A stretch of DNA of 64,000 bases from Cliona cf. orientalis (taxonomy: Eukaryota > Porifera > Demospongiae > Clionaida > Clionaidae), in NCBI GenBank assembly GCA_963930775.1, contig OZ005689.1:6177569-6241568 (forward strand), given 5' to 3'. The translations under genes and the position numbers were made by a program. The notes beneath the pieces were generated by a model. It was not told where the DNA came from, searched no databases, and saw nothing but the letters and a program-made list of their open reading frames with translations. This document shows positions 1 through 64,000 of this stretch, one piece after another. The number at the start of each line of letters is the position of its first letter. Positions within the stretch are counted from its first letter, which is position 1.

Positions 1-332
1 GATAGTAGTAGCCATCTGGAACGAGTGATGATGGCGTCTAAGAACGTGGGCGCTGTAGAGCACCGAAGTTGACGAACGAAATATCGATATATGGACGGGA
101 GTATGAATTTTCGTCCACGTAGTGTAACTTGCTATATTCTAGAGGACTATCGTTCATAATCATAATATCCTTAGCCTACCCCTTCACCTTCCTTGTGTAG
201 TGATTGCAGCTCCCCTAGCCCCGCCCATCTTGTGCGCGCGGCGCCAATATGAACATTATTTCCGGTATGAAATATCGCACAACCTTTAAATCAATTTACA
301 AGGAGTTTCTCCACAAAATTCAACACATAAAG
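1..332. other. No recognised gene
   Basis: I see no conserved coding signal here. It lies just 3' of the minus-strand pogo-type transposase gene and may hold its 3' UTR and the 3' end of that transposon, whose outer inverted repeat I could not identify. Confidence 0.4.
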
Positions 333-502
333 TTACTCTTTGCAATCATAGCAGATGTAGACGTCATCATTGGTAATTTCTATGTTACTGAGCCCAACAC
401 AGACTTGGTGATGCCATGCTTTGCAGTCTTGACAGCATACCCACTGCAGCTTTGAATCATTGCAGAACTCTGCTATGCAGAATGTAGCATCGCATGGATG
501 GT
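333..502 (-). CDS. Terminal exon of the pogo-type transposase: PHD-like zinc finger
   Basis: This 170-nt exon encodes 55 residues and a TAA stop. It has the Cys/His spacing of a PHD finger: two cysteines around CDATFC, then FC, a CCQDC pair, the signature aromatic and histidine in CKAWHHQVC, and a final CYDC. It follows a good acceptor (polypyrimidine then gcag at 503-506) and the phase matches the donor at 626, giving a 124-nt intron. C-terminal PHD-like fingers occur on some animal pogo-type transposases and could target chromatin or DNA; that role here is inferred. Confidence 0.75.
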
Positions 503-2944
503 CTGCAAAAAAAAAAAGAAAATAAAAGGATAGTGACAGTGTGTATTTATGCAGAAATAGTGTTAGATACTACCAGCATCCACTATAATAGTTTTACCAG
601 TATAATACAACTCATTGGAAACTCACCCTCTTCGTAGTCGGAGCCAATAGCCGAACTCTCTGACATGTCTGATTCAGGGACTGGGCTGGGAGATTGTTTG
701 CATCCTTTCTTAGACCGTGTCACTATTGTACACGCTTTAGCTGCTGTACTAGCTACAGATTTTTTCCTGGAAGTGCTACTGTCACACAATTTAGCATTCC
801 TACTGTTTTGAGTCTGTGAACGTGTAACTCTTAAGCTTCCAGATTTAGTAGATGCTTTCATGAGCCTAGATTCTCCAGCTGGTTCTCCGCTTTTCTGAGT
901 ACTCCGCTGCTTTGATGTGGCACTTTTTGTGGTGCACAAAGAGGCACTTCCAGATTTAGAACCACCTCCTTTCTTGAGCCTTGATCCACTAGCTTGCTCT
1001 CCTTTTTTCTGAGTACTTCGCTGCTTTGATGTGGCACCTTTTGTGGTGCACAAAGAAGTATTTCTACCCTTCTTGGCTGTATTACATGTGGAGGCACGTG
1101 CACTCACAGGATCTTTTGGATTTTTACTTTTAGTCAAAAGTGTATCATGCTGATCATCATCAGAGAGCTCTTCACAACTGGTGGATCCATCTTTCGTTCC
1201 TCCAACTTCATTACTTGTCACTGTTCTCTCCATTGTCTTCTTTGAACGAAGCCTCTTAGCTTCATCTGGGTATGTAGAATTCAGCCAAAGCATGTACCTT
1301 GAATCAATAGTCAAATTATAGCCATTCTCGTGTCGTCTTGCGAAGAGTTTTACTTCTTGAGGTGTAAACTTTATGGAGGTGTCAGCGTTTTGCTTCTTTT
1401 TTTCCTTTTCTTGTATCTTCTCCTCCCTTTTAGCCTCACGCTCTCGCCGCTTCGCTTCTTTCAATTCTATCTTTTCTCTTTTTTCTCTCTCTTTCTGTTC
1501 AATTCGCTTCAGATTCTCCGTGCTTGTAAGCACTTTGGCACAGGATTTCTTGGCTGGTGGGACACACTTAGCAGGGAGTTTTGGAAGCTGTAGAAGTTTA
1601 GATAGACCACTTTTACGGATGACACCCTCAACATCTGATGCCGTTTGCTGACTCTGAGATTCTTCAGTAGGATCAATAATCAGTTCACAAAGACGCTTAG
1701 CTTCATCAGGATGATGAATGTGGAGCCATGAAATATATTTGGGATCATTGGAAAGATCATATCCCTCTTCAAACCTTTGTTGAAAATGTTTTTCCTCCTC
1801 CTGAGTGAGCGACTGAGTACGTCTACTTTTGGGAGCAATTGGGCTATACATCGGCACAAACTTTAGTGAAGAGGAATGTGCCGGACTGTCGGTAACATCA
1901 CTGGAAGCTGTACGAGCAATAAATGCTGCTGAATCAAGAGGGTACACCCCTGCAGCCTTGAAGCCTGCACAAATGTTTCGTGGAATCATTGCTTCAGCCC
2001 AAGCACGCGAAAATAAATCTGAAAATTGGAATCGAGTGACAACCTTCCCTGGATTATTTGCCATATACTGGTGACATTGTTCATCCCAACACTGCTTCAA
2101 AACTCCAAAAGCAGCTACATCAAGAGGTTGAGCGATGTGAGTTGTATGAGGTGGGAGACAAAAAAGAATGATTTGCTGAGCTGCAGCTGTCTTGATGGTG
2201 GATGGATTGTAATGAGATGAGTGCCCATCCATCAGTAGAAGCAGCGGCCGCGCTGTGGGAGCATATGCCAGAAAATGATTGTGAAACCATATGTCAAACA
2301 CCTCACTATTCGACCATCCGTTATCGGTCAGAGCATAAATGGTTTCTGGGACTTCATTCAATGTCAAATCTGCTTTAAGAACTTTACGGTCGAATATTAC
2401 CATTGGTGGTAGTTTTGCTCCACTTGCATTAACACAGGCGATGACAGTAATTTGTGCCTTGTCTCCAGTAGTTACTGTGGTAGGGTGTTTGCATCCTTTT
2501 TCAGCTACGACACAAGATTTGTGTGCCTGCAGTGGGAATCCTGATTCATCGACATTGAAGATACGGCTAGGAAAGCTAATTATCTCATTTTCCAACATTG
2601 TCTGTTCCAGTAGGTCAAAGTAATGGTCAAGCACTGATTGATCCTGAGCGATAGCCCTTGCATAGGCTAGTTTCTCAGCTGTACGAATTGTTAACTCTGG
2701 GTGTCGACCTTTGAAGGAGTACCACCAACCAGGTGTGATGGAGGCATCAGGACCACGTTTTGTTTTCAAAGCTAACTCGACTATAGTGATAATTTGCTTC
2801 CTAGTTTTGGCATATCCAACCCTTGCACATTCTTTGATAAAGTGGACCAGTTCATGCTCTTCAGTGTCCGTTAAGTACCGCTCTGGACCACTAGTAGCAC
2901 CAGGTAAGGTTTTCCCGCTGATTCTGTCTCGGATAGTAGACTTA

Positions 2945-3634
2945 CTCAGTGCAGTTAAGGACTGTCTCACCTGTATTTGTCAATGAAATATGCACATTTT
3001 CAGGAGTTAATACTAGTGCTTATCTGACAATTGAGTACTGATCATGATATTGAAATTGAAGCCCAACTCTAGTACTTTCATAATATGAAATAGTAAACCA
3101 CAAATATCTAATCAATTAAGCGGTATAACCGCGATTAACCACGCCCTCTGTAACACTATTTGTAGTTTTCCAACATTGTTCCCGTCAGACTTTTGTTACC
3201 TTAACTAGACAAGGTTAAATCTGAGCTACTTTTCTTGATTTTCACCGAGGGATATTCGTAAGCAACATCGTGGTAAGAAAAAAATCGCAAAAAACGCCAT
3301 TTCAGCTATCCTGACGGGATGATCTTTCGCACACGCCCACAAAGCGGAGCGAGCAGTCAACTTATCCCTCGGCAGATTCTCGATAAATATCTCGAAGTTT
3401 AGCTTTCCATCATTCAAATTGCGAAATAACCCCTGGAACAATGTTGGAACTTGCAGAACGAAAAAAATCGCTCGAATGCTGCAGCTATGCGGCTACACAG
3501 CCGTGGCTTGTACTATGCCACTATCGGGTGACGTCACGTCTAACCGCTAATTGGCCACAAATTTGCACGCTAAGTATATAGCCGTTAGTACGGCGCGCGC
3601 GATAAGACTTGAGACAGTCCTTAAACGCACTGAG
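2945..3634. mobile_element. 690-bp non-autonomous TA-flanked TIR element (MITE) inside the transposase HTH
   Basis: The ends form a 25-bp inverted repeat with 23 matches, starting CTCAGTGC and containing TTAAGGACTGTCTCA. TA dinucleotides flank it (2943-2944 and 3635-3636). Internal CCAACATTGTT / AACAATGTTGG (about 3172 and 3438) give a second fold. No coding capacity is evident. Joining the flanks with one TA restores the transposase frame as GVP-KST, the strongest proof of boundaries. TA duplication fits the Tc1/mariner/pogo superfamily. The minus-strand end ...atacag GTGAGACAG could act as a splice acceptor, so intron-like removal is possible but no good donor is seen. Confidence 0.85.
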
Positions 3635-3857
3635 TAGGGACACCAAATTCAAGTTCAGCTCTGCTGTATGTGTATTCATCACATTTTACAGCCTCACAAG
3701 CAAGTCTGATCTTTTCCTCAGTCCACAATTTGTATGCAGCAGGGCGATTGGACTGTTTACGATCGGTGATAGGTATAGAAGGCTTGGAGGAAGGTCTTGT
3801 TGCATAAACTCTCCTTGCTAAGGGTACATACTCCTTGGAATTCTTTCTCCTCAGCAT

Positions 3858-4510
3858 GTTTACTGTGAACACCTGCTAAGAGTAAAAAAAAAAAAACCAG
3901 TACATAGTATGTTCTTATACAAACTATAGGAGGGTCTGGACTGTGGTAGGCTTCCTCAGAGTACAGCTTGTAGGTACCCATGTTCAATGTAATTAGATTA
4001 CTAACAGACAGTTCTTGTTTATGGTGCTAGCTAACCAATTGGACATGCATGCATGCATGCACATGTATACATGTAGGCCATATTATTAAAAGAGTAACTA
4101 CTATTAATTCAAAACTAGAAATAAAACTGGAAAGAACTAGGGCTTGATAATACTAAGTGCTATTATAGTAGTAACTTATTAACACAAGGCTTGAATTAAG
4201 GGGATGACCGCACACCTGCAAATCTGCAGCTATCCATAGCCACTTTAATATAAAAAATGATGTTAATAAAGATCTTCTAAATATTATTATTCATCTGAAA
4301 CCACTATACAAAACAGTTTGGCTTGGATTTCAAACTTATGGCTAACTATAGCTAGATTTATTAATGATATTAAATTTTAATATTAAATTTCACCCCTGCC
4401 ATGGATCCTTAATAACGATTGTCAAATATTCTTGACGATATAGAAGTGTCCTGTGTATCACTGTTAACTCACCTACACTCACTGCCGTTTGAATTGACTA
4501 GGGAAAACTG
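3858..4510. other. Transposase 5' flank, no other gene recognised
   Basis: A ctcttagcag acceptor lies just upstream of the transposase ATG on the minus strand, so a 5' untranslated exon probably lies further up in this stretch. The rest is AT-rich with a GCATGCAT run near 4046; I see no conserved ORF. Confidence 0.35.
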
Positions 4511-4513
4511 TAA

Positions 4514-4756
4514 GGCCACTGTAACTTGATTCCTTGTTTCCCGTCACCCGCCCGCATGCTTATTTTGTAGCCGCCTCAAAATTCATTATGCATTGCTACA
4601 GCAAGCCAGCTAGTCATGCTCCTTGTAAACCACAGGAAGTGGGCAAGGTTTAGTGGTTACATAATGATATTCATGCATAATGAATAATGACCGCCCGCCC
4701 GCATGCTCTCCAGGCATAGGAGAGGACGGGAAACAAGCATTTAAGTTACAGTGGCC
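4514..4756. mobile_element. PIF/Harbinger-type MITE, copy 1
   Basis: 243 bp with terminal inverted repeats GGCCACTGTAACTT / AAGTTACAGTGGCC and a TAA duplication at 4511-4513 and 4757-4759. TWA triplet duplications and GG-starting ends are typical of PIF/Harbinger. A CCCGCCCGCATG motif lies near the left end and a longer CGCCCGCCCGCATG near the right, both in the same orientation. It is nearly identical to 10129..10378. Confidence 0.85.
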
Positions 4757-4947
4757 TAACGCTGGAACAGCTACCGTAGATTGGGTGTTTTTACGGGGTG
4801 AAATGACGTTGTAGGATTGATCCGTACCGCTACAGGCGACTTGGTAAGCTCTGATAGCGACCACAACAACGTAAAGACCTTCTTCTCCAAAAGAGCGGAC
4901 TTTCTGTGCGGACGAATATTAATACCCGGAACCGGCCTAGCACAACC

Positions 4948-4963
4948 ACTGCGCATGCGCAGT
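4948..4963. promoter_or_regulatory. Perfect 16-bp palindrome matching the NRF1-type site
   Basis: ACTGCGCATGCGCAGT contains TGCGCATGCGCA, the consensus of animal NRF1 binding sites common in CpG-rich promoters. No convincing first exon lies beside it, so a promoter role is only suggested. Confidence 0.3.
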
Positions 4964-5489
4964 GGGCGGGGCTTCGATGGCTACAATTACCGGTCATGAA
5001 CGGCAAGGTAGTACCGGTGCTGCACTGGAGTTGGAGACAGTTGATCACTTTTAGTTTGTATTTTACGAAGCTAAGTCGAAAATTCATACTCCTGGGCAAA
5101 TATCAATATTTCGCATAACTCCTTTGATGAAGCACGACACCCATGTCACTAACTTCCAGCGTCACTAATTGTAGACATTAATTACTGTTGGGTGGGGCTC
5201 TCAGTTGATGTTCAGGACAGAGCATCAGGTTGAACGAAGTTGGCTTGGTGATGTCCGAAAACGCGTACGTTCGAAAATCCATACCTTACTCTACTGGCGC
5301 GATTCAAAGCCGATCGCGCATAGCGCGAGCAAGTACTGCACATGGCGGTCACGCGCTAGACCACACTGTGATCTGATTGGCCATGTCCACATTCCAGACA
5401 TGAGCACAACGCGGGTATAGGGATGTTACCAGACCCTTCCTCTCTCTTGCGAAGGGGCTGGTACCCCAGACTAATGTGTGCTTGCGTGC

Positions 5490-5645
5490 CTGTGTGCTTT
5501 CAAAGAAATCTTGTGACTTTTGCGAAGGCTCGCCCCGCACAGATGACTTTCATCACCACTAGTATATATATTATATATATATATATAAAACCGCTTCCTG
5601 TACCTCGTGTATTCGGGGCTCGCTCAGGCTCACCCCGAATTAACT
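5490..5645. repeat. Abutting ends of two H-family elements around an AT microsatellite
   Basis: From 5490 to 5557 the sequence matches the CTAG end of H (complement of the stretch starting 7403), ending CATCACCACTAG. After an (AT)n tract comes the other H end: CGCTTCCTGTACCTCGTG, then a hairpin TTCGGGGC...GCCCCGAA-like closing at about 5642. The head-to-tail arrangement suggests two truncated copies joined at the microsatellite. Confidence 0.6.
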
Positions 5646-5831
5646 GATAACTTCTGAATCAGCCTAATTGGTCTTTAAAGTGCAGAATGTCGTACTGGAA
5701 AGTCTGAATTAGTCTATGCACAATTCAAACTTGCATTAGCTAGATAGTAAAATATAGCAGAGTTGGGAATGACTACTTCAGAATCTGTGACACTGCATGG
5801 CAGTGCAGACCATTTTTTCAACATACTAATA

Positions 5832-6804
5832 CTAGTGGTGATGAAAATCATCTGTGCGGGGCGAGCCTTTGCAAAAGTCACAAGATTTCTCACAGGCATG
5901 CATGCGCACATTGGGCTGGTAAGCTTACCCCAATAGCTAGGCCTGAGAAGCTACCATGAAAGTGGAAGTATCACAGATTGCTAGTGTAATAGCTATAATC
6001 CAATAATGTTGATCACCTATGCTACATTTAGTAGTCTACATGACATGATCATGAGTCCAAGTACCTGTAGCCAGGCCCTGAGTAGTTTAGACCCTTTTTC
6101 GCCCGACGACCTTTACCTACTCTCTCCACACGCGAAAAAGGGTCTAGCAAAGGTCAGGTTTAATCAAATTTTGTCTGGCCAATCAGATTCAGCTTTTGAA
6201 ATTCATGCAAGCAATTTATGCGTGGGTGTAGAGTAGCAATTGGCAAAAACAGGCACTAGACCAGGCCTACTATGCTTTTAGTGTTTTTAGAGCTTACTTT
6301 CAAACATAATAACATCAGACTGGGCCATCTGCTGCTGTTCTTTTGCTTTTGAGACAAGCGCGCACTCGTATGGCTTCACCTAATGAATTGCATTCCAACA
6401 CTGACCTTTGCTAGACCCTTTTTCGCGTGTGGAGAGAGTAGGTAAAGGTCGTCGGGCGAAAAAGGGTCTAGCTTGATAGACTAGGCCCTGAGAGGATAAG
6501 CCTCCATGCAGTCATCTTCATGCTCAGGAAAGTGGAGTCTACCATTGATGTTAATCGTGGACCTGAGCCTTGCCAGAGCGGTACAGCACTCACCTTTCCA
6601 GTTGTGCCTTGCCTACACGCGAATTGTCTCTCAGATCGATGGTGCAGTGCAGGCGTATGCGCACGCGCATGCATGACGACCATTACCTTACGCGTTCAAA
6701 ATTTAACTCTCTCCTCACTGAAATGATCACCCCACAAACATATATACATATAAAACCGCTTCCTGTACCTCGTGTATTCGGGGCTCGCTCAGGCTCGCCC
6801 CGAA
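5832..6804. mobile_element. Short non-autonomous copy of hairpin-ended element H
   Basis: The left end CTAGTGGTGATGAAAATCAT and right end (hairpin ATTCGGGGC...GCCCCGAAT closing at 6804) match both ends of the H copy at 7403..29464. Between them are the shared segments around 5905-5990 and 6000-6082, continued at 6493-6800. This copy lacks the 21-kb Y insertion and so serves as an empty-site relative; it carries instead a 400-bp MULE-like insertion. Read on the minus strand, H starts TTCGGGG, ends CTAG before a T, and has a GATGA..TCATC hairpin 8 nt before CTAG, which resembles Helitron or Helentron ends. Confidence 0.7.
6083..6482. mobile_element. MULE-like foldback MITE with nested inverted repeats
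   Basis: A 10-bp duplication AGGCCCTGAG flanks it (6073-6082 and 6483-6492), the length expected for Mutator-like elements. Inner TIRs of 70 bp (6088-6157 and 6401-6470) are essentially perfect. Each TIR is itself a partial palindrome, running from TAGACCCTTTTTCGC to GCGAAAAAGGGTCTA. The uninterrupted target is seen at 29139..29148 in the other H copy, which confirms the boundaries. Confidence 0.85.
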
Positions 6805-6841
6805 TTATGTTCTATGGTGATTGAGCGTAGTAGCTAAATAA

Positions 6842-7067
6842 GGCCCCTCCAAATCAATTAGTAGTTTCTCATCCCCCCTTAATTTCCGCCCGCATGCATT
6901 TTGTGATTAGGAGCACAATGCAAAAGTATACCGCATCCTTTTTTGCAAGCGATTTTGACGACCATTTCCATCAAAAATTACACATATTGACGACCATTAC
7001 CACCGCCCGCCCGCATCAATTTTGAGCTCAGAGGGGATGAGAAACTACTAATTGATTTGGAGGGGCC
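6842..7067. mobile_element. PIF/Harbinger-type MITE, TIR variant 2
   Basis: 226 bp with TIRs starting GGCCCCTCCAAATCAATTAG and TAA duplications (6839-6841, 7068-7070). CCGCCCGCATG near the left end and CCGCCCGCCCGCAT near the right reproduce the motif layout of copy 1, although the TIR sequence differs. Confidence 0.85.
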
Positions 7068-7974
7068 TAAGTAACAGTCAAATAAGTATAAAAAGTAATT
7101 GAAAATTAAAGGATGAAGAAGGGATGGTATAGGACCAAAAAATACACAAACAAGATTTGTAGGGATATTAAGGTACCATTTAATTGCGTGGGCGTGAGCG
7201 TCAGGAATGGCTAATTCAATTAGCGAATCGTGAAGGGGCGTGGCCGAAGAGGCCATACGAGTGCTTTTGGTCGAAGGTGGGCGTGTCCAGAATCGGCCAG
7301 GGATGATTATGCGCGTGTAATTAGCGACCGGAAGTGGCCCCTGAAGAAAAGGCCGGTAATTGCCCACATCAAAGCAAGATCAAAGCATTCTTGCTTAACT
7401 ACTAGTGGTGATGAAAATCATTTGTGCGGGGCGAGCCTTCGCAAAAGTCACAAGATTTCTTTGAAAGAACACATGCATGCATGCATGCACACATGGGGTT
7501 GGTAACTACCTCAATAGCTAGGCCTGAGAAGCTACCACGACAGTGAAAGTATCACAGATTGCTAGTACAATAGCTATTATAAACAGTTTCCAAAATAAAT
7601 CCGGATTTTACAATATGATTTTTTACTGCAAAAATGGACCATAAACGGTCAATTTTGAAAATATAAAATATTATTTACAAATAGGGCTAAAAATTAGTCA
7701 AAGAAGCAAAGGAATAAAAGTTACAAAAATCACATTTTCAGGTCTATTGTACAATTTCACATTAGTTTGCAAGATTGAACAAAATTCTGACAATGATATT
7801 TTCAAATAATATTGGTGCCAATGATGGTCAAATTAAAGCAACAAAAACCAGAAACAAAAGTTGCTAGGAATAATATCATGAAATGGACAACAGATAGTAT
7901 TAAATGTTTGTAGTATACATATTTGAAATTGGAAGTCTCAGTGATCTTGGTCCTCCTTGTATACGTAGCTAGGT

Positions 7975-8440
7975 CTTTGAAATTTCTAGGCCCATGCAGT
8001 TAGCTACATGTCGAAGATCTCTGAATCCGAATATAGCTATCATTGAGACCGACCTAGAAATTTCAAAGCCCTTCGATGTATGACTGCATGGGCCTAGAAA
8101 TTTCAAAGACCTAGCTACAGGGAGACAGACCCTTGAAATTTCAAAGCCCTTCGATGTGTAACTGCATTTGCCTAGAAATTTCAAAGACCTAGCTACAGGG
8201 AGACTGACCCTTGAAATTTCAAAGCCCTTTGATGTGTGACTGCATGGACCTAGAAATTTCAAAGACCTAATTGCTACAGGGAGACCGACCCTTGAAATTT
8301 CAAAGCCCTTCGATGTGTGACTGCATGCTGGGCCTAGAAATTTCAAAGCCCTTCGATGTGTGATTGCATGGGCCAAGAAATTTCAAAGAGTCTGACCTAG
8401 CTAAAGGGAAACTGATCCTTGAAATTTCAAAGACCTTCAA
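7975..8440. repeat. Subterminal minisatellite of element Y (left)
   Basis: About five diverged units of ~85-90 bp, each with GAAATTTC palindromes in contexts such as CCTAGAAATTTCAAAGACC and CCTTGAAATTTCAAAGCCC. A 135-codon open frame on the minus strand is repeat-driven (GFEISR reiterated) and I do not count it as a gene. Related TTGAAATTTCAA motifs recur at 27797-28390 near the other end of Y. Confidence 0.7.
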
Positions 8441-9095
8441 TGTGACCGAGACTTTTGGTCAGTTTGTAATGTCTGTCTAAGTAGCTAATTTTACATTCTA
8501 AGTAATTGTTGTGTTCCTTTAAACAAGTTGCAGACCCCCGGGCTATCGGTGCCTACTAATGTCTGTGCAAGTGGGATTCTAGTTACATACTATTGTTATG
8601 CTATCATAATTTGTTCTATTGTTTCTTTATATCCAGGATAACAACATCGTGCATGTCAGGTTCACAGAGACTGTTAAAAAGCAAGCCATACTATATCATC
8701 TTCCATCAATATTAATTCTTATTTCCTATTGTGTTATTTTTAGTGATTATTGTAGTAGCCTCATACCTAGGCCACTCCTGAAGCATGGGAACAGCCTGGG
8801 TGTGAGTGTGATGAAAATTGTCAATGGTTTACTACATGTGAATATTAATGCTGTGACCAGATAAGTATGCAGGCTAGTAGCACTTGCAATAGTATTGAAG
8901 TTTATTAGCAAGTACTCAGAATATCCCATCCATGTCCCATGGCTAGGTTCCACACGTAGCTAGCAAATAGAAAAATACTCTGGGGGGGGGGGGGGGGGGG
9001 AGATCCATAGGGATCAGAAAAGTATAAAAATTAATGCAAGTTTAATTAGGGGGGAAAGAGAGAGATGCAACAAAAATTGATTGTGCACCTAGGAT
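8441..9095. other. Non-coding stretch of Y with a G19 run
   Basis: No supported gene. 8982-9000 is an uninterrupted run of 19 G, able to form a G-quadruplex. Around 8757-8800 a segment (CCTCATACCTAGGCC) resembles dispersed repeat termini. Confidence 0.4.
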
Positions 9096-10903
9096 TTAGC
9101 TACTATCTAATTTGTTATATAAATCTCTTAGTTGGTCCTTCACTATCTTTGATAATGAACCACCTTTCGTTAGTTTTATATCACGATGGATGATTTCATC
9201 AACAGGCAGAGTTTCAGTCCAGGCCACCAATGATTTTCTTTTGTCTTTGTACGTATAAACTCTCCACCTCCCCGTCCAAGTACCATCAAACCATTTAATG
9301 GTTACTTGGCTTCCCTTCACCTCCAGTACTTCTCCAATCTGGGGTCATTCACAGTGATATTTTTGACAGAGGAGTGCCACTAGCTCTCCCTCTTGATTCT
9401 CCTATGTAATAATTTAAGAAAAGGACATTAATTAGGTTCAATAATAATAATTGCAAGTGTACATGCATGACATTGTTTAAGTTATGATTGTGTATACTTA
9501 GTGTGATGAAATGAACTCTGCCTCTTTATTATCAGATTCTGTTTTACGTTTAAATCATTATTCGGTTATTAACATTACTATCATAACTAAGTCACATTTT
9601 AAATTTCACTGATCTCAGAGATTCAGGTGCTATGTTCATCTAATTACCAACTTAAAGACTAGCTAGTACTACCAGCCAATCCACATTCATTGTCCTAATG
9701 TTCAGTGCTGCATTGAGCCCCACCCCATTACATACTATATGTCCTATGCAGTCTTGCAAAACTGACATAGCCAATCCACATTATATCCAATGCTATACTA
9801 AAAATATTATCCATAATGTGTTCTGAAAATAAGCTCCGAGTCGAGTCTACGCTCAAGCTTATAAAATTAATAACTCACCCTCTCTGAATGGGTGCTTGTA
9901 TGTGAGGTTGTTGCTGGTGGCCTTGCCTTCTTTATTGCTTGAAGATTGACCTTTTAGAACAAACACGTTCACTTTATTAGCAAGGTATCAGTACACATTG
10001 CACATTATGGGGACTGTGGTAAACACTTAAAGTAATATTATTGCTACCTCGTCCTGATTGTTTTCCCGTTAGCTAGTACGTGAATATAGATGTTAAACCA
10101 GTACCATAGTATGATCCGCAATAAGTTAGGCCACTGTAACTTGATTCCTTGTTTCCCGTCACCCGCCCGCATGCTTATTTTGTAGCCGCCTCAAAATTCA
10201 TTATGCACTGCTACAGCAAGCCAGCTAGTCATGCTCCTTGTAAACCACAGGATGTGGGCAAGGTTTAGTGGTTACATAATGATATTCATGCATAATGAAT
10301 AATGAATAATGACCGCCCGCCCGCATGCTCTCCAGGCATAGGAGAGGACGGGAAACAAGCATTTAAGTTACGGTGGCCTTAGTTAGGTCATAATACGCAC
10401 ATGCAATAAAAATAGTTTGGGCACTCAAGATCTAGCTAAATATTGTTACAGTAGCTAACTCACTTTCAGAATCCGCTGTGGAGAAAGATATTTGTTTTGG
10501 CTTCATAGCAACTAAATTAGTTGTTGATGGTGTCATCATCGGATCAGATACTTTTACCGGTGTTAGACATGCTGGTCCAGGTTGCACGTCAACTGATTCC
10601 ACAATACAACGGAGTTTGCAACACTTGGCTCCTTATCACAATCTGATCCTGGAGTCCATTCAACAACACTACCACTCGGATCAGAGCAACCATGGGCACT
10701 CCATTGTGATAAAACTGAAGATACTGTTACATCAAGTGATTGTTGGCTGTCATGAGTGCATTTCGGTATCCATACCGCAATTGAATCACTGGACCCATTT
10801 TCCTTTAATGGTGTGCTCATGATTCGAGGTGACCAATCGAGTATTTCTGACTGATCAGATGGTACAATTTCCCACTCCATTGTAAGGTAGCGACCAAATG
10901 TAT
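9096..10903 (-). pseudogene. Minus-strand gene set of element Y, unknown function, with in-frame stop
   Basis: I reconstruct exons from splice signals. The last, 9401 to 9096, follows acatag and encodes ENQEGELVALLCQKY, an in-frame TGA at 9347-9345, then PQIGEVLEVKGSQVTIKWFD and a ~70-residue basic, tryptophan-rich end that looks like a small beta-barrel (Tudor/chromo-like) domain; this is shape-based only. A middle exon lies at 9950-9879 (acceptor ctaaaag, donor gtgagt). An upstream exon starts at 10903 after tttcag and encodes TFGRYLTMEWEIVPSD and a Ser/Trp/Pro-rich stretch to about 10560, continuing open in another frame to about 10470. A PIF MITE (10129..10378) sits in the intron between. 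The 5' part was not found. The stop suggests a decayed copy; I do not recognise the family. Confidence 0.45.
10129..10378. mobile_element. PIF/Harbinger-type MITE, copy 2
   Basis: 250 bp, nearly identical to 4514..4756, with TIR GGCCACTGTAACTT and TTA duplications (10126-10128, 10379-10381). It differs from copy 1 mainly by one extra AATGAAT unit near 10305. Confidence 0.88.
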
Positions 10904-12206
10904 CTGAAATATATATATATATATGTTACAGAATGGCATGGTTATACAGAAAACATGCACGCCGATACTCGATATTGAGTATTCTTGTCTAGCGCGCATG
11001 CCCGAGCTCACGCGTGCACGCTCGATGACACGTGTCCGTTTTTTTGCGCATGCTCGAGCTCCAAGGTATCTGCTATAGCTACGTGCTACGTAATTTACCA
11101 CAGAAATTCCGTCGGGCCATTCTTTTTATATAGTATGCCTATCATAAATCACTATCCATGATAAAACATATTTACTCTATGGTTCTCTTCAATATTATAC
11201 CTATTTGACCCTGATAATAGTAACTAACACACACTAAATTATGGCATTGGAAATATCTATAATGTAATTAAGGGTTAGCTATAGAAACCATAGGTCAGTG
11301 CATGGCTGCCAGCTCAAGCGAGCTGAAGTGATACCCAGGTTCTACTTTGGACTGTCATGAAAATCAAGTTTGTTTAACGCCGAGAAATTGTATATAGCTA
11401 CCTGCCCCCGTTTTTAAACGTGGACCTGCTCAGAATCACCTATTTTTCCTAGGACCTACAGGTCATACCAAATCTGTACCGCAGGGCTTGGCAAAGCAAA
11501 AAAAATGCCAGTTAACTTCAGCCATGCAGCGCTCTGAATATTCCACCGTGAAAGAACGATACGTTTATTGTACATCATACTGTAAGTGTAATACATACCT
11601 TCATGATCAGTAGCCTGTAAGCAACGAGATTCACCTCGATCAGCACGACGAACTATGATCAAATATTAGCTCCTGGTAAAGACGATCAATCGGTATTAAA
11701 AGGAAGTGAAGCTCCATGATACACAAAACTCCAGAGAATAGCACTAACAATTCAAATAAGAGCAGCTAGCTGCAGTCCCTCTGTACCGCTTGCATTAGCA
11801 CTGCGCATGCGCGTATCGTATATAGAAGTACAGCTACAGAGAGCGCGCATGCACGGTACATGTACATGTGTATGAATGCATGCAGCATGCATGCATGCTC
11901 TGCACGTGCATCTAATCAGAGTGCATGGACATGATGGCTGAATATGCATGCCCATCGTGATAACGAATGAAAGACTATAATTACTATCTTAATTATCATA
12001 ATTGTAAATCTGACAAGATCCTGAATAGAACCTAAATTGTAAGACCTCTTGCTGGCGCCTATCTAAATTGAACTGCACGTGTAGCAGCTAGCTATGATCC
12101 GACAACTGTCACGGTAGCTAGCTACGATCGATCCGCTAGCCTTCGTGTGTGGACAGTATAGCTACTGTGAGTCGACCAATCACTGGAAATCTCTAGCGTG
12201 TACAGC
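10904..12206. promoter_or_regulatory. Putative divergent intergenic region of element Y
   Basis: This separates the minus-strand set from the plus-strand gene at 12207. It is locally CpG- and GCATGC-rich (10975-11060, 11810-11900), including GCACTGCGCATGCGCG at about 11798. I could not identify a TATA box or the first minus-strand exon, which should lie here. Confidence 0.3.
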
Positions 12207-12826
12207 ATGCCTTTGCCTAAGCTGTGGTATTTGGAGTACATTTCCGATCGAAATGCCATCTATATGATGTCTGGAAAATTCGGCAAAGACTCTTCTGAAA
12301 ACCTGAATGACTCAAAGGAACGTGAGAGCTGTGCTGAAAAATCTTCGCCGAATTCGGAACTTGGACCAGTTCTTGAGGTTCGTGTCCACGAAGAAGCAAA
12401 ACTGAAAGTAAGTCATGCTCATGCAACCACATGATTGGCAGCTAGGAATTAAAATTTTATGTTGCTCAACTTGAAATGCAGTTTAGGTTTTCTAATGGAG
12501 ATCCCAGAGCAAAGGTGCTAGCTAAATTTTCTTTGGAGAAATCATCGTTTTCAAAGCAGTTTCGTGATGCCAAGACTGCATCAGAATTCTTGAAAATCTG
12601 GGATAAGCTGGTTATTCCCTACCTAAAGAGTAATGGGGACTACAAACCGCCAATGACAGCCAATGCAACTCCTACAAGCACTGCCGCTGGCAAGAGAAGC
12701 TTGGAGCCTCAAAGCCTTACAACTACTGTAACAGCACATGGTCCAGTTCTACCATCACCAAAGCGAGCAAAAATGGATGAAGACAATGATTCAGAAGCCT
12801 CTATTGATGCTGAGATTGAAAAATGA
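12207..12826 (+). CDS. Small nuclear-looking protein encoded in element Y, unknown family
   Basis: Two exons: 12207-12407 (donor gtaagt) and 12482-12826 (acceptor aaatgcag), phase 0, total 181 residues. I chose ATG 12207 as the only in-frame Met at the start; the frame upstream opens only from GTG. The N-terminal part is acidic and serine-rich. The middle (VLAKFSLEKSSFSKQF ... FLKIWDKLVIPYL) is amphipathic helix-like. The C-terminal tail has PSPKRAKMDEDND, resembling a nuclear localisation signal followed by an acidic patch. A strong GGTAAGTTG donor a few bases after the stop (12833) suggests a 3' UTR intron or continuation in a different form, perhaps towards 13644. I do not recognise a homologue. 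Confidence 0.5.
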
Positions 12827-12839
12827 TTTGTTGGTAAGT

Positions 12840-13450
12840 TGAGTGAAGGGGTGGGGCTCAATGCAGCACTTTTTATATTAGTGGAATTAATTATTATGGT
12901 TATGTGAGGGGTGGGGCTCAATTCAGTATTTATCATTGGTGGGATTAGCCGATAGGACTTTGTTTGCTGATTGCAACTTTGCATGACTATATGTTACACG
13001 GAATATCCCATAATTAATAGCGTGCAGAACATAGCTCCATTCATTTTTGTGTGGAGTTTTGTGGGGCTCATTATAATTGTGTGGAGGGGCCTATAGATAC
13101 TTTATGTTGGCCGATTGCAACCTTGCATGGCTATTATTATGATGCACGGAGTAGCTAGCCCATAATATTATGCAGGGCATGGCTCTTGTATGTGAGGCAG
13201 TGGGGCTCAATGCAGCATTAAATCAGCTTTGCATGAAAGCATGTAGTCTACCCTGTAATAAACATTGCGCAGGGAATGGCTAAATAATGTGAAGGGGTGG
13301 GGCTCAATTCAGCATTAATATCAGTGGAATTGGCCACTAGGGCTTTATGTTTGCCGATTGCAACTTTGCACGACTATAATATTATAATATTGCAGGAGCG
13401 AATGCACTCCTGAATATTGTGATACATGGAATAGCCCATAATTAATAGTA
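12840..13450. repeat. Diverged tandem repeat with GGGGTGGGGCTCAAT motif
   Basis: GTGGGGCTCAAT-type motifs recur at about 12852, 12909, 13061, 13201 and 13299, together with GCCGATTGCAACTTTGCA-like segments at about 12950, 13110 and 13360. Periods are irregular, so it is an old array. Confidence 0.55.
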
Positions 13451-13643
13451 TACACGAAAATTAGACCCCATGAAAATTACCCGCCATACGGTATAATATA
13501 CCCCCTCATGCAGGGAACATAATATTAACCTCGGCCATCTAAAAAGAAAATAGACCCCAAAACTTGTTATTGTCTCCATGGCAACCATCCAGATTTCTAT
13601 TAAGTAGTGTACTTATTATTATTATTGTTATTCTTGTTTTCAG

Positions 13644-16600
13644 GATCTTCTCAACTTTCTCCTTCAATTACTATGGTAATCTTATGCCACTGGTCATCTT
13701 CAGGGGAGCAAATCATCTGTTATCCTCAGCAAACAAAGATCAAAGGCAATCTCTTGACTCTTGAAGATGATTCTCTCACATCAAGCCAGATAGAGCCACA
13801 CCAAAACCAGCACTTTATGAAGCACTCTTACACCTCTTATCCACTCGTGGCCAGTGGGTATTGGACCCAATAGGTGGAAATGGTGAGTTCATTGACTGGT
13901 TTGAACACGCTTATGAAAGCATGACAGCAATAATTACAAGTCTAAAATGAATGTTATCATAATAATAGTATACTTTGATGTGTATAAATCTTGTACAGTC
14001 GAGCCTCCGAACAAAGGACACTTTGGGAACAGGCCCCTTGTCCTTTGTTCGGAGGTTGTCCCTATCATGATTTTTCAATCCATTTTGATTGTATTATCCT
14101 TAACAAGTTAGTAAATGCACTGAAATGCATGATAAGAGCAGTAGAGATGATAATCAAGTGGTTGGTATGTTCTGTTTTCAGTGTCAACATAGCACAGGCT
14201 GAATTTTTTTTGTTTCTGAAGTACTGGCTACTCCGGATTCAAGGAGAGTTTTATTATCGCGCATGCGGCATAATATCGCGACCGCCTAGATTGCGGCAAA
14301 AGTGGGCGTGGCACCGTTAATTTAAGGGCGTGGTTTCCGCGTGTCCGCTATTTAGAGGCAGTTTTGCATTGAAAAGTCACGTTGGGAGCTTGGATCTTGT
14401 CCGCTGTCCGGAATCGAGAAGCGTCCGCTTCTCGGAGGTTGCTAATGTACTATAACTATGCTAAATTCAATCGGTAACACGGCACTTGTCCGCTATAGGG
14501 AGGTTGTCTGCTTCTCGGAGGGTCCGTTATCGGAGGCTCGACTGTATACCAATTACAAGTATTACAAGTGAAATAGGCACCTGAGTTTGAAATACCCTTC
14601 TGAGTTGAAATACCTATCTGACTTTGTGTATGTATACTATTAGCCTATGATAGTTAGGTTGTATGTTAAATTTGGATAAATAGCACTCCGAAATAGGCAT
14701 TTGGTTCATCAAATTGTACTCACTATCGCTCATACAATTTTTGAACCAAATACCTATTTCAGAGTGCTATTTTACCAAAATTCAACATAAAACCTCACTA
14801 TTACCTCAGCAGCTTTAACCACTAAGTCTTATACACACCATAATAATTATTATGTTGTCATCTGTGGTCAGGGTGACTTTTGTAGCATCTACTTCCAAGC
14901 ACAATTCACATTCAGGAGGGGGAGGGGGTGTATAGTGTGTGTTTAATAAAATTAATAAAGAGGGAGAACAGTATCCATTTAAGATCCGGAATATTTTTTT
15001 TCCGGATTCTGTAAAAATTTACACTTTAATGAACCGAGGGTAGCTTAGGATCTAAGCCACCCTCGGCTTAGGATCTAAGCCAACCTCCGCTTAGCTTAGA
15101 ATCTAAGCCAGTGCCATCAGCTTAGGATCTAAGCCAACCTCCGCTTAGCTTATATAGCCAGTACCATCAGCTTAGGATCTAAGCCACTAGTATCTAAGCC
15201 ACCCTCCGCTTAGGATCTAAGCCACTAGTATCTAAGACAACCTTGGTTTAGAATCTAAGCCAACCTCAGCTGCTTAGGATCTAAGCCACTAATATCTAAG
15301 ACAACCTTGGCTTAGAATCTAAGCCAACCTCAGCTGCTTAGGATCTAAGCCACTAGTATCTAAGACAACCTCAGCTTAGGATCTAAGCCATTCTCAGCTT
15401 AGCATTTAAGCCAGTTCCATCAGCTTAGGGTCTAAGCCAGTCATGACTTGGGAATTACAGCTGAGGATCTAAGTCACCCGCAATGTTGGCACAATAGCTT
15501 GCCTTATAATTAAGCCACAAACTACTTGAGCATAACCACTAGCCTACTTGAGATACAAACCACGTGACGTGGTCAGCAGCTCATCACCAAGACCATTAAT
15601 TAAAGTATGTACCTCAGTGTACCTGAGCACTATTGTTACATTGTATGCTGTTGACTTCTATGCAGGGATTTTTTTTGTTCATTTGCATTTACTATAATGT
15701 ATTTTCAAGTTATGTTATGAACATACACCTATTTTGGTGAATTTTAATAAAATCCCTTTTCTTGAAATCAGTCAATTGGCAATGCATGATGATACAATAG
15801 GGGACAATTATGATAACTACCATAATAATATTAAAACTTGCAAGATTTAGTGTGTTGAATGATGCTAATCAATAACTAGGAATAAATCCAGTGCTTATTA
15901 AATCTGTTCAATGTACACATATAGATGAGGATTTTGAGTGTAACTATTTCGGTATAGTACACATCTTGCAGCATTCTTGGTCTCATTTGTACACCCCACA
16001 CTTTTTAGGTACCAAACCCATACCAGTACATTTGTTCCTGTGTCTGTAACCATAATCTAGAGTGGTGTAAACAGTGGGCATGGCATTGGTGACTTTTGAG
16101 TGTGTGAGGATGAGCATTTTGTGTATACTTCATGTCAATCGATACTGTACACATTTTGTAGCTTTTGGTCTCATTTGTACACCCAACAGTTTCTGGGCAC
16201 CAATATCAAATCAGTACCTTTCTTCTTGTGTCTATAACCATAATCTAGAGTGGTGTAAACAGAGGACATGGTATTGGTGACTTCTGCGTGTATGCATTCT
16301 GAGAATTTTCCATGCAATCATCTACATGTATACATAGTACACATTTCGAAGCATTTTAGCTCTCAATTCTTCACATAGCATCCCTTAAGTTCCAAACTTG
16401 ATCAGCACCCTTATCTTGATGTTAGCAATCATATTTCTGAGTATATTGACTGGCGATGTGGTTGAGGCATGTTCTGTGCATGTGAGTATGAGAATATCTT
16501 GTGCACATGCATTCACAGTAATCGGTACAATTATTATAGCTTTTTAGCTCTCAATTTCACATACTACATCTCTGGAGTGCCAGACTTGATCAGTATCTTT

Positions 16601-19600
16601 ATTTTGATGTCTTTTATCATAACCTAGAGTGGTGTAAACAGTAGGCATGGCATTGGTGACTTTTGAGTGTGTGAGGATGAACATTTTGTGTGTACTTCAA
16701 GTTAATCGATACTGTACACATCTAGTAGCTTTTTTGGTCAAATTTGTACACCCCACACTTTCCTAGTATCAAAACCAGACCAGTACCTTTATTTTGATGT
16801 CTATATTCATAATCTATAGTGGTGTAAATAGTGGACATGGTATTGGTGACTTCTGTGTTTGTGAGGATGAGCATTATTTTAGTGTGTACTTCATGTCAAT
16901 CAATGCCGTACACACATTGTAGCTTTTTTGGTCTAATTTGTACACCCCACACTTTTCAAGTATCAAAACCAGACCACTACCTTTATTTTGATGTCTATAT
17001 TTATAATCTATAGTGGTGTAAACATTGGACATGGTATTGGTGACTTCTGTGTTTGTGAGGATGAGCATTATTTTAGTGTGTACTTCATGTCAATCGATGC
17101 CGTACACATCTTGTAGCTTTTTTGGTCAAATTTGTACACCCCACACTTTCCTAGTATCAAAACCAGACCAGTACCTTTATTTTGATGTCTATATTCATAA
17201 TCTATAGTGGTGTAAACAGTGGACATGGTATTGGTGACTTCTGTGTGTGTGAGGATGAGCATTATTAATTTTTAGTGTGTACTTCATGTCAATCAATGCT
17301 GTACACATTTTGTAGCTTTTTTGGTCTAATTTGTACACCCCACACTTTCCAAGTATCAAAACCAGACCACTACCTTTATTTTGATGTCTATATTTATAAT
17401 CTATGGTGGTGTAAACATTGGACATGGTATTGGTGACTTCTGTGTTTGTGAGGATGAGCATTATTTTAGTGTGTACTTCATGTCAATCGATGCCGTACAC
17501 ATCTTGTAGCTTTTTTGGTCTAATTTGTACACCCCACACTTTCCTAGTATCAAAACCAGACCAGTACCTTTATTTTGATGTCTATATTCATAATCTATAG
17601 TGGTGTAAACAGTGGACATGGTATTGGTGACTTCTGTGTGTGTGAGGATGAGCATTATTAATTTTTAGTGTGTACTTCATGTCAATCGATGCTGTACACA
17701 TCTTGTAGCTTTTTTGGTCTAATTTGTACACCCCACACTTTCCAAGTATCAAAACCAGACCACTACCTTTATTTTGATGTCTATATTTATAATCTATAGT
17801 GGTGTAAACATTGGACATGGTATTGGTGACTTCTGTGTGTGTGAGGATGAGCATTTTGTGTGTACTTCATGTCAATCGATACCGTACACATCTTGTAGCT
17901 TTTCTGGTCAAATTTGTACACCCCACACTTTCCTAGTATCAAAACCAGACCAGTACCTTTATTTTGATGTCTATATTCATAATCTATAGTGGTGTAAACA
18001 GTGGACATGGTATTGGTGACTTCTGTGTGTGTGAGGATGAGCATTATTAATTTTTAGTGTGTACTTCATGTCAATCAATGCTGTACACATTTTGTAGCTT
18101 TTTTGGTCTAATTTGTACACCCCACACTTTCCAAGTATCAAAACCAGACCACTACCTTTATTTTGATGTCTATATTTATAATCTATGGTGGTGTAAACAT
18201 TGGACATGGTATTGGTGACTTCTGTGTTTGTGAGGATGAGCATTATTTTAGTGTGTACTTCATGTCAATCGATGCCGTACACATCTTGTAGCTTTTTTGG
18301 TCTAATTTGTACACCCCACACTTTCCTAGTATCAAAACCAGACCAGTACCTTTATTTTGATGTCTATATTCATAATCTATAGTGGTGTAAACAGTGGACA
18401 TGGTATTGGTGACTTCTGTGTGTGTGAGGATGAGCATTATTAATTTTTAGTGTGTACTTCATGTCAATCGATGCTGTACACATCTTGTAGCTTTTTTGGT
18501 CTAATTTGTACACCCCACACTTTCCAAGTATCAAAACCAGACCAGTACCTTTATTTTGATGTCTATATTTATAATCTATAGTGGTGTAAACATTGGACAT
18601 GGTATTGGTGACTTCTGTGTGTGTGAGGATGAGCATTTTGTGTGTACTTCATGTCAATCGATACCGTACACATCTTGTAGCTTTTCTGGTCAAATTTGTA
18701 CACCCCACACTTTCCTAGTATCAAAACCAGACCAGTACCTTTATTTTGATGTCTATATTCATAATCTATAGTGGTGTAAACAGTGGAAATGGTATTGGTG
18801 ATTTCTGTGTGTGTGTATTCTAAGTTTCCATATTATGTGCATACATCAGTATTTGGTACAATTTTCATAGCTTTTAAGCTCTAAGATCTTCACACATCAT
18901 CTCTGAAGTTCCAAATTTGATCAGTACCTTTGTCTTGATGTTAAAAATCATATTTCTGAGTTTCGTCATCTGGCGATGTGGTTGAGGCATGTTCTGTACA
19001 TGTGAGTATGAGAATTTCCTGTGTACCTGCATGCATTCACAGTAATACATGTAGGTCCGATTTTCACAGCATTTCAGCTCTAATATCTTAATATAACATC
19101 CCTGAAGTTCCAAACTTGGTGAGTACCATTGATTTGATGTTAATAATCATATTTCTGACTTTCGTTAACTAGCGATGTGGTTGAAGCATGTTATGCACAT
19201 GTGAGTATGAGAATTACCTATAGCACATGCATGCATTCACAGTTACTGTAATCGATGCAATTTTAGTAGCTTTTTAGCTCTCAATTCCACATACAACATC
19301 TCTGGAGTACCAGACTTGATCAGTACCTTTGTTCTTGTGTCTATAACCTTAATCTAGAATGGTGTAAACAGTGGACATGACATTGGTGACTTACTCTGCA
19401 TGTGTATTCTAAGAATTTTCCATGTGTGTACACACATTCACAGTAACCAAGGTACAATTAACCTTCATAGCTTTTTAGCTTCACATATCATCTATAAATT
19501 TCCAAACTTGAACAGTACCTTTATCTTCATGTCAACAATCATATTCCTGAGTTTCGTGAACTGGCGATGTGGTTGATGATTGTTCTGTACATCTGAGTAT

Positions 19601-22600
19601 GAGAATATCCTGTTCACATGCATTCACGGTACTCGATACAATTTTTATAGCTTTTTAGCTCTCAATTCCACATACAACATCTCTGGAGTACTAGACTTGA
19701 TCAGTATCTTTATTTTGATGTCTTTAACCATAATCTAGAGTGGTGTAAACAGTAGGCATGGCATTGGTGACTTTTGAGTGTGTGAGGAAGAGCATTTTGT
19801 GTGTACTTCATATCAATTGGTACTGTACACATCTTGTAGGTTTCTTGGTCTCGTTTGTACACTCCATACTTTCTAGGTACTAGAACCATACCAGTACCTT
19901 TATTCTTATGTCTATAACCATAATCTAGAGTGGTGTAAACAGTGGACATGACATTGGTGACTTCTGTGTGTGTGAGGATTAGCATTTTGTGTGTACTTCA
20001 TATTAATCGATACTGTGCACATATCTTGTAGCTTTCTTGGTCACACTTGTACACCCCACACTTTCTAGGTACCAAAACCATACCAGTACAGTTGTTCTTG
20101 TGTCTATAACCTTAATCTTGAATGGTGTAAACAGTGGACATGACATTGGTGACTTACTCTGCGTGTGTATTCTAAGAATTTTCCAGGTGTGTACACACAT
20201 TCACAGTAACCAAGGTACAATTAACCTTCATAGCTTTTTAGCTCTTAATTCTTCACATATCATCTATAAATTTCCAAACTTGAACAGTACCTTTATCTTC
20301 ATGTCAACAATCATATTCCTGAGTTTCGTGAACTGGCGATGTGGTTGATGATTGTTCTGTACATCTGAGTATGAGAATATCCTGTTTACATGCATTCACG
20401 GTACTCGGTACAATTTTTATAGCTTTTTAGCTCTCAATTCCACATACAACATCTCTGGAGTGCCAGACTTGATCAGTATCTTTATTTTGATGTCTATAAC
20501 CATAATCTAGAGTGGTGTAAACAGTGGACATGGTATTGGTGACTTCTGTGTGTGTGAGGATGAGCATTTAGTGTGTACTTCATGTCAATCGATACTGTAC
20601 ACATCTTGTAGCTTTTTTGGTCTAATTTGTACACCCCATACTTTCTAGGTACCAAAACCTGACCAGTACCTTCGTTTTTATGTCTGTATTCATAATCTAA
20701 AGTGGTGTAAACAGTAGTCAAAAGGAAAGATGGTTTATGTATGAGAATTCTAATCAATGGAGAATTTTTTTGTCAGTATGTTACGAGATAGGAAACACAA
20801 GCAACCTCATACAACTCAAAATCAAATTAATAAATCTTTGAACCTTAAATTATAATACGTGTATTATAATAATATCATACACTATTGTGATTGAGCATCT
20901 ATACATTATGTGGTTTTACTAGTGTGTACTTCACCTAATTGTATAAGGCACTTGAACTACACCATGTGTGTGCATCAATGTGTACTCTGTGGTGACCACA
21001 ATATCATAATCATAGTATTAAGAGGGGCATATGCTCTGTGGAATTATGAAGTACTGCACAGAGGAAAACTACTACCAATCACTAGCTCAGTACCACCATA
21101 CATGCTATTATTATGGCTGGTTCATTTTCCCTATCACTTACTTCTTAGTATGCCTACCTTTTGGTTACATGTAGGTGTTAATTAGAGGGCATTGATCGTT
21201 TACATGATCATGTAAATATGTATACATGTGTATATGTACACATGTAGTGTATCTATAGACAGAATTACATGTGCATGTGCACAGCACATGCCATGTAATA
21301 TACATGCATATGATATGAGTGTGAAAGTAAGGTATGTGTGTACATGTACATACCTTAAATCAAACCCAAACCTAACCCAAAGCCAACCCAAACCCAACCC
21401 AAACCCAAACCCACTCACGTCACACACACACACAAACACACTCACACACACGTGCACGCACTTCATAGCTTAATTGGAAATTAACATCCTCTCTCACAGC
21501 CTATTTAGCACAACATGTGAGCACATACAGAGGTAAAGTAAAAATGTGGCGTGTACAAATGAGACTAAGAAAGCTACAATGATAATATTATGTGTACAGT
21601 ACCGATTAATAATATTATATGAAGTACACACAAAATACTCATCCTCACACACACAGAAGTCACCAATGCCATGTCTACTGTTTACACCACTCTAGACTAT
21701 GGTTATAGACATAACACCAAAGTTACTGATCAAGTCTGGTGCTCCAGAGATGTTGTATGTGGAACTGACACCTAAAAAGCTATAAAAATCGAACTAATTA
21801 TACTGTGAATGCATGTGTACAGGAAACTCTCATACTCACATGTGCAGAACATGCCTCAACCACATTGCCAGTCAATGAAACTCAGAAATAATAAGATGAT
21901 TAACATTAAAATAAAGATACTGATCAAGTTTGGAACTTCAGGGATGTTGTGTGAAGAATTGAGAGCTAAAGAGCTACAAAAATTGTAGGATTACTGTGAA
22001 TGTGTGTACACATGGAAAATTCTTAGAATACATACACACAGAAGTCACCAATGTCATGTCCACTGTTTACACCACTCTAGATTATGAATATAGACACAAG
22101 AATAAAGGTACTGGTATTGCGTTGGTACCTAAAAAGTGTGGGGTGTACAAATGAGACCATAAGAAAGCTACAAGATTTGTACATGTACATGCAGTATCGA
22201 TTGATATGAAGTACACACAAAATGCTCATCCTCTCACACACAGAAGTAACCAATACAATGTCTACTGTTTATACCACCCTAGATTATGAATATAGACATC
22301 AAAACAAAGTTACTTGTATGGTTTAAATGCTTAAAAAGTATGGGGTGCACAAATGAGACCAAGAGAACTACAAGATGTGTATAGTATCGATTAATATGAA
22401 GTACACACAAAATGCTCATCCTCACACACACAGAAGTCACCAATGTCATGTCCACTGTTTACACCATTCTAGATTAAGGTTATAGACACAAGAACAAAGG
22501 TACTGATCAAGTCTGGTACTCCAGAGATGTTGTATGTGGAATTGAGAGCTAAAAAGCTACTAAAATTGCATCGATTACAGTAACTGTGAATGCATGCATG

Positions 22601-25600
22601 TGCTATAGATAATTCTCATACTCACATGTGCATAACATGCTTCAACCCCATTGCTAGTTAACGAAAGTCAGAAATATGATTATTAACATCAAATCAATGG
22701 TACTCACCAAGTTTGGAACTTCAGGGATGTTATATTAAGATTTTAGAGCTGAAGTGCTATAAAAATAGTACCGATTACTGTGAATGTATGCATGCAGGTG
22801 CATAAGATATTCTCATACTCAGATGTACAAAACAATCCTCAACCACATCGCCAGTTGACTAAACTCAGAAATATGATTGTTAACATCAAGACAAAGGTGC
22901 TGATCAAATTTGGAACTTCAGAGATGATGTGAAGAATATAGACTTTAAAAGCTTTGAAAATTGTACCAAATACTGATGTATGCACATAATATGGAAACTT
23001 AGAATACACACGCAGAGTAAGTCACCAATACCATGCCCACTGTTTACACCACTATAGATTATGAATATAGACATCAAAATAAAGGTACTGATCTGGTTTT
23101 GATACTAGGAAAGTGTGGGGTGTACAAATTTGACCAAAAAAGCTACAAGATGTGTACAGTATCGATTGACATGAAGTACACACAAAATGCTCATCCTCAC
23201 ACACACAGAAGTCACCAATACCATGTCCAATGTTTACACCACTATAGATTATAAATATAGACATCAAAATAAAGGTACTGGTCTGGTTTTGATACTTGGA
23301 AAGTGTGGGGTGTACAAATTAGACCAAAAAAGCTACAAGATGTGTACAGCATCGATTGACATGAAGTACACACTAAAAATTAATAATGCTCATCCTCACA
23401 CACACAGAAGTCACCAATACCATGTCCACTGTTTACACCACTATAGATTATGAATATAGACATCAAAATAAAGGTACTGGTCTGGTTTTGATACTAGGAA
23501 AGTGTGGGGTGTACAAATTAGACCAAAAAAGCTAGAAGATGTGTACAGCATCAATTGACATGAAGTACACACTAAAATAATGCTCATCCTCACAAACACA
23601 GAAGTCACCAATACCATGTCCACTGTTTACACCACTCTAGAATATGAATATAGACATCAAAATAAAGGTACTGATCTGGTTTTGATACTTGGAAAGTGTG
23701 GGGTGTACAAATTAGACCAAAAAAGCTAGAAGATGTGTACAGTATTGATTAACTTGAAGTACACACAAAATGTTCATCCTCACACACTCAAAAGTCACCA
23801 ATGCCATGCCTACTGTTTACACCACTCTAGGTTATGATAAAAGACATCAAAATAAAGATACTGATCAAGTCTGGCACTCCAGAGATGTTGTATGTGGAAT
23901 TGAGAGCTAAAAAGCTATAAAAATTGTACCGATTACTGTGATTGCATGTGCACAGGATATTCTCATACTCACATGTACAGAACATACCTCAATCACATCG
24001 CGAGTCAACGAAACTCACAAGTATGATTGTTAACATCAAGATACAGGTACTGTTCAAGTTTGAAGTTTAGAGATGATGTTGAAAGAATTAAGAGCTAAAA
24101 AGCTATGAAAGTTATATTTTGGTTACTGTGAATGTGTGTACACACAATGTCATGGAAAATTCTTAGAATACACATGCAGAGTAAGTCACCAATATCATGT
24201 CCACTGTTTACACCATTCTAGATTAAGGTTATAGACACAAGAACAACTGTACTGGTATGGTTCTAGTACCTAGAAAGTGTGGAGTGTACAAACGAGACCA
24301 AGAAAGCTACATTGATATGCACAGTACCGATTGACATGAAGTACACACAAAATACTCATCCTCACACACTCAAAAGTCACTAATGTACCATGTCTACTGT
24401 TTACACCATTCTAGATTATGGTTATAGACACAAGAACAAATGTACTGATCAAGTCTTGTACTCCAGAGATATTGCATGTGGAATTGAGAGCTAAAAATCT
24501 CTAAAAATTGCACCCATTACTGTGAATGCATATGCACAGGATATTCTCATACTCACATATGCAGAACATTCCTCAACCACATCGCCAGTCGACGAAACTT
24601 AGAAATATGATTGTTAACATTGAGATAGAGTTACTGATCAAATTTGGAACTTCTGGGATGTCGTGTGAAGAATTTAGAGCTCAAAAGCAAGAAATGTGTA
24701 TATAGTACGTACTACATGTAGCTGATTGCATAGAAAATTCTTAGAATACATACAAAGAAGTCACCAGTACCATGTCCACTGTTTACACCACTCTAGATTA
24801 TGAATATAGACACAAGAACAAAAGTACTGGTCTGACCTTGGCACTTAGAAAGTGTGGAGTGTACAAATGAGGCCAAGAAAGCTACGAGATGCATGTGTAC
24901 AGTATCGATTAACATGAAGTACACATAAAATGCTCATCCTCACACACACAGAAGTCACCAATACCATGTCCATTGTTTACACCACTCTAGATTATGAATA
25001 TAGACACAAAAACAAATGTACTGATCTGATTTTGGTACCTAGAAAAAGTAGGGTGTACAAATGAGACCAAGAAAGCTACAAGATGTGTACGGCATAGGCG
25101 TAGGAACCGGGGGGGCTGGGGGGGCTACAGCCCCCCCAATATTCCAGGAAGGGAGGCAGAGCCCCCTTTATTCTCCAGCCCAGTATTGCCACGGTTACAA
25201 CACAGATTTTTAAACATTTATCAGGCCTGATTATGAGTAAATATGCCTCAATAGCTTCCGAATCTATTCTACTCGACTTACAATTCATTTTTTCATCGAG
25301 AAACTTGTGATAGCATCCTCGATCGTGCCAAAATGGACGTGGTTTAACACAAAGTGGGCGTGGCCGTAAAGTTTCGCGCGCGCTTCGCGCGCAGTTGGAT
25401 ATTCAGCCCCTCCAACCCTCAATATCTTCCTACGCCTATGTACGGTATCGATTAAGTAAACATGAAGTATGTACACAAATGCTCATCCTCACACACACAG
25501 AAGTCACCAATGTCATGTCCACTGTTTACACCTTTCTAGATTAAGGTTATAGACACAAGAACAAATGTACTGGTATGGTTTTGGTACCTAGAAAGTGTGG

Positions 25601-28544
25601 GGTGTACAAGTGTAACCAAAAAGCTACAATATGTGTACATGTAGTACCGATTAATATGAAGTAGTATACACACAAAATGCTCATCCTCACACACACAGAA
25701 GTCACCAATACCATGTCCACTGTTTACACCACTCTAGATTATAATTATAGACACAAGAACAAAGCTACTGGTCAAGTCTTGTACTCCAGAGATGTTGTAT
25801 GTGGAATTGAGAGCTAAAAAACTATGAAAATTTTACCGAATAATATACATACATGTGCACATGAATTCTCATACTTGCATGTGCAGAACATGCTTCAACC
25901 ACATCGCCAGTCAATGAAACTTAGAATTATGATTGTTAACATCAAGACAAAGGTACTGTTCAAGTTTGGAACTTCAGAGATCATGTGTGAAGAATTGAGG
26001 GCTAAAAAGCTATAAAAATTGTACCGATTACTGTGAATGTACGTATATGTACGTACATAGAAATTTAGAATACACAGACACAGAAGTCACCAATGCCATG
26101 TCTACTGTTTACACCACTCTAGATTATGAATATAGACACAAAAACAAAGGTACTGGTCTAATTTTGTTACCTAGAAAGTGTTGGGTGTATAAATGAGACC
26201 AAAAAGTTACCATAACAAAGGTGTGTACTAGCTGTACTGGACTGATTTCAAGAAAGGGGATTTAATTATTAAAACGTACCAAAATATGTGTATGTTTAAT
26301 ACAACATAACTTGAAAATATTTAATATTATCATAATAAATGCAAATGAACAAAAAAAATGGATTGAAACAAGATGATTTGTGACAAAATTGTCTCACAAA
26401 CACGAATAATAATAGTTTAATGGTCTTGGTGGTGAGCTGCTGACCACGTGGCTTGTATCTCAAGTAGGCAAAGTGGTTATGCTCAAGTAGTTTGTGGCTT
26501 ATAAGGTAAGCTATTGTGCCAACATCAGTGGTGGCTTAGATCCTAAGCTGTAATTCCTACTCAAAGGATCTGAGCCACTCTCCACTTACATGTAGCGCTA
26601 TTCTGAGCTTAAAATCTAAGCCAGAGCAATCAGCTTAGGATCTAAGCCAACCTCGGCTTAGGATCTAAGCCACCATCAAGCCAGCGCCATAAATAGGATC
26701 TAAGTTACCCTCTGCTTAGGATCTAAGCCAATCATGATTTAATTCTAAGCAGAGGTTGGCTTAGATTCTACGCTGAGGGTGGCTTAGATCCTAAGCTGAT
26801 GGCACTGGCTTAGATTCTAAGCTGAAAATGGCTAAGCGGATTGAGAGTGGCTTAGATCCTAAGCCGAGGGTGGCTTAGATCCTAAGCTGATGGTACTGGC
26901 TTAGATTCTAAGCTAAGCGGAGGTTGGCTTAGATCCTAAGCCGAGGGTGGCTTAGATCCTAAGCTGATGGCACTGGCTTAGATTCTAAGCTGAAAATGGC
27001 TAAGCGGAGAGTGGCTTAGATCCTAAGCCAAGTGTGGCTTAGATCCTAAGCAGAGGTTGGCTTAGATCCTAAGCGGAGGGTGGCTTAGATTCTAAGCTGA
27101 TGGTACTGGCTTAGATTCTAAGCTAAGCGGAGATTGGCTTAGATCCTAAGCTGATGGTACTGGCTTAGATTCTAAGCTAAGCGGAGATTGGCTTAGATCC
27201 TAAGCTGATGGTACTGGCTTAGATTCTAAGCTAAGCGCAGGTTGGCTTAGATCCTAAGCGGAGGGTGGCTTAGATCCTAAGCGGAGCGTGGCTTAGATCC
27301 TAAGCTGATGGTACTGGCTTAGATCCTAAGCCACCCTCGGTTCTTTAAAGTGTAAATTTTTACAGAATCCGGAAAAAAAATATTCCGGATCTTAAATGGA
27401 TACTGTTGGAGGGAGAGTGTCCTATGAATAGCCTTGCATAACTCCTCTCTGCCTTGCATTCCGCCTTCATTAGATATTTTCTTGTGTGTGTATGAAAGAG
27501 AGAGGAGGATAGAGAACATAAAAAAGAGCCTTATAATAATATAGGTTAACTTATAGGCAACCTAAATGTCTCTGCAGAATCCCAAGTGAAATGCATGCAG
27601 TTTCTACTGAGCCCTGACGTCTTTTAAATCACATAGAAATAGACTATCAGCATCTAACCACTTTGGATGCCTGAAGCTTGACAAAATTAATAAACTGTTG
27701 CCTAGCAACAAACATAACCACAGGTCATTAATGAAAGGTAGACATTCCATTTGTACCAATCAGATCACTGTATTTATCACAAATAGGACCCGGGACTTGA
27801 AATTTCAATTACTATTATATTATTCGGTAACCAAACTATCTTGCAAGCACTCTATTATTATGTACTATGATGTATTGATGATAATAAGACCCTATAGGCT
27901 TGAACTTCAAATCATAAATAGAATCTGATGGTAGTTGAAATTTCAAGCCCCTTCTAGTATAATATTGTTATGATTGACAAAATTAGATGGTAATTGAAAT
28001 TTCAAGTCCCTACACAGAATTTCAGTGCCATGTGCATCCTACCTTGTAATGAAAGATAGACATTCCATTTCTACCAATCAGATCACTGTATTTGTTACAA
28101 ATAGGACCCAGGACTTGGAAATTTCAATTACCATTATATTCGGCAGTACTCCAACTATCTTGCAAGCACTCTATTATTATGATAATATTGTATGTATTGA
28201 TGATAATAAGACCCTATGGGATGACTTCAAGTCATAAATAGAATCTGATGGTAGTTGAAATTTCAAGCCCCTTTAGTTAGTATATTATGATTGACAAAAT
28301 TAGACGGTAATTGAAATTCAAGTCCCTACACTGAATTTTAGTTCCATGTGCATACTACTTTGTTGAACTTTCAGACTTGAAATTTCAATTCTTGTATTCC
28401 TTTTTATTCACTGCAGGTTATCTAACTAAAGTGTCCCTCAATCTTGGCCGCAACGTTATCTGTTGCGAGTCAAAGGGGGAATACATTGGGATGATACAAA
28501 AGAGTATATTAGAGCTAAAAGAGACAATTAAGGGACAGGACTAA
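13644..28544 (+). CDS. DNA-methyltransferase-like gene split by a 14.5-kb intron (partial)
   Basis: Exon 13644-13882 ends with ALYEALLHLLSTRGQWVLDP then IGGN and a G at the donor GGTGAGT (13883). Exon 28417-28544 follows ttcactgcag and reads YLTKVSLNLGRNVICCESKG and EYIGMIQKSILELK to a TAA. Both junctions are phase 1 and rebuild DPIGGNGYLT. The combined pattern, VLDP(F/I)GG(S/N)G followed by a strand ending xICxExxxEYxxM, is SAM-binding motif I plus motif II of beta-class N6/N4 DNA methyltransferases. Upstream in the first exon (MVILCHWSSSGEQIICYPQQ) a different frame is open, so a one-base frame change near 13790-13805 or another splice is needed. The catalytic (S/D)PP motif and the 5' exons are not visible. 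Activity therefore cannot be claimed; it may be a decayed or truncated gene. Confidence 0.5.
13996..14544. mobile_element. pogo/Tigger-like MITE with CAGTCGAGCCTCCGA ends
   Basis: 549 bp with TIR CAGTCGAGCCTCCGA and its complement, flanked by TA (13994-13995, 14545-14546). Subterminal copies of GTCCGCT..CTCGGAGGTT recur inside. TA duplication and CAGT ends fit pogo/Tigger. It lies in the large methyltransferase intron. Confidence 0.8.
14640..14815. repeat. Foldback hairpin element
   Basis: Imperfect inverted arms: GGTTGTATGTTAAATTTGG...AGCACTCCGAAATAGG on the left and CCTATTTCAGAGTGCT...CCAAAATTCAACATAAAACC on the right, with a ~40-nt loop. Likely a small MITE; no duplication defined. Confidence 0.6.
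15030..15470. repeat. TTAGGATCTAAGCC minisatellite, left arm of F
   Basis: About twenty copies of the palindromic-core motif CTTAGGATCTAAGCC (core TTAGATCCTAA on the other strand) separated by short variable linkers such as ACCCTCGG, AACCTCCG and AGTGCCATCAG. The mirror array is at 26520-27340. Confidence 0.85.
16050..20740. repeat. ~195-bp satellite array, left arm of F
   Basis: Monomers begin around GTGTAAACAGTGGACATGG. Starts at 17016, 17210, 17409, 17603, 17802, 17992, 18191, 18385, 18584 and 18774 give lengths 194, 199, 194, 199, 190, 199, 194, 199, 190. The 194/199/190/199 set forms a 782-bp higher-order repeat (17409 versus 18191). Flanking monomers are diverged and mixed with a second, ~180-bp type (TTTTTAGCTCTCAATTCCAC). 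Many 60-88-codon frames on both strands are by-products of the repeat. Confidence 0.85.
20760..21540. other. Unpaired centre of foldback F
   Basis: No recognised gene. It has an ATGTAC/ACATGT-rich stretch (21200-21310), a degenerate AACCC-type run (21360-21415) and a CA run (21421-21452). Confidence 0.5.
21545..26170. repeat. ~195-bp satellite array, right arm of F (inverted)
   Basis: The same monomer as in the left arm, on the opposite strand (CCATGTCCACTGTTTACACC at many positions). The regular core (23040-23700) is shorter than on the left; the rest are diverged units. A MITE (25093..25440) interrupts it. Confidence 0.85.
25093..25440. mobile_element. 348-bp MITE with CATAGGCGTAGGA ends inside the satellite
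   Basis: TIR CATAGGCGTAGGA / TCCTACGCCTATG, flanked by TACGG (25088-25092, 25441-25445). Its interior (GTGGGCGTGGCCGTAAA, CGCGCGCTTCGCGCGC) resembles that of the 334-bp element at 40384..40717, so the two may be related families. Confidence 0.75.
26520..27340. repeat. TTAGATCCTAAGC minisatellite, right arm of F
   Basis: Mirror of 15030-15470 but about twice as long, with a sub-period seen as GATGGTACTGGCTTAGATTC repeated three to four times at 27100-27230. Confidence 0.85.
27731..28366. repeat. 318-bp tandem duplication, subterminal region of Y (right)
   Basis: Two copies starting ATGAAAG(G/A)TAGACATTCC (27731, 28049), each holding three GAAATTTC palindromes, mostly as (C/G)TTGAAATTTCAA or ATTGAAATTTCAAG. 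These echo the motif of the left subterminal array (7975-8440). Confidence 0.75.
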
Positions 28545-28894
28545 CAAAAAATATTATTTGAAGTCACAAACATATTTAGCTGCATTTTACAAATTTGTAT
28601 TGTTAACCATTTTGTATCTATTTAGCATGCTATTTGGAAATATGCAGACAACTTTTCCATAATTGACTATTCTTAGGTTCATGATTTCCTAATGTTGAAT
28701 GTCAAAATAGTACGTTTTTAGTGGCATCTTTATTTACATTTGCAAGATTAACAAAAAAGGTGAACACAAAGGAACAATATTTGCAACAATGAAGAAAATT
28801 AGTTCAAAATGCTCTCTAGTCTTGCATAAATAACCAAAAAATGTTAATATTTGTCATTTTGTAAAATCCGGGTAAAAATTGGAACCTGTTTATA
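28545..28894. other. 3' flank of the methyltransferase-like gene to the Y end
   Basis: AT-rich, no ORF. It should hold the 3' UTR; the last ~50 bp are the right inverted end of Y. Confidence 0.4.
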
Positions 28895-29464
28895 GTCTAA
28901 TAATGTTGATCACCTATACTATATTTAATTGATGAATGATCTTGGTCTTGTTAGATGCACAATCTGCTGGTGATTCTGATTTTCACACTTAGAAATTTCA
29001 CAAAATTACCTATTTTGAGATATTTGGGTATTTATAATGTATTACATATATGGCATATCCGGGCCATCCCTACTTATAGAGTCTACCGACTCTATGATAG
29101 TCTACATGCCATGATCATGAGTCCAAGTACCTGTAGCCAGGCCCTGAGAGGATAAGCCTCCGTGCAGTCATCTTCATGCTCTGGAAAGTGGAGTCTACCA
29201 GTGATGTTTATGGTGGACCTGAGCCTTGCCAGAGTGGTACAGCACTCACCTTTCTAGTTTTGTGCCTTGCCTACACTCGAGTTGTCTCAGATCGATGGTG
29301 CAGTGCGGGCGCATGCGCATGACGACCATTACCTTACGCGCTTAAAATTTAACTCTCTCCTCACAGAAATGATCACCCCACAAACATATATATATATATA
29401 TATATACATATAAAACCGCTTCCTGTACCTCGTGTATTCGGGGCTCGCTCAGGCTCGCCCCGAA
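28895..29464. mobile_element. Right part of element H
   Basis: Matches 6000-6804 of the short H copy (AATAATGTTGATCACC to the GGGGCTCGCTCAGGCTCGCC hairpin) with an extra ~160 bp at 28927-29095. The AGGCCCTGAG at 29139-29148 is the unoccupied MULE target. An (AT)n tract precedes the terminal hairpin. Confidence 0.65.
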
Positions 29465-30215
29465 TTAACCGCAACGACTTTAAAAAAAAGCTAATTAGGC
29501 CCAATTAAGCATGTGGGCGTGTTCCTGGCACTGTGTGGAGTGTGTGCGTGTGCGTTAATGCAGGTTTTATTGCTTCCGATTGGGCGTGGCTTCAAAGGCC
29601 AGTGCTTGGACATCGGGGCCGGGGACTTGGCTGCGGCGATAGGTGGGCGTGTCCCGGATGCGGTGGTGACCTTTGAACCCGTCCAGGAGGCTTGGGGGCG
29701 TGGCAGGAGGTCAAAGGTGAGGCCATGTCTGTTAATGAGGCACTGTACGGCGGACTAGTGCGATCGAGGGGCCTGTACGGCTGGACGGAAGCTGACGATG
29801 GTTTGAAGCGGATGTGGTTGCGATGACGTGTTGTTACTCCGCCCACACAGGAAATGAGGTGAGCTCTTGCGTGGGGGGTGTGGCAGAACGGCCTCCAAGT
29901 GTTTGTGTGTGTTTTGGCCTTGAGGAAGCTGTGTGTTTTAATTGGGATTGATTGTGGGCTTCCGGTGGATTGAGAATGGTGGTCCTTGGGGAACAGGGTG
30001 GGGCTGTTTTGGGCGTGGCCTGGCCCCTCCCTTCCGGCTCGGCTTCCGGTCCATGGAGGATATTAAATGAACACTTCCGGCTCTAGCAGCCACACCCCTG
30101 AGACCTGTGCAATTAAAAGGGCGTGGTTACACAACATGCACCTCACTAATGACTTTGATGTGGTTTAGGTGTCATATCCCCCACCTCACGCCCACGCAAT
30201 TTAATGGTACCTTAA

Positions 30216-31380
30216 TCACATCAACTATACATCCCTACGCTTGCTTTTCTTGATTTAATATCATGCGTGCACGCACTTAATTTTGTCGTTGATGTCATAG
30301 CTAATACTCTTGGGTCTTCTTGATTCAAATTATTTTGACGTTGTAGGTATGTGAAAGAAAATCCTATTATTTTTACTCGTGATGATTGTTGGGTTACTGG
30401 TTCATTTAATAAACTTAATAAAAGCTACTCAAAAAGCAAGCGTATATAGGGATGAATTTGATGTGATTATCCCTACAAATCTTGTTTGTGTACTTTTGGT
30501 CCTACCATCCCTACTTCATCCTTTAATATTTTCAATTCTTTTTTATACTTATTACTATTCCTTTTTGTTGCGCTCTGAGCAACTAATCAGTGATTCATAA
30601 TAATGTCTTGGCAATTATACCACCTCGCATGGTCAATGGTTAAAACTACGGTGATCATGATCAGATTTATGCAGTCTTGGTATATTTCATTGTCACCGGC
30701 TCTGCATGCAGTTTCAGGGGCGGATCCAGAGCCTCCAATAAAGGGGGTGCTGAAGTGAATATTTGCGCACGAAATTTTTGGCCACACCACTTTTTACTAA
30801 ACCACGCCCACCTAATTGCCGCGAAGCGAGGTAGCTAACAACCAGAAAACGTGGAGAAATCAGTGGAACTCGAGTTTTTGTCTCTATAGACAGGTTTATC
30901 AGTCATATTTTATAGCTAAATGTATGTTAGATCGAGGTTTTTGACTAGAAGGGGGGTGCTAGAGCTAGCTATGTCTATAGAAGCCTGTATGTTGTCTCAT
31001 GGAGGGGGGGGGGGTGCTTGAGCACCCAAAGCATCCCCCCTGTATCTTTTTGTTTTGTATTACATATATATATATGGCATATCCTGGCATCCCTACTTAT
31101 AGAGTCTATACCGACTCAATGACAGTACTATACAGTGAGTAGCTATTGGCACTCCTACAAGAATTCTTCTAGGATTACCAACCTATAAGGTATAGCTATG
31201 CTCACCTAATTTGCATTTCCTCTATCAATATAATTATATATATTAATAGACTCATAATATGATATCATGGTATGCATTGATATCAGCTGGTTTTTTTATA
31301 TAAAGGCCATGCATGATCCTCAGGTATTGGAATGTATGAGCTATAGGCTTAGCTAGCCTCGTTTCCAAACCTACAGCAAG
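30216..31380. other. Intergenic region upstream of the seven-segment protein gene
   Basis: 30470-30560 is the right X repeat. 30714-31040 begins AGGGGCGGATCCAGAGCC and ends near GCATCCCCCCTG; GGGGCGGATCC ends are common on hAT-like elements, so this may be a decayed one. 31075-31120 repeats a segment of 29047-29095. No gene is seen. Confidence 0.4.
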
Positions 31381-33746
31381 ATGCTTAATTCCGTTGGTAT
31401 TGTACTCTTTGTTGCAGTTTTCAGTTTAGCTCGAGTGCAGGTGTGTTTAACTTCACCTCCTCTCCGCACATGCGCAAATGTGCCATTCAGCAGTTGCAGA
31501 TTTGGAGATGCATCATCACGATGTCCATCTGTTTGCTCGTACTTCTTTGATGCCGTGGAAACTGCTCTAGTTGGTGATGCAAGTGCCCTCTATTCGCTCC
31601 AGAGAGCTTTCTTCCCAGAGGGTCAACAACAACCAAATGTCGTTGACATATACGTCACCCTAGTCTTGGAGCAAGCCATTGATCTACCTTGTAACAGTGA
31701 AATAAATGACTACAGAGATAGGACCGTTGCAGAGCTGCGAGAGTTGGATGTGAGCAACGTATGCAGTGGTAGTAATTGTACCCGACTGGAGTACAGGTGG
31801 CATCATGTCTGGACAAGTGCTGTCCTGACCAACGTCATAGAGCGAGAGAGCCTGGGTCTCATCAGTTCCATCAACACAATGGCCTACATAACTCGGCTCT
31901 ACTCTGAATCACAAACCAATATCATTATCACAAACAAAGAAAGCGATTTTCAGCCAAGGGAAACAGCATTCCTTGAGCTGAACATTCCAATCTTGCTCTG
32001 CCTTCCGAACAACACTGAAGCGACTCTACAGGGTGCTTGGGAGGACATACTTCCTTGGGTATGCTTTTTTGTACACATGTTAAATTCTATGTGTAGCTAC
32101 AAAACTCATACAGTTTATATTTTATTGCACAGATTCATGCATATACTCAAAGAAGAGGCAGCAGAGTATTCTTTTCTGATTTTGATAGGGCATTTATTTT
32201 CGAGGATAGCAACATTGATCCTGACTCCGAACGAATATTTGGTATCTTTCAGCGGAGAGAAGTGGACGAAAATGTGTTCATCCCATTTCTTACCACCCTG
32301 CACATCCTACTGCAAGTTGCCATTGGACTAACCATCATGAAACTGGTCCCCTCCTACTACTCCAGTGTAAGCCAAGGCAAAGAGGGTAAAAAGGTGAAGA
32401 AAAAGAGCCCATCTGTGAGTATATTCTGGGCTAATGTATTATTTGCTTTTGCCATTGATATCTTCTTTGTGGGTATTGATCTGTACCTCATTATTAGTGT
32501 TTACGGTGGGGTGGAGAGTGCCATTGGCGAAATCATCACAAGCAGCAATAGATCAACTCTTGAGACGGTATTTGTTTTCGGCATGCTGGGTACTTTGGTG
32601 ACATTTATATTGGTTAGTCTTCAGTTTTTCGTAGCTGCTGGGATACCCAAAAACACTGAGCTGCACATTCCTGGCATACTTCGACTGCTATGCTGCTTTT
32701 TCCCTTGTCGATGCAGGAGGTTAGATGGAGATTTCTGGCGTAAGGCATTGCAAACGTTTGCTATTTGGTCTTTGATGGTATTCCTTCAGCTAGTAGCTGG
32801 CTCTGTGATCCCCTATCTTGTCCTGGCTATAGTCAATCCCGTTCCATCTGTTACATTCTTAGCTCTTGGAGCTTCCACTCTATTCTGCTTGATAATGTTT
32901 GTTGCCAGTCTTATTCACATCAGCGTTGAAATAAAAAAATCTTCATGCTATGATAAGATAGTGGCCGTGGTTCAAGGTCTGGTGTTCATTGTATTTCTCG
33001 GACTAGTAGCCATCACAGTGATAATCTACCAGGGAGTTATTCAGTCTGGTACGAGTACTGGCTTTGTTTCTGGCATCGCTCTTTCTCTCATACCGTCGGG
33101 AATCATCGCCATCCTTGGTGTGGCTGTCAAATTCAAGCTGCTCAGTGAAACAGATGATGATGACCCAGAACATCAAGATGACACCATACTAACACGTGCC
33201 ACCAGCCTGATACGTCGCAAACTATCAACAAGACGAATCAAGGATAGGCATCAGAAGGAAAAGGCACCAGATGATAGTAATGAGACTCCCGGATCAGACC
33301 ATCCAGAAACAGAGAATGATGAGAACAAGAAAAAGATAGACATCAGCAAGGAAGACCCGGGAAATGAAGATTCAAATGATAAGAAATCGGATCACAATCA
33401 CACGCCCTCATACAAAAAGAAAAAGATCGTTTCAGAAGTTAAACTTATTGAGTACGGTGAAGATGAAATCGGCTCTGGCAATGGTTCTAGTGGCGGTGCA
33501 AAGGAATCCGACCTCGAAGATCCATCAACAGAAGCGAAGAGCAAGACTGAGCCTCCTGAGACTAAGCTTGAAAAAGAAACAACTTCAGGCAATGATTCCA
33601 GTGGCGATAAAAAGGAGCCCGATTTCAAGGATCCCTATGATGCTGAGGATAAGCCGGAGCCTGCAGAGTTTGAGCTGCACGTCAATGGAACAGCTGTAGA
33701 GGCGGTGAGGATTGATTTCACAGATTTTGATACGTTGAAGCGATAA
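31381..33746 (+). CDS. Orphan seven-membrane-segment protein with signal peptide and charged cytoplasmic tail
   Basis: Two exons, 31381-32058 and 32133-33746, joined at donor gtatgc and acceptor tattgcacag, phase 0, giving 763 residues. The start ATG leads straight into a hydrophobic signal (VGIVLFVAVFSLA). The ~270-residue outer part has about ten cysteines and N-glycosylation sequons (NCT, NNT). Seven hydrophobic segments follow, including HILLQVAIGLTIMKLV, FAFAIDIFFVGIDLYLIISV, GTLVTFILVSLQFFV, LMVFLQLVAGSVIPYLVLAI, LFCLIMFVASLIHI, LVFIVFLGLVAITVII and SGIIAILGVAV. The last ~220 residues are highly charged with a duplicated GSSGG/DSSGD..DP..AE..PEP block. Topology resembles a receptor, but I see no rhodopsin, secretin or Frizzled signature. 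Upstream ORF continuity past the donor is a read-through artefact of the 74-nt intron. Confidence 0.75.
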
Positions 33747-33861
33747 TAATAGTTATGCCAACCATGCACAATAATCATTATGTATTCCTATGGATCTTCA
33801 ATAGTTAGTTTTAATGGTACAACTGAAAGTTGAGTAGATACTTTACAAATAATTGTTAATA

Positions 33862-34878
33862 TGGGGTGCCAAATGAGACAAAAGCCACTTACATGTTGCT
33901 TACCACATTTTTAGTGGATGCATCGGTCTATAGCATAATAATATGCCATATTATGCATATAGCTGAAGCTATTTCTATATAGGATATACTCCATATCCAT
34001 AATATAGAATGCTCCATATCTATTTAGATTGTCCTACATGTATATGGGAGCCTACAAGTACTATATATTATCTATATAGGACCTCCTATATGCATACAAT
34101 GTCAAGATGTCCAACACTATGCACATGATTTCCAATGGTGAATGAGACATCATTATAGCTGCGTATTGTATATAGAATATCTTAATATATCTATATAAGA
34201 CGTCCCATATATCTATAATATAGGATATTCTATAATTATAGCAATTCTCTAATAATTATTGTCAATAATTATTATGATCATGCTGCAAAAGTTATTCATG
34301 TGGCATCAAAATGAATGCATACTTACATTTCAACCCTCGGGCTATGGTATCTATAGATATATAGGACATCCTACCGTGACAGTGACTGTAAAAACAAAAG
34401 GGTTAATTTAACCTATCTTAGGTTACCTGAGTTGCATTCATACCGAAATTGTATGAATGCAACTCATTTTAGGTTACCAGGTCCTGAGTTCAACCCAGGT
34501 AATCTAAGATGAGTTAGTTTAATACATTTTTAGGCTAGCTACCTGAGTTGCGTTCACACAATTATCCATGCATCTTAAGCTATATTAGTTGCATTCATAC
34601 AATAGGTTACCTGATTCATGAGTTGCATTCATACAATTGCAACTCAGGCAATGTAAGATTGGTTAAACTAACCATTAATTTTTGTTTTTGCAGTATGCAT
34701 GCATAATATTATATCTATATGGTGTATGCTATATGCATATGGCGTGTGCTACATGTATATAGACTATGCTATAATATTATGCATATGGCATACGCTATAT
34801 GTATAGAGACTGACGTATCCACTAAAAAGATGGCAGACAAAGTGTAAGAGGCTTTTTACGGTCTCGTTTGGCACCCCA
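33862..34878. mobile_element. 1.0-kb TA-flanked foldback element
   Basis: Ends TGGGGTGCCAAATGAGAC / GTCTCGTTTGGCACCCCA with TA on both sides (33860-33861, 34879-34880) and further inverted similarity (TAGTGGATGC / GTATCCACTA). The interior has TATAGGACATCC-type short repeats and no ORF. Tc1/mariner-like by duplication. Confidence 0.65.
34386..34695. mobile_element. MITE nested in the 33862..34878 element
   Basis: Inverted ends CTGTAAAAACAAAA / TTTTGTTTTTGCAG and internal inverted copies of GAGTTGCATTCATAC and CTAAGATGAGTTAG. A fragment of the same family lies at about 55574-55612 (GGTAATCTAAGATGGGTTAA). Confidence 0.6.
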
Positions 34879-35212
34879 TAAAGTTGTTCATGATAATATC
34901 TCTTATTGTTAGCTAATCTCTATAGATTGAGGCCATAATAATACTATTAGTAATAATTACTAATGATAGCTACAGTCATGTACTCTTAGTAGACTATATA
35001 TGTGATGTATAATTAAGCTTTGGAGTGTAAAGATCATTTTACCATCACATGCATTGTAACAATGAATATTGATCAATAATAATTGTTCAGGGGTGTAGGG
35101 GTGGCTGCAGCTGCACTATGCAGAGTAGCTATTAAGGGTATAATGAAAAACTTACACTACATCCCGAGTCCCTCATAAAAAGTATTACACTGCACTACTG
35201 TACGCCGCCATA

Positions 35213-35403
35213 CCGTAGGCCGGGTTTTAATTGCGAGTATCTATTAAATGCGAATTGCGACATTCGCAATCAATAGATTCGCAAACATCAATATTCGCGT
35301 ATACCGTAACATGGTACAGGGTCGACATTCGTAATTGTTAGATGTATATAGCAATTTTTAAAACTGCAATCATTAAACTACGCAATTAAAACCCGTCCTA
35401 CGG
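35213..35403. mobile_element. 191-bp TA-flanked MITE
   Basis: TIRs CCGTAGGCCGGGTTTTAATT / AATTAAAACCCGTCCTACGG with one mismatch; TA at 35211-35212 and 35404-35405. The interior is a run of TTCGCAA/TTGCGAA-type half sites. Confidence 0.8.
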
Positions 35404-35551
35404 TAATTCGAACTAGGACCGGCCATAGATAATATAGACTACGTAACCGGGATTGGAAACGCGCATCGGATGTGTGTTATTCAGGAAGTAAACCCGGAAG
35501 TTAGTCACGGAAGTGACATGACCGCAGCTGCACGATATTAAATAATACGGT

Positions 35552-36642
35552 GATGGCAGCCTCTTCTACTATACTACAGCCACAAGCGAAGGTAAGCGTG
35601 ATACATTAGCTAATGTCATTAACTACACTAATTATTAATCTATACTGTATAAAATGATGATTCAGATCCCTTCACACTATTAAAAAATGCCGTACAAGAT
35701 GTTGTTGATGATCCTGGGTTTCAATTGCCATCACCATCCGCCATTGAAGCCCATAAGGATGCTGTCAAGTTACAATGGTGGAGTCTAGAATCAACTTCAC
35801 GGCCAATCAACTACCGAATCCTCACCACTTTCCTAAGAGGACTATTCGATTCTTTCAGCAGCTGTTTGGTTCAAAAAAGTACAGTACCGAGAATAAACCG
35901 TGAAAGATTATGGGAAGCATTCCACCAGTTGAGAACACATTCAGACTTTGTGAAAAGATGGCAGCAGTTTCTCACCACAAGCATTGGCAGCAAATCAACC
36001 CCTATCCTATATCAAAACATTAGTGATAGACTCTTTAGGATTTTACTGAAGCAAAAGCTATGTGTAACCACCAAACCAGATGATACAACCTATACCCCAA
36101 CCCTAACTTACGAAGAACAAAACGCACTTAGGTACTCTGCCGGGTATATCCCTAGAGCCCTAAGAAAGAAACTGGATCGGTCTGGCCACGAGCACAAAGT
36201 CGAATTAATTTTGTGCTTAACCGAGCTTACAGAAGATGAAGAAGAAAGTCCACACGAATCAAAAGACTGGGAGAAGGTGATTGATAGAGGAGGTTTGATT
36301 CATGTTAACCACAACGTCTTCATGCTAATTACGTCCATGGAACTTCAGCTTCTCAAACAGTTTCGTAGGATAGAGTGTGGAGAGAATGTTAATCTAAGAC
36401 AAAGTACCATTCCATTGATCTTAGTCGACAACGATGTACAATTTTACTGGTCAATCATTTCTGCAAGCTGGGAACAAGTAGTACAGAAGGCTCTTTTATC
36501 AATGATAGCAGATTTATGGATCACGATCCGTGGTTTCGCCTATGCTAATGGATGGGTCGAAAGGCACAAAAGGGAGACAAAAACCTGTGTCCAGAAAACT
36601 AAAGGTGTCAGAAAGCACCTATTAAGTAACCCAAATAGCTAA
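35552..36642 (+). CDS. 305-codon transposon-associated ORF, left arm (gene A)
   Basis: An uninterrupted frame runs from 35725 to the stop at 36642; in-frame sequence extends upstream to about 35666 (DPFTLLKNAVQDVVDDPGFQ). A candidate first exon ATGGCAGCC (35552-35590) with donor GGTAAGC precedes it, but its phase does not fit the obvious acceptor, so the start is unsettled. Features: LTYEEQNALRYSAGYIPRAL, then VDNDVQFYWSIISASWE, then a basic C-terminus with GVRKHLL. The AGY motif with following basic helix recurs in proteins carried by animal DNA transposons, from general knowledge; no catalytic motif is evident. It is convergent with gene B, whose last exon ends about 35 bp away. The copy at 41093..42010 is identical at protein level. 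Confidence 0.6.
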
Positions 36643-38302
36643 ATAATTATTGTACAGCAGTTTATGCTAGTTAATTGTTAATGATTGTTAATAATTTTTC
36701 TTCTCTTTGGGAGAGGCACATTTTCTTTATCGTTGATGTCTATTGATTCGTCCATTTTATTTCCGCGACAGTTTCCTTTCTTCACATTTCCGCAATGGTT
36801 GTTGACAACTCTCAAAGCCTGGGTATTTCGGCAAAAGTCAAGAACACTAGGATTGTCATGTGCACCACCCCTCTGTCGCTGGCAACCGAAAAACTTTTCC
36901 AAGGGGTCTTGACATAGCCTTTGACTTAAGAATACCTTAACGCCCGGGAGAGTAAAGAGGTATTCAACCAGTTCAATGAACGAATGAGCTGTAGAAATAA
37001 AATTAATGTCAATAATAGTTACATTAAATTTATTACAAGTTCATTTACCAGTCATTCTCAGGCCAAGAAGAGTTTCTCGACTTAATATCATTCGTTTCTG
37101 CTCGCAGGGTTTGAAACCTTCCCTCTTGTTTACACTCTCTTCCGATTTGTTGAGGTAAGGAAGAAATTCCCTTTCTAACCACTGATGAAATAAATTTAAT
37201 AAATAAAAATATTATTATTGTATCACATGTAAGTGTTATAATTAGCTACCTTCAATCGAAAATTTTCACTTGACCCGAAGGGAGATTGAAATGGCTTCCT
37301 GTTTTCGTGAAGTTTGACACATTCAGAGTGTCAAAGTACTTGTCGAACATTTCGGCAAATTTTGCACTGCCCTCGCTGTTAAATTAATCCAGTCATCAGG
37401 TAGACTACCCGTCTCTCTTGTCAGTCTAGACTGAAGATGCGACAGATTGCGTACTAGGCATTCTCGGTACGATGAGGCAATGGGTAGAGAGACCACAAGC
37501 TCAGGAGGTGTAATCAGGCACAAAGAAACCGACACTCGAATAGCCATTACATGCTTGCTAAGAGATATCGAAATGGGTAGAGAACGAACAGCATACTTCT
37601 TTCTCTCATAATTCTTGGGATACCAAAATCTCAATTTGCTTACTCCCATATCTGCAATATCATTGTGCATAGTATACATTAAGGAAATGAAGGGTGAATG
37701 CCCACTTTTGAACTAGATATTCTGTAATAAATACCAAACCAAATATCCTAGTTAACCTCATATAAGGGACGTAAAAGTGACTGAAAATCCAATAATTTTA
37801 CTTCTGACATCAGTATATGGAACTCCACAGTCCTACAAAGTCTGCCTAGCTATATCCACTACTGAGTCCTTTTTCACCCCCATGGCAAGTATTTTCCACA
37901 GCCACCACAGCCAACCACCATCTAACCTCATATTAACACTCTTACACTTCATTTTTAACTCATGAATGAGCATTGTAGAGTACTTAGTTTTAAGGTACCA
38001 TTAAATTGCGTGGGCGTGAGGTGGGGGATATGACACCTAAACCACATCAAAGTCATTAGTGAGGTGCATGTTGTGTAACCACGCCCTTTTAATTGCACAG
38101 GTCTCAGGGGTGTGGCTGCTAGAGCCGGAAGTGTTCATTTAATATCCTCCATGGACCGGAAGCCGAGCCGGAAGGGAGGGGCCAGGCCACGCCCAAAACA
38201 GCCCCACCCTGTTCCCCAAGGACCACCATTCTCAATCAAGTGCCTACTAACCACCGGATGTCCACCGGAAGCCCACAATCAATCCCAATTAAAACACACA
38301 GC
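35595..38302. repeat. Left arm of a 2,708-bp near-perfect palindrome
   Basis: Pairs with 39093..42140 in inverse orientation. After removing the 334-bp insertion and its 6-bp duplication from the right arm, both arms are exactly 2,708 bp, with only isolated substitutions seen (for example near 37150 and 38020). The spacer is 790 bp. Confidence 0.9.
36678..37679 (-). pseudogene. P-element-like transposase, 3' half, left arm (gene B)
   Basis: Mirror of the better-read copy at 39716..41057. The last exon (36970s to 36678) contains QDPLEKFFGCQRQRG and DNPSVLDFCRNTQALRVV and a basic tail KRRKI. Upstream exons encode LEREFLPYLNKWEESV (about 37060-37185) and EGSAKFAEMFDKYFDTLNV (about 37270-37380). 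The DPLExxFG motif is characteristic of the C-terminal RNase H-like part of P/THAP9-type transposases. The catalytic N-terminal half and THAP domain are missing, lost towards the palindrome centre. Confidence 0.6.
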
Positions 38303-39000
38303 TTCCTCAAGGCCAAAACACACACAAACACTTGGAGGCCGTTCTGCCACACCGCCCACGCAAGAGCTCACCTCATTTCCTGTGTGGGCGGAGTAACAAC
38401 ACGTCATCGCAACCACATCCGCTTCAAACCATCGTCAGCTTCCGTCCAGCCGTACGGGCCCCTCGATCGCACCGCCGTACAGTGCCTCATTAACAGACAT
38501 GGCCTCACCTTTGACCTCCTGCCACGCCCCCAAAGCCTCCTCGCGGGGTTCAAAGGTCACCACCGCTTCCGGGACACGCCCACCTATCGCCGAGGCCAAG
38601 TCCCAGGCGCCGATGTCCAAGCACTGGCCCGTGAAGCCACGCCCAATCGGAAGCAATAAAACCTGCATTAACGCACACGCACACACTCCACACAGTGCCA
38701 GGAACACGCCCACATGCTTAATTAGGCCTAATAAGCTTTTTTTTTTTTTTTTTTTTGTCGTTGCGGTTAATAGTTAAGAAAGAATGCTTTGATCTTGCTT
38801 TGATGTGGGCAATTACCGGCCTTTTCTTCAGGGGCCACTTCCGGTCGCTAATTACACGCGCATAATCATCCCTGGCCGATTCTGGACACGCCCACCTTCG
38901 ACCAAAAGCACTCGTATGGCCTCTTCGGCCACGCCCCTTCACGATTCGCTAATTGAATTAACCATTCCTGACGCTCACGCCCACGCAATTAAATGGTACC
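37994..39000. mobile_element. Element M, complete copy in the palindrome centre
   Basis: 1,007 bp, TTAA at 37990-37993 and 39001-39004, ends GGTACCATTAAATTGCGTGG / complement. An internal poly-T of ~20 (38737-38756) is 31 in the copy ending 43193. It is GC-richer than its surroundings and its long open frames (94-139 codons on both strands) look compositional. The first 309 bp belong to the palindrome arm. Confidence 0.8.
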
Positions 39001-39048
39001 TTAAGCTTTTTACTATGCCATATACTGTGTACAGTAGATAAGTTTTAA

Positions 39049-39401
39049 GGTACCATTAAATTGCGTGGGCGTGAGCGTCAGGAGGCCGTTCTGCTGTGTG
39101 TTTTAATTGGGATTGATTGTGGGCTTCCGGTGGACATCCGGTGGTTAGTAGGCACTTGATTGAGAATGGTGGTCCTTGGGGAACAGGGTGGGGCTGTTTT
39201 GGGCGTGGCCTGGCCCCTCCCTTCCGGCTCGGCTTCCGGTCCATGGAGGATATTAAATGAACACTTCCGGCTCTAGCAGCCACACCCCTGAGACCTGTGC
39301 AATTAAAAGGGCGTGGTTACACAACATGCACCTCACTAATGACTTTGATGTGGTTTAGGTGTCATATCCCCCACCTCAGGCCCACGCAATTTAATGGTAC
39401 C
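39049..39401. mobile_element. Element M, internally deleted inverted copy
   Basis: TTAA at 39045-39048 and 39402-39405; after ~30 bp of one end (GCGTCAGGAGGCCGTTCTG) it jumps to the other end region. It supplies the right half of the palindrome's inner segment. Confidence 0.75.
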
Positions 39402-39715
39402 TTAAAACTAAGTACTCTACAATGCTCATTCATGAGTTAAAAATGAAGTGTAAGAGTGTTAATATGAGGTTAGATGGTGGTTGGCTGTGGTGGCTGTGGA
39501 AAATACTTGCCATGGGGGTGAAAAAGGACTCAGTAGTGGATATAGCTAGGCAGACTTTGTAGGACTGTGGAGTTCCATATACTGATGTCAGAAGTAAAAT
39601 TATTGGATTTTCAGTCACTTTTACGTCCCTTATATGAGGTTAACTAGGATATTTGGTTTGGTATTTATTACAGAATATCTAGTTCAAAAGTGGGCATTCA
39701 CCCTTCATTTCCTTA

Positions 39716-41057
39716 ATGTATACTATGCACAATGATATTGCAGATATGGGAGTAAGCAAATTGAGATTTTGGTATCCCAAGAATTATGAGAGAAAGAAGT
39801 ATGCTGTTCGTTCTCTACCCATTTCGATATCTCTTAGCAAGCATGTAATGGCTATTCGAGTGTCGGTTTCTTTGTGCCTGATTACACCTCCTGAGCTTGT
39901 GGTCTCTCTACCCATTGCCTCATCGTACCGAGAATGCCTAGTACGCAATCTGTCGCATCTTCAGTCTAGACTGACAAGAGAGACGGGTAGTCTACCTGAT
40001 GACTGGATTAATTTAACAGCGAGGGCAGTGCAAAATTTGCCGAAATGTTCGACAAGTACTTTGACACTCTGAATGTGTCAAACTTCACGAAAACAGGAAG
40101 CCATTTCAATCTCCCTTCGGGTCAAGTGAAAATTTTCGATTGAAGGTAGCTAATTATAACACTTACATGTGATACAATAATAATATTTTTATTTATTAAA
40201 TTTATTTCATCAGTGGTTAGAAAGGGAATTTCTTCCTTACCTCAACAAATGGGAAGAGAGTGTAAACAAGAGGGAAGGTTTCAAACCCTGCGAGCAGAAA
40301 CGAATGATATTAAGTCGAGAAACTCTTCTTGGCCTGAGAATGACTGGTAAATGAACTTGTAATAAATTTAATGTAACTATTATCATAGTTGCCAAGCTTA
40401 CAAGAAGAGAGACCGGGACAGAGTAGAAAATATAATTAATGCGCGCGAAGCGCGCGCGAAATTTTACGGGCCACGCCCACTTTGGGGAGACCACACCCAC
40501 TTTCGGGCGATTATGTACTGCCACACCCACTAAACATCGAGATATACGGACTGAAATTCGATAATATACTGAGTTTATGCTTGTGCCACACCTCCATTTG
40601 TGCAATCGAGCTGGATTCCGGGACAATGCTGCAAAATCAGGTAAACCGGGACACAACCGGGACATAGGCCCAAAATCCGGGACTGTCCCGGCCAAACCGG
40701 GACACTTGGCAACTATGTATTATTGACATTAATTTTATTTCTACAGCTCATTCGTTCATTGAACTGGTTGAATACCTCTTTACTCTCCCGGGCGTTAAGG
40801 TATTCTTAAGTCAAAGGCTATGTCAAGACCCCTTGGAAAAGTTTTTCGGTTGCCAGCGACAGAGGGGTGGTGCACATGACAATCCTAGTGTTCTTGACTT
40901 TTGCCGAAATACCCAGGCTTTGAGAGTTGTCAACAACCATTGCGGAAATGTGAAGAAAGGAAACTGTCGCGGAAATAAAATGGACGAATCAATAGACATC
41001 AACGATAAAGAAAATGTGCCTCTCCCAAAGAGAAGAAAAATTATTAACAATCATTAA
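39716..41057 (+). pseudogene. P-element-like transposase, 3' half, right arm (gene B')
   Basis: Exons read as: after the acceptor aatttaacag at 40018, EGSAKFAEMFDKYFDTLNV and NFTKTGSHFNLPSGQVKIFD to about 40142; after a short intron, WLEREFLPYLNKWEESV ... LLGLRMTG to a donor gtaaat at about 40346; after acceptor ttctacag (40745), HSFIELVEYLFTLPGVKVF, QDPLEKFFGCQRQRGG and the C-terminus at 41057. The 40346-40745 intron holds the 334-bp MITE. The 118-codon frame 39716..40072 overlaps the first exon in another frame and may be spurious. As in the left arm, the 5' half is missing. Confidence 0.6.
40384..40717. mobile_element. 334-bp MITE present in one palindrome arm only
   Basis: TIR CATAGTTGCCAAG / CTTGGCAACTATG with a 6-bp duplication TATTAT (40378-40383, 40718-40723). 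The left arm has a single TATTAT at the mirrored place (about 37010). ACCGGGACA motifs recur inside. It lies within an intron of gene B'. Confidence 0.9.
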
Positions 41058-41092
41058 CAATTAACTAGCATAAACTGCTGTACAATAATTAT

Positions 41093-42010
41093 TTAGCTAT
41101 TTGGGTTACTTAATAGGTGCTTTCTGACACCTTTAGTTTTCTGGACACAGGTTTTTGTCTCCCTTTTGTGCCTTTCGACCCATCCATTAGCATAGGCGAA
41201 ACCACGGATCGTGATCCATAAATCTGCTATCATTGATAAAAGAGCCTTCTGTACTACTTGTTCCCAGCTTGCAGAAATGATTGACCAGTAAAATTGTACA
41301 TCGTTGTCGACTAAGATCAATGGAATGGTACTTTGTCTTAGATTAACATTCTCTCCACACTCTATCCTACGAAACTGTTTGAGAAGCTGAAGTTCCATGG
41401 ACGTAATTAGCATGAAGACGTTGTGGTTAACATGAATCAAACCTCCTCTATCAATCACCTTCTCCCAGTCTTTTGATTCGTGTGGACTTTCTTCTTCATC
41501 TTCTGTAAGCTCGGTTAAGCACAAAATTAATTCGACTTTGTGCTCGTGGCCAGACCGATCCAGTTTCTTTCTTAGGGCTCTAGGGATATACCCGGCAGAG
41601 TACCTAAGTGCGTTTTGTTCTTCGTAAGTTAGGGTTGGGGTATAGGTTGTATCATCTGGTTTGGTGGTTACACATAGCTTTTGCTTCAGTAAAATCCTAA
41701 AGAGTCTATCACTAATGTTTTGATATAGGATAGGGGTTGATTTGCTGCCAATGCTTGTGGTGAGAAACTGCTGCCATCTTTTCACAAAGTCTGAATGTGT
41801 TCTCAACTGGTGGAATGCTTCCCATAATCTTTCACGGTTTATTCTCGGTACTGTACTTTTTTGAACCAAACAGCTGCTGAAAGAATCGAATAGTCCTCTT
41901 AGGAAAGTGGTGAGGATTCGGTAGTTGATTGGCCGTGAAGTTGATTCTAGACTCCACCATTGTAACTTGACAGCATCCTTATGGGCTTCAATGGCGGATG
42001 GTGATGGCAA
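41093..42010 (-). CDS. 305-codon transposon-associated ORF, right arm (gene A')
   Basis: Identical protein to the left-arm copy at 35725..36642. The upstream candidate exon of the left copy lies outside the repeat, so this copy lacks it and the promoter. Its intact frame despite that loss argues for very recent duplication or gene conversion. Confidence 0.6.
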   Translation of the reverse strand: MPSPSAIEAHKDAVKLQWWSLESTSRPINYRILTTFLRGLFDSFSSCLVQKSTVPRINRERLWEAFHQLRTHSDFVKRWQQFLTTSIGSKSTPILYQNISDRLFRILLKQKLCVTTKPDDTTYTPTLTYEEQNALRYSAGYIPRALRKKLDRSGHEHKVELILCLTELTEDEEESPHESKDWEKVIDRGGLIHVNHNVFMLITSMELQLLKQFRRIECGENVNLRQSTIPLILVDNDVQFYWSIISASWEQVVQKALLSMIADLWITIRGFAYANGWVERHKRETKTCVQKTKGVRKHLLSNPNS

Positions 42011-42181
42011 TTGAAACCCAGGATCATCAACAACATCTTGTACGGCATTTTTTAATAGTGTGAAGGGATCTGAATCATCATTTTATACAGTATAGATTAA
42101 TAATTAGTGTAGTTAATGACATTAGCTAATGTATCACGCTCAAGTGCCTACTAACCACCGGATGTCCACCGGAAGCCCACA

Positions 42182-42915
42182 ATTAAATTGCGTGGGCGTG
42201 AGGTGGGGGATATGACACCTAAACCACATCAAAGTCATTAGTGAGGTGCATGTTGTGTAACCACGCCCTTTTAATTGCACAGGTCTCAGGGGTGTGGCTG
42301 CTAGAGCCGGAAGTGTTCATTTAATATCCTCCATGGACCGGAAGCCGAGCCGGAAGGGAGGGGCCAGGCCACGCCCAAAACAGCCCCACCCTGTTCCCCA
42401 AGGACCACCATTCTCAATCAAGTGCCTACTAACCACCGGATGTCCACCGGAAGCCCACAATCAATCCCAATTAAAACACACAGCTTCCTCAAGGCCAAAA
42501 CACACACAAACACTTGGAGGCCGTTCTGCCACACCGCCCACGCAAGAGCTCACCTCATTTCCTGTGTGGGCGGAGTAACAACACGTCATCGCAACCACAT
42601 CCGCTTCAAACCATCGTCAGCTTCCGTCCAGCCGTACGGGCCCCTCGATCGCACCGCCGTACAGTGCCTCATTAACAGACATGGCCTCACCTTTGACCTC
42701 CTGCCACGCCCCCAAAGCCTCCTCGCGGGGTTCAAAGGTCACCACCGCTTCCGGGACACGCCCACCTATCGCCGAGGCCAAGTCCCAGGCGCCGATGTCC
42801 AAGCACTGGCCCGTGAAGCCACGCCCAATCGGAAGCAATAAAACCTGCATTAACGCACACGCACACACTCCACACAGTGCCAGGAACACGCCCACATGCT
42901 TAATTAGGCCTAATA

Positions 42916-42950
<35 letters not shown>

Positions 42951-43193
42951 TCGTTGCGGTTAATAGTTAAGAAAGAATGCTTTGATCTTGCTTTGATGTG
43001 GGCAATTACCGGCCTTTTCTTCAGGGGCCACTTCCGGTCGCTAATTACACGCGCATAATCATCCCTGGCCGATTCTGGACACGCCCACCTTCGACCAAAA
43101 GCACTCGTATGGCCTCTTCGGCCACGCCCCTTCACGATTCGCTAATTGAATTAGCCATTCCTGACGCTCACGCCCACGCAATTAAATGGTACC
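42182..43193. mobile_element. Element M, third long copy
   Basis: Nearly identical to 37994..39000 but lacking the first ~8 bp of the left end, which is joined to a 41-bp internal M fragment (42141-42181). The right end has TTAA at 43194-43197. The poly-T tract is 31 long (about 42919-42949). Confidence 0.8.
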
Positions 43194-43322
43194 TTAAGCT
43201 ACAGTCCGAAAAGAAGAGTCTATACCTTTGCTGCATAAACAAACTGCCCCAAATATGCTGTGTAAATAGGTACGTTGCTTCTTTATTTGCTTTATCTACT
43301 CAGCGTGCATCAGCGCTGTAAG

Positions 43323-44629
43323 TAGGGTCCGCAAGGTGAAAATTTGACCTCCGAATTTCGGATAAATTATAATTGGCGCATCAATAGCTCATCGATACTT
43401 AATCAACTGCACCCCAAATCCCCTCCTTACATCTTCCGTTGAGGGAGAATTGCGTGATTTGCCGCCGATCTGAGAATAAAGTGGGCGTGGTCACGAGACA
43501 ACACACCACAAATTTGTTCTAATTAAGCGAGCACCTAGCCTAGGTACTAGCGCTACAAATGCGCCCCTGTGAACCAGCAAAGCCCTTCGTTTTCGGTGCT
43601 GGCAGGGCTGTTTTATCTGTAGGTAAGTGAGAAACGGAGAGATCTGGGGGCGTTGCGGTTAAATGGGTGTGGCGTTTCGATCCCTACCACTTGCGTTTTG
43701 TGGGATATGGTCCACATATTGCATGTAGCAGATGAGATGAGATTCGGTGAACCCTTGCCATCTGGCTGGGAGCACTCTAGTTCTGTCTATTGATAGCGAT
43801 GTCTAACCAACATTGAAACCTTAGAAATGCACTTCACTCACATCTCACAGAACCGAAAATTTCTGCAGATCATTTTGGTGAAAGTTTCATCTTCATATCT
43901 TCTTCCTGAGTGAAGTTATGATGCAAAGTTTACAATGAAATCTGGAATTTTATCACAGAACACCAATAGCAGGGACTCCTATAAAGAATTGACAAGGCCA
44001 GTTATGAGACTTCAACACATACTTCACATTATAACTTCACTCAGGAACAAGATATAAAGATGAAACTTTCACCAAAGTGATCTGCAGAAATTTTCGGTTC
44101 TGTGAGATGCAAGAGTGAAATGCATTTCTAAGGTTTCAATGTTGGTTTGACATCACTATCAATAGACAGAACTAGAGTGCTCCCAGCCAGATGGCAAGGG
44201 TTCACTGAATCTCATTTCATCCACTACATGCAATGTGTGGACCATATCCCATAAAACGCAAGTGGTAGGGATCGCAAGGCCACACCCATTTAACCGCAAT
44301 GCCGCCAGATCTCTCCGTTTCTCACTTACCTACAGATAAAACAGCCCTACTAGCACCAGAAACGAAGGGCTTTGCTGGTACACAGGGGCGCATTTGAAGC
44401 GCTAGTACCTAGGCTAGCTGCTGGGTTAATTAGAATAAATTTTTGTTGCGCCGTCCCATGACCACGCCCACTTCAATCTCGGATCGGTGGCAAATCGTGC
44501 AATTCTCCCCCAAAGGAAGCACTAAGGACGGGGATTGGGGTGCGGTTAATTAAGTACCGGTAAGCCCTTGAAGCACCGGTTGTAATTTGTCCGAAATTCA
44601 GAGGTCGAATTTTCACTTTGCGGACCCTA
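43323..44629. mobile_element. 1.3-kb foldback element with ~600-bp arms
   Basis: Long imperfect inverted arms start TAGGGTCCGCAAGGTGAAAA and meet near 43930-44010. A CTGTAAG heptamer flanks it (43316-43322, 44630-44636). TAGGG ends and a 7-8-bp duplication suggest hAT. The arms contain ACCTACAGATAAAACAGCCC and TCTCTCCGTTTCTCACTTAC but no coding frame. Confidence 0.75.
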
Positions 44630-44940
44630 CTGTAAGTTGGCATGCTTAGAAGCTACCTGAAACGCCCACACTAGTTAAAGTCCTGACCACTTCCTTCTTC
44701 TCGGATACCGCGAATATTTGCTCCAGACAACCTTATCAGGAACAATCATCGGCCGCACTCGGTTGCCTAGAACACTATGGGGCGGCGCGCGCGTTTCCAA
44801 TCCCGGTTACGTAGTCTATATTATCTATGCTAGGCTAGGACACATCGACAAATTGCGCATGCTCTGTATACGCGTGTATATATATTGGGGCGCGCGGCTT
44901 GAGCCGGTTGACTCATGACCCAGAGGTACGGTGGCCCAGG

Positions 44941-45052
44941 AGGTCGCGTAACGCTCCAGTGACTGGACTGGACTGGACTGGACTGAACCGCAAACTAGAT
45001 ATAGCTAGTTTGCGGTTCAGTCCAGTCCAGTCACTGGATCGTTACGCGACCT
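44941..45052. repeat. Strong 112-nt hairpin with CTGGA repeats
   Basis: AGGTCGCGTAACG at the left pairs with CGTTACGCGACCT at the right; the stem continues through CCAGTGA(CTGGA)n CTGAACCGCAAACTAG around a 6-nt loop ATATAG. The left arm has four CTGGA units, the right two. It may be a tiny MITE or a structured RNA. Confidence 0.75.
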
Positions 45053-45149
45053 CAGTTTGCGCTCAGTCACGTTCAGTCCGGTCCACTCCACATTTTACAT
45101 TTACCCGTGTACAATCCACATTAGTATGTAATATTAAGAAGACTGCTCT

Positions 45150-45240
45150 TTAAAAGGCCATGCAGGGTGCCAGCTTCTTTAAGGAGCAACTAAAAATAGT
45201 GCCCATTGGTAGCTACGCAGCTCTCAATCATCACTTCTGA
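45150..45240 (+). promoter_or_regulatory. Conserved upstream block of the fibrinogen-like genes
   Basis: Segments such as GCCATGCAGGGTGCCAGC, AGGAGCAACTAAAA and CAGCTCTCAATCATCA recur at 55770-55860 and, more degenerately, at 57470-57525 and 63350-63405, always just 5' of exon 1. This suggests a shared promoter and 5' UTR copied with the genes. Confidence 0.5.
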
Positions 45241-45271
45241 AAATGTTGTGGATTCTTCATTCCAAATAGCT

Positions 45272-46346
45272 ATGCGTCCATCTCTGTTCACTGCTGCAAT
45301 CTTTCTGATGCTAATCCACCTTCATGGTGCCACTTCTCAGGATGAGGGAACATGCACTACTAAGGAAATAAGGAAAGATCTTATAGATGGACAACTGGCA
45401 GCTCTAGACTGTGAGAACTACACCTGTGTGTGTAAGTAACATTGAAAATAATTATTATTTTATACCAGGTATGTCAAATAATGTACTATTAATTATTAGC
45501 TATGCTCTTTTTCTAGTGCAAAAACAGAGAATTGGACTAAGTGCAAATCTTCCAGCAAATTCTTGTGCTGAGATTCTCCGCTACAACGCTGATTCTCCAT
45601 CTGGCTACTACTGGCTTCAGTCTACTAATGGTTCTGCTATTTATGCATACTGTGACATGACCCTGACCTGTAAGGGAGTCAGTGGAGGGTGGATGCAGGT
45701 GGTCAACCTGGACATGACCAACACCAGTCACCAATGTCCACCTGGCACCACACTAAGAACTGATCTACCCAAGCGTGTGTGTGGTCATGGAATTGATATT
45801 TTTAATTCAGGGTGTTCTTCCACCATTTTTCACTTGTACGAAATTGCATACAGCCGAGTCTGTGGAAGGATTATTGGATATCAGGACGAGACTCCAGATG
45901 CATTTGGCGAAGGACAAACACAGTCAATTGATGGAACCTATGTTGATGGCATTAGTCTCACTCACGGCAGCAATCCACGCCAGCACATCTGGACTTTTGC
46001 AGCAGCCCTTGATGAAGAGGGTACTTTCAATTTCAACTCGAATAACTGTCCTTGTACAAATAGGAATTTATCCTCCTCTGCCACACCTCCACCAACTTTT
46101 GTTGGGAATGATTACTTCTGTGACACCGGCAGTGCAGAGCATTTTCAACACATCTTCTATGGTGATGATCCACTATGGGATGGAGCAGGTTGTGGACCAA
46201 ATAACGACTGCTGTGACTTGAACAATCCTCCGTGGTTTCGCAAGGAACTCCCATCCACCACGACTGATAATATCGAGATGCGTTTATGCTGTAATGGATG
46301 CAATGAAGATACTCCTGTAGAAATGATTGAAATTTATGTCCAGTGA
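45272..46346 (+). CDS. Secreted fibrinogen-like domain protein, intact family member
   Basis: Exons 45272-45431 (donor gtaagt) and 45517-46346 (acceptor tttttctag) join in phase 1 to give 329 residues. ATG 45272 starts a signal peptide (LFTAAIFLMLIHLHGATS). A short cysteine-containing segment follows, then a fibrinogen-C-like start: CAEIL..NADSPSGYYWL, AIYAYCDM, GGWMQVVNLDMTN. The rest keeps paired cysteines, HIWTFAAALDE, FVGNDYFCDTG, DPLWDGAGCG..NDCC and a terminal IEMRLCCNGC..EMIEIYVQ. Such proteins are abundant in sponges, probably extracellular and lectin-like; ligand unknown. It heads a row of related copies downstream. Confidence 0.8.
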
Positions 46347-46567
46347 ATTGAGAAGCTAGCTGGCTTTGTTTATTCAGCTGTAGCTATATTTCAGACATTC
46401 ATGAGCTGAGTGTATTATTAGCTTTATTCTCTATAGTGATGCTGTATATTAGATGCTGCATAATGCTATACTATAGCTAGTATATTTTTATTATTATTCC
46501 TATGCCACATTTATATAGCTGCTCAGTACATGTATAAAATTATGTAGTGCTCTGTAGAGTACACACC

Positions 46568-47276
46568 TCAAGTGGAGGGTGGATGCAGGTGGTCAACCTG
46601 GACATGACCAACACCAGTCACCAATATCCACAGGCACCACACTAAGAACTGATCTACCCAAGCATGTGTGTGGAATTGCATGGCATCAGTAGTAATGATC
46701 GATTTGGGGTGTTCATCCACCATTTTTGACTTGTATGGAATCACATACAGCCAAGTCTATGGGAAGATAATTGGATATCAGGACCGCTCTCCAGACACAT
46801 TTGGCCAACCACAAACACATTGTCAATCAATTATTGATATGGTGCCTATGTCAAGGGTATTAGTCTCACTCACGGCAGCAATCCACGCAAGCACATCTGG
46901 ACTTTTGCAGCAGCCCTTGATGATGTTGGTACTTTCAATTTCAACTCGCATAACTGTCCTTAATTGTACCAATAGGAATTTTGCCTCCTCTGCAACATCA
47001 CCACCAAATTTTGTTGGGAATGACTAGCTACTTCTGTGATACCGGCAGTGCAGAACAGTATCAACTTATTTTCTACGATGATGATCCACTATGGGATGGA
47101 GCAGGTTGTGGACCAAAATTTAATAACGATTGCTGTGACTTGAACAATCCTCCGTGGTTTCGCAAGCAATTACCATCCACCACAACTGATAATAATATTA
47201 TTGAGATGTGATTATGTCGTGAAAGCATTCCCAATGAAGATACCCCTGTAGAAATCATTAAAATTTATGCTCAGTG
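46568..47276 (+). pseudogene. Fibrinogen-like paralogue, 5'-truncated and frameshifted
   Basis: Begins at the GGWMQVV region (AGTGGAGGGTGGATGCAGG), lacks exon 1, and matches 45680-46346 with several small indels. The motifs DPLWDGAGCG and NNPPWFRK remain but in changing frames, and the end has a stop in place of the MRLCC segment. Confidence 0.8.
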
Positions 47277-48056
47277 AATAGAATACTTTAACAGTTCTTT
47301 ACAGATACACGCAAGTAAAAAAAAATGGAGGAGCACAGAGTTTTGATACTACGTTAGTTGCTGCTCAAAATGTGTACTATTCCGGATTTTCCATTATTGT
47401 AGCATGAAATTCTGCACTGTAGCTATAAAAAGCCAAAATTAATGTAGTGCTTGGGATGAAGAATTTTTTTTGTTTCCTCTACTAGTAGCTACATTGTTTC
47501 TGGTAATAATTAATGCTTAGCCTAGTGATTTGATTTGGTGACTTATTTTGATATTATGATCCTTATTTAAATAAAATCAAATTCTTAGGGAGGAAGCTTA
47601 ATTAAAATCCCCCCTGCATGGTTGAAACCCTGCTATAGCATGTGCATGCACTCAGTAAGTTGTGTATACCTTAGGTTGATAGCAACCAAATTTGATCATG
47701 AGACGACAGCTCAATAGTGTCTACAGTGATGAAAATGATTCATAATAATATGAACCTGTAAATTTGATAACTCTCATCAGTAACCCTAACGAAGAAGAAA
47801 AATCAGGACTGACAGAATCTCTTATAGTAGAGACTTCAATTTTGAAACATCGAATCAAAGAATTCAAAGTAGGTAACCATGCAGCTAAAATACTCTGACC
47901 TGATTCAGTACATTTATATTGTTATCAGGGAGGAGTTCCTGGAGTGCTAGATATATACTGTAACAGGCTTCATGGTCGAGTTAAACTCACACGAAGACAA
48001 GATTGGAGAAGCCACATATTTCAAATTAAAGATGGACTTCTCAAAAATGACGCAGT
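47277..48056. other. Gene-family flank, no gene recognised
   Basis: 47350-47470 (GTGTACTATTCCGGATTTTC and following) matches the 3' flank of the third paralogue at 57195-57290, so the duplication units include downstream DNA. The remainder is AT-rich. Confidence 0.5.
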
Positions 48057-48061
48057 GAAGC

Positions 48062-48441
48062 CATAGCAAAACAAGTGGATCACACTAATCTAATGTGGGT
48101 TGCCTCAGTTGCACTGGCACATTAATTCTAATCATAGTTCTCGTGATCCAGTTAATAATTCAGATATTATCAGTATGTCAAACTTGCCAGTTTGTGAGTA
48201 GCTATCAAAATCTGTGCATTCTACTACTCCTACGATGTATGATTGCAGTAATTAATATAACTATGTAGTGTATATAGTTACTACATGAATTTAAGAACAC
48301 TCATGGGACAAGTGCATGGTATGCCAGTTTATTATTCACTAACTGGCATATTAATATGAGAACTATGACGGGAGGTATCATAGTGTATGCAAATGAAGCA
48401 ACCCACATTAGTTCAATATGGTCCACTTGCTTTTACTATGA
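48062..48441. repeat. Foldback element
   Basis: CATAGCAAAACAAGTGGATC...CTAATGTGGGTTGC on the left pairs with GCAACCCACATTAG...TCCACTTGCTTTTACTATG on the right; inner arms share TTAATTCTAATCATAGTTCTC / GAGAACTATGACG. A related fragment may lie at 55685-55700. Confidence 0.6.
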
Positions 48442-48743
48442 CGTATACAACTACACCAGTATGAGTGTACTATTTTCAGTATGGCCGGTGTCTTGTATCA
48501 TTAATTTTTACATACTTCACTTACTTTAATCACCATCGTGTCTCTATAGGTAGCCATATCATATCTCAGATAATTATGAACATCGTATGTGGATATGTGA
48601 TAATAAGCGTAGTGAACACATGACTTGTGATATTGTGTTATAGTTAATGCGTGCGCGGAGTGCAGTACGCGATTTACAGCACGAGAGGAGTGGTCGAGTG
48701 GCTGATAATTGTAGATGTCTCGAGATTTGTAAACAGCCAAAAA

Positions 48744-48971
48744 ATGTCGGAGCTTCGTTCTAAAGACCTCGTGGACGCTTTTCAAGATAACCAAAGTGAT
48801 TTAGAGAGCGGAGCGAGCTCACCAGACGAGGATTGCTTGGATTCTGACGAAGAAGTTGGACTAGGTTCTGAACCGGGTAAGTAGCTAGAATATTCTTACA
48901 ATGGTAAAGGTTATTCCTGCTTGACAAAGCCTAAAAAGGCATATTTATACGATCTGGATCATGAAAATCTG

Positions 48972-49004
<33 letters not shown>

Positions 49005-52000
49005 TGCATGCGCATATCGTGTGTATGTATACCATGCATGTATGTGTGGAAGTGGGCGTGCTGTGTAGGAAGTGACGTCAACTAAGTAGGGAGTGGGCAC
49101 GGTCTGGGGCTAATTGATCAGTGACGTCAGCAATGGAGAGGAGCAGTGGGTGTGGTCGGGGGCCAGACTTCCGTCAGGAGGCTTGCAATAGGCACAGAAA
49201 GTGACGTCAGCTTTAGGAGAAGTGGGCGTGGTTTGGAAGCCACAACAGGCCTACAATATACACAGGAAGTGACGTGAACAATGGGGAGGGGCAGTGGGCG
49301 TGGTTTTAGGGCAGGATTTCAGTCCGAAGCTTGGAATAGGCACAGGAAGTGACGTCAGCAACGGGGAGGAGCAGTGGGCGTGGTTTTAGGGCAGGATTTC
49401 AGTCTGAAGCTTGGAATAGGCACAGGAAGTGACGTCAGCAACGGGGAGGAGCAGTGGGCGTGGTTTGGGGCCATGATTTCAGTCGGAGGCTTGGAATAGG
49501 CACAGGAAGTGACGTCAGCAACGGGGAGGAGCAGTGGGCGTGGTTTGGGGCCAGGATTTCAGTCGGAAGCTTGGAATAGGCTCAGGAAGTGACATCAGCA
49601 ACGGGGAGGAGCAGTGGGCGTGGTTTGGGGCCAGGATTTCAGTCGGAGGCTTGGAATAGGCACAGGAAGTGACGTCAGCTTTGGGAGAAGTGGGCGTGGT
49701 TTTGAGGCCACAATGGGCCTGCAGTAGGTACAGGAAGTGATGCCGGTAATGGGGAGGAGCAGTGGGCGTGGTTGGGGGCCAGAATTTCAGTCGGAAGCAT
49801 GGAATAGACACAGGAAGTGACGTCAGCATAGAGAGAAGTGGGTGTGGTCTGGAGGCCAGAATGGGCCTACAATAGACACAGGAAGTGACGTCAGCAATGG
49901 GGGAGGGGCAGTGGGCGTGGTTTGGGTCAGAACGGACCTGCGATAGGCGTAGGAAGTGACGTCAGCATTGGGAGAAGTGGGCGTGGTCTGGAGGCTTGAA
50001 TGGGCCTACAATAGATACAGGAAGTGACGTCAGCTATGGGGAGGGGAAATGGGCGTGGTTTGGGGTCAGAACGGGCCTGCAATAGGCGTAGGAAGTGACG
50101 TCAGCATTGGGAGAAGTGGGCGTGGTCTGGAGGCTTGAACGGGCCTACAATAGACACAGAAAGTGACGTCAGCAATGGGAGGGGCAGTGGGCGTGGTTTG
50201 GGGCCAGGACGGGCCTGCGATAGGCGTAGGAAGTGACGTCAGCATTGGGAGAAGTGGGCGTGGTTTGGAGGCCAGAACAGGCCTGAAATAGGCTGCAGTG
50301 GGCATGGTTTAATGAGGAAGTGACATCAGCATTGGGGACATGCAGTGGGCGTGGCCAGAATGGGCTTACAATAAGTGATGTCAGCAGGAGCAGTGGGTGT
50401 GGCTTTGGGCCACAATCGTCTTTGGAGGCCTGTATTTGGCATGGGAAGTGACGTCAGCAGGAAGTAGGTGTGGCTTGGGCTGTCAGAAGTGGTGTAGAAG
50501 GTGATGTCATAATAAAGTGGGTGTGGTCTTGGTGTTGAATTGTGGTGCAGAACCATGTTTAAACTGGGGTTTATGTGTAACATTAATATTATAATTCATT
50601 AATATCATATTTCTCTGCAGAGTGTGGTGGTGATCAATCTGATGAGGAACTTATGGCACCTACCCGTAAGCGACGCAGATTATGTAGTGAACTTGCCCTT
50701 AAAACATCACTAGAGTCTGGGCTTTACCCTGAATTTCTTGGTGCGGAAGGGCCAGCAGAAAATCATGACCCCGAAAGTAACTCTGCCTTAGATTATCTAT
50801 TGCTGCTCTGGCCAGAATCACTCACCTCCCACATAGCTACTAAGACAAATAGGTATGCTAGGCAGAGGAATCGTGTCAATTGGGTAGATGTGACAGTGGA
50901 GGAAATATGGACTTTCTTTGGCATTCTTGTCCTAATGGGCATTCACGGGCTTCCACGAGTTAGGAATTATTGGAGCACAGACCGTTTACTTGGTCTGGAG
51001 CCTATACAACAGTCCATGTCCCTCAATAGGTTTTGGGCAATATGGTCCAACCTCCATGTGGTAGATAATGACACAATTCCACCTGGTGGTGTTGGTCCCT
51101 CTCGCAAGATTAAGCCTATTGTAGATGTTCTGAACCAGACATTTTTAAAACAATACAGCCCTGGACAGGAGCTAGCCATTGATGAATCCATGGTTAAGTA
51201 CAAAGGTCACTGTAAAGGGAAGGTGCGTATGCCCAAAAAACCCTATTAAGTTAGGCTACAAGGTTTGGTGCTGCTCCTGTTCTTGCTGTGGTTACTTATG
51301 CACTTTTCAGTTCTATGATGGCAGGCCTGTGGACATAGCCACTGGTGAGAAGCTGCCTGAGAAGGGCTTAGTAAAGAGAGTGGTCACAGACCTATTGCTT
51401 CCATTTGTAGGCACAAATCATGTTGTGTACTGCGACAATTTCTACACTAGTGGACCCCTAGTTGACATGTTAGCTAAGGATGAAATATTTATAGTTGGAA
51501 GTATTCAAAGGAGAGCAGCAGGTTTCCCAGATAGCTTGAGGACAGTGGCACCACCAAAGGGTAGCTACGTATCAGAGAGTGTAGATGGGAAGCAGTATTT
51601 TGTATTCAATGATCGCAAGCTTGTTAGCTTTGTTACTAATGTGTTTCCAGAGACTATGAACAGTAAAGTGTTCAGGCTTCAGCCTGAGGGTGTTCTGAGG
51701 GAGCAGTCAGTTCCCCCACTCTTACCAGCCTATAATAAGTACATGGGTGCTGTTGATCTCACTGATCAGCTGATGAGGACCTATGGTTTTGATAGGAAAT
51801 CCAAGCGTTGCTGGCTTCGGCCATTCCTTTTTTGTTTTGATGTGTCAACAAATAATGCCCATATTCTCTATAAACACAACTGTAAACGATGTGGTGTCAA
51901 ACCAAAGGATTTGCTTGGATTTCGTTTGGAACTAGCAGTTTGCTATTACAATTTGGCAGCAGTTCTAAGGCACAGAGTAGTGTGAATAAGGGTAAGGCCC

Positions 52001-52170
52001 AAGATGTTAGTGTTTGTTGTCTAAGTAGAGTTAGTGACATAGGGCTAAAGAGGGGTAGGTGCCACCAGTGTATCAAGATGAAGAGGAAGAGGCACACTTC
52101 ATTTGGATGTTCTGTGTGTAAAATTAGACTATGCAAGATCAGATGTTTTCAAGAATATCATAATATGTAG
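48744..52170 (+). pseudogene. piggyBac transposase with two frameshifts
   Basis: Exon 1, 48744-48876 (acidic, MSELRSKDLVDAFQDNQSD), donor gtaagt; exon 2 from 50621 after ttctctgcag, phase 1. The DDE_Tnp_1_7 core is clear: first Asp in ELAIDESMVKYKG, second in HVVYCDNFYTSG, third in YMGAVDLTDQ, then the conserved Trp in RCWLRPFLF. The C-terminus keeps the cysteine-rich finger (GRCHQC..FGCSVCKIRLC...CFQEYH). One extra base near 51235 (AAAAAACCC) shifts the frame, and a second shift near 51975 returns to the first frame. Length would be about 560 residues, normal for the family. Probably inactive, or a sequencing indel in a homopolymer. Confidence 0.88.
49030..50530. repeat. ~100-bp minisatellite filling the piggyBac intron
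   Basis: About fourteen units containing GGAAGTGACGTCAGCA, AGTGGGCGTGGTTT and GGCCAGGATTTCAGTC. TGACGTCA, a CRE/ATF-type site, is present in nearly every unit. A TG run (48976-49000) precedes it. Confidence 0.85.
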
Positions 52171-52600
52171 TTACTGTTAGTAATTATTAATATATTTTTA
52201 GCAACCAAGTGTCCATGCATTACTATCTAATATGACTCTAATATGACTGGAAAATGTGTGATTTTATTTTATGTATGTATTTTAATCCACCTTGACATAA
52301 TAAATTTAATCTATCTTGATGTAATAATAATTATGATGGTATATGAGGTATACAACACATCCACACATGTGCAGGGAGTGGAATTTAACCCTTTCGGTCA
52401 CAAATTGTTGTAAATTTACAACAATTTTGCATGGACCGTATTTCGGCTAAATAGAGATATGAATAATTCATTGGCGGCGGTTAGGCTACCGATAAGAAAA
52501 CCTGGCCCACACAATTGTCGCGGTCCCGTCGGCATTTTGAAGTGATGACGTCAAAGTGGTTTGGCTTTGAAGAAGCTTTCATCTATGCTTTGATCACTTT
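52171..52600. other. 3' flank of the piggyBac transposase
   Basis: No ORF. A TTGTAAATTTACAA-type palindrome lies at about 52408-52424. It should contain the transposase polyadenylation region. Confidence 0.4.
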
Positions 52601-54650
52601 ATTACACACTAAGTAAAAAAAAAAAAGATTTAATGTAAATAATGTTTAAGACTCTGGGAAGCTATTCGCGACAAACTATTCATATGAGCACGCAGAATGA
52701 CTTGTACCTGGAAATTTCTTGGAAGCGGAATCACCTTAGAATTAGTTACGGTCCTTTAAAGTTTTCCCATATGTTTGTATAGGGAAGCCATATGTTTGCA
52801 ATGTTTTCCGCCCACGCGCTACGTGAAAAACGGGGAATACCCGTGGTGTGCGTTATTTAGAAACTCCCTCACAATTGGAGTATAGGCTGTTTGCTTGCTT
52901 TGTATGGCTCTACTGTGCATCCTAGGTGTATTATGTGGACAATTTTTTTTTTGCTTAGTGTGCACGCTAGCTTGTTACACACTAAGTAGAAAAAAAGAAA
53001 GAAAATAATGTAATGTAATTAATTAAATAATGTTTGAGACTCTGGGAAGCCATTCATGACAAATTATTCATATGAGCGCGCAGAATGGCTCACACCTGGA
53101 AAATTCTTGGAAGTGGAATTTTGATTCACATCTTAGAATTAAAGTTACGGCACTTTGAAGTATCCCCATATGTTTGTATAGGAAGCCACGTTTGCCCATA
53201 AAAAAAATTACGGGCGCGCGGGGTACGTTGACGACCCTTTACCAAACATTGTATATATGGGTATTTGGATGCCTACTTGCATCGTATGGCTCTACTATGC
53301 ATCCAGCTCGATTATTTGGTGTTTTTCGGACCATCTTTTTTTCTGCTTAGTGTGTGGTCCCCTTGTTACACACTAAGTAGAAAAAAAAGCAAATTTAAAT
53401 TAAACACTAAGTAGAAAAAAAAAGCATATTTAAATAATTAAATAATCTAATTCATGGGGGGATTGGGAGCACTTGGGGGGATAATTTTTACATGAGCACG
53501 CAGAATGGGTCAAAACTAGAGATTTGACCAGACAGATTTTTGATTCACACCTTACAATTAAAGTTATGGCCCTTTGAAGTTTTCCCATATGTTTGTATAG
53601 GAAGCCATGCGTTTGCAATGTTTTCTGCCCACGCGCTACGTGAGGGGCGGGGCCACGCGCGCACATTAACGTGACGACCATTACCCACTTTGATCAAAAT
53701 TGATGTAAGGCCACTCCAAATCAATCATTAGTTTCTGGTCACCCGCCCGCATGATATTTTGAAAAGCCAGTTTATGAGGACTATAATGATATTCATAGAA
53801 AAGATGACGTAAAATTACACGTATTGAGTCATCAAACACTATGATAGTCTCGAGATCACGATCTCAAGCTCATTGCCTTGCTGCACATGGTGAATCGAAT
53901 ATTCGAATTAAACTTCACTGTGTCACATCAGTGCCAGTGTACTTCCACAGCTCATATAGCTAGCTGATATGATCTGACAGGCTGTTGTTTGCACTCGAGG
54001 TTTGCTGACCAAGCATTTGTGGTATAATTTAAGTACTTCCTCTTCCTGTCTTAATTCAATTAGTCATAGTCCCATAGTCCTAACCACCCGCCCGCCCGCA
54101 TGTACTTGAGACAACTGGTGTGACCAGAAACTAATGATTGACTTGGAGTGGCCTAATGGCTCTACTATGCATCCAGCTCAACTATGTGGCCGTTTTTGGA
54201 CAATTTTTTTTTCTGCTTAGTGTTCAGGTCGCCTTGAAAATAATTAAATTAAATAAACTTGAAAATAATTAAATTAAATAAATAAATAATTAAATAATCT
54301 AATTCATGGGGGGTTTGGGAGCACTTGGCGGGATAATTTTTACATGGGCACGCAGAATGGGTCGAAACTAGAGATTTGACCTGAAAGAATTTTGATTCAC
54401 ACCTTAGAATTAAAGTTATGGCGTTTTCCCATATGGGAAGCCATGCGTTTGCAATGTTTTCCGCCCACGCGCTACGTGAAAAACGGGGAATACCCGTGGT
54501 GTGCGTTATTTAGAAACTTTCTCAAAATTGGTGTATAGGCTGTTGCTTGCTTTGTATGGCTCTACTGTGTATCCTAGGTGTATTAAGTGGCTTTCTGGAC
54601 AATTTTTTTCTACTTAGTGTGCACGCTAGCTTGAAAAAAGAAAAAAAGAA
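52600..54650. repeat. Four ~385-bp tandem units in the piggyBac 3' region
   Basis: Units begin near TGTTACACACTAAGTAGAAA (about 52603, 52972, 53363) with a fourth, partial-start unit at 54160-54640. Shared internal markers are CATATGTTTGTATAGG, CCGCCCACGCGCTACGTG and ATGGCTCTACT(A/G)TGCATCC. A PIF MITE interrupts the third. Confidence 0.75.
53709..54153. mobile_element. PIF/Harbinger-type MITE, TIR variant 3
   Basis: 445 bp, TIRs GGCCACTCCAAATCAATCAT / complement extending ~34 bp, TAA duplications at 53706-53708 and 54154-54156. CACCCGCCCGCATG lies near the left and ACCCGCCCGCCCGCATG near the right, the same layout as the other copies. Confidence 0.88.
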
Positions 54651-54967
54651 AAAGAGTGGTGTTGTAGGCGATGTATGTGTTAGTATTGTCTCATGACTCG
54701 ATTACTTTACTTCTCTGGGCTGCATTTGAGCTGCATCTTGAGCAACCGTTTGCAGAGATCGATAATTGGGGCGTGGCTCGTTCGGTTTCCCGGCAACAAC
54801 CGCAGCCTGGTCGACCCTGTACCTAACGAAGGCCTGCTGGGTGAGCTCACGAATTTTCTGTGACCGAAAGGGATAAAGCACGAGGCGAAGCCGAGTGCTT
54901 TATCAGACACGAGACCACTCCTCGAGTGCTGTAAATCGTGTACTGCACGACCAAGCGCACGCATTAA

Positions 54968-55895
54968 CTGGCTTATTGTATGACACTCTGACGTGGACCG
55001 CCATGACAGCCTACTGGTAAGTTTCACATACAGGGCCGCTTGTATACCCGTTAATCCGTCACTTTTTAAATTTTATTTTTGTGAAAAACGGTCAAACAAA
55101 GCTTTATTTTCAAAAGTAGCAAGGCATACGTACGCAGATCAGTGCTCTCTGACTTGGATAGTTTGTAGGTAGCTAGCTCTGAGTAGCTAAATCTTAGTCA
55201 AGGCTGTCTAACACAAAAAATACTGACCTTTGACAATTTGAAAGCTTCTTTGTGACATCCGTTCAGTCTAGAAGTTAGTCTGAACAGTATCAAGGCGAAT
55301 ACTTGCTTCTTCATGTGCTTTTAGACTTTCAAAAACTTAAATTTCTAATTAGAGTCTGCTAGCGTGCTTTATGGCCAATAATGAACATGCATTATTGGCC
55401 ATATTGAGCACGCTCTACGTGTACCGGATATAAAGCACGGGCGGTGCCTTTGATGTTATATGGCTTCATACAATAAATCATAATTATGGTGTAGAGAGAA
55501 TGCTTTAATGTAGCTATACATTTCATATAAATCATGGCTTGTAATGAATTGTATCCTTTAATTGAAATGAGCAGGTAATCTAAGATGGGTTAAACTAACA
55601 TTTTTGTTCTTATAATAATATTATAATAATGGGCGCATACATGAACCATATTATGATCACTATGATGGATAGGTAGTGTGCAACCAACGCAACCCACATA
55701 TTAATGAGAAGAAACATTTTCTGGTTATACTTATTTGTACTAGTATGTATTATTAAGAAGACTGCACTAGGGCCATGCAGGGTGCCAGCTCTTATCAAAG
55801 GAGCAACTAAAAGTAGTGCACGTGCCCATTAATAGAAACGCATGCAGCTCTCAATCATCATTTCTGAAAACCTAAACTCTTCATTCCAAATAGCT
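54968..55895. other. Spacer between piggyBac and the third fibrinogen-like copy
   Basis: No gene seen. 55362-55413 folds into a hairpin (GCGTGCTTTATGGCCAATAA / complement-like TTATTGGCCAT..AGCACGC). 55574-55612 is a fragment of the MITE family at 34386. 55770-55860 is the conserved upstream block of the fibrinogen-like family. Confidence 0.45.
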
Positions 55896-56946
55896 ATGTG
55901 TCCATCTCTGTTCACTACTGCAATCTTTCTGATGCTAATCCACCTTCATGGTGCCAGTTCTCCAGACGAGGGAACATGCACTACTAAGGAAATAAGGAGA
56001 GGTCTTGTAGATAAACAACTGGCAGCTCTAGGCTGCGAAAACTACTCTGGACCTGTGCGTGTAAGTCACATTGAATTTTATCACTTTATTTAGACAATCG
56101 CATGGCAAATTGGACTAATTATAGATCTTCCAGCAACTTCTTGTGCTGAGATTCTCCGCTACAAAGCCAATTCTCCATCTGGCTACTATATATTGGCTTC
56201 AGTCTACTAATGGTTCTGCTATTTATGCATACTGTGACATGGCCCTGACCTGTAAGGGAGTCAGTGGAGGGTGGATGCAGGTGGTCAACCTGGATATGAC
56301 CAACACCAGTCACCAATGTCCTCCTGGTAGCTACCACACTAAGAACTGATCTACCCAAGCATCTGTGTGGAATCGGCATCAGTGGTTTGGGGTGTTCATC
56401 CACCATTTTGACTTGCATGGAATTGCCTACAGCCATATCTGTGGGAAGATTATTGGATATCAGGACAGCTCTCCAGATGCATTTGGCCACGTACACATAC
56501 ATCAACAATCAATTGATGGAGCCTATGTTGATGATATTAGTCTCACTCATGGCAGCAATCCACGCCAGCACATCTGGACCAAGGCTTTTGCAGCAACCCT
56601 TGATGAAGTAGGTAGTAGGCCCTTGTATAATTGTCCTTGCTTCAATAGGAATTTAGCCTCCTCTGCCACACCACCACCAGATTTTGTTGGAAATGACTAC
56701 TTCTGCGATACTGGCAGTGCAGAGCATTTTCAACACATTTTCTATGGTGATATCGATGATCCGCTATGGGATGGAGCAGGTTGTGACCAAATAACAACTG
56801 CTGTGACTTCAACAATCCTCCATGGTTTCACAAGCAACTGCCTTCCACCACGACTGATAATATCGAGATGCGTTTTTATGTTGTGAAGCAGCTCCTGATG
56901 AAGATACCCCAGGGCCTGTAGAAATCATTGAAATTTACGTTCAGTG
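55896..56946 (+). pseudogene. Fibrinogen-like paralogue with intact exon 1 and broken exon 2
   Basis: Exon 1 (ATG 55896, LFTTAIFLMLIHLHGASS signal) is open to a gtaagt donor at about 56056. Exon 2 resumes at LPATSCAEILRYKANSPSGY, then a 4-base insertion (GGCTACTATATATTGG, about 56184) shifts the frame. Further indels occur near the CPPG site (56330), in the FNFN region and at GGTTGTGACCAA (56783). It covers the whole domain to EIIEIYVQ at about 56945. Confidence 0.8.
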
Positions 56947-57469
56947 AATGGAATATATACCTATTAGTAACTTCGCGAACGCTGCAGCATAGAATAGATC
57001 ATAATTATAAAGACATTCACATTCAAATAATATTATAGCTGAGTGTATATAGAGTTTTTATTCTCTGGCTTATAGCTATAATAATAGTATGCTATTACCA
57101 GTAATTCATTTAGCTGTAATCAATGCACAATAGTCACAATTAAATTTTTGCATTGAATAATAATAATATTATTTTGCTATCTCAGTGGATTCAAATGTGT
57201 ACTATTCCGGACTTTCCATGGTAGCATGAAATTCTACACTACAAAGCCAAAGTTAATATTATAGTGCTTGGGATGTATATTTTTAGGAGAATTTATTTAG
57301 TTCCTCTAGTCTAAGATTGTTTCGGGTTATAAACTGAATCAGATGTTGCACTTCTTGCATGGATTTTGCTTGTAGAAAAAACATTTCACTTCATGCACGT
57401 TAACTTTGATCATTCTTTAAAAAGCCAGGGTTGCATCTTGTGTAAATAGCTGTAGCTATACATTCAAAG

Positions 57470-57650
57470 AATAAACTAAAAATAGTGCTCCTGCATGGTA
57501 CACAGCCATCAATCATCACTTCTGGTAGGTTAAATGTATTGAAATATGTGTTGATCCCTGTTCTGAATCACTGCTGCAATCTTTCTGATGCTAATCCACC
57601 TTCATGGTGCCATTTCTCAGGATGAGGGAATATTGACTTAATATTGTACT
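57470..57650 (+). pseudogene. Fibrinogen-like exon 1 remnant
   Basis: 57470-57525 resembles the upstream block and 57555-57630 the signal-peptide exon (CTGCAATCTTTCTGATGCTA, CTTCATGGTGCCA) up to CAGGATGAGGGAA, where similarity stops. No exon 2 follows. Confidence 0.7.
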
Positions 57651-58165
57651 AGCTGTGCACATGCACTGCAGTCAGGAAAACAGCCCCACATTCCTGTGGT
57701 GGCCCAGTCCCATTCCAATGCATTACTCACACAAGTTACATGATAGCTATAGAATATTTGCTGCACCCTACATCTCTATTTCTCAATAACAGGAAACTAC
57801 TAAAAGTATGCATAGAGATTAATATGTTATGTTTATATAGATCATGTGGTCCAGGCCACATCATGGCCATAAGATAAAAGAATTTTGACTATGTGCAATT
57901 AAAGAATACATTAATTACTGATTCAGAAAATATTAAATGTTATGCTATAATGTATATATACTATAACTAGAGATATGCATGGCATATTTGGGGCGAGCCT
58001 GAGCTTTGCACATTGAATAATTGGTATGATCAATGTGGAAATATAGAAATAAAAAGAGTTTGAAATGAAAACAGCAATGGTTTTATTTAAATTAGCCAGC
58101 AGATTCCAGTGTCACCAGGTTTCCAATCCACACCATCTAATATAGCATTGTTTGAATGGTTGTTC
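57651..58165. other. Intergenic region with an H-type hairpin fragment
   Basis: At about 57989-58005 TTGGGGCGAGCCTGAGC matches the hairpin end of H. No gene otherwise. Confidence 0.4.
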
Positions 58166-58170
58166 TTCTG

Positions 58171-59194
58171 TTAGCATGAGTTTAATACTCTTTTCAGTAC
58201 GTTGCTATCTATCTTCTCTTTCTTCAACAGTCCAGACTCAGCAGCCAGTCTTTCATTCTGGTTAATCATCTCATTTGCTGTACATAGCCTAGCTTTTCTC
58301 TCTCCAGCTGACTCGGCAGCTAGTCTGTCTTGCATCTGCTGTAGCCTGGCCTCTCTTTCCAGCTTCAGTTGACTCAGCAGCCAGTATTTCACTCTGGTTA
58401 ATTCTCATTCGCTGTAACGAGCCTACCTTCTCTCTCTCCAGCTGACTCAGCTCTTGCATCCATTGTAGCTTGGCCTCTCTTTCTCCCGTTGACTCAGCAT
58501 CCAGTCTTTCTCTTTGGTTAATCCTCATTCACTGTAGCCTAGCTTCTCTCTCTCCACAGCTGACTCGGCAGCTCAGTACACAAGTGTAAATTTGCAATTG
58601 GCTAAATTAGTACGGCCCGTATAGCCCAGGCACGAGAATGCGCAATGGAATATTTCGCGTTTACGTTGATAGCAATGCTGGGGATATAATTTCGCGTGAC
58701 GGACGTACCATAATAATAATATATAATATTATACTAGTGACATGCAGGGCCTGTTTGGGGCGAGCCTGAGCTGAGCCTCTGAAAGTGTCTGTCAGTAGCT
58801 GCTACTCGAAAACTTTAATAAAGCCATAGCACGATAAATCTTGAAGACTACTGGTACAGATCCAAGCAAACAATGACAGACAGTCTCATAGTGCCGTGTA
58901 GGCCTGTAGGTCTACAGCTGCATGATAGTCCCCTTCCATCCTTCAGTACCGACAGTCAATACAAAGTTTTACCAGAGTCATCAGTGAGCAGTACGTCTAG
59001 TCTATCTTTATCGTATTCTTAGCTGGTCCTTGCGCTATTGAGCTGATGACAGGTTCTATCTCGCTCAGAGTGTCCTCCTTTGGAGCCTTCTGCTTGCTTC
59101 TGTACGGCGCACGATGCGCTCTCTCTCTTTCGCGCCTTCTTTGAAGCCTTTTCTCTCTCTTCGCTTCAGCAGATTGAGTGTTAGTAGAACTCAT
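58171..59194 (-). pseudogene. Fragment with REARLQ/RLAAES coiled repeats, mobile-element N-terminus
   Basis: From ATG 59194 a 65-codon frame begins MSSTNTQSAEAKREKRLQRR and is very basic. After a gap, 58540 to 58171 encodes, in shifting frames, repeats of the type REARLQQMQ..RLAAESAGERE. Arginine/glutamate-rich repeats of this kind occur at the N-termini of proteins from some animal Helitron-type elements (general knowledge, not checked). GGGGCGAGCCTGAGC hairpin motifs flank it at 58758 and 57990, linking it to the H family. No helicase or Rep domain is in the window. Confidence 0.4.
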
Positions 59195-59571
59195 ACTAAA
59201 ACAGTAGCAAAGAACAAGTATAGTCGTAATAAAGTGGCCTTTGAAATAATTCAATGTGTCAAAAAAACACGTGACTATGCTGACGCAAATGTTTTCATGC
59301 GGCCTTTTGAAATATACCGCGCAGCGCTGTACAATGTCTATGGCGGTGTCACGGTGATTAGGTACCCCCCCTAGATTTCGTACCCCCGGTGGCAAATCAC
59401 CGGTGATATAGTACCCCGAGGGGTAGCATTTCACCACTATGATTTTTTTCGTTTTGGGTGCGAAATCACCGGTGAAATAGCACCCGGCCTCGGGTACCAG
59501 ATCACCAGCGCGCGGCGAGTCCAGTGCTATCGCGTTGGGCGGAGCGTGACCTCCCGGCGAAGTGTTGCAAA

Positions 59572-60372
59572 ATGGAAGCTCGAGCACAAGACGGGTCTGT
59601 CGGTGATGGACCCTCTGATGGTGCTAATTCTGTCCCCATTTATTCGGAGGAGTTAGCAGTCAACATCACTGGAACCCAGACCTCATGTAATAATGTTGAA
59701 ACTCAGTGCAGGTAATATCCAGGTAGCTACAGAACTCCTCTAGCTACATGTATGCTATGATAATGTGTGTAAGTCATTCACATGTACCCTACATGTAGGT
59801 TAAAATCTCTGATGATGGTAGGAGTAATGATTCTATCCTTAAAGAAATCAAAAACAATGGGACAATCTCCCTGACCACCCATGATGGTATGTACCCTGTG
59901 TGTGTGCGCGCGCGTGTGTAATGAATGACCTTTTCACCTTTCCCAAGCTTGTGACAGTATAGTCTACTTTTAGACTTTCTAAAAATAACCCATCTAAAAG
60001 AAGCTGAAAGCTCCAACCACATTTGGGACTCTCTCTTGAGGCTACTTCCAGACAATTACTACATGCATGTGTGTGTGCGCATGCATATACATGTATGTGT
60101 TGTGTATTGATAACTTTCCTACCTTGTGTGTGTGTCGTGGTATCTACAGCATCAAGAGGATAAGCGCAGGGGACGGAAGCTTAAAGATGATTAAAAAATG
60201 AAGGATGAAAATGTTTCTCCATTGAAAAGGCTTTATTCAATTGGTACACCAGCGAAGAGACAGCAAGAGCAGCCTAAATCTGTCCAAGATAAAAGCTACG
60301 ATCTGACTACAGACATTGAAAATGATTCTTCCACTTCAGAGTGTGTAACTACTAGTGCTATAAGAAGCTAAC
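59572..60372 (+). pseudogene. Gene-like fragments, unknown family
   Basis: ATG 59572 opens MEARAQDGSVGDGPSDGANS to a GGTAATA donor at about 59711. A later stretch after tatctacag (60149) reads HQEDKRRGRKLKDD, an in-frame TAA, then KMKDENVSPLKRLYSIGTPA and a Ser/Thr/acidic tail to 60371. A middle exon is not resolved. It could be a remnant of the surrounding element's gene; low confidence. Confidence 0.3.
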
Positions 60373-60964
60373 ACAAGTTGACCTAGACAGATTGCAACAA
60401 GAACGCGGGTGACTGAATGATCGACTAATTAGCTAATGCGGGTCAAACACTCTAAGATTTCCTAATGCAGCTGACTTACACAATGTTGATCTGGCAAGAA
60501 CACTATCCTTCATTCAAAGTGAACCATCATTCGTTCAAATTCTGAATATGTATGATTCACACTTTGTGTGTGTCACCATCATAGGCTGCAAGTCAAACGT
60601 GGTGAAGTTTACGACAGTACGTATGAGGACAGGTGAGGTGTGCATTTCGACTAAGGAGTGTATCGCAACACTCTTGAACTGTCAGTCCAACTTTGATCAT
60701 CTTTAACCTCCTTATAATAATTATTTTTTATTCTTGATCTATAATCATGAAGATTTTAAGGCAGACGGGGTATGACTTGTAGCTATAGGGGGTTCATGAT
60801 TCACTAGCTGAGAGTACCACTGAAGCATAAACTCTGGCCCTGAGCATCCACATAGCACACCGATATAAAATCCATGCTAAATAGCTAGTATCCATGCAAT
60901 ATCCAATAGCTCAGCTTCAAGCTGGGGCCCGGAACCAACCGACATCGATCGCACCAGTCCATGC

Positions 60965-61015
60965 TAGCCTCGAACCCAGGCTCACTTTCGAAAGTGAGCC
61001 TGGGTTCGAGGCTAC
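60965..61015. mobile_element. 51-bp perfect-palindrome insertion with 9-bp duplication
   Basis: Left half TAGCCTCGAACCCAGGCTCA then CTTTC, followed by its exact complement, is flanked by AGTCCATGC (60956-60964 and 61016-61024). A 9-bp duplication suggests mobilisation by a Mutator-like transposase. A diverged relative lies at about 62011-62058 (GTCTCGAATTCAGGCC..GGCTTC). Confidence 0.75.
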
Positions 61016-61284
61016 AGTCCATGCATGCATGGGGGTACTAATTCACCGGGAGTGTCAGAACACCATTGGTCTTCGAAGTATTTGTACCAGGGTACCAAAA
61101 CAACGGAGTATTAAATCACCGTGATAGCTTGCTCTCGAGGTGGTGATTTCATACCACGGGGTACCGATTCACCGGTGACGTAGTACCAGGGGTACGGGGG
61201 TACCAAATCCCCGTGACAGCGGTTCGCGCGTGACGGACGTACCATACATATAACATAAATATATGGATTGCGAGCGTTTGTCTC

Positions 61285-61378
61285 GTCTATGTGGGGCTCG
61301 CTCAGGCTCGCCCCAATAATATAAAATTCGCGCATAGCTGTACCGTTTATGTGGGGCTCGCTCAGGCTCGCCCCAATA
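61285..61378. repeat. Two tandem H-type hairpin ends
   Basis: GGGGCTCGCTCAGGCTCGCC is present at 61292 and 61353, each followed by CCAATAATAT, instead of the CCGAATTA seen at other H ends; a subfamily variant. Confidence 0.6.
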
Positions 61379-61539
61379 ATATTATGGAATCCAGCATGCA
61401 TGCGTACCCTCTGAGGATTGAACGTACCCAAACATGAGGTTCTTGATTTGATTGCAGTATACTGTGTCCACCCGAGCACTCCCTCTCCAATGAGCTTTAA
61501 GGATGATAGATAAACAAACCATGCTCAAGGAATTATTAA

Positions 61540-62432
61540 TGGGTTAGTGCAAAACCTGGACTCTGGACTCTGGACTGGACTCATGGACTGGACCGTGGAC
61601 TGAGATTTGGACTCGATTTTGGACTGATGCGCAGGGCAATGACGACCATTTCCAAGAGACTATGCACGGTACTACAACTGCATGCAAGCTAGGCTAGTCA
61701 CAAGCAGTCTTGTACGTACGTTCCCAGGCCCTTCAGGGTACGAGGTTAAGTCACAAGGAGCTAGCCTGGAGGGTACTTGTAAGCATGTAGAAGTTGCAAA
61801 ATCGGTGAGGCCAGCTGGGATGGCATCTCCTCACGGGAATGGACTTCAATATCACCGAGACGCCTACGAAGGCTAAGGGGACAATGAGACTAATACCCCC
61901 ATACCCTCACGCTCAAGTTATGTGGAGACTCGGGATAAGTCAGAGTAGATTTATAAAAACACTATAATACAAAGATCTGGATATAGAAAGTATCTACCTT
62001 ATGCTCAAACTTAGTCTCGAATTCAGGCCCCTTGAAAATCAGCCTGCGTTCAAGGCTTCTTTGGCCTAATCTCTCAGTTGTGGAGCTATGATCATTATCA
62101 AGTCCCTCGTCCCCAGCTCCGTATGCTTGAAAGGGGGCTGGGAATGAGACTATCCTTCACTGCATCCGAGTATCAACTTGATGCCCAATGCCCTGAGGAG
62201 ATGCACCCTTCACCAATTTTCCAAGGGAAATAATCAGCTCTACCTCTACAAATACAAGCAGCTCCTTAGTACATTCATAGCACATTCTATCGGCCTCCAA
62301 CGCAACAGAGTTTATTGTTGGAAATGGTCGTCATCGCCCAGCGCATCAGTCCAAAATCGAGTCAAAATCTCAGTCCACAGTCCAGTCCATGAGTCCAGTC
62401 CAGAGTCCACAGTCCAGGTTTTACACCAACCC
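61540..62432. mobile_element. 893-bp hAT-like element with TGGACT-rich TIRs
   Basis: ATTATTAA flanks it (61532-61539, 62433-62440), the 8 bp typical of hAT. TIRs of ~95 bp begin GGGTTAGTGCAAAACCTGGA and contain runs of CTCTGGACT/ACTGGACTCATGG. No transposase frame is seen inside. Confidence 0.75.
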
Positions 62433-62444
62433 ATTATTAACCCT

Positions 62445-63340
62445 CCTCTGCATGCATTGAATCACTCTATACTTACTGAAAAAATAAACAATAACTAGTG
62501 AGTCTCCAATGAACTTTCAATTGTTATGTTGAAATGAATTCAAATTGAGATACATGTAACCAACTATTATTGGGTTAAACTGACTGTTTATTATATACAT
62601 AATATATTATATATAATACAAGCTAGTGGTGACTCAAAATAATATCTGTCCTTTCAGAATGGCAGCTTGGATTAGGGTCACAAGCAGCGTAAGGGTGCAT
62701 CTCTCCCAAAACTCCCCCCTCCCCCCCCCCCCCCTCCTCAGCCCTCCCCTTCAGTCAGTAGCCAACTTTGGGTTACTAGCTATAGTGGTGATGAAATCAT
62801 CTGTGTGGGGTGAGCCTTCATGCAAGTCAAAAGATTCATTTGAGGATTCATCATGCTCATGGTATATAGACTACCATCATGATCACATGCATGCCATTGG
62901 TGGCACGGGGCTGGTGTAGTGGCGTCTCTAGGTAATTTCTACCTGGGTGCAAGTAAACAAAGGAAGTGAATGCACAAGGATAACAGATATTTACAACAGC
63001 ATAACATTTCCTACTGCAGTAATAGCGTAAGAGGTACTATTCCATATAGACAGTCTTGTTACTGTCTACAGCAGTGTAGTATAAAATTAATTGACAATGT
63101 GTTCATAGCTATATTTCGTTCAATATAAATCTATAAACACAAGTATGTTTAATGTCACAATCATGGGATATTGTGGTTAGTATGCATGCATCGTACTTAT
63201 TAATAATAATATATTAAAACATACTGTTAAGTATACACATAATAATATTATAATTACGGCAGATACAATATTATTATAACAAAATTGATGCTGCATTTCT
63301 TGGATAGAAACTCTATAAAAGTCAGGGTTAATTGCAGCCG
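62445..63340. other. AT-rich intergenic region with an H end
   Basis: 62784-62925 matches the CTAG end of H in diverged form (TAGTGGTGATGAAATCATCT). A C-rich run lies at 62718-62734. 63200-63280 is rich in AATAATATTAT. No gene seen. Confidence 0.45.
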
Positions 63341-63454
63341 ATGGACACACTTAAAAGGAGCATAATGCCCATTAATTGGTGCAGCCATCAATTATCATTT
63401 CTGGAAAGGCTTTAACTTAAACACTTCATTTCCTATATTGAAATAACATTACGT

Positions 63455-64000
63455 ATCCATCTCTGTTCACTGCTGCAGTGTTTCTGATGCTAATCCACCT
63501 TCGTGGTGCCAGTTCTCAGGATGGGGGAACATGCACTACTGAGGAAGTAAGGAGAGGTCTTATAGACGGACAACTGGCAGCTCAAGGCTGTGAGAACTAT
63601 ACCTGTGGTAAGTGACATTAATTTTATTAAACTTCACTGTGACAGTGTTGATTTTATGCCGATCCTCTAGTATATAGGCAAAACCAGAAAACTGGGGTAA
63701 ATGCTTAACTCTTGTGCTGAGATTCTCCGCAATAATTCCAATTCTCCATCTGGCTACTATTGGCTTCAGTCTACTAATGGTTCTGCTATTTATGCACACT
63801 GTGACATGACCCTGACCTGTAAGGGAGTCAGTGGAGGGTGGATGCAGGTGGTCAACCTGGACATGACCAACACCAGTCACCAATGTCCACCTGGTACCAC
63901 ACTAAGAACTGATCTACCCAATCGTGTGTGTGGAATCGGCATTGGTACTAATGATTTGGGGTGTTCATCCACCAATTTTGACTTGTATGGAATTGCATAC
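63455..64000 (+). pseudogene. Fibrinogen-like paralogue, cut by the window end, start codon apparently lost
   Basis: Exon 1 (to the donor GGTAAGTGA at about 63606) matches the family but the ATG position reads ACG, with a stop in frame upstream. Exon 2 after tatatag (63677) has an in-frame TAA before SCAEIL; from there the frame through YYWLQSTNGS, GGWMQVV and beyond is open to the window edge. It is either a pseudogene or uses different exon borders; the remainder is outside the window. Confidence 0.6.

Follow-up and report, generated by a model that had tools for sequence, protein, structure and literature searches.

The stretch of DNA analysed here (64,000 nucleotides, C1:6177569-6241568 of a 217-Mb assembly; hereafter the window) contains an element with terminal inverted repeats (TIRs), which is inserted in a host repeat, H, and is flanked directly on both sides by TATA (Table 1). 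The element starts with AACAGTTTCC and stops with GGAACCTGTT, and its two ends are alike at 36 of 60 positions in an ungapped comparison, most closely over the first ~35. A previous interpretation, made from the sequence alone (the sequence-only reading), had described inverted ends, a span of 7578..28894 and an empty copy of H at 5832..6804. The inverted ends are confirmed, the span matches the element (7582-28890) plus both TATA duplications exactly, and an empty relative of H was found within a few bases of the place proposed. In this relative, the match to the left flank extends to 5996 and that to the right flank resumes at 5994, i.e. the two halves meet within 3 bp. A segment of ~0.4 kb in the empty copy (6083-6482) is missing from the other H copy and is bounded by GACCCTTTTTCGC-type inverted repeats, as judged by eye; it is perhaps a small separate insertion.

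Table 1. Features of the window; positions count from its first nucleotide.
Feature	Position	Strand	Remark
Empty relative of host repeat H	5827..6807	+	
Left target-site duplication	7578..7581		TATA
Left TIR	7582..7620	+	reads AACAGTTTCC...CCGGATTTTACA
SH3/Tudor-like C-terminal tail exon, leftward (DUF7869) gene	9099..9401	-	one internal stop in window copy
Deletion junction	10075..10378		occupied in L017 by about 5.1 kb with a kinase ORF and the DUF7869 exons
5' exon of leftward gene	10462..10880	-	MEWEIV...; tblastn
Shared upstream region, presumed divergent promoter	10881..12206		between the two 5' exons; promoter inferred
Exon 1, rightward (ParB-methylase) gene	12207..12411	+	GTAAGT donor
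Exon 2, rightward gene	12480..12826	+	early stop at its end in window copy
Junction lacking ParB-like and middle exons	13413..13453	+	those exons at 5143-6940 in L015
Methylase exon, first part of SAM motif I (DPIGGNG)	13771..13893	+	broken in window copy
GGAG duplication, left of nested element	14963..14966		
Nested foldback-like element	14967..27407		~190-bp repeats in inverted arrays; ends AACAG...CTGTT
GGAG duplication, right of nested element	27408..27411		
Last exon of rightward gene	28410..28544	+	rest of methylase motif I, C-terminus, stop
Right TIR	28851..28890	-	last bases of element ...GGAACCTGTT
Right target-site duplication	28891..28894		TATA

In the genome, the left 323 bp of the element has 10 matches (the window, four at 95-97% and five weaker) and the right 323 bp has 5 (the window, two at 94-97% and two weaker). 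Both ends are present at three places, namely the window, contig C9 (L014, 7,238 bp) and C1:2.31 Mb (L015, 9,171 bp). Four of the five two-ended insertions examined are flanked by 4-bp duplications (TATA, GAAA, TATA and GGAG), L014 being the exception. Near the left end, a tandem repeat of GAAATTTCAAAG units (7969-8450) is matched in L014-L017.

The 21-kb element of the sequence-only reading is a TIR element of that extent, but 12.4 of its 21.3 kb belong to a separate, nested, foldback-like element, and the outer element without it measures about 8.9 kb. The nested element, with ends AACAGTATCC...GGATACTGTT, shares its first bases with the outer one and has a perfect inverted repeat of 61 bp, counted from CAGT; its longest open frame, among the frames listed, is 103 codons. 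L015 represents its empty site, with 32 bases identical across the joint before one mismatch (by eye). An 8-bp duplication was also considered for this element and was dropped, since with the ends AACAG/CTGTT the GGAG duplication fits, as does the empty site in L015. The repeats of the nested element are 72-75% alike to those of a related set of loci, family B (E values down to 1e-40). Because of the shared first bases, the GGAG flanks with the L015 empty site and the family B-like repeats, the nested element is apparently a relative, itself non-autonomous, that transposed into the outer one.

Two exon sets flank one upstream region that they share, which bears out the divergent genes of the sequence-only reading. 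In the window both genes are remnants, because blocks found in L015 and L017 are missing and stops interrupt the methylase and tail exons, exon 2 also stopping early. The block of about 5.1 kb at window 10.1-10.4 kb is present in L017 (contig C4) and missing from the window, L014 and L016, and the ~250-bp insert that the window has there (10130-10378) is missing from L014 and L016. L014 (7.2 kb) is a short copy similar to that of the window. L015 lacks the divergent region but has the ParB-like and middle exons that are missing from the window.

The rightward gene comprises an N-terminal part without known match (its exons gave no match in Pfam), a ParB-CTPase-fold domain, a linker and a methylase. 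A SAM-dependent methyltransferase product had been recognised correctly, and it can be specified as a beta-class N6/N4 DNA methylase of the window's own family: the L015 exons score 29.0 bits against the PF01555 cut-off of 26.7, and those of L014 fall under it at 24.7 bits. The preceding domain has the ParB-like form of the ParB-CTPase/sulfiredoxin fold (alignment A2, with L055 and L058 omitted and the family B row split into its two exons), whereas by sequence it gave weak matches in PDB, Pfam, PHROGs and NCBIfam (sulfiredoxin, E 1.7; two ParB PHROGs, 0.13 and 0.32; DUF6551, 0.044). In IMG/VR, none of 12 pattern matches was confirmed. Purifying selection acts on the ParB exon in the pairs reported (at least 60 codons, >45% identity, L058 omitted). 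To judge from exon order, the ParB-fold and methylase domains probably form one gene in L015. At the ParB/DUF7869 element of L044, a weak methylase match lies 13 kb from the ParB exon, and retrotransposon-like gag and reverse-transcriptase frames (L044:1080-3249, by eye) lie between the two.

The 5.1-kb block of L017 encodes DUF7869 (PF25273), with E values of 1.8e-38 and 8.9e-11 for two exons in a profile search and 132.5 bits against the Pfam cut-off of 26; in the window copy, this core is deleted. The sequence-only reading, in which the family had no transposase, is contradicted by this transposase-like gene. As for a standard transposase, one copy does encode a transposase-like protein, but Pfam lists DUF7869 as a family of unknown function. 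A conserved D / DN / GHTHEDID pattern was identified in DUF7869, and the fold of a relative was obtained at low confidence; the profile had no meaningful match in PDB, and a literature search found no paper naming DUF7869. We regard the DUF7869 protein as a probable transposase.

The small Tudor-like domain seen earlier was a sound observation and represents the C-terminal exon of this gene. Of 31 places compared, 24 have DUF7869 with the tail exon downstream of it, two tail matches sharing one DUF7869 place. This comparison used 31 of 33 tail matches (the other two are second pieces of exons already counted) and 27 DUF7869 places chosen in knowledge of the tail places; use of such a subset can only lower the count. 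Family B (L047) shows the same succession of pre-core, core, post-core and tail, and L015 matches the L017 sequence until just before the DUF7869 exons.

L017 also contains an unbroken protein-kinase ORF (L017:6980-8065, minus strand; about 360 aa; Pkinase E 1.5e-45), presumably CDC7-like, which has the 5' exon on one side and the DUF7869 exons on the other and is possibly a captured host gene. It was dropped as a gene of the family, having no other genome match at E 1e-15 (150 of 511 candidates scored) and being missing from the family B loci examined. Five places in the genome (G000; C10:3523104, C12:1152776, C12:3968323, C14:6120840 and C14:7343911) score equally for DUF7869, and each has an open frame of 699 codons (695 aa from ATG in L051). 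None is near the ParB matches listed, and they perhaps represent a second, recently active DUF7869 family.

With the 150 of 165 DUF7869 matches listed, 20 of the 27 ParB-type loci have such a match at a distance of no more than 30 kb, and 19 of these 20 pairs are head-to-head; at C1:23579213 the neighbour is on the same strand. In 2000 circular shifts, which assumed 9 Mb for some contigs, the mean was 2.2 and the maximum 14. The probability of at least 19 of 20 head-to-head pairs at a chance of one in four is 5.5e-11, a value that overstates the significance because elements belonging to the same family do not count as independent cases. The loci without DUF7869 within 30 kb, among the matches listed, are C1:2316310 (L015), C1:26313356, C10:5745910, C11:6478535, C11:6748240, C2:4426521 and C6:4462679, and C11:6478535 has pre-core, post-core and tail matches. 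The 27 loci do not include the ParB exon of L044, which was identified by means of the L015 exon. In family B, long arrays of 189-bp repeats lie upstream of the rightward gene (L038, L040 and L041; 22.5 copies in one stretch), and ParB and DUF7869 are 24 kb apart in one copy. A 20-of-30 match scan of the 10 kb upstream of three family B copies and of the surroundings of L039 identified no left end.

We interpret the window element as non-autonomous, a copy with internal deletions of a TIR DNA transposon whose two genes encode a probable DUF7869 transposase and a ParB-methylase, and we assign this explanation as a whole a probability of roughly 0.83. Its relatives carry a leftward DUF7869 gene ending in the SH3/Tudor-like tail and a rightward ParB-methylase gene, with the common upstream region between them. 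The DUF7869 protein would be a D-D-D/E transposase that cuts at the AACAG/CTGTT ends and inserts the element by cut-and-paste with a 4-bp stagger. The ParB-methylase may load on element DNA and methylate adenine N6 or cytosine N4, and the marks on element copies could aid transposition or confer resistance to silencing. The window copy would be mobile only in trans, if at all.

A transposase-less element with a methyltransferase as its main product describes the window copy and L014 as they stand; for the family it is contradicted by the fuller relatives that carry DUF7869, and we consider it scarcely credible. Hardly more can be said for paired genes forming a dispersed, immobile host gene family: purifying selection on the ParB exon would suit such a family, but the TIRs, 4-bp duplications, empty site and copies on several contigs speak against it, as do equal scores at places far apart (e.g. 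C2:10.12, C1:16.63 and C1:6.52 Mb). It is also improbable, if less extremely so, that the DUF7869 block of L017 is an unrelated nested transposon and that the window family, consisting only of the ParB-methylase and the Tudor protein, was moved by other means. Among the close copies L014-L017, DUF7869 occurs in L017 only, next to a kinase ORF that is likewise confined to that copy among the candidates scored; yet the position of the tail exon, the gene order in family B, the extent of the L015 match and the head-to-head pairing all tie DUF7869 to the family. The TIRs and the 4-bp duplication further argue against a DIRS retroelement.

With respect to class, Sola transposons generate 4-bp target-site duplications, the size found here, and piggyBac and Kolobok elements, which duplicate TTAA, were rejected on the duplications observed. 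The hAT and Zisupton groups were likewise rejected, since 8-bp duplications (5-8 bp in hAT variants) are described for them (PMC12730594). The published arrangement, with a ParB-methylase gene opposite the transposase, probably recurs here, its parts being present in L015 and ParB lying opposite DUF7869 in the pairs described above. The family is a candidate member of Sola1, and DUF7869 may have a DDE fold. We lean against, while giving some weight to, a separate superfamily defined by DUF7869, distinct from Sola, that gained its ParB-methylase independently of the algal cases. DUF7869 is a family of unknown function in Pfam, and TET/JBP genes are reported to move between transposon superfamilies (PMC12730594). 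Against this stand the 4-bp duplication, the same unusual opposite-strand gene pair in Sola1-1_Ec32 and the nested insertions that the giant families described in PMC12477816 likewise bear.

A bolder proposal, built on the two-gene transposon and in our view doubtful, is that a single transposon lineage extending from algae to animals has long inherited the ParB-methylase as its second gene, and that this protein acts in the manner of a partition clamp of bacteria. The ParB domain would load nucleotide-dependently on element sites (the ends or the ~190-bp arrays) and then spread, and the methylase would set N6A or N4C marks by which the DNA of the element is distinguished from that of the host. 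As parS-like loading sites, one would then have the 190-bp arrays that the nested foldback element has in common with family B.

Profiles of integrin beta (17 matches) and Wnt (7 matches, at 3 places) score over their cut-offs in the genome; Wnt genes are an animal trait, and we therefore take the host to be an animal. To our knowledge, the pairing of transposase and ParB–DNA-methyltransferase genes is known only from algal transposons. The ParB-methylase protein type has been reported from algal transposons (PMC12477816), and the arrangement is probably extended here to an animal; this extension and the link to DUF7869 are apparently the new parts. Among the titles and abstracts listed from the open-access literature, no animal ParB-methylase transposon was found, which is weak evidence of absence because the Ectocarpus case is visible in body text only and open access alone was covered. 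The results show that an apparently animal genome harbours transposons with a ParB-DNA-methylase gene of bacterial style, and they give a Pfam family a probable transposase role. Because a single genome offers about 27 ParB-type loci, many of them with an uninterrupted ParB exon, it also provides material for asking whether transposons write 6mA or 4mC on their own DNA.

The closest known system is described in PMC12477816: Sola1-1_Ec32 of the brown alga Ectocarpus, a giant DNA transposon of 21.5 kb with a ParB-like and N4mC/N6mA methyltransferase gene opposite the transposase. The present family likewise has a ParB-fold and N6/N4 methylase gene on the strand opposite the candidate transposase, a likeness known by description, whereas its host has Wnt genes and its transposase candidate is DUF7869 with an SH3/Tudor-like tail. 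According to the same paper, giant families there often have nested insertions and pseudogenised transposases, red algae have giant EnSpm elements with accessory genes, and ParB-methylase proteins occur also in green and red algal transposons, which thus share the accessory protein type in different hosts. A ParB-CTPase fold fused to an N6_N4 methylase is known in phages (PMC12704722), where one protein linked to mobile DNA likewise combines these two domains; that setting is phage or prophage, and the ParB exon of the window family had no tblastn match in the phage collection (E up to 1). Transposons carrying other DNA-modifying enzymes resemble the present family in bearing such an enzyme, but the enzymes and transposon classes are different.
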